From: Olsenella sp. An188
Lineage (GTDB): Bacteria > Actinomycetota > Coriobacteriia > Coriobacteriales > Atopobiaceae
Assembly (NCBI RefSeq): GCF_002160255.1
Contig: NZ_NFKF01000006.1
Span: 62,001-126,000 of the forward strand
Length of the DNA stretch: 64,000 nt
Direction of reading: 5' to 3'
Position 1 is the first letter of the stretch, and every line of letters starts with the position of its first letter. The notes below the pieces were generated by a model. That model made no database searches, had not been told where the DNA came from, and was given only the letters and a program-made list of their open reading frames with translations. The position numbers were made by a program, and so were the translations under genes. Shown one piece after another: positions 1 through 64,000 of this stretch.

Positions 1-361
1 CAAGGAACCCCTGCTCGGCGGAGTGGATGCCGGTGGCCAGCACGGAGAGCCCCTCGCGCTTGGCCTCCTTGATGGCGCGCAGGCCCGCGCGCGTCACGGG
101 GATCTTGGCGTAGGTGTTCTCCGGGCGCAGGGCGCAGATGGCGCGCGCCTCCTCCATGATGCCCTCGAAGTCGGTCCGCACGACCTGGGCAAAGAACTTC
201 TGGTCGGGGCGCAGGTAGCCCAGGATGTCGTCGATCGCACGCTCCGGGGACTTTCCGCTCTTGATGATGATCGAGGGGTTGGTGGTCACTCCGGACACCT
301 CGAGCAGGGAGTCAAACTCCTTCACGGCCTCGAGGTCGGCGGAGTCAACGATGAGTTCCAT
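1..361 (-). CDS. fsa: Fructose-6-phosphate aldolase / small transaldolase (partial, 3' end outside window)
   Basis: The visible 120 N-terminal residues match the small transaldolase/FSA family. This class I aldolase cleaves fructose 6-phosphate or acts as a transaldolase-like enzyme in the cytoplasm. Asp6 lies in IVDSAD, the TTNPSII motif is near residue 27, and Lys86 in TYAKIPVT is the expected Schiff-base lysine. The family is about 215-225 residues, so roughly half lies beyond the left edge. The ATG at 361 is preceded by AAAGGAAG at good spacing. FSA and TalC-type transaldolase cannot be separated from this half. Confidence 0.9.
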   Translation of the reverse strand, partial: MELIVDSADLEAVKEFDSLLEVSGVTTNPSIIIKSGKSPERAIDDILGYLRPDQKFFAQVVRTDFEGIMEEARAICALRPENTYAKIPVTRAGLRAIKEAKREGLSVLATGIHSAEQGFL

Positions 362-473
362 GGTCTTCCTTTCGCCGCAGACGTCACGTCAAGCAGACTG
401 TAACCGCTTTCGGGACGCGCGGCGGCCGGATTTCCTGATTTTTCCTGTTTTGGTCGGCGGGCGCGGGCGCGGG

Positions 474-707
474 GTTCTTCTCGCCCGTTGAGCGGAGTGG
501 GGCACGGCGCCATCCCCCCCTCTCGCCGAGTGCGCGAAATTCGAGGTTTCTCTCTTGGGCTGCGACCTCCGCCCCTGACCGCCAACTGGGCAAACGCCGA
601 GTTTGTGTCGGTAAACTCAAAAAGTTGAGGCCGAATTTCGCGCACTCGATGGAGGTGTGGGGGATGGAGGCGCAGGAGCACGGCCAAAAGGGCACGGCGA
701 GAAGAAC
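474..707. repeat. Inverted-repeat element bounded by GGCGAGAAGAAC 12-mers
   Basis: The element starts with GTTCTTCTCGCC (474-485) and ends with its complement GGCGAGAAGAAC (696-707). Inside are two imperfect arms of about 40 nt. One includes CGAGTGCGCGAAATTCG at about 528-544 and the other its exact complement at about 632-648. A smaller hairpin, GAGTTT...AAACTC (about 600-618), sits near the middle. No reading frame explains it. The design resembles the nested palindromes at 33.0, 50.9, 54.9 and 60.2 kb. Confidence 0.7.
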
Positions 708-724
708 CTCCCGCCGCACAAGAG

Positions 725-754
725 GCCCCCGGCCGCGGGTCCGCTGCCGGGGGC
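725..754 (-). terminator. Hairpin terminator after tRNA-Lys
   Basis: On the minus strand a perfect 9-bp stem GCCCCCGGC / GCCGGGGGC starts about 10 nt after the tRNA CCA end. The following CTCTTGTG is only moderately T-rich. Position and strength suggest a transcription terminator. Confidence 0.6.
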
Positions 755-764
755 GTGCGATCGG

Positions 765-840
765 TGGTGCGCCGTCAGGGCTTCGAACCCTGGACCTTGG
801 GATTAAAAGTCCCCTGCTCTACCAGCTGAGCTAACGGCGC
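765..840 (-). tRNA. tRNA-Lys (UUU)
   Basis: A complete cloverleaf of 76 nt: acceptor GCGCCGT pairs with ACGGCGC, the D arm has TAGCTCAGCTGGTAGAGC, the anticodon loop is CTTTTAA (anticodon TTT), and the T loop has GGTTCGAAGCC. The 3' CCA is encoded. An extended -10 (TGG then TAGAAT, 850-855) lies just upstream. Confidence 0.97.
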
Positions 841-868
841 GCGGTGACGATTCTACCACGGAGCGAGG

Positions 869-2149
869 CTACTCCCAGGCCCACTGGCCGTTCACGAAGA
901 CGGGGGTCTCCGTCCCGTCGGCCGAGATGCCAAAGACGTTGAGGTCGTCCGTGCCGATCATGAAGTCCACGTGCGTGGAGCTCTGGTTGACGCCACGGGC
1001 GAGAAGCTCCTCCTTGCCGAGGTTCACGCCCCCCTCGAGACACTCGGGGAACCCCATGCCCAGGGCCAGGTGGCAGCTCGCGTTCTCGTCGTAGAGGGTG
1101 CTGAAGAACAGCGTCTCGCTCTGGCGGATGGGCGTGTTCTTGGACACGAGCGCGACCTCGCCGAGGCGACGGGCGCCCTCGTCGGTCTCGATGATGTGGC
1201 GCAGGACCTCGCGGCCCTGCTCGGCGCCAAAGTCGACCACGCGGCCGCCCTCGAAGCGCAGCCAGAAGTTGCGCACGATCTGGCCGGAGCGCACGAGCGG
1301 CAGCGCGGAGTGAACCACGCCGTCGGCGCGCAGGCGGTCGGGGGAGGTGAAGACCTCCTCGGTGGGGATGTTGGGGAAGAAGGTCACGCCGTCCTGGGTG
1401 CGGCCCGCGCCGCCGTCCCAGACGTGCCCCTCGGGCAGGCCGACCGTGAGGTCGGTGCCGTTGTCGGACTCGTAGCGCAGCGCGTCGAAGCGCCGGGAGT
1501 TGAGGAAGCGCTTGGTCTTCTCGAAGGAGGCGTTGTGGGTCTCCCAGGAGCTCTCCGGGTCCTCGCCGTCGGCGCGGGAGACCTCGAGGACGAGGACCCA
1601 CAGGCGGTAGAGGGCCTCGGCCGGCGAGAGGTCGGGGAAGACCTCGCTCGCCCAGGCCTGGACGGGCACGCCGGCGATGCACCAGACGTTGCGCCCGAAG
1701 TCCATGCCGTCGCGGAAGGAGCGGCACTCGGTGTTCCTGGCGCGCGCCGCGGCGGCCGGCTTGGCGGGGTCGACGTCCTTGAGCGCGGAGGGGTCCGACC
1801 CCTCCAGGAAAAGGAACGCCGCGCCGTCCTCGGCGAGGGAGTTGAGCTGCTCGACCTGCCAGCTGGGCGTGTGCTCGAAGAAGGAGAGGTCGCAGTTCTC
1901 GTACGTGAGGCGAGTGACCTGGTCGTCGGCCCAGATGACCGTGACGTGGCCCGCGCCGGCACGGTAGGCCGCGCGCACCACGCGACGGGCGAAGTCGGCG
2001 CTCTCGACGGGGGCCTGCAGCACGAGCTCCTGGCCGGGCCTGAGCGCGGCGCCCTTCCTCACGAGGAGGTTGGCGTAGAGGTCGATCTGGTCGGAGAGCG
2101 CCTCGGTGGCGCGGCGGCACTCCTCGTCGGTCATGGGGATGGGGGCCAT
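869..2149 (-). CDS. M29-family aminopeptidase
   Basis: This 426-residue protein matches the M29 (AmpS/PepS/aminopeptidase T) metallopeptidases, cytoplasmic two-metal enzymes that release N-terminal amino acids. Metal-ligand motifs are visible in order: the Glu of NIPTEEVF, the Glu/Tyr/His stretch SETLFFSTLYDE...CHLALG, and THVDFMIG with the His and Asp ligands near the C-terminus. Length is normal (about 410 residues). ATG at 2149 follows AAAGGAG. A tRNA lies on each side, so the gene appears monocistronic. Confidence 0.92.
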   Translation of the reverse strand: MAPIPMTDEECRRATEALSDQIDLYANLLVRKGAALRPGQELVLQAPVESADFARRVVRAAYRAGAGHVTVIWADDQVTRLTYENCDLSFFEHTPSWQVEQLNSLAEDGAAFLFLEGSDPSALKDVDPAKPAAAARARNTECRSFRDGMDFGRNVWCIAGVPVQAWASEVFPDLSPAEALYRLWVLVLEVSRADGEDPESSWETHNASFEKTKRFLNSRRFDALRYESDNGTDLTVGLPEGHVWDGGAGRTQDGVTFFPNIPTEEVFTSPDRLRADGVVHSALPLVRSGQIVRNFWLRFEGGRVVDFGAEQGREVLRHIIETDEGARRLGEVALVSKNTPIRQSETLFFSTLYDENASCHLALGMGFPECLEGGVNLGKEELLARGVNQSSTHVDFMIGTDDLNVFGISADGTETPVFVNGQWAWE

Positions 2150-2169
2150 GGTCGGCTCCTTTCGAGCAC

Positions 2170-2191
2170 AAAAAAGGCCCCAGCGGGGCCT
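2170..2191 (-). terminator. Rho-independent terminator after tRNA-Gly
   Basis: On the minus strand AGGCCCC-GCT-GGGGCCT is followed directly by TTTTTT. It lies between tRNA-Gly and the aminopeptidase start, so it insulates that gene from tRNA transcription. Confidence 0.9.
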
Positions 2192-2200
2192 GGAGGTTCA

Positions 2201-2275
2201 TGGAGCGGGCAACGGGACTCGAACCCGCGAATGTCAGCTTGGGAAGCTGATGCCTTACCACTTGGCGATGCCCGC
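2201..2275 (-). tRNA. tRNA-Gly (CCC)
   Basis: A 75-nt cloverleaf: acceptor GCGGGCA / TGCCCGC, anticodon loop TTCCCAA (anticodon CCC), T arm CGGGTTCGAGTCCCG, CCA encoded. TAGAAT in a TGG-extended -10 context at 2286-2291 resembles the tRNA-Lys promoter. Confidence 0.96.
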
Positions 2276-2445
2276 GTGCGAGAGGATTCTACCACACGCC
2301 TCGCTCCAGGCTGAGCCATTACGCAAACCGCCTACATTTCTTCCAAGGGGCTTCGGTTCAAACGCCCGACAGGGTCTGATGCGACGCTGCGAGGCCATGG
2401 TGTTGCCTCGGTTCTTTCGACCCCAAGGCGCAAGTTCTTTTGAAT

Positions 2446-2485
2446 TTCAAGCCCATTTGATATACGATTTGGGCTTGAATATAAG
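2446..2485 (+). promoter_or_regulatory. abiE promoter with overlapping inverted-repeat operator
   Basis: TTGATA (2457-2462), a 17-bp spacer and TATAAG (2480-2485) form a strong promoter. It is embraced by the perfect 10-bp inverted repeat TTCAAGCCCA (2446-2455) / TGGGCTTGAA (2470-2479), so one arm sits upstream of the -35 and the other abuts the -10. AbiEi antitoxins are known to repress their own promoters through inverted repeats. This is the natural candidate operator for the gene 17 bp downstream. Confidence 0.8.
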
Positions 2486-2501
2486 TAGCAGAGGAGGGGA
2501 A

Positions 2502-3095
2502 GTGACGCAGAGGGAACAGCTCGACAGGCTCGTTGACGAGGGAAACGGGTATCTCTCCTGCAAGGAGGCGGCGGACCGCGGGATCTCACCGCAGGTGGTC
2601 TCCCTCTACGCACACGAGAAGGGGCTCGTGCGCGAAGCTCGCGGGCTCTATCGGGACCCGGGAGCCTGGGAGGACCCCCTGTACACTTTCCAGTTCCGCT
2701 ATCCCAAGCTCGTCTTCTCCCATGAGACGGCACTGTTCCTACTCGGGCTCTCCGAGCGGGAGCCGGTAGCGGTGAGCGCGACCCTCGCCACAGGCACGGG
2801 GTCGGCCGCCCTCGCACACGACGGCGTGAGGGTGTATAAGGTCAGGAGCGGCCTGTTTGAGCTCGGGCTCGGGGCGGCGGAGACCCCCTTCGGCCATCCC
2901 GTGCGGTGCTACAGCCGCGAGCGGACCCTCGTGGACCTCCTGCGCAGCCGGACGACGGTCGACCAGCAGGAGCTGCTCGCCGCCCTTAAGGGCTACGCGC
3001 GTTCGCGCCGGCGCGACACCCCCCTCCTCATGCGCTACGCACGTGCGTTCTCGGTCGATCGCCTGCTCGCCACCTACCTGGAGGTGCTCCTATGA
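2502..3095 (+). CDS. abiEi: AbiEi-type antitoxin / transcriptional autoregulator
   Basis: A 197-residue protein of the AbiEi family (type IV toxin-antitoxin antitoxin). An N-terminal winged-helix-like region (REQLDRLVDEGNGYLSCKEA) binds the operator in characterised members. The C-terminal domain has RERTLVDLLRSR. The GTG start at 2502 is chosen because GGAGGGGA lies just upstream and the promoter/operator lies immediately before it; the longer open frame runs back through the operator. The stop overlaps the next ATG by 4 nt, as in intact abiE operons, but the toxin gene that follows is broken. Confidence 0.85.
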   Translation: MTQREQLDRLVDEGNGYLSCKEAADRGISPQVVSLYAHEKGLVREARGLYRDPGAWEDPLYTFQFRYPKLVFSHETALFLLGLSEREPVAVSATLATGTGSAALAHDGVRVYKVRSGLFELGLGAAETPFGHPVRCYSRERTLVDLLRSRTTVDQQELLAALKGYARSRRRDTPLLMRYARAFSVDRLLATYLEVLL

Positions 3096-3219
3096 TCACA
3101 GGCTCACGTCAGCTCATGGATCACATCAAGAACCTCGTCGGCACCGACAGCGCAAAGGCCCAGGCGGCCATGCGCCTGTACGCCATGGAGCGGTTCCTCG
3201 ACCGCCTTGCGCACTCGCC
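3092..3219 (+). pseudogene. AbiEii toxin remnant (N-terminal ~43 codons)
   Basis: The frame starts at ATG 3092, overlapping the abiEi stop (ATGA), and encodes a typical AbiEii beginning with the conserved MERFLDRLAHSPWK segment. The nucleotidyltransferase core that should follow (family length about 250-300 residues) is missing. After about codon 43 the sequence becomes the tail of an aldo/keto reductase in another frame. The toxin is therefore very likely dead and the antitoxin solitary. Confidence 0.8.
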
Positions 3220-3342
3220 GTGGAAGAGAACCTCGCCGCGGCCGACGTCAGGCTCTCGCGCGCGGAGGTCGCCGCCATTGACAACGCCCTCGACCAGATC
3301 CCGACCTCGGAGGTCTTCGGTGGCACGCGCGTCGAGGGGTAA
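3220..3342 (+). pseudogene. Aldo/keto reductase C-terminal fragment
   Basis: Forty codons ending at 3342 read ENLAAADVRLSRAEVAAI then DNALDQIPTSEVFGGTRVEG, a typical C-terminus of aldo/keto reductases. No start codon or body of the gene precedes it. It joins the AbiEii remnant in a different frame. The complete reductase at 4333-5193 has a different C-terminus, so this is not its duplicate. Confidence 0.8.
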
Positions 3343-3420
3343 CGCGGGCGCGCGCGGCCGCCTCCGGCGAGGAGAACGGCCGGGAGCTCCTGCGGTCTCC
3401 CGCGGGGGGCGCGTCCCCAG

Positions 3421-3470
3421 GTCCTTCTCGCCAAGCGCTAGACTGGTGGGTGTGACGCGGCGAGAAGAAC
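3421..3470. repeat. Inverted pair of the GGCGAGAAGRAC 12-mer
   Basis: GTCCTTCTCGCC at 3421-3432 faces GGCGAGAAGAAC at 3459-3470 with 26 nt between them, just before the LysR gene. A transcript could fold them into a 10-12 bp stem. Confidence 0.8.
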
Positions 3471-3484
3471 CATCGGGGGCGCAC

Positions 3485-4327
3485 ATGGAGTTCGAGCAGC
3501 TCAGGCAACTTGACGCCATCGCCCGGACGGGCACCATCTCGGCCGCGGCGTCGGCGCTGCACACGTCCCAGCCCAGCGTGAGCCGCTCGATGCGCGCCCT
3601 CGAGCGCGAGCTGGGCTGCGAGCTCTTCGAGCGGACGCGCAACCACGCGGAGCTCAACGAGGCCGGGCGGCTCGCGCTGCGCCATGCCCGGGCCATCCTG
3701 GCCGAGGAGCGCCGCATGCGCGACGCCTTCAGCGAGATCACGCGCACGGGCCGCACCATCTTGATCTCCTCGGTGGCACCGGCGCCGGTGTGGCGCCTGA
3801 CCGAGCGCGTGACCGAGTGCCTCCCCGGGACCATCCTCACCTCGGAGCTCGTCGACGACGAGCGCGAGGTCGAGCGGCGGCTCTTTGACCGCTCGGCCGA
3901 CCTGGCCGTCACGCGGCGGCCGATGGGTCTGCCCAACGTCTCCTGCACGCCGCTCATGGTCGAGAACCTCTTCGTCTACGCGCCTGCCGACGACGAGCTG
4001 GCCGGGCGGACGAGCGTGAGCTTTGCCGAGCTGGACGGCCGCACGTTCCTCATGAACTCGGAGGTCGGCTTCTGGGGCGACATCGTGCGCGGCGCCATGC
4101 CAAACGCCCGCTTCATCGAGCAGAGGGACGCCACCGTGCTTTCGCAGATGATCCGCTCCTCCGACCTGCTCGGCTTCGTCACGGACGTCGCCGAGTGGAG
4201 GAACGGGGACGAGAGGCGCGTCCGCATCCCCATACAGGACGCGGACGCGCATGCGACGTTCTATGTCGTGGCGCTTCTCGACGCCCCGCGCGCCGTGCTC
4301 GACATCGTTGAGGAGCTCAGGCGCTGA
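3485..4327 (+). CDS. LysR-family transcriptional regulator
   Basis: 280 residues. The N-terminal helix-turn-helix (residues about 1-60, TISAAASALHTSQPSVSRSM then RALERELG) is a textbook LysR DNA-binding domain. A periplasmic-binding-like effector domain follows (from about residue 88). It is convergent with the aldo/keto reductase, 5 bp between stops, so the pair may be functionally linked although the regulator is not divergent from it. The ATG at 3485 has only a weak GGGGG upstream. Confidence 0.9.
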   Translation: MEFEQLRQLDAIARTGTISAAASALHTSQPSVSRSMRALERELGCELFERTRNHAELNEAGRLALRHARAILAEERRMRDAFSEITRTGRTILISSVAPAPVWRLTERVTECLPGTILTSELVDDEREVERRLFDRSADLAVTRRPMGLPNVSCTPLMVENLFVYAPADDELAGRTSVSFAELDGRTFLMNSEVGFWGDIVRGAMPNARFIEQRDATVLSQMIRSSDLLGFVTDVAEWRNGDERRVRIPIQDADAHATFYVVALLDAPRAVLDIVEELRR

Positions 4328-4332
4328 CCGCG

Positions 4333-5193
4333 CTACTGCGCGGCGATCTGGCCCTTCACCAGCTGCAGCAGGCCGCCAATGAGCTGTACGTCGCGGTGGT
4401 CGTAGCAGATGGAGCGGTCGCAGTCGAGCTCGGCGATCTTGGCCTTGTCCTCGTCCGTGAGCTCGAAGTCAAAGACGTCGAAGTTCTCCTCCATGCGCTC
4501 CCTGTGCGTGGACTTGGGGATCACGATGACGCCGAGGTCCATGAGGTAGCGCAGCGCCACCTGCCCCACCGACTTGCCGTGCCTCTCGCCGATCTGCGCG
4601 AGCAGCGGGTTGGAGAAGAACCCATTGGCACCCTCCGCGAACGGGCCCCAGGCCATGTGGGCCACGCCGAGGTTCTCCATGTTCTGGTGCGCGTAGTGCT
4701 GCTGCCAGAAGACGTGGGTCTCCACCTGGTTGACCATCGGGGCGACCTTGGCGAAGGTGCAGATGTCGAGCAGGCGCGTGGGGTCGAAGTTGGAGACGCC
4801 GATGGCGCGGACCAGTCCCTCCTCGTAGGCGCGCTCCATGTCGCGCCAGGCGGCGTGGTAGTCGTTGTAGGCCTGGTGGAGCAGCATCAGGTCGACGTGG
4901 TCGGTGCCGAGCAGCTCGAGCGAGCGCCTGATGGACTCGTAGGTCTTGCCCTCGCCGTAGTTGGACACCCACACCTTGCTCACGATGAAGAGCTCGTCGC
5001 GGTCGACGCCGCTGGCCTTGATGCCGGCGCCGACGCCGCGCTCGTTGCCGTAGGCCTGGGCGGTGTCGATCATGCGGTAGCCGCTGGCGATGGCGTCCTC
5101 GACGCAGCGCTCGGTCGTGGCGTCGTCGATCTGGAACACGCCGTAGCCGAGCATCGGCATCCTCACGCCGTTGGAGAGGGTCCTGTACTCCAT
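4333..5193 (-). CDS. Aldo/keto reductase
   Basis: A 286-residue NAD(P)H-dependent oxidoreductase of the 2,5-diketo-D-gluconate reductase-like group. The catalytic tetrad is visible: Asp and Tyr in MIDTAQAYGNE, Lys in IVSKVWVSN and His in LMLLHQAY. The IGVSNF motif (about residue 150) and the IPKSTHRERMEEN cofactor segment (about residue 220) are present. The start follows a strong AAGGAGG. Substrate cannot be assigned. Confidence 0.92.
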   Translation of the reverse strand: MEYRTLSNGVRMPMLGYGVFQIDDATTERCVEDAIASGYRMIDTAQAYGNERGVGAGIKASGVDRDELFIVSKVWVSNYGEGKTYESIRRSLELLGTDHVDLMLLHQAYNDYHAAWRDMERAYEEGLVRAIGVSNFDPTRLLDICTFAKVAPMVNQVETHVFWQQHYAHQNMENLGVAHMAWGPFAEGANGFFSNPLLAQIGERHGKSVGQVALRYLMDLGVIVIPKSTHRERMEENFDVFDFELTDEDKAKIAELDCDRSICYDHRDVQLIGGLLQLVKGQIAAQ

Positions 5194-5268
5194 GGTTGCC
5201 TCCTTGCACGTGGTTCTCTGACACCCCCATCGTCATGCCCGCCTGGCGAGAAGTACAATGCCCAGACC

Positions 5269-5303
5269 GCCTCCCGCTATGCACAGGGCGCATAGCGGGA
5301 GGC
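5269..5303. promoter_or_regulatory. 14-bp perfect palindrome upstream of bioY
   Basis: GCCTCCCGCTATGC (5269-5282) and GCATAGCGGGAGGC (5290-5303) are exact complements with a 7-nt loop, between the divergent reductase and bioY genes. It has no T-tract, so it is more likely an operator or mRNA leader hairpin than a terminator. A possible bioY -10 (TACAAT, 5336-5341) lies about 30 bp downstream, so a bound repressor could occlude the -35 area. Confidence 0.6.
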
Positions 5304-5374
5304 ACGTGACGGGACGCGGGCGGCACGGCTGCGGCTACAATGGGGCCTCGGCAACTCGACTGCAGGGAGGGCGC

Positions 5375-5911
5375 ATGACGGCACGGCAGGTAACGATGTG
5401 CGGGCTGGGCGTGGCGCTGCTCGCCGTGGCGTCCTCCGTCACGCTCGCCCTGGGCCCGGTGCCCTTCACCCTCCAGACGCTCGCGCTCGCCGTGCTGCCC
5501 GTCGCGCTCGGCGGGAGGGACGCCACGCTCGTTGTTGCGTGCTACCTCGTGCTCGGCGGGCTCGGCCTGCCCGTGTTCTCCGGCTTCGGGGGCGGCCCGG
5601 GCCACCTGCTCGGGCCCACGGGGGGCTTCCTCTGGGGCTTCCTCGTGGGGACCGCGGTCGCATGGGCGGTCCTTCGCGTCACCGCCATCCCCGAGCGGGC
5701 GCGCGAGGCCCTTGCCGTGACGTCCATGCTGCTCGTCTCCTACGCGCTCGGCACCGTGCAGCTCATGGCCCTCCTGGGGCTCGACGTGCCCTCCGCGCTC
5801 GCCGTGGCCGTGCTCCCCTTCGTCGTGCCCGACGCGCTCAAGCTCGCGGTTGGCGTGAGCGTGGGCCGGGCGGTGCGGCGCGCCGTGCCGACCCTCGGTG
5901 CGGCCCGCTGA
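5375..5911 (+). CDS. bioY: BioY biotin transporter S component
   Basis: 178 residues, almost all hydrophobic, with about six membrane helices. Family signatures are GPVPFTLQT near residue 27 and the Gly-rich LGGLGLPVFSGFGGGPGHLL after residue 58, followed by GPTGGF. BioY binds biotin in the membrane and works with an energy-coupling factor (EcfAAT), which is not in this window. ATG at 5375 is preceded by GGGAGG. No biotin synthesis genes are nearby, which fits scavenging. Confidence 0.93.
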   Translation: MTARQVTMCGLGVALLAVASSVTLALGPVPFTLQTLALAVLPVALGGRDATLVVACYLVLGGLGLPVFSGFGGGPGHLLGPTGGFLWGFLVGTAVAWAVLRVTAIPERAREALAVTSMLLVSYALGTVQLMALLGLDVPSALAVAVLPFVVPDALKLAVGVSVGRAVRRAVPTLGAAR

Positions 5912-6375
5912 GGCGCGCCGCGGCGTGTGGCGCCCGTGTGTTGATCTTTCCGCCCCCGGAAGGCGGCCGGACGGGCGTCCCGGGCGCCGCTGGTACCGGG
6001 AGCTGCGCCGTCCCGGGCCGATCGCAGGATCGTGGAAGAGAGCCGGAAGGTTCGCGTAAGCCTCGTGGAAGGTCGGCCGCGTAGCGTCTCCGTCATCGGA
6101 CGCGAGAGACGGGAGGCGGCATGGGACACGGGGCGAGAAGGACCGGTGCGCGCGAGGGTGCGCGGCGAGGTCCGCGGGAGGCGCGGGCGGCGGGATGTGG
6201 CGTCGGTCGCTCGCCGAGGACGCGGCTCACGGGAGGCGACGTGCCACGCGGCGGGCGGCCCCCGGCGCTCGGTCACGCCGGTCGTGCCACCGCCTGGGCG
6301 TTGCGGCCCTGACGCAAGGGAGGGGCCCGCCGGCGGCGAGCCCCTCCCGATGACGCGTTTCCCCTGGCCGGACCC
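5912..6375. other. GC-rich intergenic region, no gene recognised
   Basis: A 464-bp stretch between bioY and the M28-like gene. I see a 12-mer repeat (GGCGAGAAGGAC, 6132-6143), a segment GAGAGCCGGAAGGTTCG (about 6037-6053) shared with the region upstream of rpsF, and a terminator-like hairpin (6318-6348). Short frames on both strands have no ribosome binding sites or recognisable motifs. I looked for RNase P RNA, tmRNA and SRP RNA signatures and found none. Confidence 0.6.
6318..6348 (-). terminator. Hairpin after the M28-like gene
   Basis: GGGAGGGGC (6318-6326) pairs perfectly with GCCCCTCCC (6340-6348), 28 bp beyond the stop codon of the minus-strand gene. There is no good T-tract, so it could also protect an mRNA 3' end. 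Confidence 0.5.
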
Positions 6376-8538
6376 CTAGGACCGGCGAATCATCTCCGTG
6401 ACGATCTCCGCCACCTGCGCGGCCTGGTCGCCGCTCACGTTCTCGGGAACGTCCTGCGGGGTGTGGGAGAGCGCGGGGAGGCCGTTGGCGTCGACGCCGC
6501 GGATCGTGACCGAGCGCAGCGACGAGCGCATGGCCTGCGTGGCGTCGGTGTCCTGCCACTCGCACGGACGCTGGTCGAGCTGGACGTGGAGGTCGGAGGC
6601 GGCGCCGAGCAGCAGGCGGGAGATGCGGCGGTCGGCGCGGCGGGTGCCGTGGAGCCCCTCGTTCTTGAGCAGCGAGAGCGACCCGGCGCCCACGCAGTCG
6701 AGGTTGACCACGAAGCAGCCGCGCACCTCGGAGCGGTGCTGCCGCAGGAAGGCGCGCATGCCCGCGTGGTCGAGCGAGGACGCGCCGAGCGCCACGAACC
6801 ACACGTCGTGCGCGACGAGGGCGTCGTCCCCGAGGGACAGGACGGCCTCGCGAAGCTCCTCCTCGCTCGGGGCCTCCTCGTCCTCGACGAGCCTGAGTCC
6901 CGCGCGGGGCGCGGCGCCTCCGCGCCAGACGTCGTCGGAGTCTGAGTCGGGGTCGGCGCCGCCGAGCCAGCCGTCTCCGGCGTCGGAGGCCTCGGCTTTG
7001 GCCTGCCTGCGGAGCCTGCCGATGAGTCCGCTCAGCGGGTTCTTCTTCCCCTTGTCGGGATGGGGGCGCTCGGAGGAGATGGTGGCGATGGGCTCGGGCG
7101 CGGCGACGCCCTTTGCGGGTGCGAGCGGCTCCGGCGCCTGCTGGGCCGCAGGACGCGGCGTGGTCGGCGCCACGCGCGTGGCACCCGGGTCGTCCGCGAA
7201 CGGGTCGGACTCGCTCTCGGAGGGATCCGGGAGGTCGAAGAGCGAGGCACGACGCGCGACGCTCGAGAGGGTCGGTCGGTAGCTCGACTTGCCCCACTCC
7301 GGGTCAGCCGGCGCCTCGGGGCGCGGCGTGGGCTGGGTGGGCTGCGTCGCGTCGGGGTCGAGCGCGTCGTCGAGGTTGGTGAGGCCGGAGGAGTCCTTCG
7401 GGCCCACGCCGCGGCCCTCCTCGTCCATGACGATCGAGAAGCGCCCCGTGGAGAGCAGGTCCTCGCGCGTCGCCTCGGTCGCGTCCGCGGGGGCCTCGGC
7501 GGGCTCGGCGGGCGCCAGGGGAGCCGTCTGGCCGGCAGGCGCGGGCGCCTCCGCGCTCGCGGCGGCGGGGGCCGGCGCGGCGGCGCGGGCAGCGGGCTCG
7601 ACGTACTCTATCTCGCAGGACTCGGGCAGGATGCCGAGCTCGCGCAGGACCTCGGCGCCGCGACGCACCCCGAGCACCGGCTCAGGCTCGAGGCTCGCGG
7701 TGAGGTCCTCCTGCACGGGCGCCTCCTCGACGGGCTCGTCGAGGTCAGCAGCCTCGTCGGCGGCCTCGGGGTCGGCGGCCTCCTCGACCTCGGGACGCTC
7801 GCGGGGGACGAGGCCGCTCGGGCGCACGTTCTCGAGCACGCCGAGAAGGGCGGCGACCGAGGACTTGTTGTCGTTGGCGCCCTCGGTGCACGGGGCCGTG
7901 CGCTCGGCGATCGCCCCGACGGCCCCGAGGACGGCCGGGAGGGAGGCGACGATGCCCGCGATCCAGAACACGATGCGCGCGGGAGACGGGATGAAGCCGA
8001 GCAGCTGAACGAAGGCGCACAGGGCCACGGCGTAGGAGCACGGGACGCTGAGTCTGGCCGCGAGCGGCAGGTACGGCGCGAGCGGCGAGGAGACGAGGAA
8101 GTTCTCCCGCGGGGAGTCGTAGTGGGCCACGACCACGATGGGACGGTTGCCCTTGGTCACGAGCGGGCCGGTCGCGCGGTGGACCGCCACGACGTTCTGG
8201 CTCTGGGCGCTCGGGCCGACGGAGAGCGACACCTCACGCCCAAACATGCGCATCACGGCGAGGACGGCGGGGACGGCTGCGAGGAGCAGGCCCACGATGG
8301 TGAGCGGGAGCACCCCGACCCCGGAGACGATGACGCCCAGGAACATGGCAATGGAGATGACCGCGGGGACGACCCCGCCGAGCGAGGGCGCGGAGAAGTC
8401 CTCGACGTGGACCTCGACGTCGTGCTGCCCCATGAGGCGAGAGATGACCTCAGCGGCCTGGAGCTCCTCCTGGCTGTTGGCGGGCGAGATCCCGACCTTC
8501 TCGTTGAGGTAGTCCAGGTAGTCGTGTGTCATGGACAT
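6376..8538 (-). CDS. M28-like membrane protein with a large disordered insert; catalytic Glu pair replaced
   Basis: 720 residues. Several M28 aminopeptidase landmarks are present: VVAHYDSP (His139, Asp141), GANDNKSSVAALL (Asp223), NLDCVG (about Asp614) and LSHTPQD (about His692). Where M28 enzymes carry the Glu-Glu pair (GAEEAGL), this protein has GASSLDHAG, so the base and a metal ligand are changed. Hydrophobic segments occur at about 55-97 and 166-210. A 300-residue Ala/Pro/Glu-rich, probably disordered insert lies between the second and third motifs. Start ATG 8538 is preferred because AAAAAGGA is well spaced; ATGs at 8547 and 8532 are alternatives. Confidence 0.75.
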   Translation of the reverse strand: MSMTHDYLDYLNEKVGISPANSQEELQAAEVISRLMGQHDVEVHVEDFSAPSLGGVVPAVISIAMFLGVIVSGVGVLPLTIVGLLLAAVPAVLAVMRMFGREVSLSVGPSAQSQNVVAVHRATGPLVTKGNRPIVVVAHYDSPRENFLVSSPLAPYLPLAARLSVPCSYAVALCAFVQLLGFIPSPARIVFWIAGIVASLPAVLGAVGAIAERTAPCTEGANDNKSSVAALLGVLENVRPSGLVPRERPEVEEAADPEAADEAADLDEPVEEAPVQEDLTASLEPEPVLGVRRGAEVLRELGILPESCEIEYVEPAARAAAPAPAAASAEAPAPAGQTAPLAPAEPAEAPADATEATREDLLSTGRFSIVMDEEGRGVGPKDSSGLTNLDDALDPDATQPTQPTPRPEAPADPEWGKSSYRPTLSSVARRASLFDLPDPSESESDPFADDPGATRVAPTTPRPAAQQAPEPLAPAKGVAAPEPIATISSERPHPDKGKKNPLSGLIGRLRRQAKAEASDAGDGWLGGADPDSDSDDVWRGGAAPRAGLRLVEDEEAPSEEELREAVLSLGDDALVAHDVWFVALGASSLDHAGMRAFLRQHRSEVRGCFVVNLDCVGAGSLSLLKNEGLHGTRRADRRISRLLLGAASDLHVQLDQRPCEWQDTDATQAMRSSLRSVTIRGVDANGLPALSHTPQDVPENVSGDQAAQVAEIVTEMIRRS

Positions 8539-8670
8539 GCTGTGCATCCTTTTTACGAGTCTCGCGAGCGTGGTCACGCGGCGTGCATACAATCAAAAGA
8601 GTATACGTCTTGTCATCTCGTTTCGTAGAAAAGACGCAGACGACGCAAACAGCGGTGCGAAAGGAGGCCC

Positions 8671-9633
8671 GTGAGGCTCACGAGGGACGACGAGCGGGCG
8701 AGAAGAATCTGCTCGCTCGCCATCGGCTTCATGAACGCGAAAGCGCCCGTCCCCTCCTCGGACGTGGCACGCGACTTCTACCCCGACCTCTCCCCCGACA
8801 GCTTCCGACGGGCCTTCCTCCGCGACCGGGAGGCGCTCGCGGCCTGCGGCGTGGTCATCGAGGAGCGAGGCAGCGACGGGGGCGAGTCGCTCTGGGGAGT
8901 CGACGAGGGCTGCTTCGCGAGGGGCGCCGAGCTCGGCGCCCTCGAGGCCGCGGCACTCGAGGTCGCCTGCCAGCCGCTGCTCGGCGACCCCGGGTTCTCC
9001 ATGGCCGACGAGCTCAGGCTCGCGCTCGCCAAGCTCACGCGTGCCTTCGCCGAGGCGGGTGTCGTGGCGAGCCCGCCCCGCCACGAGCCGCGCAGCTTCA
9101 CCGTGCTGCGCTCCTGCCTGCTCGCGGGCCATGCGGCCTCGATCTCCTACACCGACGCGCGCGGAGTCTCCTCCGAGCGCGTCGTCGCCCCCTACGGGCT
9201 CTTCGAGCTGCGCGGCGTCCGCTACCTCGTCGCTGCCCGGATCGGAGAGGGAGGCGCTCCGGAGGAGGGTTCCGAGCGCACCTACCGCCTCGACAGGGTC
9301 TCGTCGGCGGAGGAGCGGCGCGGCGTGTCCTTCGAGGTGCCCGCCGACTTCTGCGTGGACGACTGGAGAAGGCTTCCCTTCCAGATGGGGGACCCAACCA
9401 TCACCGCGCGCTTTGAGATTCCCCGCGGGCGCGAGCAGGACCTGCGGCGCGCCGCCGGTGTGCACGGAACCTTCGAGCTCGGGGACGACGTGCTCGTGTG
9501 GGAGGTCCCCGCAAGCTCCGAGGCCGCGGCGGCGAGCTGGGCCGTCGCGCAGGGCATCCGCCCCCTGGCCCCGGAGGGGCTCGTCAGCGCCTGGGAGCAC
9601 GTGCTCGAGGGGGTGGCCGGCGATGCCTCGTAG
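8671..9633 (+). CDS. WYL-domain transcriptional regulator (PafB-like)
   Basis: 320 residues. An N-terminal winged-helix region is followed by a WYL domain from about residue 145 (AASISYTDARG, YGLFELRGVRYLVA, RTYRLDRVSS) and a C-terminal extension. Tandem WYL proteins in actinobacteria include PafB/PafC, a heterodimeric activator of the RecA-independent DNA-damage response. The GTG start at 8671 has a strong GAAAGGAGG. It overlaps the next gene by 11 bp, indicating translational coupling. Confidence 0.85.
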   Translation: MRLTRDDERARRICSLAIGFMNAKAPVPSSDVARDFYPDLSPDSFRRAFLRDREALAACGVVIEERGSDGGESLWGVDEGCFARGAELGALEAAALEVACQPLLGDPGFSMADELRLALAKLTRAFAEAGVVASPPRHEPRSFTVLRSCLLAGHAASISYTDARGVSSERVVAPYGLFELRGVRYLVAARIGEGGAPEEGSERTYRLDRVSSAEERRGVSFEVPADFCVDDWRRLPFQMGDPTITARFEIPRGREQDLRRAAGVHGTFELGDDVLVWEVPASSEAAAASWAVAQGIRPLAPEGLVSAWEHVLEGVAGDAS

Positions 9634-10552
9634 GGGACCTGGGGCGGGGCGCCCCGGCGCGCTCGACGAGGCGCGGGAGCTCGTCGCGCTTGTCGCCAGC
9701 CTCTCCGAGGCCGGGGACGCCCTCACCGCTGAGGCGGTCGCCTCGCGGCTCGGAACCTCGGTCGAGCGGGCCGAGAAGCTCATATCCCTCGTGCTCACCT
9801 CCGTCGGGATCGGCGGGGCGACACTGCCGCTCGTCGAGGACGGCGGAGGGGTGACCCTCGCCTTCTCGCAGGGCGTCCGGGGCCGCAGGCTGCGGCTCAC
9901 GAGGACGGAGACCCTCGCACTCGCCGCCGCGCTCGAGCGGCTCGGCGTCGACGGGGACGACCCGCTGAGGGCGCGCCTCGAGCAGGCGGCCGCACGCGAG
10001 GGCGTGGACGAGGAGCTCGTAAGGAGAATCGTCTCCGAGGACCAGGACGTGCCGCGGGAGGCGCTCGAGGCCTGCGCGCGGGCGCTCGTGAGACGCGAGG
10101 ACCTGTCCTTCTCGTACAGGAAGTCGCCCGACGCGGCGGCTGAGGAGCGCCTCGTCAGGCCGGAAGGCCTGCGGCACGAGGACGGGTCTTGGTACCTCGA
10201 CGCGCTCGACCTGGGCCGCGGGGCACGACGAACCTTCAGGCTGGACCGCATGGAGGGCGCGCGGGGCGTGGCGGCGAGGGAGCCCCTCGCGCGCGCCGAG
10301 GCTGAAGCCGGCGGCGGCCGAGAGGTGAGGATATCGTTTTCCGACCCCAGCTACCTGGACCTTCTCCCCTGGCACGACCTGCGCGTGGAGCGCACGGCCG
10401 ACGGCGTCCAGGGCGTGACGCCCTACTACGGGGGGATGTGGCTCCCGCGCATGCTCGCGGCGTGTGGCGGCACCGCGACCACCGACGACGCCGAGGTCGC
10501 CGCGCTCGCCCGGAGCTACGCCCGCGGGCAGCTCGGGAGAGGCGTGCGGTAG
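9623..10552 (+). CDS. WYL-domain transcriptional regulator (PafC-like)
   Basis: 309 residues, the second member of a tandem WYL pair. The helix-turn-helix region is at about residues 20-60. The WYL domain follows from about 155 (LSFSYRKSPD, RPEGLRHEDGSWYLDALDL, RRTFRLDRME), ending in a WCX-like region. The ATG at 9623 lies inside the upstream gene, 11 bp before its stop. It is convergent with dinG (3 bp between stops); by analogy with PafBC I infer a DNA-damage role, which is not proven. Confidence 0.85.
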   Translation: MPRRGPGAGRPGALDEARELVALVASLSEAGDALTAEAVASRLGTSVERAEKLISLVLTSVGIGGATLPLVEDGGGVTLAFSQGVRGRRLRLTRTETLALAAALERLGVDGDDPLRARLEQAAAREGVDEELVRRIVSEDQDVPREALEACARALVRREDLSFSYRKSPDAAAEERLVRPEGLRHEDGSWYLDALDLGRGARRTFRLDRMEGARGVAAREPLARAEAEAGGGREVRISFSDPSYLDLLPWHDLRVERTADGVQGVTPYYGGMWLPRMLAACGGTATTDDAEVAALARSYARGQLGRGVR

Positions 10553-10555
10553 CGC

Positions 10556-13498
10556 CTACTCGTGGCTCGCGCGCCACGTCCTGATGTAGCGGCCCACGTT
10601 GGCGCTCTCGAGGCGCGAGACGTTGCTCGAGGGCAGGGAGCTCACGAAGAGCCTGCCGTACCCCTTGCTCGCCACGCGCGAGTCCGCGAGCACGAGCACG
10701 CCGGTGTCGGTCGCCGAGCGGATGAGGCGCCCCGCGGCCTGCTTGACCGAGATGACCGCCTCGGGCAGGGAGTAGCGCCACCACGCCCGGTCCTCCCGCC
10801 GGTCGCGCTCGCGCACGAGCGGGTCGTTGGGACTCGCGAAGGGCAGCTTCGGGATGACCACGCAGCGCAGGGTGTCCCCGGTCGCGTCGAAGCCCTCCCA
10901 GAACGAGCGCAGGGCCATCAGCGAGAGGGTCTTCTCGGCCATGAACCTGGTGCGCAGGCGTCGCGGGGAGCTTCCTCGCTCCTGGCAGGCAACGTCGAGG
11001 CCCTCCGCGGCGAGGCGGGGGCGCAGGGCCTCGTAGACGCGCTCCATGTCCCTTCGGTTGGTGAAGAGCGTCAGGACCGAGCCGCCCATGGCGACGTGCA
11101 CGTCAAAGAGCAGGTCCTCGAGGGCGCCCAGGTAGGCGCGGTCGTTCGGGGCGGGCAGGTCGCGCGTCACGACGACGGACATGTGCGCGTCGAAGTCAAA
11201 GCTCGAGTCGAGCCGCACGTCGCGGCGGGCGGCCTCCGGCAGCGCCGAGAGCCCGACCGCGGACTCGAAGTGCGAGAAGTCGTCCCCGACGGCGATGGTG
11301 GCCGAGGTGAACACCACGCTCTCCATCTCGGGAAGCCACCGCTCGGCAAGGTCGGCGCCCACGTCGATCTTCTCGGCAACGAGGCGCTCGGCGGCGATGC
11401 GGCGCTTGGAGCGGGAGAGCTGCGCGGAGTAGACGTAGCGCTCGTCCGTGCCGTCGCAGACGAGCCTGACGGCGGCGAGAAGATCGCGCACGAACCGCGC
11501 GGACTCGCCGAGGTCGACGGCCAGCTGGGGAGCGTCCGGGGCGAGGGCAGACACGGCCTCGGCGAGGGCCCGGGAGGTCTCGTCGAGCGCGTCGGCGGCG
11601 CGCTCTCCCGCCTGGGCGACCTCATCCCACTCCGACGTGGCCCGCACGGCCGCGTCGATCCACAGGGTCACGTTGTCGTAGCCGCCCTCCGAACGCGCGA
11701 GCGGGGCGAGCTCGTGGACGGCGAGGAACAGGTCGGCGACGGTCGTCGAGGCGCGCGCGGCGCAGGCCGCGGCCTTCGTGAAGAGCCCCACCAGCAGCGT
11801 GGACCCCTCGAGCGCCATGGACTGGACCATCGCGGCGTGAATGGCGCCGGTGCGCGTTCCGCCGAGCAGCTCGAAGGCGGCGCGGGCCTCCTCGCCCGAG
11901 ACCTCGACCGCCCACTGGCGGCGCGCCTCGGCCTCGAAGCCGTGCGCCTCGTCCACGACCCAGTGGCGCACGGGGGGCAGGATGCGCCCCTCGGCCTCCA
12001 CGTCGCGAAGCAGCAGGGAGTGGTTCGTCACCACCACGTCCGCCCGCGAGGCGCGGCGGCGGGCACCGTGCAGCAGGCACTCGCCGGGGAAGTAGGGGCA
12101 GCGGCCACGCAGGCACTCGCCCGGCGTGGTCGTGAGCATCGGGCGCGGCACGTAGCGCCAGCGGATGCCGAGGGCGTCGAGGTCGCCCTCGGGGGACTGG
12201 CAGGCAAAGGCGTAGGTCACCGCAACGGCCGTGAGCATGTCGCAGGCGATGGCGTTGTCGGACCGCCCGTCACGTCCCGAGACCGCGGCGAGCGGCAGCT
12301 CCCCGGTCGCCGCGCGGTCAACGCGGTGCAGGCACGGGTAGTGGTCGTAGCCCTTGAGGCTCGTGAACGAGAGGCCTCCCGGCAGGGCGGCCGCGAGCGC
12401 CGGGAGCTCGTGCGAGACGAGCTGGTCGGTGAGGGCGTTGGTCTTGGTCGCCACGCCCACGGTGACGTTGTTGCGCTGGGCGAAGAGCACCTCGGGGAGC
12501 AGGTAGGCCACGGACTTGCCCACGCCCGTCCCCGCCTCGATGGCGCGGTGCGTGGAGGTGGAGAGCGCCTCGGCCACCTCGCGGGCCATGGCGACCTGCT
12601 CGGGGCGGCGCTCCATGCGCTCGTACATCCTCGAGACCACCCCGCCGGGCTCGAAGGCGGCCTCGACCTCCTCGGCCGAGACGCCCCGCGTCGAGTCCAG
12701 CTCGGCGGCGTCGGCGCGCTGCGCTCCCTGGCAGGAGCGCACCAACTCGGCACGGACCGCCTTGAGCGAGAAGGACGTGCCGCCGTCCTCCTCGCCGAGG
12801 TCGGCAAGGTAGGAGAAGACCGGCCTGAACGGCCAGTCTACCTCGGGGTGCATCCCAGCGAGGCGGCCGAGCAGGCCCGCGGGGAGGTCGGCGATGGCGC
12901 AGAGCAGGATCGGCCACATGCCGCAGAGCGCCTCGACGTCGTCGCCGGCGCGGTGCGTCACCGAGGCGCAGCCAAAGGCGGAGGCCATGTCGGCGAGGCG
13001 GTGCGTCGAGAGCCTCGGAAGGGCTATGCGGGAGAGCGCGAGGGTGTCTATCCACGTGTCGGAGACCTCCGACCCGCCCGGGACCCCCTCGACGAAGGTC
13101 CTGTCGAACGTCGCGTTGTGGGCGAGCACCGGCCGCCCGCCGACGAACTCCGCGAGGGCGGCGACGGCGTCACGGGCGCTCGGAGCGTCGCTGACGTCGG
13201 CGTTGGTTATGCCCGTGAGCTGGGTGATCTCGGCGGGGACGGGCCCGCCGGGGTGCACGAAGGTCTCGAAGCGCTCCCGGACCTCGCGGCCGCAGAGCAG
13301 CGCCGCGGAGATCTCTATGAGGTCGCAGTCCTTGAAGGAGAGGCCCGTCGTCTCGGTGTCGAGCACCACGACCTCGTCCTCGAGGGGACCGAAGTCGAGC
13401 GCGCGAGCGCGCTCGGGCAGGCTTACGTAGGCATCCCTGACCACGTCGGGGGTGCCGGGAAGGAGTATGGCCTCCACCTGGGAGGCGACGTCCGTCAT
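10556..13498 (-). CDS. dinG: DinG-family helicase with N-terminal DnaQ-like exonuclease
   Basis: 980 residues. Residues about 43-200 form a DEDDh 3'-5' exonuclease domain (VVLDTETTGLS with Asp47/Glu49; LAHNATFDRTF; HRAGDDVEAL). An XPD/DinG superfamily 2 helicase follows: Walker A EAGTGVGKS, a DEAH box in WVVDEAHGFE, and cysteines YPCLH, ECLRGRCPYF and GECLLH placed as in the Fe-S cluster of the family. The architecture resembles Gram-positive DinG, whose B. subtilis member acts as an exonuclease. Its ATG overlaps the ddl stop (ATGA), so the two are co-translated. Confidence 0.92.
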   Translation of the reverse strand: MTDVASQVEAILLPGTPDVVRDAYVSLPERARALDFGPLEDEVVVLDTETTGLSFKDCDLIEISAALLCGREVRERFETFVHPGGPVPAEITQLTGITNADVSDAPSARDAVAALAEFVGGRPVLAHNATFDRTFVEGVPGGSEVSDTWIDTLALSRIALPRLSTHRLADMASAFGCASVTHRAGDDVEALCGMWPILLCAIADLPAGLLGRLAGMHPEVDWPFRPVFSYLADLGEEDGGTSFSLKAVRAELVRSCQGAQRADAAELDSTRGVSAEEVEAAFEPGGVVSRMYERMERRPEQVAMAREVAEALSTSTHRAIEAGTGVGKSVAYLLPEVLFAQRNNVTVGVATKTNALTDQLVSHELPALAAALPGGLSFTSLKGYDHYPCLHRVDRAATGELPLAAVSGRDGRSDNAIACDMLTAVAVTYAFACQSPEGDLDALGIRWRYVPRPMLTTTPGECLRGRCPYFPGECLLHGARRRASRADVVVTNHSLLLRDVEAEGRILPPVRHWVVDEAHGFEAEARRQWAVEVSGEEARAAFELLGGTRTGAIHAAMVQSMALEGSTLLVGLFTKAAACAARASTTVADLFLAVHELAPLARSEGGYDNVTLWIDAAVRATSEWDEVAQAGERAADALDETSRALAEAVSALAPDAPQLAVDLGESARFVRDLLAAVRLVCDGTDERYVYSAQLSRSKRRIAAERLVAEKIDVGADLAERWLPEMESVVFTSATIAVGDDFSHFESAVGLSALPEAARRDVRLDSSFDFDAHMSVVVTRDLPAPNDRAYLGALEDLLFDVHVAMGGSVLTLFTNRRDMERVYEALRPRLAAEGLDVACQERGSSPRRLRTRFMAEKTLSLMALRSFWEGFDATGDTLRCVVIPKLPFASPNDPLVRERDRREDRAWWRYSLPEAVISVKQAAGRLIRSATDTGVLVLADSRVASKGYGRLFVSSLPSSNVSRLESANVGRYIRTWRASHE

Positions 13499-14481
13499 GC
13501 CTCTTCCGCGTTCTTCTCGCCCACCTGGTGCGCCTCGAGCGCGTACTCGACGAAGCGCGCGCAGAGCTCGGGGAACTCGATGCCGCCGTGACGCGCCGAG
13601 TCGGGCAGCAGGGACTCGGCCGTCATGCCGGGGATGGTGTTGGTCTCGAGGATCACGGGCTCGCCGGCCTCGGTGACGATGAAGTCACTGCGCGAGCACC
13701 CGCGGCAGCCGAGGGCCCGGTGCGCGCGGACGGCAAGCTCCTGGGCACGGGCGTAGACGCCCGGCTCGAGGCGCGCGGGGATGACGTGGTGCAGGGCAGA
13801 CGGCTCGTACTTGACCTTGAGGTCGTAGAACTCCGCGCCCGTCACTATCTCGACGATCGGCAGCGCGTGGGCGTCCTCGTTGCCGACCACGGGCACCGTG
13901 ATCTCCATGCCCGTCACGCACTCCTCGACGAGCACGCGGCCACCGGCGGACGAGGCCCGCTCGATGGCGTCGGAGAGCTGGGCGCGCTCGGTCACGCGCG
14001 TGATGCCGAAGCTCGACCCGTTTGCCGCCGGCTTGACGAACAGCGGCAGGCCAAGCTCGCCCACGAGCTCGTCGACGCGCTCCTCAGAGAGCCGGGCGTG
14101 GCACGGGAGGTCGACGCCGCGCGGGACGCGGATGCCGGCGCGCGCGAACACCTCCTTGGCAAGCTCCTTCTCGGCCGAGACCGCCGAGGCCGTCACGCCC
14201 GAGAAGGTGTAGGGAATGTGCAGGATCTCGAGGAGGCCCTGGATGCAGCCGTCCTCTCCGTACGCGCCGTGGAGTGCCACGAAGGCCACGTCGTAGCTCC
14301 CCGACACGAGGCGCGCGACAAAGTCCCGTGCGGCAAGGTCGAGCAGGTCAGCGACCTTAAAGCCTGCGGCGAGAAGGGCGCGGCGAACCTCGCTCGCCGA
14401 CTGGAGCGAGATCTCCCGCTCGTCCGACCAGCCGCCGCAAATGACCGCCACGCGCTTGCTGCGCAGCACCTCTGTGTCCAT
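13495..14481 (-). CDS. ddl: D-alanine--D-alanine ligase
   Basis: 328 residues, ATP-grasp fold. It joins two D-alanines for the peptidoglycan stem peptide. Visible motifs: VAVICGGWSDEREISL at the N-terminus, VALHGAYGEDG, FVKPAANGSSFGI, EFYDLKVKY (Tyr as in D-Ala-D-Ala ligases, not the His of VanA-type enzymes) and ILETNTIPGMT. The last residues GEKNAEEA are encoded over a copy of the 12-mer repeat (13510-13521), so the repeat has been accommodated at the C-terminus. It is first gene of a two-gene unit with dinG. Confidence 0.96.
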   Translation of the reverse strand: MDTEVLRSKRVAVICGGWSDEREISLQSASEVRRALLAAGFKVADLLDLAARDFVARLVSGSYDVAFVALHGAYGEDGCIQGLLEILHIPYTFSGVTASAVSAEKELAKEVFARAGIRVPRGVDLPCHARLSEERVDELVGELGLPLFVKPAANGSSFGITRVTERAQLSDAIERASSAGGRVLVEECVTGMEITVPVVGNEDAHALPIVEIVTGAEFYDLKVKYEPSALHHVIPARLEPGVYARAQELAVRAHRALGCRGCSRSDFIVTEAGEPVILETNTIPGMTAESLLPDSARHGGIEFPELCARFVEYALEAHQVGEKNAEEA

Positions 14482-14583
14482 CGAAGCTCCCTCGCCGCTC
14501 GTCCCCGTGCGCTAGACTCTCACGTGGAGTTTTCCCTGCAGATGAGGATACTCCAGATGCCGCCTGACGACCCGGGAGAGACC

Positions 14584-15630
14584 ATGCCTGCAGACAAGAC
14601 CGAGAGGCGCGACCTCCACACCCTCACGCGCGGGGAGCTCCAGGAGCTCCTCTCCGGCCTCGGACAGCCCGCCTTCCGGGCCAAGCAGGTCGAGGAGTGG
14701 GTGTGGGTCAGAAACGCCCGCTCCTTCGACGAGATGACCAACCTTCCCAAGTCCCTGCGCGAGGAGCTCGCGCGCCGCTGCACCCTCGGGGGCGTCGAGG
14801 AGGCCGCGCGCCAGGTGTCCTCGGACGGAAGTCGCAAGTACCTGCTGCGCCTCTCCGACGGCGTGAGCGTCGAGTGCGTAGGCATGCCGTCCAGGAACCG
14901 CCTTGCGGTCTGCGCCTCCACGCAGGCGGGCTGCCCCATGGGCTGCGCCTTCTGCGCCACGGGCGCGGCCGGCCTCACGCGCTCGCTCACCGCCGCAGAG
15001 ATCTACGAGCAGGTCATGCACGTGCGCGACGACTTCAACGCGCGCGTCACGAGCGTGGTCCTCATGGGGCAGGGCGAGCCCTTCCTCAACTACGACGAGA
15101 CCCTCGCGGCCCTGCGCCGGCTCAACTCGCCCGAGGGCGCGGGCATAGGCGCGCGGCACCTCACGGTCTCCACCTGCGGCGTCATCCCGCAGATCATGCG
15201 CTTTGCCAACGAGCCCGAGCAGTTCACGCTCGCCGTCTCCCTCCACTCGGCCGTCCAGCGGACGAGAAACGCCCTCATGCCGGGCGTGCGCAAGTACTCC
15301 CTCGTCAACCTCTACAACGTCATGGGCGAGTACGTCTCCAAGACGGGCCGCCGTCCCACCTACGAGTACGCGCTCATCGGAGGCGTCAACGACACCGACG
15401 CCGAGCTCCAGGCCCTCTGCGACTTCTGCGAGGGAACGCTCGCCCACGTCAACCTCATCCAGCTCAACGAGGTCGAGGGCTCCAAGTTCCGCCCCTCCAC
15501 CGAGCTGAGGGCCCAGGACTTCGTCCGCAGGCTCGCCAACGTCGGCGTCGAGGCAACGGTCAGGAACTCTCGCGGCGCGGACATCGACGCCGCGTGCGGC
15601 CAACTCAAGCAGCGCATCCTAAGGTCGTAA
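14584..15630 (+). CDS. rlmN: 23S rRNA/tRNA adenine-C2 methyltransferase RlmN
   Basis: 348 residues, radical-SAM methyltransferase that makes 2-methyladenosine at 23S A2503 and tRNA A37. The cluster motif is CPMGCAFCATG (CX3CX2C). VVLMGQGEPFLNYD, TVSTCGVIP and LAVSLHSA are family signatures. The resolving Cys is expected in NSRGADIDAACGQL near the C-terminus. The start at 14584 has GGGAGAG upstream; an in-frame ATG at 14542 would add 14 residues but has no ribosome binding site. Confidence 0.96.
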   Translation: MPADKTERRDLHTLTRGELQELLSGLGQPAFRAKQVEEWVWVRNARSFDEMTNLPKSLREELARRCTLGGVEEAARQVSSDGSRKYLLRLSDGVSVECVGMPSRNRLAVCASTQAGCPMGCAFCATGAAGLTRSLTAAEIYEQVMHVRDDFNARVTSVVLMGQGEPFLNYDETLAALRRLNSPEGAGIGARHLTVSTCGVIPQIMRFANEPEQFTLAVSLHSAVQRTRNALMPGVRKYSLVNLYNVMGEYVSKTGRRPTYEYALIGGVNDTDAELQALCDFCEGTLAHVNLIQLNEVEGSKFRPSTELRAQDFVRRLANVGVEATVRNSRGADIDAACGQLKQRILRS

Positions 15631-15639
15631 CACACTTAC

Positions 15640-15653
15640 AGAACGTATGTTCT
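15640..15653. promoter_or_regulatory. LexA/DinR-like palindrome AGAACGTATGTTCT
   Basis: A perfect 14-bp palindrome matching the Gram-positive/actinobacterial SOS-box pattern GAAC-N4-GTTC. It lies between the convergent ends of rlmN and the small gene at 15722, with TATTAT just downstream. No gene starts nearby, so either it drives a short RNA or the match is fortuitous. Confidence 0.4.
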
Positions 15654-15666
15654 ATTATCTTGTAAC

Positions 15667-15703
15667 GCGAGGGGGAGGATGCATCGCGCGTCCTCCCCCT
15701 CGC
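15667..15703. terminator. Bidirectional terminator between rlmN and the parAB unit
   Basis: GCGAGGGGGAGGA (15667-15679) pairs perfectly with TCCTCCCCCTCGC (15691-15703), followed on the plus strand by CTTT. It lies between convergent stop codons. Confidence 0.8.
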
Positions 15704-15721
15704 CTTTGACTCGATTGCACC

Positions 15722-15973
15722 TTAGAAGCCGAGCGCGTCCCACTGCTGCTCGGTACGCTGCCGGTTGGGCAGCACGTCCTCCTCCATGACGGAGCCCTGA
15801 GCGTCATCGACCACCTTACACATACGCTCAACTGCGTCGTTTACCGCGCGCGCTCCGCTCTTTATGCTCTCTTTCGCCTCATCGGAGAGCAGAAGCCGAT
15901 AGGCAAGGTAGACGGTCCCTGCCGTAAGGGTAGCGATGGTCAGTGTCGTCCTGAGCTTCCTCACTCCGACCAC
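15722..15973 (-). CDS. Small membrane-anchored protein of unknown function
   Basis: 83 residues. One N-terminal transmembrane helix (about residues 10-29, TLTIATLTAGTVYLAYRLLL) is followed by a charged tail. I do not recognise a family. It is the last gene of the parA-parB unit and overlaps the parB stop. A GTG at 15964 (GTGA overlap with parB) is an alternative start. The position suggests co-expression with the chromosome-partition genes. Confidence 0.65.
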   Translation of the reverse strand: MVGVRKLRTTLTIATLTAGTVYLAYRLLLSDEAKESIKSGARAVNDAVERMCKVVDDAQGSVMEEDVLPNRQRTEQQWDALGF

Positions 15974-16830
15974 GTCCCCGGTCCGGCGAGAAGATCCACG
16001 ATGCGCGCGAGCTCATCCTCGCTCTTGAACTCGATCTCAATCTTGTTCTTGCCGCGAACGTTCTTCACCTTGACGTTGGTGTCGAGGGCAAGGCGCATCT
16101 GACGTGCCGCTCGCTTGAAGGACTGGGGCTGAGGTATCCGCACGGGCTTCTCGACGTTCTCCGTGACAGAAAACAGTGGGGCAAGACTTTCTGTCTGACG
16201 CACCGACAGACGCTCGCTCACAACTTTCTCCGCAAGCTTGATACGACCCTCTTCCGATGGGACGGCAAGAATCGCCCTAGCGTGCCCCGCAGTCAGCTTC
16301 CCATCGTCCACAAGCTCCTGGACCTCCTGGGGAAGGTCCAGGAGTCGGAGGGTGTTCGTGATCGCCGAGCGCGACTTTGAGAGCGCCTTGGCGAGCTCCT
16401 CCTGCGTGAGACCCTTCTCCTTGATGAGCTGACGATAGCCCTGGGCCTCCTCAAGCGGGGTGAGGTCGGAACGCTGAAGATTCTCAATGAGGGCGAGCTT
16501 GAAGACCTCCTCGTCAGAGATCTCCTTGATGATGACAGGAACCTCGTCAAGACCCGCGAGCCGAGCGGCCTGGTACCTACGCTCTCCGGCAACTATCTCA
16601 TAGTGGTCACCCTGCTTGCGCACAAGCAGCGGCTGCAGAATTCCGTTCTGCTTAATTGAGTCAGCAAGCTCAGCGAGCTCGTCAGGGTTGAACCTCTTTC
16701 GAGGCTGCCCCTTGTTCGGCTGCACCTTATCAATTGGCAGGGTTGAGTCAGGTCGCATTCCCGCCGTCTCGGCGTCAGCCTCACCAACGAGCAGGCCAAG
16801 CCCCTTTCCGAGGCCGGACTTCTTAGCCAC
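15961..16830 (-). CDS. parB: Chromosome-partition protein ParB (CTPase, parS binder)
   Basis: 289 residues from the GTG at 16830. That start is chosen because AGAGGTGG precedes it and the protein then begins VAKKSGLGKGLGLLV, the usual ParB start. Motifs: GQPRKRF near residue 40, GERRYQAARLAG (CTP-binding box II region), ENLQRSDLTPLEEA (box III) and the helix-turn-helix LTQEELAKALSKSRSAITNT. The C-terminal dimerisation domain ends at LLAGPGTWSE. It overlaps the end of parA by 8 bp. It binds the parS sites at 17.7-18.0 kb and is loaded near the origin. Confidence 0.95.
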   Translation of the reverse strand: MAKKSGLGKGLGLLVGEADAETAGMRPDSTLPIDKVQPNKGQPRKRFNPDELAELADSIKQNGILQPLLVRKQGDHYEIVAGERRYQAARLAGLDEVPVIIKEISDEEVFKLALIENLQRSDLTPLEEAQGYRQLIKEKGLTQEELAKALSKSRSAITNTLRLLDLPQEVQELVDDGKLTAGHARAILAVPSEEGRIKLAEKVVSERLSVRQTESLAPLFSVTENVEKPVRIPQPQSFKRAARQMRLALDTNVKVKNVRGKNKIEIEFKSEDELARIVDLLAGPGTWSE

Positions 16831-17623
16831 GTAGCACCACCTCTTTCGCCAACTTTGAGTAGGCAAGGGCGCCCTTGCTCACACGTGCGTACATAACAAC
16901 GGGAAGTCCGTGACTCGGCGCCTCGGACAGCTTTACGTTGCGAGGAATGATCGTCTTGAACATCTTCTTGCCAAAGTACGACTGAACCTCATCCACAACC
17001 TGCTTGGATAGCGTCGTCCTGCTGTCATACATGGTCATGACGACACCAAAAATCTCAAGACTCGGATTCATGCGCTTCTTGACCATTTGCATTGACTCAA
17101 GGAGCTTTGCTACCCCCTCAAGAGCGTAGTATTCGCACTGAATCGGAATAAGGAGCGAGTCAGCAGCGACGAGCGCGTTGATAGTGAGCAGACCGAGCGA
17201 CGGAGGACAGTCAATGAAAACGTAGTCAAAGTCGTCCTTGACGCGAGAAATCGCCTCCTTGAGTATCGACTCGCGTGCCATCGCAGATACGAGCTCGATT
17301 TCTGCAGTTGCAAGTTGGATAGTCGCCGGAACGATGAAGACGTTAGGCTCGCAGGTTGGAAGAATCGTCTCCTCGATCGGCTGATCGTGAAGAATCACGT
17401 CGTAGATATCGTGCTCAAGTTCTTCTTTCTCAACGCCATAGCCACTTGTTGAGTTTCCTTGAGGGTCAAAGTCAATGACAAGAACCTTTTTCTTGCCCTC
17501 ACCAAGACATGCCGACAGGTTGATGACTGTTGTCGACTTTCCGACACCACCTTTCTGGTTGATGACAGCGACAACCTTTGCATCGCGCTGAGGAAGACCT
17601 CGTTTTACGTCTTTGTAGCTCAT
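16823..17623 (-). CDS. parA: Chromosome-partition ATPase ParA
   Basis: 266 residues. Deviant Walker A KGGVGKSTTVINLSACL (about residue 20), Walker A' DFDPQGNSTSG and Walker B DYVFIDCPPSLGLLTINAL identify a Soj/ParA partition ATPase. ATG 17623 is chosen because GGAGGACAA precedes it; the longer frame reaches back into the parS region. The downstream gene is parB, so they form one unit that segregates the origin. Confidence 0.95.
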   Translation of the reverse strand: MSYKDVKRGLPQRDAKVVAVINQKGGVGKSTTVINLSACLGEGKKKVLVIDFDPQGNSTSGYGVEKEELEHDIYDVILHDQPIEETILPTCEPNVFIVPATIQLATAEIELVSAMARESILKEAISRVKDDFDYVFIDCPPSLGLLTINALVAADSLLIPIQCEYYALEGVAKLLESMQMVKKRMNPSLEIFGVVMTMYDSRTTLSKQVVDEVQSYFGKKMFKTIIPRNVKLSEAPSHGLPVVMYARVSKGALAYSKLAKEVVLRG

Positions 17624-17680
17624 TTGTCCTCCGTGAGTCTTGTTTGGGCACGATATTGCTCTTAACAACTATACGGTATT

Positions 17681-17694
17681 GTTTCACATGAAAC
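17681..17694. promoter_or_regulatory. parS-like site
   Basis: GTTTCACATGAAAC, one change from the canonical GTTTCACGTGAAAC. It lies 58 bp upstream of the parA start codon, so ParB bound here could repress its own unit. Confidence 0.85.
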
Positions 17695-17734
17695 GTGCTC
17701 AATGTTGTTCAGGATTGAGACATTCTACTCATAG

Positions 17735-17772
17735 AGAAACCCGGGCGTTTCACGTGAAACGTCCGGGTTTCT
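17735..17772. promoter_or_regulatory. parS site inside a 38-bp palindrome
   Basis: The canonical core GTTTCACGTGAAAC (17747-17760) is centred in a longer palindrome. AGAAACCCGGGC on the left mirrors GTCCGGGTTTCT on the right with one G-T pair. The flanks are not needed for ParB binding in known systems. Confidence 0.85.
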
Positions 17773-17798
17773 GATAATCACATCTATATACTCACTTT

Positions 17799-17812
17799 GT
17801 TTCACGTGAAAC
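17799..17812. promoter_or_regulatory. parS site
   Basis: Exact GTTTCACGTGAAAC, 8 bp beyond the rsmG stop codon. Confidence 0.9.
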
Positions 17813-17819
17813 CAACTAC

Positions 17820-18566
17820 TCACTCCACCCCAAGAGGCTCCTTGCTAGCAAGTCCCACTCTACGAGGGAGCTTGATCTTACTCTTTAACGTCTTTCTATA
17901 CATGAGGATCTCTCGATGTCCAAGTCCATCTCTCAGTTCAAAGGTTTCACGTGAAACAAAGGCCAAACCACAGAGCTTCGCCGCACGTTCGGCACAGGTA
18001 AGTTCCTCTATCTCAGGACGCGCCTTTTGAATGACGAGAAGACCATCCCGACGAAGGAGAGGCGTTGCGTACTCAATGAGGACATTAGACTGCGCAACGG
18101 CCCGAGCAAAGACATAGTCCTGAGATCCAGGAATCTCATGAGCAAGTTCCTCAACACGGGTGTGGCGAGCCTCGAGACCATCAACACCAAGCTCAGAAAT
18201 GAACTCGTTGACTGCCTTCACCTTCTTACCGACAGAGTCAACGAGAAGTCCGTGAGCTCCGGTCATGACACCAAGAGGAATGCCGGGGAAGCCACCACCC
18301 GTGCCAATGTCAAGAAAGGTGGAGGTAGCCTCAAGACGGACGTCTTGGCAGGCCAACGGAAGAAGCGAGTCAACAACATGAAGCGTCACGGCTGAGGAAG
18401 GGTCAACGATCCTCGTGAGATTGACGACCTTATTCTTCTCTATGAGTAGCTCAAGGTGACCAACGAGCTTAGTGGCCTTGTCCTCAGGACAGTCAATGCC
18501 AAACGATCCAAGCTCGCTCATGACCTGAGTAACAAGGGTCAGAGTATTCTTGCAGGGCGTCGTCAT
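17820..18566 (-). CDS. rsmG: 16S rRNA (guanine-527-N7)-methyltransferase RsmG
   Basis: 248 residues. It makes m7G527 in 16S rRNA. The SAM-binding motif FLDIGTGGGFPGIPL (about residue 88), VVDSLLPL and the ARAVAQ motif are typical of RsmG/GidB. GGAG precedes the ATG. The gene sits between jag and parA, the conserved order near bacterial origins. Its 3' half carries a parS site. Confidence 0.95.
   Translation of the reverse strand: MTTPCKNTLTLVTQVMSELGSFGIDCPEDKATKLVGHLELLIEKNKVVNLTRIVDPSSAVTLHVVDSLLPLACQDVRLEATSTFLDIGTGGGFPGIPLGVMTGAHGLLVDSVGKKVKAVNEFISELGVDGLEARHTRVEELAHEIPGSQDYVFARAVAQSNVLIEYATPLLRRDGLLVIQKARPEIEELTCAERAAKLCGLAFVSRETFELRDGLGHREILMYRKTLKSKIKLPRRVGLASKEPLGVE
17944..17957. promoter_or_regulatory. 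parS site within rsmG
   Basis: Exact GTTTCACGTGAAAC inside the rsmG coding region, the fourth site in 277 bp. Confidence 0.9.
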
Positions 18567-18625
18567 AGGAAACTCCGATCGGACGATGACAAAAAGTCAC
18601 GAGTCGAAAGAAATTGGCAAGAGAA

Positions 18626-18653
18626 GAGGGAGGCTGCCGTGGCAACCTCCCTC
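18626..18653 (-). terminator. Terminator after jag
   Basis: On the minus strand GAGGGAGGTTGCC pairs with GGCAGCCTCCCTC and is followed by TTCTCTT. It separates the rpmH-jag unit from rsmG. Confidence 0.75.
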
Positions 18654-18688
18654 ATAGGATAGCGTTCGCTGGAGAACGAAGTGAGCGT

Positions 18689-19249
18689 CTACCGAACGGC
18701 CGTGATGACCACGTGACGGTCAGGCTCCTCACCCTCAGAGTGAGTCACGACCTCATCGTCATCGACGAGCGCCAGGTGAATGAGGCGACGCTCGTAGGCG
18801 TTCATGGGAGCAAGGGAAACCTTGCCGCCACGCTGCTTGGCGCGAGCGGCGGAGGAGCGGGCGATCTCCTCGAGCTTGTGACGACGGCGGCTCTTGTAGC
18901 TCTCGATGTCGACGACCACGGGATAGTAGAACTTGATACGGCTGCTGAGGAGCGAAGTGAGAACCATCTGCAGCGCGTCGAGCGTACGCCCATGACGGCC
19001 AATGAGAACGGCGAGGTCCCCGCCACTGACGTCGAGGATGAGCTCCCCGTTGTCTCCGTCGTACTCGTCAATGGAGCAGCGGTCCTCACCAAAGAGGGAG
19101 AGGATACCCTTGAGATAGTCCACCGCAAGGTCTGCTATGGCGTCCATCTCTTCGTCGGTCAGCTCGATGCCGGCCTCGTAGTGCTCTCGGATGGAGGAGA
19201 AGTCATCCTCAGCAAGGCTCTCGGCACTCATGCGCTCTTCCTCGGCCAT
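18689..19249 (-). CDS. jag: Jag/KhpB RNA-binding protein (KH and R3H domains)
   Basis: 186 residues. A KH domain (residues about 70-120, LAVLIGRHGRTLDALQMVL) and an R3H domain (RRRHKLEEIARSSAARA ... MNAYERRLIHLAL) identify the SpoIIIJ-associated Jag/KhpB family. The protein binds RNA and affects cell division in other bacteria. The jag N-terminal domain is replaced by a short acidic segment. ATG 19249 is chosen because GGAGGATAG lies upstream. It follows yidC as usual. Confidence 0.93.
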   Translation of the reverse strand: MAEEERMSAESLAEDDFSSIREHYEAGIELTDEEMDAIADLAVDYLKGILSLFGEDRCSIDEYDGDNGELILDVSGGDLAVLIGRHGRTLDALQMVLTSLLSSRIKFYYPVVVDIESYKSRRRHKLEEIARSSAARAKQRGGKVSLAPMNAYERRLIHLALVDDDEVVTHSEGEEPDRHVVITAVR

Positions 19250-19317
19250 ACTATCCTCCGATAAAACAATAGTCAAACTAAATACTCTGAATCACAGCTG
19301 GTGATAGGTAGTTTTGC

Positions 19318-20079
19318 CTAACCCTTCTTGTGCGGGCGTGGCTTCTTCTCGCGACGGACCACGTCAACCTCGACGGGGCGGTTTGCCGCCTCGGCCTCAG
19401 CCTCGGCCTTGGCCTTCTCCATGACGCGCTTGGTGATCACCTGCTGCTGGATAACCTGCCACAGGGAGGACGTCACGTAGTAGAGCAGGACGGCCGCCGG
19501 GCAGGAGGCCCAGCCAAACCAGAGCATCATGATCGACATGACGCCGCCCATGAGGTAGGACGAGGAGCGCTGCTCGGCAGGCTGGTTGCGTGCCGTGAGG
19601 ACCATCGGCAAAAACGTCAGGGCGCCGAAGGCGACGTCGAAGGCAACGTAGGGCAGCGCGGCGACGATGCCGGACTGCTCGACGACCTGCGCGACGGACA
19701 GCGAGATGGACGGGAGGATGTTGAAGAAGCACGCCCACTCGGGGACGGCGCGCACGACGGAGAAGAGACCAAAGAAGACCGGCATCTGAAGGAGCAGGGG
19801 CAGGCAGCCGCCGAGCGGGTTGAACTTCATGTCCGCGTAGACCTTGCGCAGCTCCTCCTGCATGCGCACGGGATCGTCCGCATAGCGCTCCTGGATCTCC
19901 TGGAGCTTGGGCTGAACCACCTGCATGCGCGCCGTGGACTTGGTCGAGTGCGTCATCAGCGGCGTCAGGAGAAGACGGATGATGAGCGTAAGGACGATGA
20001 CGGCGAGGCCGTAGTCGTGGGTGAAGCCGTAGAGGCTGTTCAGCACCCAAGTCAGAAAGTTAATAAACCATTCCCACAT
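19318..20079 (-). CDS. yidC: Membrane protein insertase YidC
   Basis: 253 residues, YidC/Oxa1 family, Gram-positive length. Five hydrophobic segments are visible. The conserved Arg for substrate contact lies in LIIRLLLTPLM (about residue 35), followed by a cytoplasmic hairpin with KLQEIQERYADDP. NPLGGCLPLLLQMPVFFGLF is the second signature. A basic tail ends in KKPRPHKKG, typical for ribosome contact. It lies 23 bp after yidD. Confidence 0.95.
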   Translation of the reverse strand: MWEWFINFLTWVLNSLYGFTHDYGLAVIVLTLIIRLLLTPLMTHSTKSTARMQVVQPKLQEIQERYADDPVRMQEELRKVYADMKFNPLGGCLPLLLQMPVFFGLFSVVRAVPEWACFFNILPSISLSVAQVVEQSGIVAALPYVAFDVAFGALTFLPMVLTARNQPAEQRSSSYLMGGVMSIMMLWFGWASCPAAVLLYYVTSSLWQVIQQQVITKRVMEKAKAEAEAEAANRPVEVDVVRREKKPRPHKKG

Positions 20080-20102
20080 GGTTCCTCCGTGGCCCGCGCC
20101 CC

Positions 20103-20339
20103 TCAGGGCACGGGGTCATATCCGCCTGCATGGAGGGGGTGGCACCTGAGGATCCTGCGAGCCGCGAGGGAGCCTCCCCTGATGAGTCCGTACCGTTCGA
20201 TGGCCTGGCACGCGTACTGGGAGCACGTGGGGACGTAGATGCACCGCGCACGAAGCAGCGGGGACACGCGCCTCTGGTAGAGGCCAATCGCGGCCAGGGC
20301 CGCGCGTGCCGCCAGCGAGCGTCGTGCGACGGCGCCCAC
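20103..20339 (-). CDS. yidD: Membrane protein insertion efficiency factor YidD
   Basis: 78 residues with the family core [20 protein letters not shown] then [11 protein letters not shown] and a C-terminal [14 protein letters not shown]. It assists YidC-dependent insertion. The GTG start is one base after the rnpA stop, so translation is coupled. Confidence 0.94.
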
Positions 20340-20340
20340 C

Positions 20341-20661
20341 CTAGGCCCCTGCCCGCTCGAGGAGCCTCCTCAGCGCGACGGCGACCTGCTCGGGGGAGCT
20401 GTCGTGCGTCCTGTGCGTCGAGAGGAGAATTACGTCGAAGCCGTCTCTCGGAAGCCCGGACAGCCGCGCGGCCTCCCTGAGGACGCGCTTGCACCGGTTC
20501 CTGAAGACGGCGTTGCCAAGCCGCTTTGCCGCGACGAAGGCGACCCTACCAGGGCCGCCTTCGTCGAGACGCATCACTCGAATCCGCAGAAATGAGTCGT
20601 TGAGCCTCTTTCCGCGCGAGAAGACCGTCTCAAAATCTCTCTTGGACTTGATGGTCTTCAT
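20341..20661 (-). CDS. rnpA: Ribonuclease P protein component
   Basis: 106 residues. The signature [20 protein letters not shown] (about residues 45-64) is the RNase P protein RNR motif. It is the protein partner of the catalytic RNA in tRNA 5' maturation. It lies 12 bp after rpmH in the conserved rpmH-rnpA-yidD-yidC order. The RNA gene (rnpB) was not seen in this window. Confidence 0.96.
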
Positions 20662-20673
20662 CGTGTGAGGGTC

Positions 20674-20808
20674 TTAGACGGTGAGACGCTTGCGACCCTT
20701 GGCACGACGACGGGCGAGGACGGCGCGGCCGCCCTTGGTGGCCATGCGGGCACGGAAGCCGTGCGTGGTGGCGCGCTTACGCTTGTTGGGCTGATACGTA
20801 CGCTTCAT
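20674..20808 (-). CDS. rpmH: 50S ribosomal protein L34
   Basis: 44 residues beginning [18 protein letters not shown] and ending KGRKRLTV, the whole length of L34. A GGGAGGAATAG ribosome binding site precedes the ATG. It is the first gene of the minus-strand unit leaving the origin. Confidence 0.98.
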
Positions 20809-21157
20809 AGCTATTCCTCCCGGTTGGGCATGAACTTCCATTAGAGCAATAAGCTCAGAGATTGTAAGGGTCTTCCCCGCGACATGTCAATTTACGCGTC
20901 AGAGAATCTCCACGTTTTGCCCGCTCAGCGCCGCCGCGCGCCTGAGAGGACGAGAATCCATTTCATGCACGGTTGGAACCATATTTTCAAATCGGCGAAA
21001 TGTGTTTCTCGCATGCTATGATTTTGCAACGCGTTTCATCGGGATTTTCCAAGTTTTCTACTATTGTTCGTCCGCTGTAGAAAACTTTCGTTCATATCGA
21101 ATTCTCAGTGAAAAGTTTTCGACATCCGATGAACAGATGTAGAAAGGGGGACGGACG
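20809..21157. other. Origin-proximal intergenic region with DnaA-box-like sites
   Basis: AT-richer than its surroundings, between rpmH and the GHKL gene, the usual place of oriC elements. Nonamers like TTTTCNACA: TTTTCTACT (21054, +), TTTTCTACA (21076-21084, -), TTTTCGACA (21116-21124, +), CTTTCTACA (21138-21146, -). The first two form a 10-bp inverted repeat AGTTTTCTAC / GTAGAAAACT. No canonical TTATCCACA is present. Confidence 0.7.
20861..20890 (-). promoter_or_regulatory. rpmH promoter
   Basis: On the minus strand TTGACA (20885-20890), an 18-bp spacer and TACAAT (20861-20866) predict a start about 45 nt upstream of the rpmH ATG. Confidence 0.8.
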
Positions 21158-22213
21158 ATGGCGCGGGACTTCTACCCGTTTGTGGAAAAGGACGGCGAGA
21201 AGGACGCGGCGCAGGAGGATGCCACGGCCTGCGAGGTCCATCACCCGGCGCGCATCGCCGTCTACGACGACGCCTCGGCCGCCCCGCGCGTGGTGGTCAT
21301 AGAGCCGTGCGACGTGCGCGACTACCTCGAGCAGATAACCGCGGCGGTGAACCGCCTCTCGCACGAGCAGGGGGGAACCATCCCCTTCATGGTCATCAGG
21401 GAGATCGTGGAGAACTTCATCCACGCCTACTTCCAGGCGCCCACGATCACCATCCTCGACGGCGGGGACACGATCCGCTTCTCAGACCAGGGCCCGGGCA
21501 TCAAGGAGAAGTCCCTGGCCATGGAGTACGGCACAAGCTCGGCGACCGAGGAGATGAAGCACTACATCCGCGGCGTTGGGAGCGGGCTGCCCTACGTGCA
21601 GCAGTACATGACGGACAAGGGCGGCAGCCTCGAGATAGAGGACAACATTGCCGGGGGCACGGTGGTCACGATCTCCACGCGCCCGCGCGAGGAGGCGCGC
21701 GCCGTCTCCGGGGCGGGCGAGGAGCGCGAGGACGCCACCGTCCCCGAGGTGGCGTGGCAGCAGCCGTGGGCGCAGCAGCCGTGGCCCGGCACCTACCCGC
21801 AGCAGGCCCCCTACCAGCAGGGATACCCCCAGCAGCCGTGGGCGCAGCCGACCGCCGCGCCCGGTGCGTGGCCCCAGGCCGCGCCGGCAGCCCAGCCGTG
21901 GCAGCAGCCGTGGCCCCAGGGGGCGCCGACACCCCAGCAGCCGTGGGCGCAGCCGCAGCCCTGGCCTGGCCCCGCCGAGCCGCAGGCCACGCCGGCGCCG
22001 GCGGTGCCAGCGGTCACGATCGACGAGCGCGGCCACCAGGCGCTCGCGTTTCTCGCCGAGCACGGGGCCGGGGGGCCCACCGAGCTCGTGCGCGCCTTCG
22101 GCTCGTCCGCTGCCACGTGGTCGCGCGCCCTCTCCTCGCTCACGGCGCAGGGTCTCGTGGTCAAGGTCGGCCAGAAGTACCAGCTGACGGCCATCGGCCG
22201 GACGTTCGCCTAG
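21158..22213 (+). CDS. GHKL-fold ATP-binding protein with Pro/Gln/Trp-rich linker and winged-helix C-terminus
   Basis: 351 residues. Residues about 55-175 form a histidine-kinase-like ATPase: N box REIVENFIHAYF, G1 FSDQGPGIKEKSL, G2-like RGVGSGLPYVQQYM. There is no His phosphoacceptor. Residues about 190-285 are a low-complexity linker rich in QQPW/PWAQ repeats. The last 65 residues look like a winged helix (ERGHQALAFLAEHGAGGPTE). It resembles anti-sigma/SpoIIAB-type kinases coupled to a DNA-binding tail. It lies directly between rpmH and dnaA. Exact role unknown. The start has AGAAAGGGGGA upstream. Confidence 0.8.
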   Translation: MARDFYPFVEKDGEKDAAQEDATACEVHHPARIAVYDDASAAPRVVVIEPCDVRDYLEQITAAVNRLSHEQGGTIPFMVIREIVENFIHAYFQAPTITILDGGDTIRFSDQGPGIKEKSLAMEYGTSSATEEMKHYIRGVGSGLPYVQQYMTDKGGSLEIEDNIAGGTVVTISTRPREEARAVSGAGEEREDATVPEVAWQQPWAQQPWPGTYPQQAPYQQGYPQQPWAQPTAAPGAWPQAAPAAQPWQQPWPQGAPTPQQPWAQPQPWPGPAEPQATPAPAVPAVTIDERGHQALAFLAEHGAGGPTELVRAFGSSAATWSRALSSLTAQGLVVKVGQKYQLTAIGRTFA

Positions 22214-22228
22214 CTCCCCTCGGAGAAG

Positions 22229-22269
22229 TTATCAACAATCGCTATACTAGGTCTCCGACTTTTTCGACA
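22229..22269 (+). promoter_or_regulatory. dnaA upstream region: two DnaA-box-like sites around a -10
   Basis: TTATCAACA (22229-22237) and TTTTCGACA (22261-22269) flank TATACT (22243-22248) in the 73-bp gap before dnaA. The layout suggests DnaA autoregulation. No good -35 is visible. Confidence 0.6.
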
Positions 22270-22286
22270 ATGGGAAACGTGGGACC

Positions 22287-23852
22287 ATGGAACTCTCCTT
22301 TGAAACGGACGCCGAGGCACTCTGGCAGGACACGCTCGACCTTCTCGCCGGCGAGAACCTCCCCGAGGCGGTGCTCGCCATGCTCAGGAACTGCACGCCG
22401 ACCGGCATGGACGAGGGCGTGCTGCACCTCGAGACGCCGATGAGGCTCGTGCTCAAGACCGTCTCCAAGAACTCCGAGCTGATCGAGGGCGTGCTCTCCA
22501 CCGCCGCCTTCCAGCCGATGAGGCTCGACATCACCTTCGCCCAGGCAAACGCGCAGCCCGCGGCGGCAGCCGCACGGCGATCGACGATGACCCGCGACGA
22601 GGCGGACCGCTGGGCGGCGGAGACCTCGGGCGCGCGTCCGACGCCGCCCGCTCCCGCCGCGAGCGCCTTCATGGAGGACACCTGGGACGAGGGCTCGGCG
22701 GTGGCGGCGCGCGAGGCCGAGAACCGCAGGCGCCGCGAGCGCAACCCCCTCGTGGAGGACATCTCCGCCACGACCTCCAAGCTCACGTTCGACCGCTTCG
22801 TCCGCGGTGACGAGAACGACATCGCCTACCAGGCCGCCCTGCAGGTGGCAAACGGCATGAACAGCACCTACAACCCGCTGTTCATCTACGGGAAGAGCGG
22901 CCTGGGCAAGACCCACCTGCTGCGGGCCGTGCAGAACTACATAGCGCGCAACGACCCGTCGCGCCTGTGCGTCTACCGAGACGCCTCGACCTTCATCACC
23001 GACTACACCGAGGCCATGCGCCACTCCGAGCGCTCGGCCGCCTCGGTCCTGCGCCAAAACTACGCCGACATCGACGTGCTCATCATCGACGACGTCCAGA
23101 AGATGGCCGGCAAGGCGGGCACCATCGGGTTCTTCTTCGACACCTTCAACGAGCTCATCGGCAACGGCAAGCAGATCGTGCTCGCCGCCGACCGGACCCC
23201 GGCGCAGCTCGGCATGGGCAAGGACGGCTTCGACGAGCGCGTGACGAGCCGCCTGGGCTCGGGCTTCACGGCGCCGATCCAGGTCCCGAGCTACGAGCTC
23301 AAGCTTCGTCTCATCGAGACCTTCTGCGAGCGGATGCGCGAGGACGCCCTGCGCGAGAACGTGCCGGCGCTCTCCGGCTCCATCCCCGACTCGGCGCGCC
23401 AGTACATGGCCGAGCGCGCTGGCACCAACATCCGCGTCATCGAGGGCTTCTGCCAGCGCTGCCTGTTTGCGGCCACGACCGCCGAGCGCGCGGGCGGCGA
23501 GCTCAGGCGCGAGGAGATCGAGTCGATAGCCCGAGAGTGCTGGCCGAGCGCCGGCCGCTCCGTCTCCATCGAGGACGTCCAGAGGGCGGTGGAGAAGTAC
23601 TACGACATAGACCACTCGAGCCTCGTGGGAAACAAGCGCCACAAGTCGCTCATGGAGGCCCGCCACGTGGCCATCTGGCTCTCGCGCGAGCTGTGCGACC
23701 GCACGCTCGCCGACATCGGCAAGCACTTCGGCGGCCGCAGCCACGCCACGATCATGCACAGCATCAGCGTCGTGGACGACGCCAAGCGCGAGGACAAGAG
23801 CTTCTACGACCGCCTCATGCAGATCCGCGAGTCGATAACCGGAAACGCGTGA
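22287..23852 (+). CDS. dnaA: Chromosomal replication initiator DnaA (divergent)
   Basis: 521 residues with the usual four domains: I (about 1-90), a variable linker (to about 165), AAA+ (Walker A YGKSGLGKTHLL, Walker B LIIDDVQKM) and a DNA-binding domain from about 420. The AAA+ box VII is unusual: SRLGSGFTAPI instead of SRFxWGL. The DNA-binding signature is GGRSHATI instead of GGRDHTTV, and LPEIG has become LADIG. By alignment to E. coli, R451 equals R399 (kept), A475 equals P423, S485 equals D433 and A487 equals T435. These are base-contacting positions, so box specificity should differ. Confidence 0.95.
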   Translation: MELSFETDAEALWQDTLDLLAGENLPEAVLAMLRNCTPTGMDEGVLHLETPMRLVLKTVSKNSELIEGVLSTAAFQPMRLDITFAQANAQPAAAAARRSTMTRDEADRWAAETSGARPTPPAPAASAFMEDTWDEGSAVAAREAENRRRRERNPLVEDISATTSKLTFDRFVRGDENDIAYQAALQVANGMNSTYNPLFIYGKSGLGKTHLLRAVQNYIARNDPSRLCVYRDASTFITDYTEAMRHSERSAASVLRQNYADIDVLIIDDVQKMAGKAGTIGFFFDTFNELIGNGKQIVLAADRTPAQLGMGKDGFDERVTSRLGSGFTAPIQVPSYELKLRLIETFCERMREDALRENVPALSGSIPDSARQYMAERAGTNIRVIEGFCQRCLFAATTAERAGGELRREEIESIARECWPSAGRSVSIEDVQRAVEKYYDIDHSSLVGNKRHKSLMEARHVAIWLSRELCDRTLADIGKHFGGRSHATIMHSISVVDDAKREDKSFYDRLMQIRESITGNA

Positions 23853-24097
23853 GCGCGGCGTTGTTGAAAACCGTGTCGACATGGTGTCCAGAGGGGGAGA
23901 AAAGCGGTGCGATCGTGTGGAAGGGGTTTTCGACAAGGACCGCGCGTGTTGACGGGCGTTGACGCGCGAGGGGTCGGGCGGGGGTTCTTCTCGCCGGGCG
24001 CTAGCTCGGGCTTTGCCGTGTTTTGTGACTTTTGGACATGCCCTATTACTACTACTGTTCTTTAATGGATATATAGATATAAGAGAAAGGGTCAGCC
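23853..24097 (+). other. Candidate oriC unwinding region between dnaA and dnaN
   Basis: 245 bp. DnaA-box-like sites: TTTTCAACA (23862-23870, -), TTTTCGACA (23927-23935, +), TTTTGGACA (24030-24038, +). Five bases after the last begins CTA-TTA-CTA-CTA-CTG (24043-24057). Its complement is the DnaA-trio pattern (3'-GAT/AAT repeats) known from B. subtilis. An A+T-rich stretch follows to about 24088. A 12-mer repeat (23984-23995) is also here. This is the layout of a bacterial origin unwinding region. Confidence 0.75.
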
Positions 24098-25198
24098 GTG
24101 AAGTTCACCGTCAGCCAGTCCTCGCTCATGAAGGCACTCTCCGTGGTCTCCAAGGGCATGGGCGCAAACTCGACCCTGCCCATCCTCTCGGGAATCTACG
24201 TGCGCGCCGCCGAGGGCACGCTCGAGTTCCAGACCAACAACCTGACGATCTCCATCCGCCACCTCATCCCGGCGAACGTAGAGGAGCCGGGCGAGACGGT
24301 GGTCTCGGGCAAGGTGCTCACGAGCATCGTCAAGACCCTCTCCGATGCCGCGGTGACCTTCGAGGGCAGCGGTCGCACGCTCACGATCTCCTGCGAGAAG
24401 TCGACCTTCCGCCTGAACACGCTCAACCCCGCCGACTGGTCCGGCTTCCCCGAGCTTGCCCCCGAGCGCACGATCGAGCTGCCGAGCGAGCTGCTCTCCC
24501 GCATGGTCGACAAGGTCTACCGCGTGACCTCGCGCGAGACGAGCCGCCCCATCCTGCAGGGCATCCTGCTCACCGTGGAGGACAACACCATCCGCCTCGT
24601 CGCGACGGACTCCTTCCGCCTCGCGGTGTGCGACTCCTCCGTCGAGGCGGCGCCCGGCGAGGCCTTCCGTGCCATCGTCCCCGGCGCGGTCTTCCACGAC
24701 GTCCTCTCCATGCCGTCGATGACCGACGAGATCTCCATCGGAACGACGGAGAGCCAGGTGGTCTTCACCTTCGGCAACACGACCTTCGTGTCCCGCCGCA
24801 TCGAGGGCAACTTCCCCGACTACAAGCAGCTCCTCCCGCCCACCTGCGCCACGGCGGTCGAGATCGACGTGGCGGCCTTCTCGGCCGCGCTCAAGCGCGT
24901 CTCGGTCATCGCGCAGCAGAACGCGTCGGTGCGCTTTGACATCGACGCCGACGGTGGCCTCATGCGCCTCTCCGCGAGCTCGCCGGAGCAGGGCGAGTCC
25001 AGCGAGACCATCAGCTGCGATGTCGAGGGCCAGGGCCTCTCGATCGCGCTCAACTACCACTACGTCTTCGACTGCGTGAACGCGGTCTCGGGCAGCCCCT
25101 CCATGCGCCTCGAGCTCCAGGGCTCGGTCCAGCCGGGCATCTTCAAGGTGAACGGCAAGGTCAACTACCTCTACCTGCTCATGCCGGTGCGCCTCTAG
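24098..25198 (+). CDS. dnaN: DNA polymerase III beta subunit (sliding clamp)
   Basis: 366 residues, three repeated clamp domains. The N-terminus MKFTVSQSSLMKALSVVSKG, ATDSFRLAV in the second domain and the C-terminal YLLMPVRL are diagnostic of DnaN. A GTG start follows AGAAAGGGTCA. The order dnaA-dnaN-recF is conserved. Confidence 0.97.
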   Translation: MKFTVSQSSLMKALSVVSKGMGANSTLPILSGIYVRAAEGTLEFQTNNLTISIRHLIPANVEEPGETVVSGKVLTSIVKTLSDAAVTFEGSGRTLTISCEKSTFRLNTLNPADWSGFPELAPERTIELPSELLSRMVDKVYRVTSRETSRPILQGILLTVEDNTIRLVATDSFRLAVCDSSVEAAPGEAFRAIVPGAVFHDVLSMPSMTDEISIGTTESQVVFTFGNTTFVSRRIEGNFPDYKQLLPPTCATAVEIDVAAFSAALKRVSVIAQQNASVRFDIDADGGLMRLSASSPEQGESSETISCDVEGQGLSIALNYHYVFDCVNAVSGSPSMRLELQGSVQPGIFKVNGKVNYLYLLMPVRL

Positions 25199-25234
25199 GC
25201 GCGTGGCGCGGCGAGAAGGACCAGGGGTCGGGGC

Positions 25235-26329
25235 GTGGGGCTTCGCGTCACAGAGCTCGAGCTGGCGGACTTCCGCAGCTTCGGGCGTCTCTCCGTGCGG
25301 CTGGCCGACGCGGTGACGGTCTTCGTGGGGCCCAACGCGGCCGGCAAGACCAACACCGTCGAGGCGCTGCAGCTGCTCACGGCCGGCCAGTCGTTCAGGC
25401 GGCCCACCCCGTCGCAGCTCGTCCGCGACGGGGCCGCGTCGGCGCGCGCCGCCGCGCGGCTCACGGGCGACGGCCGCGTGATAGACGCGCGGCTCGACGT
25501 GGTGGCGGGACGGCGCCAGTTCTTCCGCAACGGCAAGCGCGTCCAGGCGGCGGAGATGCCCGAGGCGCTCATGAGCGTGCTCTTCTCGCCCGACGACCTC
25601 GCGCTCGTCAAGCGCGGCGCCTCGGGCAGGCGCGACGAGCTCGACGACTTCGGCCGCCAGGCCAACCGGGGCTACGCCAACGTCCTCTCCGCGTACCTGC
25701 GCTCCGTGGAGCAGAGAAACCGCCTGCTCAAGGACGAGTGGCCGGATGCGGGGCTGCTCGACGCGTGGGACGCCTCGGTCGCGCTCGGCGGCGCCACGCT
25801 GCTCGCCGCGCGCCTCAGGCTCTTCTCGCGCCTGGCCGAGAAGGTGAGCGCCGTCTACGAGGCCGTCTCCGGGGGCGAGCTCCTGAGCTGCTCGTACGTG
25901 TGCACGCTCGGCGAGGGCCTCGAGGGTGCGTGCCGCGACGAGCTTCGCGACGCCTTCCTCGAGCGCCTGCGCGCGGGCCGAGACGAGGACCTGCGCCGGA
26001 GGCAGACCTGCGCCGGGCCGCACCGCGACGACGTCTCGTTTGTCATCGAGGGGCACGACGCCCGCGCCTTCGGGTCACAGGGGCAGCAGCGCACGGTGGC
26101 GCTCGCCCTCAAGATGGCCGAGGTCGAGCTCGCGGGCGAGATCGTTGGCTCCCGACCGCTGCTCTTGCTCGACGACGTGATGAGCGAGCTCGACGAGAGC
26201 CGGCGCTCCGCGGTCATGGACTTCGTCCGCGGCGGGATCCAGACCGTGGTGACGACGACCAACCTCGGGTACTTCTCGCCCGAGCTCCTCGAGGCGGCGG
26301 AGGTGGTGCGCTTTGGCGAGCGGTCGTGA
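25235..26329 (+). CDS. recF: DNA replication/repair protein RecF
   Basis: 364 residues, SMC-like ATPase of recombination repair at gaps. Walker A GPNAAGKTNTVEAL (about residue 30), ABC signature GSQGQQRTVALALK and Walker B LLLLDDVMSELDESR are all present. GTG start at 25235. A 12-mer repeat lies in the 36-bp gap after dnaN (25210-25221). A one-mismatch copy (GTACTTCTCGCC) lies near the 3' end. Confidence 0.96.
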   Translation: MGLRVTELELADFRSFGRLSVRLADAVTVFVGPNAAGKTNTVEALQLLTAGQSFRRPTPSQLVRDGAASARAAARLTGDGRVIDARLDVVAGRRQFFRNGKRVQAAEMPEALMSVLFSPDDLALVKRGASGRRDELDDFGRQANRGYANVLSAYLRSVEQRNRLLKDEWPDAGLLDAWDASVALGGATLLAARLRLFSRLAEKVSAVYEAVSGGELLSCSYVCTLGEGLEGACRDELRDAFLERLRAGRDEDLRRRQTCAGPHRDDVSFVIEGHDARAFGSQGQQRTVALALKMAEVELAGEIVGSRPLLLLDDVMSELDESRRSAVMDFVRGGIQTVVTTTNLGYFSPELLEAAEVVRFGERS

Positions 26330-26873
26330 CGTGCGCGCGAGAAGCGAGCTCGAGGCCGAGGCGCTGCGCCGCGAGGCCGCGCCGACGCCGGTTGCAGACG
26401 CCTTCGACGCGCTCCTCTCCTCCGCCGATGCGCAGGGACGCGTGCGCTCCACGTGGAACGTCACGCGCGCGTGGTACTCGGTCAACGGCGACCACGAGCG
26501 CGCGCACACGGTCGGCACCTTCGTGGAGCAGCCCCGCCGCGCCGGCGCGCTGCCGGTGCTCGTGGTCTACGTCGACACGAAGTCCTGCGAGGTCGACTTC
26601 ATGGCCAACCGCGAGATCTACCTCGCCCGCCTCGAGCAGGCGGGCCTGCGCTTCCGCGAGGTGCGCTTCCGCCAGTCGAAGCGGCCGCGCGCGGAGCGCG
26701 ACGGGGAGCCGCGCAGGAAGGCCCCGGCCGCCGAGCCGCCGCTCCCCGAGCTGAGCGCGGAGGAGGAGCGCCGGGCCGAGGAGCTTCTCGCCGGCGTGTC
26801 CGAGGCCCTCAGGCAAAGCGTCTCTCGGGCCGTGAGAGTGTCCATGCGGGCTGAGAAGCGCCGGAACAGCTAA
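26313..26873 (+). CDS. dciA: DciA-family (DUF721) replicative helicase loader
   Basis: 186 residues. The core WNVTRAWYSVNGDHERAHTV and the DUF721 region with LVVYVDTKSCEVDF and LEQAGLRFREVRFRQS fit DciA, the loader or operator of DnaB in bacteria lacking DnaC/DnaI. Its position between recF and gyrB is the standard actinobacterial one. The TTG start at 26313 is backed by GGAGGTGG and overlaps recF by 17 bp; GTG at 26331 is the alternative. Confidence 0.85.
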   Translation: MASGRDVRARSELEAEALRREAAPTPVADAFDALLSSADAQGRVRSTWNVTRAWYSVNGDHERAHTVGTFVEQPRRAGALPVLVVYVDTKSCEVDFMANREIYLARLEQAGLRFREVRFRQSKRPRAERDGEPRRKAPAAEPPLPELSAEEERRAEELLAGVSEALRQSVSRAVRVSMRAEKRRNS

Positions 26874-27020
26874 AATCGTGAAGGTGGCCTCAGAAGGCCT
26901 CTCATTGCCTCACAAGCGCTATATTTGTTCCATCTGGCTCTATTTTGAACGGGGCCGAGAGAAAAAACGCCAACAACGAGCGCAGGGCCGCGGCGCGGCC
27001 CGTCTGGGAAGGATGTGCGC

Positions 27021-29063
<2,043 letters not shown>

Positions 29064-29079
29064 AACAGACCGAGAGGGT

Positions 29080-29145
29080 GATGCGAGGGGACGGTCCCCT
29101 CGCATCGCCGAGGGCATGATGCGAGGGGGAGCGCCCCCTCGCGTC
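29080..29145. repeat. Two tandem hairpins between gyrB and gyrA
   Basis: GATGCGAGGGG-acggt-CCCCTCGCATC (29080-29106) is followed by the near copy GATGCGAGGGGG-agcg-CCCCCTCGCGTC (29118-29145). There are no T-tracts, so these are more likely RNA-processing or stability elements than terminators. A related hairpin lies between purF and purM (58324-58348). Confidence 0.75.
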
Positions 29146-29164
29146 ACCAGAAGAAAGGCCACAC

Positions 29165-31930
<2,766 letters not shown>

Positions 31931-31942
31931 CGTCCAAGAGAC

Positions 31943-31972
31943 GGCCCCGCAGGCGGACGAGCCTGCGGGGCC
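31943..31972 (+). terminator. gyrA terminator
   Basis: GGCCCCGCAGGC pairs with GCCTGCGGGGCC across ggacga, followed by TCTTTCTT, 13 bp after the gyrA stop. Confidence 0.9.
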
Positions 31973-32014
31973 TCTTTCTTATCCTGGGTTTGGCGTGAGC
32001 GCGCTGGACGGGGC

Positions 32015-32548
32015 CTACTCGCCGTCCTTCTCGCCGTGCGTGACGTTGAAGTCCTCCGGGGAGAGGTTCTCCACGAACTCGTGGAACTCCTCGAGCTCGT
32101 GGGCGCGCTCGTCGCGCTCGACGCCGCGGAAGTCCGGCAGCGCGGCGGTCTCGAGCACGGACTCGTCCGCGTAAACGGCGACCCCCTCGCGGACCGCGAG
32201 GGCGAGCGCGTCGGAGGGGCGTGCGTCGACGTAGGTGCGCTCGCCGGCGGCGGTCATCAGCTCGACCTGCGCGAAGAACGTGGTGCCCTGCACGGCCATG
32301 ATGCGCACGCTCAGGCAGCGCCCGCCGAGCGCGGAGATCGTGGAGGAGAGCAGGTCGTGGGTCATCGGGCGGCTGCCGGGGCGCGGCGTCACGCCCATGG
32401 AGATGGCCGTGGCCTCGACCGAGCCGATCCGGATGGGCAGCTGCAGCGCGGCCGCGTCGCGGTTGTCATGGGTCCTCAGCACCACGAGCGAGGCAACCGG
32501 GCCACCGCCGACCACGACGCTCTGTATGTCCATCTTCCTCAGGGGCAC
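32015..32548 (-). CDS. Bifunctional nuclease (BFN/DUF151) domain protein
   Basis: 177 residues from the GTG at 32548 (AGAGGA upstream); an ATG at 32575 lacks a spaced ribosome binding site. The family signature THDLLSSTISALGG then YVDARPSDALALAVREGV identifies the BFN domain. The C-terminal 40 residues are acidic. Its last codons (HGEKDGE) cover a 12-mer copy (32024-32035). Convergent with gyrA. Confidence 0.88.
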   Translation of the reverse strand: MPLRKMDIQSVVVGGGPVASLVVLRTHDNRDAAALQLPIRIGSVEATAISMGVTPRPGSRPMTHDLLSSTISALGGRCLSVRIMAVQGTTFFAQVELMTAAGERTYVDARPSDALALAVREGVAVYADESVLETAALPDFRGVERDERAHELEEFHEFVENLSPEDFNVTHGEKDGE

Positions 32549-32641
32549 GCTCTGTCCTCTCTTCTCTGTTGGCATATCCTACCCAATCGGGTGGTGCAAG
32601 CAACGCGTCGGAAGTCAATCGGAAAGAAATCGAAAAAGTCG

Positions 32642-32670
32642 TTGACCAAGACGCGGGGGCTGTGTAATAT
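32642..32670 (+). promoter_or_regulatory. tRNA-Ile/tRNA-Ala promoter
   Basis: TTGACC (32642-32647), a 17-bp spacer and TAATAT (32665-32670), 13 bp before tRNA-Ile. Confidence 0.85.
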
Positions 32671-32683
32671 ATCTCCTTGCGTT

Positions 32684-32760
32684 GGGCCTGTAGCTCAGTT
32701 GGTCAGAGCGTCCGGCTGATAACCGGGAGGTCACAAGTTCGAACCTTGTCAGGCCCACCA
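32684..32760 (+). tRNA. tRNA-Ile (GAU)
   Basis: 77-nt cloverleaf: acceptor GGGCCTG / CAGGCCC, anticodon loop CTGATAA (GAT), T arm AAGTTCGAACCTT, CCA encoded. Confidence 0.97.
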
Positions 32761-32770
32761 CTTTCCTGAC

Positions 32771-32820
32771 AATAGTCGCCCCAGCGTTAGCCGAGTCGCC
32801 GCTGGGGCGATTATTCTTTT
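32771..32820 (+). terminator. Terminator between tRNA-Ile and tRNA-Ala
   Basis: AATAGTCGCCCCAGCG pairs with CGCTGGGGCGATTATT with one mismatch, followed by CTTTT. It suggests partial read-through or separate control of tRNA-Ala. Confidence 0.8.
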
Positions 32821-32851
32821 CCGGCGCGCCACGCGCGCGTGCCGGCCCAGA

Positions 32852-32924
32852 GGGGACGTAGCTCAGCTGGGAGAGCGCGGGCTTTGCAAGCCTGAGGCCG
32901 TGGGTTCGAACCCCATCGTCTCCA
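32852..32924 (+). tRNA. tRNA-Ala (UGC)
   Basis: 73 nt to the discriminator A. Acceptor GGGGACG / CGTCTCC contains the G3-U70 pair that identifies alanine tRNAs. Anticodon loop TTTGCAA (TGC). The following bases are CCC, so CCA is not fully encoded, unlike the other tRNAs here. Confidence 0.97.
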
Positions 32925-32936
32925 CCCGTCTCGTAC

Positions 32937-32964
32937 GCCGGGGCCCGCGGGCCCCGGCTTTTTT
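32937..32964 (+). terminator. tRNA-Ala terminator
   Basis: GCCGGGGCCC-GC-GGGCCCCGGC followed by TTTTTT. Confidence 0.92.
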
Positions 32965-32990
32965 GTGGCCCGGCCCGGCGCCCCCTCCGT

Positions 32991-33213
32991 GCTTAGGAAA
33001 ACGGCGTTGTGGCAATCTGGCCGCCTGAGGTGCTTAGGGATTCGGGGTTGTGGCAGCCCGGACGGTCCTTCTCGCCCCTCTTTTGGCGAGAAGGACCTGG
33101 GAGCGGCGCCGCTACCTGGGGTTTCTTGAATGGCTTGCGTAGGCGGACTGTCACAACCCCGGATTCCTAAGCGGTCGATGAGCCCGGACTGCCACAACTC
33201 CGTTTCTCTAAGC
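32991..33213. repeat. Nested four-arm inverted repeat with a 12-mer hairpin at its centre
   Basis: Two forward ~30-nt units begin at 32991 and 33032 (core GCTTAGG, then GGTTGTGGCA). Two inverted units end at 33172 and 33213. The outer pair match each other best (AAACGG variant) and the inner pair match each other best (CGGGG variant), so the whole can fold as one long stem. At the apex GTCCTTCTCGCC (33065-33076) and GGCGAGAAGGAC (33085-33096) form a perfect 12-bp hairpin. The region from 32965 to 33351 has no gene that I can support. Confidence 0.8.
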
Positions 33214-33351
33214 ACGGATGGGGACACGGGTGAGCGCGGAGGCCGCACCCCGCCCTGCCGCCGCGCCCCGGACCCGCCTCTCTGGGCCGGCGGTGTATCA
33301 TCGCAGCATGAGGGCGCGCCGCCCGGCGCGGACGGAAGACGAAGGAGCCAC

Positions 33352-33771
33352 ATGGCCGAGAAGGACCTGCGCGAGGGGGTCTCCCCCGAGACCGACGAGC
33401 TCGCGAGCACGCTGATGGGAGACGCGCTCGACCTCATGGCCGCGGGCGAGGAGTTTGGGGTTCTTCTCGCCGTGCAGTGCGCCGACGGGGACGTGCGGAG
33501 CTACGAGTTCGAGGACGACGGCCCCGAGGCCTGCCTCGAGGGAGCCCGCGCCCAGGTGGCCTCCGTCGAGGGCGCCGTGCGCTACGCGATAGCCTACGAG
33601 GGCGCCGTCGCCGCCGAGGGCGGCGCCTACGCCGACGCCCTGCTGCTCGAGTTTGGCGAGCGGGGCTACCGGGGCTACTCGGCCTTCTCGTTCGTGGACG
33701 GCAAGGGCTCCGGCGAAGGTTTCACGTGGACCGACCCCGCCCCGGCCGGCGAGACCGACCCCCTGATCTGA
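33352..33771 (+). CDS. Hypothetical acidic protein
   Basis: 139 residues, acidic, no membrane segment and no family I recognise. GAAGGAG lies before ATG 33352. Sequence segments such as FGVLLAVQCADGDVRSYEFE and YADALLLEFGERGYRGYSAF suggest a folded alpha/beta domain. It is 19 bp upstream of the PTS gene on the same strand and may be co-transcribed. A 12-mer copy lies in frame (33460-33471). Confidence 0.7.
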   Translation: MAEKDLREGVSPETDELASTLMGDALDLMAAGEEFGVLLAVQCADGDVRSYEFEDDGPEACLEGARAQVASVEGAVRYAIAYEGAVAAEGGAYADALLLEFGERGYRGYSAFSFVDGKGSGEGFTWTDPAPAGETDPLI

Positions 33772-33790
33772 GAGCGCGCTAGGAGGAGCC

Positions 33791-35221
33791 ATGGCTGTGC
33801 TCGACTTCGTGGTCAACGTCCTCTCCACCCCCTCCATCCTGGTGGGACTGCTCGCGCTCGTGGGGCTCGCGCTCCAGAAGAAGCCCGTCGAGGACGTGGT
33901 GCGCGGCACGGTCAGGACGATCGTGGGGTTCCTCGTGCTCACGGCGGGGTCGAGCTACCTGCAGTCCGGCTCGCTCAACGCCTTTGGCGAGCTCTTCAAC
34001 TACGCCTTTGACATGCAGGGCGTCCTGCAGAACTCCGACGCCGTGGTCTCGCTCGCGCTCACGCAGTTCGGCAGCAGCACCGCGATCATCATGTGCCTGG
34101 GCATGCTCGCCAACATCGTGGCCGCGCGCTTCTCGCACCTGCACTACATCTTCCTCACGAGCCAGCACACCCTCTACATGGCGGCCATGCTTGCCGTGGT
34201 GCTGAGCGTTGGCGGGCTCGACGGCTGGGCGCTCTACCTCGCCGGCGGCTGCCTGCTCGGCCTCGTCATGGTGGTCTCCCCCGCGCTGCTGCAGCCCACG
34301 ATGAGAAAGATCACCGGCGGCGACGGCATGGCGATGGGACACTTCGGCGGGTTCGGATACTGGGTCTCCGCCCAGGTGGGCAAGCTCTTCCGCGGCGGGC
34401 GGTCCACGGAGGACGTGCGCTTCCCGCGGCGCCTCGTCTTCCTGCGCGACACGACCGTCTCGGTCACGCTCACGATGGTGGTGCTCTTTGTCGTGGTGAC
34501 GGGCGCGGCGGTGGGCCGCGGCGTGCTCTCGGAGGACCCGGCGCGCTTCTCGGCCCTGTCCGGCCTGCTCAACGTTGGCACGGAGACGACCACCAACTGG
34601 GTCGTGTGGGCGCTCACGAGTGCGGCGGCCTTTGCGGGCGGCGTCTACATCATCCTCGCCGGCGTCTCGCTCATCATCGGCGAGATCCAGGAGGCCTTCA
34701 AGGGCATCGCCGAGCGCCTCGTGCCCGGTGCAGTGCCCTGCCTGGACTGCCCCGTCTGCTTCACGTACGCCCCCAACGCCGTGGTGATCGGCTTTCTGAT
34801 GTCGTTTCTCGGCGGCGTGGTGGGGCTCGGCGCGCTCGTGCTGATCAACGCCAACGTCGCCCCCGTCGCGCTCATCCTGCCCGGAGTCGTCCCCCACTTC
34901 TTCTGCGGCGCCACGGCTGGCGTCTTTGGAAACACGTGGGGAGGCGTGCGCGGCTGCGTGGCCGGTGCCTTCGTCCACGGCCTGCTCATCACGTTCCTCG
35001 CGGCCGCGTGCATGCCCGTGATGGGCGCGCTCGGCTTTGCCGGCACCACCTACGGGGACGCGGACTTCACGATCGTGGGCATCCTGTTCGGCAACCTCGC
35101 CCAGTACGTGGGAGGCCTGCCGCTCGTGGCCATCTGCGTGGGCCTCTACCTCGTTCCCGTGCTCTACGGCGTGGTCGCGGACAGCAGGTCGCGCGGCGAG
35201 AAGGACTCGCGTACCGCATAA
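33791..35221 (+). CDS. PTS ascorbate-type EIIC permease (UlaA/SgaT family)
   Basis: 476 residues with about 11 hydrophobic segments. The start VLDFVVNVLSTPSILVGLLA and the LQKKPVEDVVRGTVRTIVGF segment are typical of UlaA/SgaT. PTS permeases need IIA and IIB partners, but none is adjacent, so the protein relies on a distant operon or has another role. RBS AGGAGG. The last 9 codons cover a 12-mer (35195-35206). Confidence 0.85.
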   Translation: MAVLDFVVNVLSTPSILVGLLALVGLALQKKPVEDVVRGTVRTIVGFLVLTAGSSYLQSGSLNAFGELFNYAFDMQGVLQNSDAVVSLALTQFGSSTAIIMCLGMLANIVAARFSHLHYIFLTSQHTLYMAAMLAVVLSVGGLDGWALYLAGGCLLGLVMVVSPALLQPTMRKITGGDGMAMGHFGGFGYWVSAQVGKLFRGGRSTEDVRFPRRLVFLRDTTVSVTLTMVVLFVVVTGAAVGRGVLSEDPARFSALSGLLNVGTETTTNWVVWALTSAAAFAGGVYIILAGVSLIIGEIQEAFKGIAERLVPGAVPCLDCPVCFTYAPNAVVIGFLMSFLGGVVGLGALVLINANVAPVALILPGVVPHFFCGATAGVFGNTWGGVRGCVAGAFVHGLLITFLAAACMPVMGALGFAGTTYGDADFTIVGILFGNLAQYVGGLPLVAICVGLYLVPVLYGVVADSRSRGEKDSRTA

Positions 35222-35301
35222 GTGGCCCAAAACGCCGAAAAAGCGCCCAAGACGGGGGCGTGTGCGGTATTCGTCAGCTCATATAGAACCCGTGACCTGT
35301 G

Positions 35302-35313
35302 GTTCTTCTCGCC
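35302..35313 (-). repeat. 12-mer repeat upstream of typA
   Basis: GTTCTTCTCGCC, a single intergenic copy 20 bp before a TATAAT (35333-35338) that is a plausible typA -10. Confidence 0.8.
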
Positions 35314-35384
35314 GCTTGTGCCGCCTGCGCGGTATAATCAACCGGTTACCGAATAGTGCGTCCACAAGAGACCGAGAGGGACAC

Positions 35385-37223
35385 ATGCGCCAGGAGAACA
35401 TCAGGAACATCGCGATCATCGCCCACGTCGACCACGGCAAGACAACGCTCGTGGACCAGATGCTCAAGGCCACGGACGCCTTCCGCGAGAACCAGCAGGT
35501 CCAGGAGCGCGTGCTCGACTCCAACGACCAGGAGCGCGAGCGCGGCATCACGATCCTTGCCAAGAACATCTCCATCGAGTACCAGGGCGTGAAGATCAAC
35601 GTCATCGACACCCCGGGCCACGCCGACTTTGGCGGCGAGGTGGAGCGCGTGCTGCGCATGGCCGACGGCGCGCTGCTCCTGGTGGACGCCGCCGAGGGCC
35701 CGATGCCGCAGACGCGCTTCGTCCTGCGTCACGCCATCGACGCGGGTCTGGCCATCATGATCGTGGTCAACAAGATCGACAAGCCGGCCGCCGACCCCGA
35801 GCGCGCCGTGAACACCTCGCTCGACCTCATGGCCGACCTCGGCGCCACGGACGAGCAGCTCGAGTTTGCCATGGAGCACGTGATCTACGCGAGCGCCGTG
35901 AACGGCTTCGCCCGCCTCGACCCCGATGACGACAACCAGGACATGTTCCCCATGCTCGACATGATCGTGAACGAGCTGCCCGCGCCCGAGGTGGACGTGG
36001 ACGGCCCGCTCGCCATGCAGTGCGTGACCATCGACCACTCCGAGTACGTGGGGCGCATCGGCATCGGCCGCATCTACTCCGGCACCATCCACGACGGCGA
36101 CAAGATCCTCGTGGTGAAGAACGACGGCAGCCGCGCCATGAGCCAGGTCAAGCAGCTCTTCACCTTCGACTACCTCGGCCGCCGGGAGTGCACCGAGGCC
36201 CAGGCCGGCGACATCGCCGCCGTGGTGGGCATCGACTCCACCGACATCGGCGACGTCTACACCGACCCGGAGAACCCCGTCGAGCTCGAGCCGATCGAGA
36301 TCGACCCGCCCACGCTCTCGGTCATCTTCGAGCCGTCGACCTCCCCGCTCGTGGGCCGCGAGGGCGACATCGTGGGCGGCCGGCAGCTCAAGGAGCGCCT
36401 GATGCAGGAGCGCGAGAACAACGTGACCATGCGCATCGAGGAGCTCCCCGACAAGACCGGCATCGAGGTCGCCGGCCGCGGCATCCTGCACCTCTCCGTC
36501 CTCATGGAGACCATGCGCCGCGAGGGCTTCGAGTTCCAGGTGGGCCGCCCGCGCGTCCTGTTCAAGAAGGACGAGAACGGTACGATGACCGAGCCCGTGG
36601 AGCAGGCCGTCGTGGAGTGCCCCGGCGAGTACTCCGGCAAGGTCATCGAGGTCTTTGGCAACGCCGGCGGCACCATGACCACGATGGACGCGGGCACCAC
36701 GCAGACCCACCTCGAGTTCAAGATCCCCACACGCGGCATCATGGGCCTCAAGAACCGCATCCTGAACGTCACCCACGGCGAGGCCGTGTTCTACCACACG
36801 TTCCTCGAGTACGGCCCCTACGCCGGCGAGATCGGCGTGCGCCAGAACGGCGCAATGATCTCCATGAGCACCGAGAAGGCCGTGGCCTACGCGCTCGGCA
36901 CGCTCCAGGAGCGCGGCCAGCTCTTCGTGGGCCCCGGCGACGAGTGCTACGAGGGAATGCTCGTGGGCGAGCGCTCCAAGCCCGGCGACATGGTCGTCAA
37001 CATCGCGCGCACCAAGAGCCTCGGCAACCAGCGCTCGAGCACGGCCGACATCGCGGTGCAGCTCACGCCGCCGCGCACCTTCACCCTCGAGGAGGCCCTC
37101 GAGTACATCATGGACGACGAGCTGGTCGAGGTCACGCCCAAGAGCGTCCGCATGCGCAAGCGCCTGCTGTCCGAGACCGAGCGTCGCAAGTGGGCCGTCC
37201 GCAACGGCAAGGTGAAGAAGTAG
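35385..37223 (+). CDS. typA: Ribosome-associated GTPase TypA/BipA
   Basis: 612 residues. G1 [12 protein letters not shown] (about residue 13), G2 region [10 protein letters not shown]3 [16 protein letters not shown] and G4 VVNKIDKP mark a translational GTPase. EF-G-like domains III and V and the BipA-specific C-terminal domain follow (to [12 protein letters not shown]-like end). It assists 50S assembly and stress adaptation. ATG 35385 is chosen from the protein start; GAGAGGG lies upstream. Confidence 0.96.
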
Positions 37224-37260
37224 CGTGACAGTGAGGGCAGGGTAAACCGCCTCATCCTTG

Positions 37261-37300
37261 GCCGGCGAGAAGGGCTGTGGTCCTTCTCGCCGGCTTTTTT
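37261..37300 (+). terminator. typA terminator built from an inverted 12-mer pair
   Basis: GCCGGCGAGAAGG pairs perfectly with CCTTCTCGCCGGC, followed by TTTTTT. The left arm contains GGCGAGAAGGGC (one mismatch) and the right arm the exact complement GTCCTTCTCGCC (37280-37291). The repeat thus serves as a terminator, as uptake sequences do in Neisseria. Confidence 0.9.
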
Positions 37301-37307
37301 GGCGGTC

Positions 37308-38048
37308 CTACCGCGAGTGGCGCCGACCCGCGCGCCAGCGGGTGACGCGCACGCGGCGCGCGGCGCGCTTGACGGGGCCCACCACGCGCGGCGTGAGGTC
37401 CACGTCCGCCGGCGTCCGCACGTCGAAGTGAAGCGACCAGCGCCTGAGGGCGATGGTCAGGGCCACGCACAGCGCCCCTCCCCAGAGCTTGTTGACTGAG
37501 AAGAGGACCACGGCGACGTAGTAGGCTACCGATCCGCAGAGCGCGCAGAGCGCGTAGAGGTTGGACCTCTGGAAGATTCGCGGCACCTCGCCAAGGAAGA
37601 CGTCGCGCAGCATGCCGCCGCCCACGCCGGTCATGATGCCCATGAGCACGCACGCGGGCGGGTAGAAGCCGTAGACGACGGCCTTGTCGGTTCCCACGAG
37701 CGCAAAGAGCGCCACGGCCATGATGTCGAGCCACTCGAGGAGGCTCCCGGCGCTCTCGAGCGGCCGCGGGAAGAGGAAGGCGAGGATGCCCGTGGCCACG
37801 CTCACGGGGATGGCGAACGGCGAGTCGAGCATGTAGACGCTGCCCACCTGCATCATGATGTCGCGGATGAGGCCGCCTCCCAGGCCGCAGAGAAGAGCCA
37901 GGCCCACAAAGCCCACCGCGTCGAGGTGACGCTGCTTTGCCACCACGACGCCGCCCGCCGAGCCCACGACGACGGAGGCGAGGTCGACCCACGTGGGGAG
38001 AGAGACGGCGGCAAGCTCTGGGCTGTATGCGGAGAAGATCTCGGGCAC
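37308..38048 (-). CDS. TRIC-type cation channel family protein (YadS/YicG-like)
   Basis: 246 residues with seven hydrophobic segments in the duplicated 3+3+1 pattern. The two glycine-rich signatures GGLIRDI and GGGMLRDVF are diagnostic of the prokaryotic TRIC/UPF0126 family. A basic cytoplasmic tail follows. GTG 38048 is preferred because CAAGGAG lies at correct spacing; the longer frame upstream lacks support. Confidence 0.88.
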   Translation of the reverse strand: MPEIFSAYSPELAAVSLPTWVDLASVVVGSAGGVVVAKQRHLDAVGFVGLALLCGLGGGLIRDIMMQVGSVYMLDSPFAIPVSVATGILAFLFPRPLESAGSLLEWLDIMAVALFALVGTDKAVVYGFYPPACVLMGIMTGVGGGMLRDVFLGEVPRIFQRSNLYALCALCGSVAYYVAVVLFSVNKLWGGALCVALTIALRRWSLHFDVRTPADVDLTPRVVGPVKRAARRVRVTRWRAGRRHSR

Positions 38049-38174
38049 GCGGACTCCTTGCGCGTAGGGGATGCCGGCGGCAAACACGGTGCCCGTACAT
38101 TGTTGCGCACGGCCGCGCCCGCCGGGGCGAGAAAAACCATCAGATTGATGCTCGCACCGCCGGCCCACTTACGC

Positions 38175-38180
38175 TATACT
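38175..38180 (+). promoter_or_regulatory. Probable -10 of the tRNA-Ser unit
   Basis: TATACT 20 bp before tRNA-Ser(GGA). No convincing -35 is visible. Confidence 0.45.
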
Positions 38181-38199
38181 GACCGCTGCACGTTCACAT

Positions 38200-38290
38200 G
38201 GAGAGTTGTCCGAGTGGCCGAAGGAGCACGATTGGAAATCGTGTAGGCGCCTAAAGCGTCTCCAGGGTTCAAATCCCTGACTCTCCGCCA
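38200..38290 (+). tRNA. tRNA-Ser (GGA)
   Basis: 91-nt class II tRNA: acceptor GGAGAGT / ACTCTCC, anticodon loop TTGGAAA (GGA), long variable arm (TAGGCGCCTAAAGCGTCTC), CCA encoded. Confidence 0.97.
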
Positions 38291-38330
38291 GAACTTTCAC
38301 GTGGCGCCTGCGGGCGCCACGTCACCCTTC

Positions 38331-38420
38331 GGAGGGGTGGCAGAGTGGTTGAATGCGGCGGTCTCGAAAACCGTTTACCCCTTCGGGGGTACGAGGGTTC
38401 GAATCCCTCCTCCTCCGCCA
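38331..38420 (+). tRNA. tRNA-Ser (CGA)
   Basis: 90-nt class II tRNA with anticodon loop CTCGAAA (CGA), a long variable arm (TTTACCCCTTCGGGGGTAC) and encoded CCA. A GTGGCGCC/GGCGCCAC hairpin separates it from the preceding tRNA-Ser. Confidence 0.97.
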
Positions 38421-38431
38421 TAGTGCGCACA

Positions 38432-38464
38432 AGCCGGCCCGCCTCGAGCGGGCCGGCTCTTTTT
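38432..38464 (+). terminator. tRNA-Ser terminator
   Basis: AGCCGGCCCGC-ctcga-GCGGGCCGGCT followed by CTTTTT. Confidence 0.92.
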
Positions 38465-38537
38465 ATGTCTCGGTAATCTCCGTTCCCGCGACTTAGGGTA
38501 CGCTTACCCACAGAACACCCACTCCGAAGGGAGCATC

Positions 38538-39680
38538 ATGATTGAAGAGTCTGAGCTCGAGGGCTTCAGGAGAGACCGCTACTTCGCCCGGTCCTGGGCC
38601 CTGCTCACGCGCGACCGCGGCTGGATCAAGCCCGTCCTCGTCATGACCGCCGCCGCGCTCGTGCCGTTCGTGGGGTGGCTCGGCGTCATTGGCTACGTCC
38701 AGGAATGGGCGCGCCTCACGGCGTGGGGGGTCAACGCCGCGCCCAAGCAGAAGGGCGTCCGCGTGGGCGAGTGCATCAAGAGCGGATGGCGCGCCTTCGT
38801 GGTCATTCTCGTGTGGTCCCTCGTTAACGCCGTCGTGGCGGCCGTGCTGAGCGCGGTGCCCCTCTTCGGCGGGCTCCTCGGCTTCGCCTGGACGATCTTC
38901 GGCATATTCGTCAATCTCATGGTCATGGTCGCCGTCCTGCGCGCCACCATCTACCAGAAGATCAAGGCGGGCCTTCGCGTGAAGACCGTCTGGGAGATGG
39001 CCTCGCATGACGTGGGCGGCCTCGCGCGCGTCCTCGGCATCCTCGCGGTGGGCGGCGCCATCCTGGCCGTCATCACCTTCGTGGTGCTCTTCTCGGTGCT
39101 GTTCAGCGCCATTCCCCAGCTCATCTACATGGTCGACTACGTCACCCGCTACGAGGCCATCCTCTCGAGCGGCATGCAGGCGGCCTTTGCGCTCAACATC
39201 ATCTTCTCCTTCCTCTCCGCGATCGGCCCGGCCCTCGTGGTGCTCTACCTGATCTCTTGCTTCTTCGGGATCGTCCTCTCCATGCTCGGCTTCACGGCGA
39301 TCGGGCTCTGGATGCGCCAGTTCGACGTGAACGCCTGGGGACGCGAGGAGGACCCGCTGCCGCCCTTCGTGGGGGACCCGCGCGACGCCTCTTCCTGGCA
39401 GCCCGAGCGTCCCGCCGCCACCGCTCCCTCCCCGGCCGCCGAGCCCGCGCCCGAGACGCAGGCCGAGGTCGTCGAGGTCGTGACGGTCGCCGCGGCGCCG
39501 GACGCCGCGCGGCCCGCCCCGGAGGTCGAGGTCACGCCGTCCGAGCCTGAGCCCGCGCCTGCGCCGGAGCCTACCGCCGTGGAGGACGCCGAGCCCGAGG
39601 GCCCGGTCGTCAGCCATGACGTCCCCGAGCCGGACGAGGGGCCGATCTCCGGCCATGACGACGAGGGCGAGAAGAACTAG
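38538..39680 (+). CDS. DUF4013-like multi-pass membrane protein with acidic Pro-rich tail
   Basis: 380 residues. Residues about 25-255 hold six hydrophobic segments with the DUF4013-like pattern (GYVQEWARLTAWG; FVVLFSVLFSAIPQLIY). The C-terminal 110 residues are a disordered Pro/Ala/Glu tail ending GEKN, encoded by a 12-mer (39666-39677) right before the stop. RBS GAAGGGAG. Function unknown; family assignment is tentative. Confidence 0.7.
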   Translation: MIEESELEGFRRDRYFARSWALLTRDRGWIKPVLVMTAAALVPFVGWLGVIGYVQEWARLTAWGVNAAPKQKGVRVGECIKSGWRAFVVILVWSLVNAVVAAVLSAVPLFGGLLGFAWTIFGIFVNLMVMVAVLRATIYQKIKAGLRVKTVWEMASHDVGGLARVLGILAVGGAILAVITFVVLFSVLFSAIPQLIYMVDYVTRYEAILSSGMQAAFALNIIFSFLSAIGPALVVLYLISCFFGIVLSMLGFTAIGLWMRQFDVNAWGREEDPLPPFVGDPRDASSWQPERPAATAPSPAAEPAPETQAEVVEVVTVAAAPDAARPAPEVEVTPSEPEPAPAPEPTAVEDAEPEGPVVSHDVPEPDEGPISGHDDEGEKN

Positions 39681-39722
39681 CGCAGTCTTTGGCCCACATG
39701 TGAAGAACCGATGGAGTCCAGG

Positions 39723-39761
39723 GCGGCCAGGAGGGCGCGCATCCGCGCGTCCCCTGGCCGC
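39723..39761 (+). terminator. Hairpin terminator after the DUF4013-like gene
   Basis: GCGGCCAGG...CCTGGCCGC with an inner GCGCG stem, followed by a weak T-rich stretch. It separates the gene from the rpsF promoter. Confidence 0.5.
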
Positions 39762-39864
39762 TACCTCGTGCTTTGTACCTGCCCTGAAAGAGAGCCGGAA
39801 GGTTCGGGCAAGATTGGTGTCCGGTGCGCTGGGTACCATCGCCACAAGGGATTCGTGGAGGGTT

Positions 39865-39941
39865 TTAGCAGCTCACAGATTCTGTGGTATGATGCTTCGC
39901 CGAACCTTTCCTGCTCCGGGCGCACCTTCACTTCCCGGAGC
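39865..39941 (+). promoter_or_regulatory. rpsF promoter and leader hairpin
   Basis: TTAGCA (39865-39870), 17 bp, TATGAT (39888-39893). The leader then has an 8-bp perfect hairpin GCTCCGGG (39913-39920) / CCCGGAGC (39934-39941) with CACCTTCACTT in its loop. In many bacteria S6-S18 binds an rpsF leader structure containing a CCG bulge. This is a candidate for such a control element, not a proven match. Confidence 0.6.
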
Positions 39942-39965
39942 CATTAGCCCAGAGGAGGTGACCAC

Positions 39966-40253
39966 ATGAAGGCCTATGAACTGCTGTACTTTGTCGACCC
40001 CACGTGCAACGAGGAGACTCGCGCTGCCGTGATGAAGCGCATCGAGGTTGCCCTTGGTGACGGCACGGTCGACAGCGTCGAGGACTGGGGCAAGCGCAAG
40101 CTCGCCTTTGAGATCGACGACCTCACCGAGGGTGACTACACCCTCATCAACTTCCACGCAGACCCCACCGTTATCGCCGAGCTCGACCGAGTTCTGCGCA
40201 TCAACGACGCCGTGAAGCGCCACATGGTCGTGCGCCGCGCGGACAAGGAGTAG
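39966..40253 (+). CDS. rpsF: 30S ribosomal protein S6
   Basis: 95 residues. The start MKAYELLYFVDP, GKRKLAFEIDDLTEGDYTLI and the end KRHMVVRRADKE are typical. It pairs with S18 on the 30S platform. RBS GAGGAGGTGA. First gene of the rpsF-ssb-rpsR unit. Confidence 0.98.
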   Translation: MKAYELLYFVDPTCNEETRAAVMKRIEVALGDGTVDSVEDWGKRKLAFEIDDLTEGDYTLINFHADPTVIAELDRVLRINDAVKRHMVVRRADKE

Positions 40254-40301
40254 GCATGGAAGCGCGGGCCGCGAGGCCCGCAGGTGAGAGGGAGTGAGAA
40301 C

Positions 40302-40802
40302 ATGAGCATCAACAGGGTGAACATCTCGGGTAACCTCACGAGGGACCCCGAGCTGCGCATGACGGGCAGCGGCACGCAGATCCTTTCCTTCGGCGTGGCC
40401 GTGAACGACCGCAGGCGCAACCCGCAGACCAACGAGTGGGAGGACGTTCCCAACTTCGTCGACTGCGTCGTGTTCGGCGCCCGCGCCGAGCCGCTCTCCC
40501 GCTTCCTCTCCAAGGGCTCGAAGGTTGCCGTGGAGGGCAAGCTTCGTTACAGCTCGTGGGAGACGAAGGACGGCCAGCGCCGCAGCAAGCTGGAGGTCGT
40601 CGTAGACGAGGTCGAGTTCCTCTCCTCGAGGAACCAGCAGGGAGGCGGCGCGCCCGCCTACCAGCCGGGCCCGTCCTACGCCGCCCCCGCCGCCGGCGCG
40701 CCGATGCCCGTCGCCGCGGCGCCCGCGCCGCAGCAGGGCTACGCAGCGCCCGTCCAGGCCCCGCCGTCGGCAGACGTCTACGACGAGGACATCCCGTTCT
40801 AA
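40302..40802 (+). CDS. ssb: Single-stranded DNA-binding protein
   Basis: 166 residues. OB fold (residues about 1-110: NRVNISGNLTRDPELR, VDCVVFGARAE, VAVEGKLRYSSWE), a Pro/Ala/Gln-rich linker and the acidic tip YDEDIPF that recruits replication proteins. ATG 40302 follows GAGAGGGAG. Confidence 0.97.
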   Translation: MSINRVNISGNLTRDPELRMTGSGTQILSFGVAVNDRRRNPQTNEWEDVPNFVDCVVFGARAEPLSRFLSKGSKVAVEGKLRYSSWETKDGQRRSKLEVVVDEVEFLSSRNQQGGGAPAYQPGPSYAAPAAGAPMPVAAAPAPQQGYAAPVQAPPSADVYDEDIPF

Positions 40803-40847
40803 CCACCCCGGCGGCTCTGCGGCCGCCAACAGAAAGGCAAACAAGAC

Positions 40848-41120
40848 ATGGCTCAGCAGAAGCAGGATTTTCAGCGCCAGCCGCGTCGCAAGTACTGCCA
40901 GTTCTGCAAGGAGGGCACCGAGTACATCGACTACAAGGATGTGCAGCTCCTCCGCAAGTACATGACCGACCGCGGCAAGATCAAGCCGCGCCGCGTCACT
41001 GGCGCCTGCACGCAGCACCAGCACGACATCGCGCTCGCGATCAAGCGCGCCCGCGAGATGGCGCTTCTCCCGTACACCGTCCCCGTGGTCTCCAGCCGCG
41101 GCGGCCGTAACCGCGGCTAG
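40848..41120 (+). CDS. rpsR: 30S ribosomal protein S18
   Basis: 90 residues. [20 protein letters not shown] and [20 protein letters not shown] identify S18. It keeps three cysteines and a histidine of the zinc-binding (C+) form. Confidence 0.98.
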
Positions 41121-41144
41121 GCGCCTTCCAGCAAGGAGCGCGCG

Positions 41145-42233
41145 ATGAGCGACTGGCCCAACAACGGCTGCCCGCCCCCTCCGGGGACGGCGGGCGGCGC
41201 AGGAGCGCCCGGGAGCTCCTCGGGAGAGCGGGGCATCGTCCCGCTCGGCCCCGGCGGAGGGCGCCGCAAGGCGCTCACGCTCCCGTCGGGCCTGTTCTTC
41301 TGCGTGCTGGGCGGCGCCGTGGCGTCCTCGACGCTCTCGCTGCTCGGCCCGGTGTTCGTGGGCTACGGCCTGGTCTCCGCCTCGGAGGCCGCGGGCCTGC
41401 GCGGCAAGCTCCTGTGCCTGCCGGCGTCGCTCGTCCCGGCCGTCGCCCTCAGCCTCTCCGGAGGCGTGGCCGTCGTGGTCACGACCGTCATCTGCTGCCT
41501 CGCCGCGCTTCTCGTGGCCGAGCTCACGCTCAGGGGCAAGGTGACGCCGGGGGTTGGCTGCCTGGTCGTCGCCGCGCTCGCTCTCGTGCACCTCGGGGCC
41601 GACACGTTCGTCGCGGCCTCCCAGGGAACGAGCGTCTACGCGAGCGTCGAGGCGGTTCTCGACGCCTACGACGCCCAGCTCTCGGGCGCGGGCGTCACGG
41701 CGGTGGCGGTCATGCAGCAGGTTCGCTCGCTCATGTCGACGTTCTGGCCCATGGCCTACGTCGTGACCGCCCTCGGCGAGTTCCTCTTCGCCGGTATGGG
41801 CGTGAGCCTCGCGGCACCGAGGATGGCCGAGAGGACCGTCCGACCTCAGCGCGTCTCCGAGTTCGACCTGCCGCTGTGGGTCGTGGCCGTGCTCGTCGCG
41901 GCGGCCGCGGTCCTGGCGCTCGGGCTCTCCCTCACCGGAGCGGTGGCCGACGTCTCCGTCATGGTCTCTGCAAACGTGATCATGAGCCTGAGGTTCGCGT
42001 TCGCCATCCAGGGCCTGGCGGTTCTCGCCTGGTTCCTCGGGCGGCACCGCGTGGGGCCGGTGGCATCGGCCCTGCTCGGGGGAGCGGCGCTCTATCTGGA
42101 AGTACAGTTCGTCGTATTGACCATCGCGGGGCTCGTTGACGTGTGGGCCAACTTCCGTCACCTCGACAGGGGCGGAAGGCCAGGCGTCGAGACGCCCGCG
42201 AAGCAGGAAAACGGGTCGGCTCAGGCCGACTGA
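41145..42233 (+). CDS. DUF2232 (YybS-like) membrane protein
   Basis: 362 residues with about eight hydrophobic segments after a 45-residue Gly/Pro-rich N-terminus. The position between rpsR and rplI and the overall pattern match the DUF2232/YybS family of Gram-positive bacteria. No function is established. ATG at 41145 follows AGGAGCG. Confidence 0.75.
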   Translation: MSDWPNNGCPPPPGTAGGAGAPGSSSGERGIVPLGPGGGRRKALTLPSGLFFCVLGGAVASSTLSLLGPVFVGYGLVSASEAAGLRGKLLCLPASLVPAVALSLSGGVAVVVTTVICCLAALLVAELTLRGKVTPGVGCLVVAALALVHLGADTFVAASQGTSVYASVEAVLDAYDAQLSGAGVTAVAVMQQVRSLMSTFWPMAYVVTALGEFLFAGMGVSLAAPRMAERTVRPQRVSEFDLPLWVVAVLVAAAAVLALGLSLTGAVADVSVMVSANVIMSLRFAFAIQGLAVLAWFLGRHRVGPVASALLGGAALYLEVQFVVLTIAGLVDVWANFRHLDRGGRPGVETPAKQENGSAQAD

Positions 42234-42248
42234 CCGAAGGAGTGTCAC

Positions 42249-42776
42249 ATGAAGGTCATCCTTTTGGGTGAGCTCCGGGGCAAGGGCGGAGAGGGCGACA
42301 TCGTCGAGGTCGCCCAGGGCTACGCGGAGAACTACCTGTTCCCCAACAAGATCGCCCAGCCCGCCACCCCGGGCAACATCAAGCAGCTCGAGGAGCGCCG
42401 TCACAACATCGAGAAGCGCGAGGCGGAGCGCATCGCCGCCGCCGAGGCCACCAAGGCCGCGCTTGACGGCAAGTCCGTGACCGTTGACGCCAAGATCGGC
42501 GAGGAGGGCCAGCTCTTCGGCTCCGTCACCCCCGCCCAGATCGCCGAGGCCATCAACGCTCAGCTCGGCGTCGAGGTCGACCGCAAGCGCGTCGGCCGCG
42601 GCAACAACATCAAGACCTCCGGCAAGCACGCCGTCGAGGTCAACCTCTACCGTGAGATCACCGCCGTGGTCAACGTCCTGGTGGGCGTGACCGAGGAGCA
42701 GGTCGCGGACGAGGCCGAGCCCGAGGCCGAGGTCGTGGAGACCGAGGCGGAGGCCGTCGTCGAGGACGCCGAGTAG
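42249..42776 (+). CDS. rplI: 50S ribosomal protein L9 with acidic tail
   Basis: 175 residues. The N-terminal domain MKVILLGELRGKGGEGDIV then VAQGYAENYLFPNKIA is diagnostic. The usual L9 ends near residue 148; here about 25 extra residues are acidic (EAEPEAEVVETEAEAVVEDA), a trait shared with several genes in this window. RBS GAAGGAG. Confidence 0.97.
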   Translation: MKVILLGELRGKGGEGDIVEVAQGYAENYLFPNKIAQPATPGNIKQLEERRHNIEKREAERIAAAEATKAALDGKSVTVDAKIGEEGQLFGSVTPAQIAEAINAQLGVEVDRKRVGRGNNIKTSGKHAVEVNLYREITAVVNVLVGVTEEQVADEAEPEAEVVETEAEAVVEDAE

Positions 42777-43218
42777 GCTCGAGACTTTTCAACGCACTTC
42801 TCGCTGAGCTGGGGATTTCTACAATAACCGCAGGTCAGGAAAGTGTAACCTCAAACCCCGGGTGGCCTCGAGCCGCCCGGGGTTCACTTTTGTTAAGCGG
42901 TGCTGATTAGGCACTCTACCTGCGGTTTTACCAATAGTTACACCCTTTTATATAGAACCTTGAGATTGTCCTCCCCGGGGTCCCAGGGCGTGTCGAAAAA
43001 GTAGAAAAGTGTTGAAAACATGCCTAAACGACCGGGGAAAAATTTGTCGAAAACGTAGAAAGCGAGAGAAACCGCCGTTCAGGCGCAAGGTTCTTCTCGC
43101 CGGGAGTGTCGAAGACCGGGCCTGCGCAAAATGACCCCTTGACAGCCGGGGAAGTTGGTCGTTAGGGCCTCTCACGGGTAGAATGGACGCTCAGGAGAAG
43201 GGCGTGCGAGGGGGCAGC
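42777..43218. other. rplI-dnaB intergenic region with a DnaA-box-like cluster
   Basis: Besides the terminator, minus-strand nonamers TTTTCGACA (42991-42999), TTTTCTACT (43000-43008), TTTTCAACA (43010-43018) and TTTTCGACA (43045-43053), plus weaker CTTTCTACG (43054), cluster within 75 bp. A 12-mer repeat follows (43090-43101). TTGACA at 43139 has no good -10; TTGGTC/TAGAAT (43155, 43179) is an alternative promoter. Two inverted repeats (AACCGCAGGT at 42826 with 42918; GTGTAAC at 42843 with 42937) interlock around the terminator. Confidence 0.7.
42854..42894 (+). terminator. rplI terminator
   Basis: AACCCCGGGTGGC-ctcga-GCCGCCCGGGGTT followed by CACTTTTGTT. Confidence 0.85.
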
Positions 43219-44607
43219 GTGGCACAGGGCGACTACAGCGTTAATCCGACGAGGATGACCATGGGCGAGGGGGCGGCCATGCCCCAGGACCCGGAGGCGG
43301 AGGCCTCGATCCTCTCGGCCATGATGGTCTCGGCGGACGCCCTGCAGGAGTGCCTGATCGACCTTGACCCGGACGACTTCTACCTCCCGTCCAACCGCAC
43401 CGTCTTCGTGGCCATGCGGGAGATGTTCGACAAGAACCTCCCGATCGACACCATCTCGCTCGCCGACTACCTCAAGACCACCGGCGAGCTTGAGCGCGTG
43501 GGCGGCCGCAGCTTCCTGCTGGGCCTGGGCAACAACTCGCTCGCGCTGGTGGGCTGGCGCCGCCACGTGGAGATGCTGCACCGCGACACCACGCTGCGCA
43601 AGATGATCAACGCCGCCGCGCAGATAACGGCGCTCGCCTTCGATGCGCCCGAGGACACCAAGGAGGTCGTGGACAGCGCCGAGCGCCTGCTGCTCGACGT
43701 CACCAACCGCGACGTCAAGGCCGGCGAGCAGTCGCTCGAGGAGATCATGGCCGACCTCTACGAGGACCTCGGCCAGAACGCGGCTAACCCCGGCGGCCAG
43801 CTCGGCGTGTCCACCGGCTTCAAGCGCATCGACGAGTGCCTGCTCGGTCTGCGCCCGGGCCAGATGATCGTCATCGGTGCGCGCCCCGGCGTGGGCAAGA
43901 CGTCGTTCGCCCTCAACCTGGCGACCAACGCGGCCTTTGCCGGCGCCTCCGTGGCGCTCTTCTCGCTCGAGATGTCAAAGGTGGAGATCGCCCAGAGGCT
44001 GCTCGCTGCCGAGGCGCGCGTGGGCCTGCGCGAGATCCGCTCCGCCCACATCCGCGACGACCAGTGGCCGCAGATCCTCGAGGCCACCAACAGCCTCTCG
44101 CAGCTCGACATCATGATCGACGACACTCCGGGAACCACCGTCACCGAGATCCGAGCCAAGGCCCGCCGCATCCTGCACGGCAAGAAGCTCGGCATCGTGA
44201 TCATCGACTACCTCCAGCTCATCTCCCCGCCCGCGGGCGGCCGCCGCGCGGACAGCCGCGCGACCGAGGTCTCCGAGATGAGCCGCGGCATCAAGATCAT
44301 GGCCAAGGACCTCGAGGTCCCGGTCGTGGCGCTCTCCCAGCTCAACCGTACCGTCGAGAACCGCACGGGCAAGCGCCCGCAGCTCTCCGACCTGCGCGAG
44401 TCGGGCTCCATCGAGCAGGACGCCGACATCGTCGCCCTTCTCGACCGCTCGATGAACGAGGACGAGGCCGCCCGCGAGGACCGTCCGGCCATGAACGAGA
44501 CGACGTTCATCATCGCCAAGAACCGCTCCGGCGCGCTCGACGACATCCCGCTGACGTTCCTTCCGGGCTCGACGAAGTTCGTGGAGATCGACGGCTTCCA
44601 CGACTAG
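43219..44607 (+). CDS. dnaB: Replicative DNA helicase DnaB
   Basis: 462 residues from GTG 43219. That start has GAGGGGG at good spacing and lies after the TAGAAT candidate -10; ATG 43183 would add 12 residues without a ribosome binding site. The N-terminal domain starts PQDPEAEASILSAMMVS. RecA-like core: Walker A GARPGVGKTSFALN, VALFSLEMSK, Walker B IVIIDYLQLI, SQLNRTVENR and LRESGSIEQDAD. No intein is present. A cluster of DnaA-box-like sites lies directly upstream. Confidence 0.96.
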   Translation: MAQGDYSVNPTRMTMGEGAAMPQDPEAEASILSAMMVSADALQECLIDLDPDDFYLPSNRTVFVAMREMFDKNLPIDTISLADYLKTTGELERVGGRSFLLGLGNNSLALVGWRRHVEMLHRDTTLRKMINAAAQITALAFDAPEDTKEVVDSAERLLLDVTNRDVKAGEQSLEEIMADLYEDLGQNAANPGGQLGVSTGFKRIDECLLGLRPGQMIVIGARPGVGKTSFALNLATNAAFAGASVALFSLEMSKVEIAQRLLAAEARVGLREIRSAHIRDDQWPQILEATNSLSQLDIMIDDTPGTTVTEIRAKARRILHGKKLGIVIIDYLQLISPPAGGRRADSRATEVSEMSRGIKIMAKDLEVPVVALSQLNRTVENRTGKRPQLSDLRESGSIEQDADIVALLDRSMNEDEAAREDRPAMNETTFIIAKNRSGALDDIPLTFLPGSTKFVEIDGFHD

Positions 44608-44706
44608 GAGAGACGATTGGGATAGGGTAAACCGCCACACTCCCACCGCGCGCAACCGCCCTGCCGTATAATTGTCACGTATGTGAATCGCGACGAAAGG
44701 GCGCAC

Positions 44707-45987
44707 ATGTCCGCATCAGTGCTCGTGGGTACTCAGTGGGGCGACGAGGGCAAGGGCAAGGTCACCGACCTCATCTCAGGTGACTTCGACGTGGTCTGCC
44801 GCTACGCAGGCGGCGCCAACGCCGGCCACACGGTCATCGCCAACGGCAAGAAGCTGGCGCTGCACCAGGTTCCCTCCGGCGTCATGTACGAGGGCACCTA
44901 CCCCGTGATCGGCAACGGCTGCATCGTGGACCCCGAGATCCTCCTCTCCGAGATCGACATGCTCGCCGAGCAGGGCATCTCCGCCGAGAACCTCAAGATC
45001 TCCGGCAACGCCCACATCGTCATGCCCTACCACAAGGACCTCGACGGCGCGCACGAGAAGAAGCTCGGCAAGAACCTCATCGGTACCACCAAGCGCGGCG
45101 TCGGCCCCTGCTACATGGACAAGATGAACCGCACGGGCCTGCGCATCCAAGACATGCTGGACGAGAAGATCTTCCGCCAGAAGCTCGAGAGCGCCCTGGC
45201 CTACACCAACCCCATCCTTGAGAAGGTCTACGAGCTGCCCACCTACACCGTTGAGCAGATCTGCGAGACCTACCTGCCGTACGCCGAGCGCATCCGCCCC
45301 TACATCGTGGAGAGCAGCCTGTTCCTCAACGAGCAGCTCGAGAGCGGAAAGAACATCCTCTTTGAGGGCGCGCAGGCCACGATGCTTGACATCGACCACG
45401 GCACCTACCCCTTCGTGACGAGCTCCAACTGCACCGCGGGCGGCGCCGTCACCGGCTCGGGCGTCGGCCCCACCAACATCGACCGCGTGCTCGGCGTGGC
45501 CAAGGCCTACCTCACGCGCGTCGGCTCCGGCCCGTTCCCCACGGAGCTCTTTGACGAGATCGGCGACAAGCTCGGCGAGGTGGGCCACGAGTACGGCGTG
45601 ACCACCGGCCGCAAGCGCCGCTGCGGCTGGTACGACGCCGTGGTGGTCAACTACGCCGCCCGCGTCAACGGCCTCACCGACCTCGCCATCACCAAGCTCG
45701 ACGTGCTCGGCTGCCTGGACGAGATCAAGGTCTGCGTGGCCTACGAGTGCGACGGCGTGGAGTACCACACCGTGCCCGAGCACCAGAGCGTCTTCTACCA
45801 CGCCAAGCCGGTCTACGAGACCCTGCCCGGCTGGAAGTGCGACATCTCCGGCGTGCGCAACTTCTACCAGCTTCCGCGCGAGGCCAAGGACTACATCGAC
45901 TTCCTCGAGCAGCTGGCCGGCGTGCGCGTCTCCATCATCACGGTGGGCCCGGACCGCGAGCAGACCATCGACCGCTACTGGCACTAG
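44707..45987 (+). CDS. purA: Adenylosuccinate synthetase
   Basis: 426 residues. It joins IMP and aspartate using GTP, the first committed step to AMP. Motifs: GTQWGDEGKGKVTD (P-loop-like), AGGANAGHT, GTTKRGVGPCYMDK and the C-terminal GPDREQTIDRYWH. ATG 44707 follows GAAAGGG; TATAAT (44667-44672) is the likely -10. It starts the purine-rich stretch. Confidence 0.97.
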   Translation: MSASVLVGTQWGDEGKGKVTDLISGDFDVVCRYAGGANAGHTVIANGKKLALHQVPSGVMYEGTYPVIGNGCIVDPEILLSEIDMLAEQGISAENLKISGNAHIVMPYHKDLDGAHEKKLGKNLIGTTKRGVGPCYMDKMNRTGLRIQDMLDEKIFRQKLESALAYTNPILEKVYELPTYTVEQICETYLPYAERIRPYIVESSLFLNEQLESGKNILFEGAQATMLDIDHGTYPFVTSSNCTAGGAVTGSGVGPTNIDRVLGVAKAYLTRVGSGPFPTELFDEIGDKLGEVGHEYGVTTGRKRRCGWYDAVVVNYAARVNGLTDLAITKLDVLGCLDEIKVCVAYECDGVEYHTVPEHQSVFYHAKPVYETLPGWKCDISGVRNFYQLPREAKDYIDFLEQLAGVRVSIITVGPDREQTIDRYWH

Positions 45988-46009
45988 GCCGGCCGGATCG
46001 GGGCGGCTT

Positions 46010-46864
46010 GTGTCGGAAAGGGACTTCGCGATCGTCTGCGACAGCGGGTGCGACCTGCCGCCGGCGTTTCTCGAGCGCGCGGGCGTCGTGCTTGTCGACT
46101 TGGGCCCGTCGGGCGCGGGCGGCGAGCAGGACCTCTCGTCGCGGCTCGAGCGGACCTACCGCGACCTCGCCGCGCGCGGCTACGCGCGCGTGGCGTCGGT
46201 GCACTCCGCGGCGTCCTTCTCGCCGGCCATCCTGAGGGCGAGGGAGGCGGCTGAGGCCTGCACGGGCGTGTGCGAGGTCGAGGTGGTCGACTCGGGGGCC
46301 GCCTCGGCCGCGACGGGCATGCTGGTGGACAGGATCTCTCGCTACCGCTACTTCGGCGTAGAGTTTGACGAGGCCGTCGAGGCCGTGCGCCAGCTCGCGG
46401 GCCAGGTGCGCCTGCTCGTGGTGCCGACCGCGAAGGCGCACTTCGCGCGGCGCAGGACGCACCGCGAGCGCCAGGGGATCTTGGGGCGCGCGACGGCGTC
46501 GCTCAGGATGCGCGTGTCCGGCGAGCGCGGGCTCTTCCTGCTCTCGCGCGGGGAGGTCACGCAGCTGGCGCGCGCGACGGACCTCGTGGAGCTGACGAGC
46601 CGGCTCGCGCACGCGATGAGCGCGGTCTCGGCCGGCGAGGGCCCGGTCACGTACGCCCTGGTGGAGACCGGCGACCCGCGCGCGCTGCGCGCCGTCGAGA
46701 AGCCGCTCGACACCAACGAGTTCGAGTCCCGCCGCCTGGGGACGGTGCGCGCCACGCCCGCGGTCGAGGAGGTCGTGGGGGCAGGCGCCGTTGCCGTGGC
46801 CTTTGCGCCCGAGTCGGCGTACTCGCGCGAGGTGCCGCCCGCGCCTGCGGAAACGAAGGATTAG
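46010..46864 (+). CDS. DegV-family (FakB-like) lipid-binding protein
   Basis: 284 residues. The N-terminal IVCDSGCDLPPAF and the ASVHSAASFSPAILRAREAA segment correspond to the DegV fold, which binds fatty acids and presents them to the kinase FakA. VEVVDSGAASAATGML and the second-half segment ESRRLGTVRATPAV complete the pattern. The fatty-acid contact motif is altered from the usual SGLSGTY, so the ligand is uncertain. GTG start with a weak ribosome binding site, 22 bp after purA. Confidence 0.75.
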   Translation: MSERDFAIVCDSGCDLPPAFLERAGVVLVDLGPSGAGGEQDLSSRLERTYRDLAARGYARVASVHSAASFSPAILRAREAAEACTGVCEVEVVDSGAASAATGMLVDRISRYRYFGVEFDEAVEAVRQLAGQVRLLVVPTAKAHFARRRTHRERQGILGRATASLRMRVSGERGLFLLSRGEVTQLARATDLVELTSRLAHAMSAVSAGEGPVTYALVETGDPRALRAVEKPLDTNEFESRRLGTVRATPAVEEVVGAGAVAVAFAPESAYSREVPPAPAETKD

Positions 46865-46918
46865 CGCCCCCCGCGAGGAGGGCACGGGGGCCCGCGCGGG
46901 CCCGAGAGGGAGGTTAGC

Positions 46919-48205
46919 ATGAGCACCGAGAAGATCGACGTCCTGCTCCTTGGATCCGGCGGGCGCGAGCACGCGCTTCTCGCCAAGCTGGCGGAGTCCC
47001 CGCGCGCGGGCAGGCTCTACGTGGCCCCGGGCAACGGAGGCATGAACGCGACGGCCGAGGCCGTGGAGCTTGACGTGGAGTCGCCGGTGGCCGTGGCCGA
47101 GTGGGCTCGCGAGCACGGCGTGGGCCTCGTGGTGATCGGCCCGGAGGCCCCGCTCGTGGCCGGCGTGGCCGACGCGGTGCGCTCCGCGGGCATCCCCTGC
47201 TTTGGCCCCAACGGCGACGCGGCCCAGATGGAGGGCTCCAAGAAGTTTGCCAAGCAGGTCATGAGCCGCGCCGGCGTGCCCACCGCCGCCTACCGCAGCT
47301 TCACCGACGAGGCCACCTGCGCGGAGTACGTCGAGCGCGCGGGCGCCCCGATCGTGATCAAGGCCGACGGCCTGGCCGCGGGCAAGGGCGTCATCGTGGC
47401 CAAGACCACCGAGGAGGCGCTCGCCGGCGTGCGCGAGTGCTTCTCGGGCGTGTTTGGCGAGGCGGGTGCGACCGTGGTCGTGGAGGAGATGCTCGATGGC
47501 CCCGAGTGCTCGCTGCTGGCGCTCACCGACGGCCGTACCGTGGTGCCGCTCGCCACGGCGCAGGACCACAAGCGCGCGCTTGACGGAGACCGCGGCCCCA
47601 ACACGGGCGGCATGGGCGTGTACTCGCCCGTCCCCGAGCACCTGGTGAGCGCCGAGCAGCTCGCCGCGATGGTGGAGATCGAGCGCCGCGTGGTGGCCGA
47701 GCTCGCCTCCGAGGGCATCACCTACTCCGGCTGCCTCTACGGCGGCTTCATGCTCACGTCCGAGGGCCCCAAGGTCCTGGAGTTCAACGCGCGCTTCGGC
47801 GACCCGGAGACCCAGGTGGTGCTGCCGCGCATGAAGGCGGACCTCATCGAGGTGTTCCTGGCGTGCGACGCGGGCACGCTCACCGAGGACATGGTCTCCT
47901 GGGACGACGACTGGGCCGTCTCGGTGGTGCTCACCTCCGCGGGCTACCCCGGCTCCTACGAGAAGGGCAAGGTCATCACCGGCATCGAGCGCGCCGAGGA
48001 GCTTCCCGGCGTGACGGTGTACCACGCCGGCACGGCCCTGCGTGACGGCGAGCTGGTGACGGCTGGCGGCCGCGTGCTCGACGTGACCGCGGTTGCCCCC
48101 ACCTTCGAGGAGGCCCGCGAGCGCGCCTACGCCGCCTGCGAGCTCATCGACTTCGAGGGCAAGACGTACCGCAGCGACATCGGCATGCGCGCGATCGCTC
48201 GGTAG
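46919..48205 (+). CDS. purD: Phosphoribosylamine--glycine ligase
   Basis: 428 residues, ATP-grasp enzyme of step 2 of purine synthesis. GSGGREHALLAKL, APGNGGMN, GPEAPLVAGVAD, KADGLAAGKGVIVA and LEFNARFGDPETQVVLPR are diagnostic. RBS GGGAGG. Confidence 0.97.
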   Translation: MSTEKIDVLLLGSGGREHALLAKLAESPRAGRLYVAPGNGGMNATAEAVELDVESPVAVAEWAREHGVGLVVIGPEAPLVAGVADAVRSAGIPCFGPNGDAAQMEGSKKFAKQVMSRAGVPTAAYRSFTDEATCAEYVERAGAPIVIKADGLAAGKGVIVAKTTEEALAGVRECFSGVFGEAGATVVVEEMLDGPECSLLALTDGRTVVPLATAQDHKRALDGDRGPNTGGMGVYSPVPEHLVSAEQLAAMVEIERRVVAELASEGITYSGCLYGGFMLTSEGPKVLEFNARFGDPETQVVLPRMKADLIEVFLACDAGTLTEDMVSWDDDWAVSVVLTSAGYPGSYEKGKVITGIERAEELPGVTVYHAGTALRDGELVTAGGRVLDVTAVAPTFEEARERAYAACELIDFEGKTYRSDIGMRAIAR

Positions 48206-48249
48206 GCTGCGCGCCCCGGACGCAACGCCAGACAGCTAGGAGGACACTC

Positions 48250-48969
48250 ATGGCAGAGAACGAGATCCCGTCCGACGGCGCCTACGAGGCCGCCATGGAC
48301 GACATGCGCGAGTCCGTGGCCGCGTTCACCTACGACGGCGACCGGTCCAACCTCGACCACTTCTCCGGCGCGCCCGTCGAGCGAGACCTGGTCCTCGGCG
48401 AGGAGGACCCGCGCGACGCCGCGCTCGCGGAGAAGCCCGTGACCGAGGACGTTGCCTGGACGGGGCGCATCTTCAACGTCGACCGCCTGCGCGTCGAGCT
48501 GCCCGACGGCCGCATGGCCATCCGCGACGTGGTGCGTCACCCCGGCGCCGTTGCCGTGGTCGCGCTCACCGAGGACGGCCGGATCTGCCTGGTGCGCCAG
48601 TACCGCACCGCGCTCGGGCGCGTGACCGTGGAGATTCCCGCGGGCAAGCTCTCCCCGGGCGAGGACCCGCTCGAGTGCGCCAACCGCGAGCTGCTCGAGG
48701 AGACCGGCATGACGGCCGAGAGGATCGCGTTTCTCACCACCATCGCCACCTCCGACGGCTTCTGCGACGAGCTCATCCACATCTACATGGCCACGGGCAT
48801 CTCGTTCTCCCGCTCCAACCCGGACGCGGACGAGTTCATCAACGTGGACCTCGTCCCGCTCGGCGAGCTCGTCGACGCCGTGCTCGACGGGCGCATCGAG
48901 GACGCCAAGACCGTCGTGGGCGCGCTCGTGTGCGACGCGATCTCGCATCGCCTCGACCCGGAGGCGTAG
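48250..48969 (+). CDS. NUDIX hydrolase (ADP-ribose pyrophosphatase-like)
   Basis: 239 residues. The Nudix box is GKLSPGEDPLECANREL continuing LEETGM, with all conserved Glu and Arg present. The IPAGKLSPGE and VRQYR context fits ADP-ribose/nucleoside-diphosphate-sugar pyrophosphatases. An N-terminal extension of about 70 acidic residues precedes the family core. RBS AGGAGG; 44 bp after purD. Confidence 0.88.
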   Translation: MAENEIPSDGAYEAAMDDMRESVAAFTYDGDRSNLDHFSGAPVERDLVLGEEDPRDAALAEKPVTEDVAWTGRIFNVDRLRVELPDGRMAIRDVVRHPGAVAVVALTEDGRICLVRQYRTALGRVTVEIPAGKLSPGEDPLECANRELLEETGMTAERIAFLTTIATSDGFCDELIHIYMATGISFSRSNPDADEFINVDLVPLGELVDAVLDGRIEDAKTVVGALVCDAISHRLDPEA

Positions 48970-49055
48970 CGCGGGCGCGCGCCCCACGCCCGGCGCGGGC
49001 GGTGCTAACCTGTTCTGCGCACGATTCAGGCACGGAACCCAAGGAGCCCCGCCCC

Positions 49056-50846
49056 ATGTCCAACAAGCCCCGCTCGCTCTTCTCGCGCTTCCTGAGCTAC
49101 TACCGCGGCCAGCTGCACCTCTTTGTCATAGACATCGCCGCCGCCGTCACGGTGGCGGCGGTGGACCTCGCCTTCCCGCAGATCCTTCGCAACCTCACGG
49201 GCGGCCTGTTCACCGAGGGGCCGGACGCCATCATGGGCGCGCTCGCCTACCTGGCCGTCGGCCTGGTGGCCATGTACGCGCTGCGCTTCGTGTGCCGCTA
49301 CTTCGTGATCTTCTGGGGTCACGTGATGGGCGCGCGCATGGAGAGCCGCATGCGCGAGGACCTCTTCGACGCCTACGAGCGCATGAGCTTCTCGTTCTTT
49401 GACCGAAACAAGTCCGGCGACCTCATGAGCCGCCTGGTCTCGGACCTCTTTGACATCGCTGAGGCCGCGCACCACGGCCCCGAGTTCATCCTCATCGGCG
49501 TGGTGGAGGTCACGGGAAGCTTCATCATCCTCTCCACCATCAACCTGCCGCTCACGGGCGTCCTGGCCCTTATCGCCTGCCTGCTTGTGGCCTACAACGT
49601 CTACGCCAACTACCGCATGCGCGCCGTCTACACCGAGAACCGCGTGCGCATCTCCGGCGTCAACTCGCGCCTGGAGGACTCGCTCGCGGGCGTGCGCGTG
49701 GTCAAGAGCTTTGCCGCGGAGGACGTGGAGCGCGCCAAGTTCCGCGCGAGCAACGACGCCTATCTTGACTCCAAGACGCGCATGTACCGCGCCATGGGCC
49801 GCTACCAGGGCGCCATCGCGGTCATGATGGGCGCGCTCAACACGGCCGTGGTGGTCCTTGGCGGCTGGCTCATCGCGCAGGGGCAGATGCAGGCGATCGA
49901 CCTGGCCACCTACGCGCTCTACATCTCGCTGTTCACCGCGCCGATCACCTCAATCCTGGACTTCACCGAGACCTTCCAGAAGGCCATCGCGGGCTTCCGC
50001 CGCTTCTGCGAGGTGCTCGACACCCAGCCCGACATCCAGGACGCCCCGGACGCGCGCGCCATCAACGTGACCGAGGGCGCCATCAGCTACCGCGACGTCC
50101 ACTTTGCCTACCCGGACACGCCCGGCGAGGCGGAAGACGAGGTCATCCGCGGCCTCAGCCTGGACATCCGCCCCGGCGAGACCATCGCGCTCGTGGGTCC
50201 CTCGGGCGGCGGCAAGTCCACCACGTGCTCGCTGCTGCCGCGCTTCTACGACGTGACCTCGGGCTCCATCGCAATCGACGGCCAGGACGTGCGCTCGGTC
50301 ACCCAGCGCAGCCTGCGCGAGGCCATCGGCCTCGTCCAGCAGGACGTCTACCTCTTTGACGGGACCATCGCCGAGAACATCGCCTACGGGCGTCCGGACG
50401 CCACGCTCGAGGAGGTGCGCGAGGCCGCGCGCCGCGCCAACATCGCCGACTTCGTCGAGAGCCTGCCCGAGGGCTACGAGACCCAGGTGGGCGAGCGCGG
50501 CAGCCACCTCTCCGGTGGGCAGAAGCAGCGCGTGGCCATCGCGCGGGTGTTCCTCAAGAACCCGCCGATCCTCATCTTCGACGAGGCCACCTCGGCGCTG
50601 GACAACGAGTCCGAGCAGGCCGTCCAGGAGTCGCTCGCGGAGCTCTCCCGCGGTCGTACTACGCTCGTCATCGCACACAGGCTCTCCACTATTAAGAACG
50701 CTGACGAAATTGTCACGATGGAGGGCGGGCGCGTCTCGGAGCGCGGCACGCACGACGAGCTGCTCGCCCGCGGCGGAACCTACGCCCGCTACTACCAGAT
50801 GCAGTTCGCGGACGGTGTCGTGGAGGCCGCGCCGTCGGCCGATTAG
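49056..50846 (+). CDS. ABC exporter (fused membrane and ATPase domains)
   Basis: 596 residues. Six hydrophobic segments (about residues 20-310) are followed by an ATPase domain: Walker A GPSGGGKSTTCSLL, Q loop LVQQDVYLFDG, signature SHLSGGQKQRVAIARV, Walker B ILIFDEATSALD and the H-loop IAHRLST. This is a half-transporter of the MsbA/lipid-and-drug exporter type, acting as a homodimer. RBS AAGGAG. Substrate not predictable. Confidence 0.94.
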   Translation: MSNKPRSLFSRFLSYYRGQLHLFVIDIAAAVTVAAVDLAFPQILRNLTGGLFTEGPDAIMGALAYLAVGLVAMYALRFVCRYFVIFWGHVMGARMESRMREDLFDAYERMSFSFFDRNKSGDLMSRLVSDLFDIAEAAHHGPEFILIGVVEVTGSFIILSTINLPLTGVLALIACLLVAYNVYANYRMRAVYTENRVRISGVNSRLEDSLAGVRVVKSFAAEDVERAKFRASNDAYLDSKTRMYRAMGRYQGAIAVMMGALNTAVVVLGGWLIAQGQMQAIDLATYALYISLFTAPITSILDFTETFQKAIAGFRRFCEVLDTQPDIQDAPDARAINVTEGAISYRDVHFAYPDTPGEAEDEVIRGLSLDIRPGETIALVGPSGGGKSTTCSLLPRFYDVTSGSIAIDGQDVRSVTQRSLREAIGLVQQDVYLFDGTIAENIAYGRPDATLEEVREAARRANIADFVESLPEGYETQVGERGSHLSGGQKQRVAIARVFLKNPPILIFDEATSALDNESEQAVQESLAELSRGRTTLVIAHRLSTIKNADEIVTMEGGRVSERGTHDELLARGGTYARYYQMQFADGVVEAAPSAD

Positions 50847-50866
50847 GCCGTCCCGCACGTCGCGGA

Positions 50867-51085
50867 TGTGCAATTCTGCCGTTCAGTCCATAAAAACGGT
50901 GGTTCCGTGTGCAGTTTGGCCTCTCAGTCCATGCGTTTTTGAGGCTCGTGCGGGCGCCGGACAAAGAAACCCCAGTTGGCAAAACTAGGGGAGGGGACAC
51001 ATTTTGGCCAAATGTTGCGGTTCTCCCCAAAATCGCATGGACTGAGAGGCCAAATTGCACGACGCACCCGCGTTTTTATGGCTCG
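50867..51085. repeat. Nested inverted-repeat element (50.9 kb)
   Basis: The inner arm TTTGGCCTCTCAGTCCATG (from about 50916) recurs inverted, identical over at least 19 nt, at about 51037-51055, and a related outer unit (TTCAGTCCATAAAAACG, about 50882) matches the inverted GCGTTTTTATGG at about 51070. About 115 nt between the inner arms include an ATTTTGGCCAAAATG-like hairpin. The 377-bp gap between the exporter and the next gene contains no gene that I can support. Each arm pair is more alike than arms on the same side. Confidence 0.75.
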
Positions 51086-51223
51086 AAGGGCCCTTTTGCA
51101 CATGGAGGCCCCGAAGCGGCGAGCTGGGATTGCGTATACTATGGTGGACCGAACCTTAAGCACTTGGAAGCCCGGCGCATGTGACCGGAGGTCATCGCCG
51201 CATCTGTGACGGGAAGAGAACGC

Positions 51224-52021
51224 ATGGCTAAGAAAAGCGAGGTTGCGCGCATCCAGAGGGGCGCCCTTACGGCGGACGAGGCCGAGGAGCTGTTTTCTCG
51301 CGTCGACCACACCGGCCATACCGACGAGGAGCGCGCGCGGCGCCAGAGGGCGCACCGCAGGGAGAAGGGCGTCTCGCTCGACGTTGACCCGCTCGCAGAC
51401 GAGGACCCCTCCGGCTCCAACGTGGGCAAGGTCATCGCAAAGACGGCCGTGTCCTTCGTCGTGGTCTTTCTCGTCGCGGTGGTCGTGGGCCAGGTCGCCT
51501 TTGGCCTCATCCGCCGCGCCAACACCGCCAACCTCGCCGAGGAGGCCAACGTCCGCACCGTCGCGTCCGCCCTCTCGGGCGGCGTGGAGTGGGGCAACGG
51601 CTTCACGCAGTTCCCCGAGGACTTCTCCGTGCAGGAGGCGGACGAGAACACGGGCCGCGTCGAGGTCACGGTGATAGACACGAGCTCGGAGAACGCGCTC
51701 GAGTGCTTTGCCGGCTCCCAGGTCCAGGCCACGGCCCTGGCGGTCAACGCCCTGCTCAACCCCAACGTCGACACGGTGGTCTACCACGTGAACGTCCACA
51801 AGGACGCCGAGGGCAACATCCAGCAGTCGTCGCTCTTCGGCTTCCTCAAGCCGACCGGCGACGTGAGCTCGTTCATGACCTTCGTCTGGACCAAGACGCA
51901 GTCTGAGAGCGGCGTGAGCTTCTCGTGTCGCATCACCGGCGTCGACTCCCAGCTGCAGGACGAGCTGCGCGACCAGATCACGACCTCGTTCACCCCGGTC
52001 CAGATCCTGAGCGGCGAGTAG
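51224..52021 (+). CDS. Hypothetical single-pass membrane protein
   Basis: 265 residues. A basic N-terminal cytoplasmic part (about 1-68) is followed by one transmembrane helix (VSFVVVFLVAVVVGQVAFGL, about 74-95) and a soluble extracytoplasmic domain of about 165 residues. No family recognised. The lack of a cleavable signal suggests it stays anchored. ATG 51224 follows GGGAAGAG. Confidence 0.75.
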   Translation: MAKKSEVARIQRGALTADEAEELFSRVDHTGHTDEERARRQRAHRREKGVSLDVDPLADEDPSGSNVGKVIAKTAVSFVVVFLVAVVVGQVAFGLIRRANTANLAEEANVRTVASALSGGVEWGNGFTQFPEDFSVQEADENTGRVEVTVIDTSSENALECFAGSQVQATALAVNALLNPNVDTVVYHVNVHKDAEGNIQQSSLFGFLKPTGDVSSFMTFVWTKTQSESGVSFSCRITGVDSQLQDELRDQITTSFTPVQILSGE

Positions 52022-52149
52022 CGCCCTCGGCGGCCGCCCCGCCGCGGTCCCTGCCCACCGAAATATGAGCCCCCTGAGAAGTTTTCGTAGTTTATCGCGA
52101 CGCTTCATGGTACCGTGTGAGGACGTGCGGAAGAGCGAGGAGGGCGCGT

Positions 52150-53706
52150 ATGAGGTGCAAACAGTGCGGCGAGGAGCTTCCCGAGCGCGCGAGGTTCTGC
52201 CCCTTCTGCGGGACCTCCGTCGACCTCGACGAGTCCGCAGGGGGCGAGAAGAACCACCCCGCTGGCGCCGAGCCGCCTGTCGAGGGCGATGAGGCCCCGA
52301 CCACGCCCGAGCCCGAAGCCCCGTCCGACGGGACCGCCGCGCCCGCGGACGTCCCCGCTCCGCGCAAGCTCGAGGAGCCCCTCGAGCCGATGGGCGTGGG
52401 CGCCGTCCCGCTCGTTCCCGTGGCGCCGCCCCCGCGCGCCTCGTGGGTCTCGCAGCACCCCCGCTCCTACGGATCGCGCGTCGCGGGCCGTCCGAGCGGC
52501 GCACAGCATCGCGTTGACCACCCCTACCAGCACGACTTCCCGCGCGACCACGACCGTGACCGCGCGGCGGCCCGTCGCGAGGAGGCCCCCGAGCAGGCCG
52601 GCGAGGCGCCCGCGGACGAGGATCCGACCAGCGTCTCCGCCCCCGTCGCGCAGGAGCGCTCCGGCGGCCGGGCCCGCACCTCGCGCGCCCGCGAGGCCCT
52701 CCGGTCCCTGGCCGAGGGCTTCTCCGTCCCCGAGGTACGCCGCCGGCGCCTGATCGCGGTCGGCGTGCTCGCCGTGGCGATCGTGGGCGTTGCGGTCTTC
52801 GTGGGGTTCTTCTCGTCCAGCTGGATCGGGCCGTTTGCACCGCCGGCCGAGGAGGCGCCCCAGGTCCAGCCGCCCTCGGACGGCAGCCTCGCCGCCCTCG
52901 CGGAGCAGGGCGAGGAGGAGGGCGACGGCGCGTCCCAGCCCGAGGGCGGGCCGGAGGTGCGCGCGGCCGTGGAGGACTACTCCTGGGAGGAGCTCTCGCA
53001 GATCTCCGCGCTCATCGCCGCGGCGGACTCCGACGAGGCCGGCCTGGAGATCGCAAAGACCTACCACCTCTGCGCCGACGACGGCACGCTCGACGGCACC
53101 CAGACCAAGGACCTCGAGCTCTCGGACGGCACCGAGGCGAGCATGCGCGTCGCCGGGTTCAGGCAGGACGAGAAGGCCGACGGCTCGGGCGCGGCGGGCA
53201 TCACGTTCATCGCCTCCGACGGCGTCTCCGAGCAGTCCATGAACGCGACGGGCCAGCTCGTCGGCGGCTGGGAGGGCTCCACACTGCGCGTCTGGATGAA
53301 CGAGTCGCTGATCGGCGAGCTCCCGAGCGAGGTCTCCGACCTCGTGGTCGCCGTGGAGAAGCGCACCAACCCGCCGGCGGGCACCGGCGAGACAGGCCAG
53401 GACGTGACCGAGGACAAGCTCTGGGTTCCGTCGTACTCCGAGGTCGTGGGTCAGCCGGGCTCCGGCAGCAACCGCAGCGGCCTCTACGAGTCCGAGGGGG
53501 ACCAGTACCAGCTCTTCTCCGACCTGGGCGTCACCTGGGCCGAGCCGAGCTCCGAGCTCGTGATCCCGTCGGGCGGCTACTGGTGGCTGCGCAGCCCCGA
53601 CGTGGCAAACGACCGCTGGTTCGTGGTCGTGGGGCCGGAGGGCCAGAGCGCCTACGGCCACCGCCCCGCCACCGAGAACGCCATCGTCATGGGGTTCTGC
53701 CTCTAG
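52150..53706 (+). CDS. Zinc-ribbon membrane protein with DUF6273-like extracellular domain
   Basis: 518 residues. An N-terminal zinc ribbon (CKQCGEELPERARFCPFCG) is followed by a disordered Pro/Glu region to about 200, a membrane segment (LIAVGVLAVAIVGVAVFVGF, about 204-223) and a C-terminal domain with LWVPSYSEVVGQ and GGYWWLRSP, characteristic of DUF6273 cell-surface domains. RBS AGGAGG at ATG 52150. A 12-mer copy encodes GEKN near residue 32. It may sense extracellular ligands; inference only. Confidence 0.8.
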   Translation: MRCKQCGEELPERARFCPFCGTSVDLDESAGGEKNHPAGAEPPVEGDEAPTTPEPEAPSDGTAAPADVPAPRKLEEPLEPMGVGAVPLVPVAPPPRASWVSQHPRSYGSRVAGRPSGAQHRVDHPYQHDFPRDHDRDRAAARREEAPEQAGEAPADEDPTSVSAPVAQERSGGRARTSRAREALRSLAEGFSVPEVRRRRLIAVGVLAVAIVGVAVFVGFFSSSWIGPFAPPAEEAPQVQPPSDGSLAALAEQGEEEGDGASQPEGGPEVRAAVEDYSWEELSQISALIAAADSDEAGLEIAKTYHLCADDGTLDGTQTKDLELSDGTEASMRVAGFRQDEKADGSGAAGITFIASDGVSEQSMNATGQLVGGWEGSTLRVWMNESLIGELPSEVSDLVVAVEKRTNPPAGTGETGQDVTEDKLWVPSYSEVVGQPGSGSNRSGLYESEGDQYQLFSDLGVTWAEPSSELVIPSGGYWWLRSPDVANDRWFVVVGPEGQSAYGHRPATENAIVMGFCL

Positions 53707-53748
53707 CCCTTCTAGCCCTCGCCGCGGCGCCCCAGAGTCAGAAAGGAA

Positions 53749-53783
53749 GAGGCGGGGTCGGGCAGCGCGCCCGGCCCCGCCTC
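53749..53783. terminator. Bidirectional terminator
   Basis: GAGGCGGGGTCGGGC pairs with GCCCGGCCCCGCCTC, between two convergent genes. T-tracts are weak on both sides. Confidence 0.75.
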
Positions 53784-53821
53784 CTTGCAGGTACCCGGTT
53801 TTGGACCCGGCCGCGCGGGCC

Positions 53822-54703
53822 CTAGGCCAGCAGCGCGGTCACGTCCCCGAGGACGCTCTCGAAGCTCACACCGCGCACCTGGTAGTCGGGCTGCTCGGGC
53901 GTAATCTGCATGGCGTGGCGCACGAGCGCGCTCGCAAACTCGACGGCGGAGCGCAGGTCGCGCCCGGCGTAGATCGCCGCCGTGAGGCCGGAGGCGAAGA
54001 GGTCGCCGGTGCCGTGCAGCATGTAGGGAAGCAGCTCGCCGGATACCTCCTCCACCGCGCCGTCCCCGTCCGCCACGGCCACGTAGTTGCGGATGACCTT
54101 CTCGCCCGCGTGGACGACGCCCTTGAGCACCACGGACTTGGCGCCCATCCCAAGCAGCGCGTCCATCATGCGGCGCACGTAGGCCTCGTCCACGTCCTGG
54201 CTCTCGTAGGGGATGCCGGTGATGATCGAGGCCTCGGTGAGGTTGGGCGTGAGCACGTCCGCGCCGTCGACCAGGCCCTTGGTGGCCTCGCACATCTCGT
54301 CGGTGTAGGTGGGGTACTTGGCGCCGCCGTCGCCCATCACCGGGTCCACGATGCGCAGCGCGCGCGGGTAGTCGCGGTAGATGCGCAGGATCGCGTCGAC
54401 CTGCTCGGCCGAGCCGAGGAAGCCCGAGTAGACGCCGTCCAGCTCGATGCCCTCCTCGCGCCACGCGTCGAGGTACTCTCCGAGCATGGGGGTGGTGTCG
54501 TGCATGTAGAACTTGGGGAAGCGCGTGTGCGCCGAGAAGAGCGACGTGGGCACGGGGCAGACGTCGATGCCCGCCGCAGAGAGCACCGGGATGGCGACGC
54601 CCAGGGAGCACTTTCCGTACCCGCAGAGGTCGTGGACGGCCGCCACGCGCGGCAGGTAGCCGCCCTCGCGCTGGTAGAGGTGCAGATTGCTGGCTGTGTT
54701 CAT
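53822..54703 (-). CDS. Pyridoxal/pyridoxamine kinase (PdxY-like)
   Basis: 293 residues, ribokinase-like fold. It phosphorylates B6 vitamers with ATP. VAAVHDLCGYGKCSL near the N-terminus, VDPVMGDGG (about residue 119) and the GTGDLFASGLTAAI anion hole near residue 236 are present. Gene neighbours are unrelated. CAAAGGAG precedes the ATG. Confidence 0.88.
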   Translation of the reverse strand: MNTASNLHLYQREGGYLPRVAAVHDLCGYGKCSLGVAIPVLSAAGIDVCPVPTSLFSAHTRFPKFYMHDTTPMLGEYLDAWREEGIELDGVYSGFLGSAEQVDAILRIYRDYPRALRIVDPVMGDGGAKYPTYTDEMCEATKGLVDGADVLTPNLTEASIITGIPYESQDVDEAYVRRMMDALLGMGAKSVVLKGVVHAGEKVIRNYVAVADGDGAVEEVSGELLPYMLHGTGDLFASGLTAAIYAGRDLRSAVEFASALVRHAMQITPEQPDYQVRGVSFESVLGDVTALLA

Positions 54704-54875
54704 GGGATTCTCCTTTGTCCGCGGACTGATGGACCAGCGTACAGGGGGAAAGGATAGACCTTCTCTGTGGCGATGTGGTTACGAATCTCCAAAGCGCCGC
54801 CGGGGGTCGTCCCGGCTCCGGTGCCGGGCGGACCTGCGCTCCGGGGCCCGCGGGGCCGGGTGCCACAAAACGCGG

Positions 54876-55087
54876 GCGATTGGGTGTTATGGGGACCCCG
54901 TGTCTTGCCCGACGCCCCCTGCGGCAAAATCCCGGTGCGATTGGGTGGCATCCTTGATGCGACGTGCGCCCGGGCATCAAGGACAACACCCAATCACGCG
55001 GGAAACGTGGCCCTAGGCGCATAAATCGGCGAGAAGAACGCTGCGAGGCGGCACCCAACATCAAGGATGCCGCCCAATCGCACGGGG
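54876..55087. repeat. Nested inverted-repeat element (54.9 kb) with a central 12-mer
   Basis: Units share the core GATTGGGTGGCATCCTTGATG or close variants: + at about 54876 (partial) and 54938, - at about 54974-54996 and 55058-55080. A GGCGAGAAGAAC copy (55028-55039) lies between the two inverted units. Two short direct copies of ACGGGGCTTCGGGCAAA follow (about 55083-55115). No gene is supported in the 526-bp gap between the kinase and purE. The same core recurs at 60.2 kb. Confidence 0.8.
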
Positions 55088-55229
55088 CTTCGGGCAAAAC
55101 GGGGCTTCGGGCAAAACGGGGCTTCGGCCCAGCCCGGCCCGCCGCCGCGCGGCGCCGGATGCCCGGCGTGCCGCAGCGGCGCAGGTTGCGTATACTGAGG
55201 TGCCGTACCCAATCGAGAGAGGGAGCATC

Positions 55230-55691
55230 ATGGCAGACCAGCCGCTCGTGGGAATCATCATGGGTTCCAAGTCAGACCTGCCCGTCATGGAGGCGTGCAC
55301 CGCGCAGCTCGAGGAGCTCGGCGTGCCGTACGAGCTGGTCATCGCCAGCGCGCACCGCAACCCGGACAAGGTCCACGAGTGGGCCGGCTCCGCGGCCGAG
55401 CGCGGCCTCAAGGTCATCATCGCCGCGGCGGGCAAGGCCGCCCACCTCGGCGGCGTGGTGGCCGCCTTCACCCCGCTGCCCATCATCGGCGTGCCCATGA
55501 AGACCTCCGACCTCGGCGGCATGGACTCGCTGCTCTCCATGGTGCAAATGCCCTCCGGCGTGCCCGTGGCCTGCGTGGCCATCAACGGCGCCAAGAACGC
55601 GGCCATCTACGCCACGCAGATCCTCGGCGCCACCATGCCCGAGTACCGCGAGAAGATCGTGGAGTTCAAGCGTCAGATGGCCGAGGGCTAG
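55230..55691 (+). CDS. purE: N5-carboxyaminoimidazole ribonucleotide mutase (PurE)
   Basis: 153 residues, class I PurE. GIIMGSKSDLPVM, IASAHRNPDKVHEW and AAAGKAAHLGGVVAA are the catalytic and substrate motifs. TATACT (55191-55196) is a plausible -10. purK was not seen here. RBS GAGAGGGAG. Confidence 0.97.
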   Translation: MADQPLVGIIMGSKSDLPVMEACTAQLEELGVPYELVIASAHRNPDKVHEWAGSAAERGLKVIIAAAGKAAHLGGVVAAFTPLPIIGVPMKTSDLGGMDSLLSMVQMPSGVPVACVAINGAKNAAIYATQILGATMPEYREKIVEFKRQMAEG

Positions 55692-55717
55692 GCCGGAGAG
55701 GTCAGGGGGGGCAGGCA

Positions 55718-56782
55718 ATGGCCGCGCACTTCAAGCAGCCGGGCGACGACCGCGGCGCCCACGCGCGCCTGGGGGGCAACCCGCGCACCCGGCTCAACAC
55801 CCGTCGGGGCGGCGAGGAGTCGTACCACGCCCCGGAGGGCAACCCGCACGCCGCGAGCGTGCCGCACCGCCACGACGCCACCTACATCCCGGTGGTGTCC
55901 GAGCCCTCCGACCAGCGTCGCGGCCACAACCGTCGCCGTCGCGACCACGGCTTCGTGGAGACCGACCCCTACGACCTCTCGGGCCGCCGCAGCCGTGACC
56001 CGCGCAAGCGCGTGGGCCGCGTCGTCTCGGTCCTGCTGTTCGTGGTGGGCATCGCGCTCATCGCCGTGGCGGCGGGCATGTGGATCCACAACCAGTGGCA
56101 GTACCACGAGCAGGACCGCATCAACGAGGAGCTCGCCACCTACGCCGACGTCTCCGACAACGGCTCCACGCCGCCGCAGGTAGACTGGGAGGCGCTCAAG
56201 GCCGTGAACGACGAGGTCGTCGGCTGGCTGCAGATTCCGGGCACCGCCGTCAACTTCCCCGTCTACCAGGCATCTGACAACGAGAAGTACCTGCACACCT
56301 CGGCCGAGGGCAACTACTCTCTCGGCGGCCAGGTGTTCATGGACTACGAGAACGCGGCGCCCGGCATGGTCGACGGCCAGACGATCGTCTACGGCCACCA
56401 CCTGCGCAACGGCGCGATGTTCAAGCCCGTCTCCGACATGGCCAACCAGGAGATGTTCGACAGCGTCTCCACCGTCTGGTACGTGACGGAGGAGGCCACC
56501 TACGAGCTGGAGCCGCTCCTGCTGTACGAGACGGACGCCAACGACACCAACGTCCGGCGTTTCTCGTTTGAGTCCGTCGACGAGCTGCGCTCCTACCTCA
56601 CCGAGCTTCTCGGCCGCGCCGTGACGAGCCGCTCCGACGCGGCCGACCTCATCGCCAACGCCAGCAACGTGCTGACGCTGTGCACCTGCAACTACGACAA
56701 CGGCGACTCCGGGCGCACGCTGCTCGTCTGCGTGCCCAAGTCTGCCCACGCGTCCGCTGACGCCACGACCACGAGCGAGTAG
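55718..56782 (+). CDS. Class B sortase
   Basis: 354 residues. A long basic cytoplasmic N-terminus (about 105 residues) is followed by a membrane segment (VSVLLFVVGIALIAVAAGMW) and the sortase domain: the His in VYGHHLRNG, the Cys in LTLCTCNYD and the Arg in SGRTLLVCV. The segment VNFPVYQASDNEKYL is typical of class B. It is set between purE and purF, an unusual place for a surface-anchoring enzyme; no partner substrate gene is adjacent. RBS-like GGGGGG. Confidence 0.88.
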   Translation: MAAHFKQPGDDRGAHARLGGNPRTRLNTRRGGEESYHAPEGNPHAASVPHRHDATYIPVVSEPSDQRRGHNRRRRDHGFVETDPYDLSGRRSRDPRKRVGRVVSVLLFVVGIALIAVAAGMWIHNQWQYHEQDRINEELATYADVSDNGSTPPQVDWEALKAVNDEVVGWLQIPGTAVNFPVYQASDNEKYLHTSAEGNYSLGGQVFMDYENAAPGMVDGQTIVYGHHLRNGAMFKPVSDMANQEMFDSVSTVWYVTEEATYELEPLLLYETDANDTNVRRFSFESVDELRSYLTELLGRAVTSRSDAADLIANASNVLTLCTCNYDNGDSGRTLLVCVPKSAHASADATTTSE

Positions 56783-56793
56783 GGAGCCCTTCC

Positions 56794-58320
56794 TTGGCAG
56801 AGATCAAAGCCGGTACCGCAAACGAGACAGAGGGGCTCCACGAGGAGTGCGGCGTCTTTGGCGTCTGGGCCCCCGGGCGCGACGTGGCGCGCATCACGTA
56901 CTTCGCGCTGCGCGCCCTGCAGCACCGCGGCCAGGAGTCCGCGGGCATAGCCGTGGGCGACGGGCGCACGGTGCTCGTCCGCAAGGACCTGGGCCTCGTG
57001 ACGCAGGTCTTCTCGGACGCCGACCTCTCGGCCATGCCGGGCAAGGTCGCCTGCGGGCACTGCCGCTACGGCACGGCGGGCGCGAAGGGCTGGGAGAGCG
57101 CGCAGCCGCACCTCTCCACCATCGACGACGTGATCGTGGCGCTGGCGCACAACGGCACGCTCGTGAACTTCGACGCGCTGCGCCGCGAGCTCATCGAGAT
57201 GGGCATCCCCTTCCGCTCCAACACCGACTCCGAGGTGGCCGCGAAGCTCATCGGCCACTTCACGCGTCGCGCCGGCCGCCTGCGCACGGGCATCGCACAC
57301 GCGATGCGCATGCTCGAGGGCGGCTACGCCATGGTGCTCGTGCGCGAGAACGCGCTCTACGCGTTCCGCGACCCGCACGGCATCCGGCCGCTCGTGCTGG
57401 GGCGCCTCGGCGACGACGGCTGGGTCGTGGCGAGCGAGACCTGCGCACTCGACATCTCCGGGGCCACCTTCGTCCGCGAGATAGAGCCCGGCGAGATCGT
57501 GCGCGTCTCTGACGACGGCATCCGCTCGGAGCGCGGCTGCAAGCCGGGCTGCCGGGCCGACTGCATCTTCGAGCACGTGTACTTCTCGCGCCCCGACTCC
57601 GTGAAGGACGGGGAGAGCTTCTACCTCATGCGCCACAACATGGGCCGGCGCCTTGCGCAGGAGACGCCCGTGGAGGCCGACCTGGTGATCTCCGTGCCGG
57701 ACTCGGGAACGCCGGCGGCCGAGGGCTTTGCCCAGGAGCTGGGGATCCCCTTTGGCACGGGCCTCATCAAGAACCGCTACGTGGCGCGCACCTTCATCCA
57801 GCCCACGCAGGAGCTGCGCCAGATGGGCGTGCGGCTCAAGCTCAACGCGCTGCCCGACGTGGTGCGCGGCAAGCGCCTCGTGATGGTGGACGACTCCATC
57901 GTCCGCGGCACCACGAGCCGCCAGATCGTGCGCATGCTCAAGGCCGCGGGCGCCACCGAGGTGCACGTGCGCTCCGCCTCGCCGATGGTCACGTGGCCGT
58001 GCTTCTACGGGATCGACACGGGCAGCCAGGAGCAGCTCATCGCCGCGCGGATGTCGCTCGAGGAGATCCGCGCGCACATCGAGGCGGACTCGGTGGGGTT
58101 CCTCTCCATCGAGGGGCTGCTGGACTGCGTCCCCGGCGGGGCCGACGGCACGCGCGGCTACTGCAAGGCGTGCTTCACCGGCGAGTACCCCGTGGAGATC
58201 CCGCGCTCGTTCTGGGAGGAGCGCTTCCTGCCCGGGTTTGAGCCCAGGAACCTGAGCGCCGCGTCCGAGACGTCGCAGATGCCGATCGAGCAGGCCGAGA
58301 AGGTCCTCTCGCAGGAGTGA
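56794..58320 (+). CDS. purF: Amidophosphoribosyltransferase
   Basis: 508 residues, first enzyme of purine synthesis. An 18-residue propeptide precedes the nucleophile Cys in LHEECGVFGVW. The glutaminase part has LRALQHRGQESAGIA and GHCRYGTAG; the PRTase part has VMVDDSIVRGTTSRQI. CX-type cysteines near GYCKACF suggest an Fe-S cluster as in the B. subtilis-type enzyme. TTG start after GGGAG. Confidence 0.96.
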   Translation: MAEIKAGTANETEGLHEECGVFGVWAPGRDVARITYFALRALQHRGQESAGIAVGDGRTVLVRKDLGLVTQVFSDADLSAMPGKVACGHCRYGTAGAKGWESAQPHLSTIDDVIVALAHNGTLVNFDALRRELIEMGIPFRSNTDSEVAAKLIGHFTRRAGRLRTGIAHAMRMLEGGYAMVLVRENALYAFRDPHGIRPLVLGRLGDDGWVVASETCALDISGATFVREIEPGEIVRVSDDGIRSERGCKPGCRADCIFEHVYFSRPDSVKDGESFYLMRHNMGRRLAQETPVEADLVISVPDSGTPAAEGFAQELGIPFGTGLIKNRYVARTFIQPTQELRQMGVRLKLNALPDVVRGKRLVMVDDSIVRGTTSRQIVRMLKAAGATEVHVRSASPMVTWPCFYGIDTGSQEQLIAARMSLEEIRAHIEADSVGFLSIEGLLDCVPGGADGTRGYCKACFTGEYPVEIPRSFWEERFLPGFEPRNLSAASETSQMPIEQAEKVLSQE

Positions 58321-58323
58321 TGG

Positions 58324-58348
58324 GTGCGAAGGGGCGGACCCTTCGCAT
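58324..58348. repeat. Hairpin between purF and purM
   Basis: GTGCGAAGGG-gcgga-CCCTTCGCAT with no T-tract, related in layout to the gyrB-gyrA hairpins (TGCGA...TCGCA). Confidence 0.65.
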
Positions 58349-58406
58349 CGTCAGGCAAAGAACTGATACGGAGGACCGCCCTTCGTGTCACGGAAAGGGG
58401 AGAAAG

Positions 58407-59504
58407 ATGGCCGAGAAGCCCAGCACCAAGCACGTGAGTTACGAGGACGCCGGCGTCGACACCGCCGAGGGCCTCCGCGCGGTCGACGCGATCAAGGCGG
58501 CGGTTGCCACGACCAACCGGCCCGAGGTCATCGGTGGCCTTGGCGGCTTTGGGTCGTGCTTCTCGGCCGCGGCGCTCAAGGACATGGAGGAGCCGATCCT
58601 GGTCTCCGGCACCGACGGCGTGGGGACCAAGCTCGCCATCGCGCAGCTGCTCGACCGTCACGAGACGGTGGGCGAGGACCTCGTGGCCATGTGCGTGGAC
58701 GACATCGTGCCCATGGGCGCCGAGCCGCTGTTCTTCCTCGACTACGTGGCGATCGGCAAGCTGCGCGCCGAGCACGTCGCCAAGATCGTGGGCGGCATCG
58801 CCGAGGGCTGCCGCAAGAGCGGCTGCGCGCTCGTGGGCGGCGAGATGGCCGAGCACCCCGGCGTCATGGCCGAGGACGACTACGACCTCGCGGGCTTTGT
58901 GGTGGGCGTGGTGGACCGTCCCAAGATGATCGGCCCCGAGCTGGTGCGCGAGGGCGACGTGATCCTCGGCCTCCCGAGCTCGGGCGTCCACTCCAACGGC
59001 TACTCGCTCGTGCGCAAGGTCGCCATCGAGGGCCGCACGGTCGAGGAGCTCGAGACCCCGCTTGACGAGCTGGGCGGCGAGTCCGTGGCCGATGCCGTGA
59101 TGCGCCCCACGACCATCTACGCGGGCGGGCTTCTCGCCGCCCTGCGCGCCGGCGCGCCGATTCACGCGATGGCACACATCACCGGCGGCGGCATCACCGA
59201 GAACCTGGACCGCGCCATGCCCGAGGGCCTGGACGCGCTCGTGTACCGCGGCGGCGAGGACGGACCGGCGTGGAGCGTCCCGCCCGTGATCTCCTACCTG
59301 GTGCGCGAGGCCGGCCTCACGCTCGAGGAGGCGTACCGCACCTTCAACATGGGCGTGGGCATGGTCGTGATCTGCGCGCCCGAGGACGAGGTGACGGTGC
59401 GCTCCGCGCTCGAGGAGCAGGGCTTTGAGCCGTTTACGGTCGGTCGCGTCGTGGCGGGCACGCCCGGCGAGAAGGGCAAGGTGGTGTACGACGATGAGCG
59501 TTAA
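58407..59504 (+). CDS. purM: Phosphoribosylformylglycinamidine cyclo-ligase
   Basis: 365 residues. SYEDAGVDTAEGLRAV, GGFGSCF, LVSGTDGVGTKL, VDDIVPMGAEPLFFLDY and AHITGGGITENL are characteristic AIR synthetase motifs. The gene overlaps purN by 11 bp. RBS AAAGGGGAG. Confidence 0.97.
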   Translation: MAEKPSTKHVSYEDAGVDTAEGLRAVDAIKAAVATTNRPEVIGGLGGFGSCFSAAALKDMEEPILVSGTDGVGTKLAIAQLLDRHETVGEDLVAMCVDDIVPMGAEPLFFLDYVAIGKLRAEHVAKIVGGIAEGCRKSGCALVGGEMAEHPGVMAEDDYDLAGFVVGVVDRPKMIGPELVREGDVILGLPSSGVHSNGYSLVRKVAIEGRTVEELETPLDELGGESVADAVMRPTTIYAGGLLAALRAGAPIHAMAHITGGGITENLDRAMPEGLDALVYRGGEDGPAWSVPPVISYLVREAGLTLEEAYRTFNMGVGMVVICAPEDEVTVRSALEEQGFEPFTVGRVVAGTPGEKGKVVYDDER

Positions 59505-60108
59505 GCTGGGCGTTCTCATCTCCGGCAGCGGGACCAACCTGCAGGCCATCATCGACCGCATCGCGGACGGCACGCTTGACGCCACGATCGAGCTGGTCGT
59601 GAGCTCGCGTCCGAGCGCCTACGGCCTCAAGCGGGCCGAGGCCGCGGGCCTGCAGACCCTCACGCTCTCCAAGGAGATCTACGCGGACCCGGAGCAGGCC
59701 GACGAGATCATCGCCGCCGAGCTGCGCCGCCGCGGCGTGGACTACGTCATCATGGCGGGCTACATGCGCAAGGTGCACGACCCGATCCTGGCGGCGTTCC
59801 CCAACCGCGTGGTGAACCTGCACCCCGCGCTGCTGCCGAGCTTCCCCGGTGCACACGCCATCGCCGACGCCTACGAGCGCGGCGTCAAGGTCACGGGCGT
59901 GACCGTGCACTTCGCCAACGCCGACTACGACGCCGGTCCTATCATCGCCCAGCGCGCGCTCGCGGTGGAGGAGGGCTGGACGGTCGACGAGCTCGAGGAG
60001 CACATTCACGCCATCGAGCACGAGCTCTATCCCGAGGTCGTGGGCCTGCTCGCGGCCGGCCGCGTGCGCGTGCGCGAGAACGGGACCGTCGAGGTGGCGC
60101 CGGAGTAG
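59494..60108 (+). CDS. purN: Phosphoribosylglycinamide formyltransferase
   Basis: 204 residues, folate-dependent GAR transformylase. LISGSGTNLQAIID, the catalytic Asn/His/Asp set in VVNLHPALLPSFPGAHA and VTVHFANADYDAGPII are present. ATG 59494 lies within purM, so translation is coupled. Confidence 0.96.
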   Translation: MSVKLGVLISGSGTNLQAIIDRIADGTLDATIELVVSSRPSAYGLKRAEAAGLQTLTLSKEIYADPEQADEIIAAELRRRGVDYVIMAGYMRKVHDPILAAFPNRVVNLHPALLPSFPGAHAIADAYERGVKVTGVTVHFANADYDAGPIIAQRALAVEEGWTVDELEEHIHAIEHELYPEVVGLLAAGRVRVRENGTVEVAPE

Positions 60109-60186
60109 GCGCGAGGCGGCGGCCGCGGCCGGCGTCCCCGCCGTCCGGCGGAGCGCTTTCCCGAACGGCGTCTCTGCCACGAACGG

Positions 60187-60306
60187 CGTGTGGTTGGGTG
60201 GCATCCTTGATGTGTCGAGTCCCCTTCTGTCGCAAAACGCGCCCAACTGGGTGGGTTTTGCGACAGGGACGGCCCTGACGCATCAAGAATGCCACCCAAT
60301 CCGTGG
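60187..60306. repeat. Nested inverted-repeat element (60.2 kb)
   Basis: TTGGGTGGCATCCTTGATG (60193-60211) and its inverted near copy (CATCAAGAATGCCACCCAA, about 60281-60299) flank an inner stem CTGTCGCAAAAC / GTTTTGCGACAG. The core is the same as at 54.9 kb. The 286-bp gap between purN and the methyltransferase gene contains nothing else that I can support. Confidence 0.8.
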
Positions 60307-60394
60307 GGGTTTGGGACAGACGGGACCCTTCCCGAAGCGCAGCGCCCCCCGCGGCGCACCGCACAGCCGTAAAGCCCCCGACGGGACCCGCGCT

Positions 60395-61561
60395 CTACCC
60401 CCGGACCAGCGTCGCCACGCACTCCACGTGGCGCGTGTGCGGAAACATGTCCACAGGCGTCACGCGCTCCAGGCGATACCCGCGCGAGCGCAGCAGCGAC
60501 AGGTCGCGCGCCTGCGTGACCACGTTGCACGAGACGTAGACCACCTTCCGCGGCGCCAGCCCCGCCACGCCGTCGAGAAACTCAGGCGTGCTCCCCGCGC
60601 GAGGCGGGTCCATGATCACCGCGTCAAACCGCTCCGCCGCGCCCTCGCGCGCCATCCAGGCCGTGGCGTCGGCCGCAACGAAGTCGCATCGCCGCGCGAC
60701 CCCGTTCGCGGCGGCGTTGCGCCGCGCGCACGACACGGCCCCGACCACCTGCTCAACGCCAACCACCTGCAGCTCATTCATTGCCGAGGCGGCGCAGATG
60801 CCGATGGTCCCCGTGCCGCAGTAGGCGTCGAGCACGCGCCCCGCCCCGCCGACGCCCTCGAGCGCCAGGCGGTAGAGCACCTCGGTCTGCTCGGGGTTGG
60901 TCTGGTAGAAGCTCGTGGGACCAATCTCAAAGCTGCACCCGAGCAGCTCGTCGTGCATAATGCCGGGCCCGTACAGCGTGCGGCACCTGCGCCCCAGGAT
61001 CGCGTTGGTCCGCCGGTCGTTCACGTTCTGCACGATGCTCGTGACCTCGGGGCACTCGGCGCGCAGCTCCGCCACCAGGCGCTCGACTCCGCGCAGCTCG
61101 TCAACGCGCGTCACAAGGACGAGAAGAACCTCGTCGGTCTTCCAGCCACAGCGCACCACGGCGTGGCGCAGCACGCCCACGCCCCGGTCCTCGTCGTAGG
61201 GCGGGAGGTGCAGCCGCTCGGCAACGCGGCCCACGCCGCAGAGCACGCGTCGGGCCCGCGGGTCCTCAACCAGGCACTCCCGGCACGGCACGATCCGGTG
61301 CGTCCCCGTGGCGTAGAAGCCGCAGAGCACCCGACCGCGTCCGCCGTAGGCAAACGGGGTTGCCGCCTTGTGCCGGTAGCGCACCGGCTCGTCCATCCCA
61401 CGGATGTCCTCCAGCGCGCCGCCGTCCTCCCTGGTCATGGGGCCGAGAAGGTCCTCGACCTGCTCCTGCTTGCGACGCAGCTGTATGGGGTAGGGAACGG
61501 CGAGCCACTCGCATCCCCCGCAGTCGCGCGCTATCGGACAGGTGTAGGTCTTGTATCCCAT
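60395..61561 (-). CDS. 23S rRNA (uracil-C5)-methyltransferase, RlmCD/RlmD-like
   Basis: 388 residues. SAM-dependent m5U methyltransferase of the TrmA/RlmD family. The N-terminal cysteine cluster (YTCPIARDCGGCEW) suggests a Fe-S cluster. Motifs: VLDAYCGTGTIGI (SAM binding), DAVIMDPPRAG and the catalytic Cys in VYVSCNVVTQARDL (Pro of the usual SCNP is Val). No TRAM domain is present. GAAGGGGG precedes the ATG. Confidence 0.88.
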   Translation of the reverse strand: MGYKTYTCPIARDCGGCEWLAVPYPIQLRRKQEQVEDLLGPMTREDGGALEDIRGMDEPVRYRHKAATPFAYGGRGRVLCGFYATGTHRIVPCRECLVEDPRARRVLCGVGRVAERLHLPPYDEDRGVGVLRHAVVRCGWKTDEVLLVLVTRVDELRGVERLVAELRAECPEVTSIVQNVNDRRTNAILGRRCRTLYGPGIMHDELLGCSFEIGPTSFYQTNPEQTEVLYRLALEGVGGAGRVLDAYCGTGTIGICAASAMNELQVVGVEQVVGAVSCARRNAAANGVARRCDFVAADATAWMAREGAAERFDAVIMDPPRAGSTPEFLDGVAGLAPRKVVYVSCNVVTQARDLSLLRSRGYRLERVTPVDMFPHTRHVECVATLVRG

Positions 61562-61630
61562 GAGGCCCCCTTCGTCCCGTCTAGGATACCCGACCGCGCC
61601 CCCGCGCCGCAGCCCGCGCCCCGCGCCGCG

Positions 61631-62716
61631 CTACAGCCCCGCCGCGTCCAGCCGCCGCGCCAGCGCCTCCTGGTGGATCGCGTACTGCAGCGCCACCTCG
61701 CGCGACACGCGCCCGCCCTCGACGAGCGCAAACAGGCTCTGGTCCATCGTCCTCATGCCGAGCTCCCCGCCCGCCGCGATGGCCGAGTCCATCTGGTGCG
61801 TCTTCTCCTCGCGGATGAGGTTGCGGATCGCCGCCGTGCTCACCATGATCTCCCACGCCGGCGTCACGCCGCCGTCGACCGTGGGAACGAGCTGCTGGCT
61901 CACAATAGCCTGCAGCACCATGGAGAGCTGCATGCGGATCTGGCGCTGCTGGCTCGCCGGGAACGCGTCGATGATGCGGTCCACGGTCCCCGCCGCGCCC
62001 GTGGTGTGCAGGGTCGAGAAGATCAGCTGCGCCATCTCGGCCGCGGTCACGGCGGTGGCGATGGTCTCCGGGTCGCGCATCTCGCCGAGCAGCATCACGT
62101 CCGGCGCCTCGCGCATCGCGGAGCGCAGCGCCTCTGCGTAGGTCTCCACGTCCGTGGGGATCTCGCGCTGCGTGACGATGCACGTCCCGTGGCGGTGCAC
62201 GTACTCGATGGGGTCCTCCATCGTGATGATGTGCCCGCTGCGCTCGTGGTTCATCCGGTCGATGATGCACGCGAGCGTGGTGGACTTGCCCGCGCCCGCC
62301 GGCCCCGTCACGAGCACCAGGCCCTTCTTGAGGCCCGCCAGCGAGAGCACCTCCTCGGGGATGCCAAAGTCGGCCGGGTCGGGCAGGCCAAACGGGATGA
62401 CGCGCACCACCGCCGCGAGCGAGCCGCGCTGGCGGAACACGTTCGCGCGGAAGCGCCCCACGCCCGGCAGCGCGAAGGAGAAGTCGAGGTCGTGGTTGCC
62501 CTGCTCCTTGACCCACGCGTCCGCGCGCCCCGGCGCCCACCCCGCTGCGGCAAGGATCTCACGCACCGCGGCCTCGGTGTCCGCCGGCATGAGCGCACCC
62601 TCGCCCAGCCGCGTCTGCCGCCCGCCCGACTGGTACGTCAGCGGCAGGCCCGCAACAAAGAAGACGTCGGACGCCCGGCGCTCGACCATCTCTCCAAGAA
62701 ACTCCACCAGGTTCAT
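61631..62716 (-). CDS. pilT: PilT-like twitching motility ATPase
   Basis: 361 residues. RecA-like secretion ATPase of the retraction class: Walker A GPAGAGKSTTLACII, Asp box EDPIEYVH, Walker B VMLLGEMRDPETI and His box AQLIFSTLHTTGA. PilT in other bacteria powers pilus retraction and DNA uptake. ATG 62716 has GAGAGGAG; the longer frame is not supported. It is followed on the same strand upstream by pseudopilin-like genes. Confidence 0.92.
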   Translation of the reverse strand: MNLVEFLGEMVERRASDVFFVAGLPLTYQSGGRQTRLGEGALMPADTEAAVREILAAAGWAPGRADAWVKEQGNHDLDFSFALPGVGRFRANVFRQRGSLAAVVRVIPFGLPDPADFGIPEEVLSLAGLKKGLVLVTGPAGAGKSTTLACIIDRMNHERSGHIITMEDPIEYVHRHGTCIVTQREIPTDVETYAEALRSAMREAPDVMLLGEMRDPETIATAVTAAEMAQLIFSTLHTTGAAGTVDRIIDAFPASQQRQIRMQLSMVLQAIVSQQLVPTVDGGVTPAWEIMVSTAAIRNLIREEKTHQMDSAIAAGGELGMRTMDQSLFALVEGGRVSREVALQYAIHQEALARRLDAAGL

Positions 62717-62727
62717 CGTGGCTCCTC

Positions 62728-63234
62728 TCACTCCCGGCCCGTCCAAAGGACGTCGCCGGTGTTCTCCTCCCAGCGCGTGGTCGCCTTCCACGACGTCACG
62801 CGCACCTCCCCGTCGTCGCCCACGGCGAGCGTCGCGTCAAGGCACCGCCCGCTTGCGGACTCAACGTGCAGCACGACCTCGTCGCCGTCCATCTCTGCGG
62901 ACGCAACGGGTCCCTCCTCGTCGCCGGCGGATGCCTCGGCAAGAAGTGCCTCCAGTCGCCGCCCCACCGCACTGGCGGCTCCGCTCGGCTCGGCGGCACC
63001 GGCCGCCTCGCGCACACGGGCCAGGACCTCGGCGGCCACGGCCTCGTTGGCGTAGTCGTCCGCCGTGAAGGCCGCCTGGCGCTCCGCGAGCGCGGACGAG
63101 GCCCGGGCCGTGGTCACGGCGAGGACCGCCATGACGGCCAGGCACAGGGCCACGACGAGCGCGAACAGGCTGATCGGTCCCATGCGCACGCCGGTTGTGC
63201 CGGCTCTCGCCCTCAGTGACGCACGTCCGCTCAC
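62728..63234 (-). CDS. Pilin-operon membrane protein of unknown function
   Basis: 168 residues. A single N-terminal hydrophobic helix (GPISLFALVVALCLAVMAVL, about 19-38) is followed by an acidic extracytoplasmic domain. Its GTG start overlaps the upstream stop by 4 nt (GTGA), and it is 11 bp before pilT. The pattern fits a minor pseudopilin, but no pre-pilin cleavage motif (Gly then Phe/Met and Glu5) is clear. Confidence 0.7.
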   Translation of the reverse strand: MSGRASLRARAGTTGVRMGPISLFALVVALCLAVMAVLAVTTARASSALAERQAAFTADDYANEAVAAEVLARVREAAGAAEPSGAASAVGRRLEALLAEASAGDEEGPVASAEMDGDEVVLHVESASGRCLDATLAVGDDGEVRVTSWKATTRWEENTGDVLWTGRE

Positions 63235-63614
63235 GACTCGTCACCTCCCGCTGCCCGGGCGGTCGTGAGCTGGTAGACGAGCTCGCCCCCGGCGTCGGTC
63301 ACGCTCACGGTGGCGCGCAGCAGGCCCGCCACCTCGTCGTCTTCCGTCACGTCAACGCGCACGCGGAGCTCGCCGGCCTCCCACGAGCCGTCCTCGCCGT
63401 CGGCGACGAAGCGCTCGGCCGCGTCGCGCGCGGCCACGACGGCCCGCGTGAGCCGCTCGGCCCGCTCGCCCTCGCGCGCGGCGCCAAGGAAGAGCGCGGC
63501 AAACACCGCCACGGCGGCGACCACAAACGCCAGCAGCACGCACGCCTCAACGAGAAACGCCGTGCCGCGCCACGGCGCGGAGCCGCCCGACCGCGTACGG
63601 TCATCGCCCATCAC
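63231..63614 (-). CDS. Pseudopilin-like protein
   Basis: 127 residues. A short N-terminus precedes AFLVEACVLLAFVVAAVAVF. A Glu at position +5 of this segment would match pilin processing after GT, although the usual Gly at -1 is displaced by one residue. The soluble part is a beta-rich domain. It overlaps both neighbours by 4 nt. Confidence 0.65.
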   Translation of the reverse strand: MMGDDRTRSGGSAPWRGTAFLVEACVLLAFVVAAVAVFAALFLGAAREGERAERLTRAVVAARDAAERFVADGEDGSWEAGELRVRVDVTEDDEVAGLLRATVSVTDAGGELVYQLTTARAAGGDES

Positions 63615-64000
63615 GACTCACCTCCCGAGCGCAGCGCCACGCGCGCCGTCCCCGCGTCGCAGGAGACCGTGAGCAGGCCGTCGTCCAGCTCAAACGAGAA
63701 GCTCCCCGAGGCGGCGAGGCGCGTGGCCCCCTGCGTGCCCACGGGCGACCCCTCCACCGCGTACTGCTGCACGAGCCAGCCGTCGGCGAGGAAGAAGCGC
63801 GTCTCGTAGGTGCCCGTGTCGAGCCGCTCCACCAGGACGAGCGCGTCGCCCTCCGGGCCCGCGGCGCGCGTCACCGAGCCCGCGGCGTCGGTCGCGCGCA
63901 CGGCGTTGACCACCACGCCGAGCGGCGAGCGCGCCTCGGCGGCCGCGTCGCTGCGCTCGTTGAGCCGCTGGTAGACGGACGTGCCGACCGCAACGGCCCC
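63611..64000 (-). CDS. DUF4860-like pilus-associated protein (partial at right edge)
   Basis: The visible C-terminal 129 codons run off the window. The segment GDALVLVERLDTGTYETRFF then LADGWLVQQYAV matches the DUF4860 pattern seen near type IV pilus genes of Gram-positive bacteria. The frame is open to the edge, so the start lies beyond it. It is first visible gene of the operon, overlapping the next by 4 nt. Confidence 0.6.
   Translation of the reverse strand, partial: GAVAVGTSVYQRLNERSDAAAEARSPLGVVVNAVRATDAAGSVTRAAGPEGDALVLVERLDTGTYETRFFLADGWLVQQYAVEGSPVGTQGATRLAASGSFSFELDDGLLTVSCDAGTARVALRSGGES

Follow-up and report, generated by a model that had tools for sequence, protein, structure and literature searches.

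A tight cluster of 9-mers resembling DnaA boxes stands in front of the replicative helicase gene of Olsenella sp. An188, raising the question of whether these sites serve the control of dnaB, the control of the initiator itself, or neither. All coordinates below refer to the window, the whole stretch of 64,000 nucleotides from this genome that was analyzed.

Arrangement and rarity of predicted DnaA boxes upstream of dnaB

The gene behind the cluster was identified as dnaB (43219 to 44607, plus strand) by the domains PF03796 and PF00772, in agreement with the original prediction, and its upstream neighbor is rplI, encoding ribosomal protein L9 (42249 to 42776, plus strand). The dnaB open reading frame opens at 43183; alignment and a ribosome-binding site suggest that translation probably starts at GTG 43219 rather than at ATG 43183. 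The array occupies positions 42991 to 43062 inside the rplI-dnaB gap and comprises three copies of TTTTCNACA and two degenerate copies, all on the minus strand and head-to-tail. The four minus-strand sites originally proposed were recovered at exactly the coordinates given for them: a predicted DnaA box, TTTTCGACA, at 42991 to 42999; a degenerate predicted box abutting it, TTTTCTACT, at 43000 to 43008; the predicted box TTTTCAACA at 43010 to 43018; and a second predicted TTTTCGACA at 43045 to 43053. The weaker site placed after the fourth is CTTTCTACG, abutting it at 43054 to 43062. Start-to-start spacings of the five sites are 9, 10, 35, and 9 bp, the first two being the 9- to 10-bp steps already described, and the distance to the dnaA-dnaN gap (23853 to 24097) is the 19 kb to oriC that had been stated. 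A further DnaA-box-like sequence, TTTTCAACG (42786 to 42794, plus strand), directly follows the rplI stop and is conserved in near relatives.

In the window, TTTTCNACA occurs nine times against 0.22 expected, and none of 100 shuffles reached nine. Within the rplI-dnaB gap it was observed three times against 0.026 expected and TTTTCNAC five times against 0.15, counts that none of 20,000 exact dinucleotide shuffles reached in either case. The whole genome (2,136,169 bases) holds 17 copies of TTTTCNACA, compared with six for a reversed-pattern control, and nine of the 17 fall in the window, near oriC/dnaA or in the dnaB array. Same-strand pairs with a gap of 0 to 30 occur three times genome-wide, all in the dnaB array (control, one). 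The array therefore has what marks a DnaA box cluster, namely, several host-type 9-mers, above chance, within about 100 bp.

Conservation of the array among Atopobiaceae

The dnaB relatives examined were the best 80 of 107 confirmed loci, the closest of those listed coming from Olsenella, Thermophilibacter, and other Atopobiaceae. An rplI match lies upstream in 78; the other two loci (L053 and L055) end too soon on that side to be informative, so that with the window 79 rplI-dnaB gaps could be compared. The genomes sampled throughout are related and not independent, and one appears twice (as G146 and G028, with identical coordinates). The conservation in relatives that had been named as a check on the cluster was borne out: among the listed gaps of at least 300 bp, minus-strand TTTTCNAC[AG] was present in 64/64, with two or more copies in 58/64. 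Gaps of 97 to 234 bp among the matches listed had it in 0/15, and a relaxed pattern found one site in the 2,249 bases of these short gaps together. The 15 short-gap genomes need not form one clade. Because every one of the 78 listed relatives with an rplI match carries rplI ahead of dnaB, the nearness of the array to dnaB is not independent evidence.

Three of the sites make up a recurrent core. The box at 43010 corresponds to conserved box 1 of Atopobiaceae and that at 43045 to conserved box 2, the two being separated by 34 or 35 bp, a spacing seen in 36 pairs in the listed gaps (11 at 34 bp and 25 at 35 bp). Box 3 (43054) forms a zero-gap tandem with box 2, and the corresponding 9-bp spacing was likewise counted 36 times; at the box 3 position many relatives carry TTTTCGACG, TTTTCAACG, or similar. 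Spacings of 43 to 46 bp are the sum of the recurrent spacings or a variant. The box at 42991 is an extra upstream box, and a third or fourth box is present in some relatives. The side-by-side binding suggested earlier is compatible with the conserved 9-bp tandem; the constant 34/35 bp had been missed.

In a close-pair search of 24 genomes, 20 gave some match, several of them with matches away from dnaB. Twelve of the 15 array-bearing genomes searched had the 9-bp tandem a single time, at dnaB, as TTTTCAACATTTTCAAC in G021 and TTTTCNACGTTTTCNAC in the remaining 11; the wider pair alone was found at dnaB in G002, G023, and G025. In an 8-mer count that did not presuppose the motif, the TGTNGAAA word came first or second at dnaB, in the dnaA-dnaN gap, and upstream of dnaA: TGTTGAAA was second in the listed dnaB upstream regions (54/79, after CGCAGGTA with 47/79 at the top of the ranking) and first in dnaA upstream regions (20/27), and TGTCGAAA was second in dnaA-dnaN gaps (21/31), where the trio word TAGTAATA was first. 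In the short-gap genome G241, four tandem copies of TTTTCGAC in 9- to 10-bp steps (L227, 2061 to 2096) overlap open frames away from dnaA and dnaB, possibly by chance or as coding sequence.

Predicted boxes upstream of dnaB in other families

The sister family of Atopobiaceae in this sample, f3, is probably Coriobacteriaceae, although this is a guess. A cluster was present in 11/12 of its dnaB regions, mostly of the canonical TTWTCCACA type, with TTTTCCACA or TTATCCACA prominent. Allowing one-mismatch sites, a pair 32 to 34 bp apart was found in 10/12, the 9-bp tandem in 10/12, and an inverted box downstream in 9/12. A class-level survey of the 450 bp before dnaB with the pattern TTNTCNAC found two or more sites in 5/5 further f1 genomes, some site in 5/10 of f2, and one or two sites in f8 (2/2), f10 (1/1), and f4 (1/1); this pattern was absent from the 450 bp in f5 (0/4), f9 (0/2), f11 (0/1), f12 (0/1), and f14 (0/1). 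With one mismatch to TTWTCCACA, f14 had two sites, f12 one, and f9 one in each genome. The families f4, f5, f8, f9, f10, f11, f12, and f14 lie outside the order. At the phylum level, a box was found in the 1 kb before dnaB in 6/20 other families, with 10 sites against about 1.6 expected (one of the 20 stretches was 602 bases long). Boxes before dnaB are thus recurrent across the phylum and not universal.

Promoter and other conserved elements of the gap

TAGAAT at 43179 to 43184 (plus strand) is the likely -10 element of the dnaB promoter, TAGAAT or GATAAT being aligned there in near relatives. Using narrow patterns, 28/64 of the listed loci had a -10 (TAGAAT, GATAAT, or similar) no more than 90 bases ahead of the dnaB match, a count that misses the TAGAAT of the window itself, which overlaps the open reading frame start. 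A conserved block, AAAATGACCCCTTGACAG (43128 to 43145), contains a TTGACA whose start is 94 bp away from box 2. In 26/64 of the genomes listed, a box and a TTGACA, the latter usually part of a CCCCTTGACA block, are separated by 92 to 94 bp, with anything from 44 to 500 bp between this TTGACA and the dnaB match. A -10-like hexamer follows the TTGACA in only 1/26, so it was rejected as a -35 element, and the block is perhaps the site of a second protein. In five relatives (L008, L010, L011, L023, and L025) an intact array is separated from the dnaB -10 by roughly 150 to 400 bp of additional sequence. A fixed box-to-dnaB geometry, which is expected of a regulator in contact with the promoter although it does not strictly define one, was accordingly not found. 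As the array and the block in near relatives hold their own geometry at a variable distance from dnaB, direct promoter contact is weakened and a locus resembling datA is kept alive as an alternative.

The distal part of the gap holds further conserved words. TTTCTACAA (42816 to 42824, plus strand) lies in a loop flanked by imperfectly matching inverted arms and is DnaA-box-like without being a full match; any role for it would be conjectural. Elsewhere, at about 593 to 628 of L125 (G000:C2:7718), a lone intergenic TTTTCAACA lies near GGGATTTCTACAA, a word also present in the pre-dnaB hairpin loop. ACCGCAGGTCAG (42827 to 42838, plus strand) is a conserved non-DnaA motif whose inverted partner, ACCGCAGGTAGA (42915 to 42926, minus strand), is 86 to 88 bp away in most near relatives, and CCGCAGGTCAG also occurs upstream of dnaB in G052, a genome of another family. 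A conserved inverted ACCGCAGGT pair is thereby seen at 42803 to 42838 and 42915 to 42926. In L027 to L032 the ACCGCAGGT copy nearest dnaB is in plus orientation, which makes the pair likelier to be a DNA motif than an RNA switch; Rfam returned tRNAs alone at gathering scores in the window, and nothing in the dnaB gap came near the gathering score. CCGCAGGT words also occur inside a palindromic repeat scattered over this genome (L112, L117, L120, L121, and L122), roughly 100 to 130 bases long with ends GGTTGTCAGTGG / CCACTGACAACC and core CCGCAGGTCAGAAAATG, which had no match above chance in Rfam.

Possible control of dnaB or of the initiator

The reading we prefer, at a probability of roughly 45%, is that the array before dnaB serves as a regulatory module bound by DnaA. 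That DnaA binds the sites is very probable from their sequence; that their target is dnaB transcription is a more tentative step, with somewhat under an even chance, and activation as the sign of the effect is a guess taken from Mycobacterium tuberculosis. With box 1 and the abutting boxes 2 and 3 all pointing the same way, DnaA would occupy these three sites and might assemble into a short head-to-tail oligomer; most likely dnaB transcription would then respond to how much DnaA is present or to its nucleotide state, and helicase supply could thereby be coupled to initiation. The conserved upstream boxes expected of a DnaA-regulated dnaB promoter are present (64/64 long and 0/15 short gaps among those listed, and 11/12 in f3).

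The geometry of the locus is at odds with the precedents published for dnaB, which favor transcription, and on the strength of these precedents control of dnaB is ranked above control of the initiator. Binding of DnaA in front of dnaB is reported for M. tuberculosis from in vitro work and for Mycobacterium smegmatis from ChIP-seq, and an I282T DnaA mutant showed less binding there together with underexpression of dnaB (PMC7738170). Shared with Olsenella is the location of DnaA sites before the helicase gene; in that account they belong to the small set of strong sites in the genome. The mycobacterial evidence described there is binding by IDAP-seq and ChIP-seq, with a peak at Rv0057, whereas the present case is built on sequence and concerns the rplI-dnaB gap; unlike that described for mycobacteria, the array also has a recurrent head-to-tail layout of 34/35 and 9 bp and a noncanonical box (PMC7738170). 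Caulobacter crescentus likewise has predicted DnaA boxes upstream of dnaB, which a review places in the DnaA regulon; the evidence cited there is of expression, and the likeness is limited to the presence of boxes (PMC8203912). In Bacillus subtilis a handful of box clusters, some of which regulate genes, are strong DnaA-binding regions, but the helicase gene is not among the ten strongest that the source names (PMC4447404).

Several observations count against control of dnaB: the extra DNA in five genomes would be hard to tolerate for a promoter-contacting regulator, 15 listed relatives keep rplI-dnaB without the array, and the conserved TTGACA lacks a -10 (1/26). A less probable but still serious alternative is a near-origin locus of the datA or DnaA-box-cluster type, in which a complex of the array with another factor, bound at the CCCCTTGACA block, would titrate DnaA or alter its nucleotide state soon after duplication of the region, with dnaB a mere neighbor. 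Boxes 1 to 3 are codirectional, as are the essential boxes of Escherichia coli datA in the published description, and datA too lies close to oriC (PMC5742627). The comparison concerns box direction and location; datA itself is described as working with an IHF site between its boxes (PMC5742627), and stimulated ATP hydrolysis is a further mark of it. The same alternative is favored by the constant 92 to 94 bp between box and TTGACA in 26/64 listed genomes while the distance from TTGACA to dnaB runs from 44 to 500 bp, and by the restriction of the 9-bp tandem to a single copy, at dnaB, in 12/15 array-bearing genomes searched. However, the array has only three to five boxes and no known partner factor, it adjoins dnaB wherever it was found, and the DnaA precedents at dnaB favor transcription; moreover, it is absent from the short-gap relatives, in which no replacement was identified (the four tandem TTTTCGAC copies of G241 lie elsewhere).

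A DARS-like reset site, another option raised in the original prediction, is disfavored. E. coli DARS1 and DARS2 resemble the array in having a compact three-box core with fixed spacing, but box I is described as inverted relative to II and III (PMC5742627, PMC4585315), whereas boxes 1 to 3 here are codirectional and 34/35 and 9 bp apart. In the DARS1 of one E. coli record (L221) the boxes stand at +784, -798, and -810, 14 and 12 bp apart, by our own assignment of boxes I to III, two of which are one mismatch off; neither the inverted box nor the 14/12-bp layout was found at dnaB.

DnaA sequence and box specificity

The residues of E. coli DnaA that contact bases are R399, P423, D433, H434, T435, and H439 (PMC7561715). 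The window dnaA (22287 to 23852, plus strand) encodes the recognition helix GGRSHAT, compared with GGRDHTT in E. coli; aligned to 1j1v, which fixes the register of residue 433 (the numbering being our own assignment), the protein carries P423A, D433S, and T435A and retains R399, H434, and H439. Residue 433 is D in 0/35 Atopobiaceae DnaA sequences, being mostly S and in some T, K, or V (one genome is counted twice in the 35, and one further DnaA was missed by the motif); among 25 DnaA sequences of other families it is D in 24 and N in one. The boxes differ between Atopobiaceae and f3, those at dnaB and those near dnaA in concert: position 6 is C in 1/129 versus 19/28 sites at dnaB (Fisher P = 9e-17) and in 8/113 versus 7/21 near dnaA (Fisher P = 0.0025), kinship being ignored in both tests.

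That residues 433/435 cause the family difference in the box can be suggested from these sequences, and incompletely. DnaA was read in six of seven further short-gap genomes, with T433 and A435 in 6/6; the dnaA-dnaN gaps of nine short-gap genomes yielded seven sites, 3/7 with C at position 6 and 4/7 with G at position 3. As T433/A435 occurs alongside C at position 6, these two residues do not determine the box by themselves; because of this misfit, both a change of specificity and binding by DnaA were graded slightly lower, and the case for a different regulator slightly higher. A more far-reaching reading, speculative and on balance unlikely, is that array-bearing Atopobiaceae have undergone a natural change in DnaA specificity (P423/D433/T435 to A/S/A here, with position 6 rarely C), the sites near dnaA and dnaB having moved along, and that the dnaB module is a self-contained near-origin element of DnaA control with a partner protein at the CCCCTTGACA block and a constant internal geometry whatever its distance from dnaB. 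Searches of open-licence papers found nothing on coevolution of DnaA or the DnaA box with DNA-binding specificity, nothing under the three-letter names of the DnaA contact residues, nothing relevant for the Olsenella oriC, and, for DnaA boxes in Coriobacteria, a single paper, on DciA.

It is improbable that another regulator with a DnaA-box-like motif owns the sites. Short-gap relatives do carry the palindrome GATTGTTGAAAACGTTTTCGACAATC, exactly or nearly, before several short open reading frames, and it resembles the operator of a dimeric repressor; the 9-mers at dnaB, however, are asymmetric and tandem, the homologous place in f3 genomes holds the textbook TTWTCCACA, and the same motif marks the dnaA region. 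In L222 to L226, from short-gap relatives, a repeated promoter family with a GATTGTTGAAAACGTTTTCGACAATC-like palindrome and TATAGT precedes a very short open reading frame with a strong ribosome-binding site. We presume that these may be small peptide loci of the type I toxin-antitoxin kind.

Probable location of the replication origin

The gene following dnaA is taken to be dnaN from its position. The intervening gap (23853 to 24097) is likely the unwinding unit of oriC, as two boxes (23862, minus strand; 23927, plus strand) and a run of DnaA-trios (24043 to 24054, minus strand) occur there together with the 60-bp stretch of lowest stability in the window. Runs of at least three DnaA-trios were found in 28/30 dnaA loci. 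A gene for a protein with HATPase_c and winged-helix domains (21158 to 22213) separates dnaA from the rpmH side of oriC, with box-like sites in the gap upstream of this gene. Several palindromes of the TTTCACGTGAAA type occur at 17670 to 17960, presumably the parS sites expected near parA/parB.

That unwinding takes place upstream of dnaB, whether at a second origin or at an outlying part of oriC, is very improbable. The boxes there do accompany a fairly unstable 60-bp stretch (42906 to 42965), sixth among the least stable windows, but no DnaA-trio beside an unstable element was found at the array: the trio-like TAGTARTA matched in 1/81 dnaB regions (L014) against trio runs at 28/30 dnaA loci, the least stable DNA of the window is the dnaA-dnaN gap and not the dnaB gap, and TTTTATATAGAA is exact in 6/19 aligned near relatives, the window included. 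That the sites are relicts with no present function is scarcely credible, as their absence from 15/79 of the listed gaps is outweighed by the recurrent spacing, their presence in 64/64 listed long gaps, and their retention through insertions on the dnaB side.

Implications for helicase supply and initiator evolution

DnaA binding near dnaB was already known from a few model bacteria. The array shows a recurrent architecture across a family, with natural absences (15 relatives listed) and natural displacements (five), and with boxes that vary between families together with those near dnaA. The locus opens the questions of whether bacteria couple helicase supply to the initiator and of how an essential initiator may shift its DNA preference and yet keep its sites.
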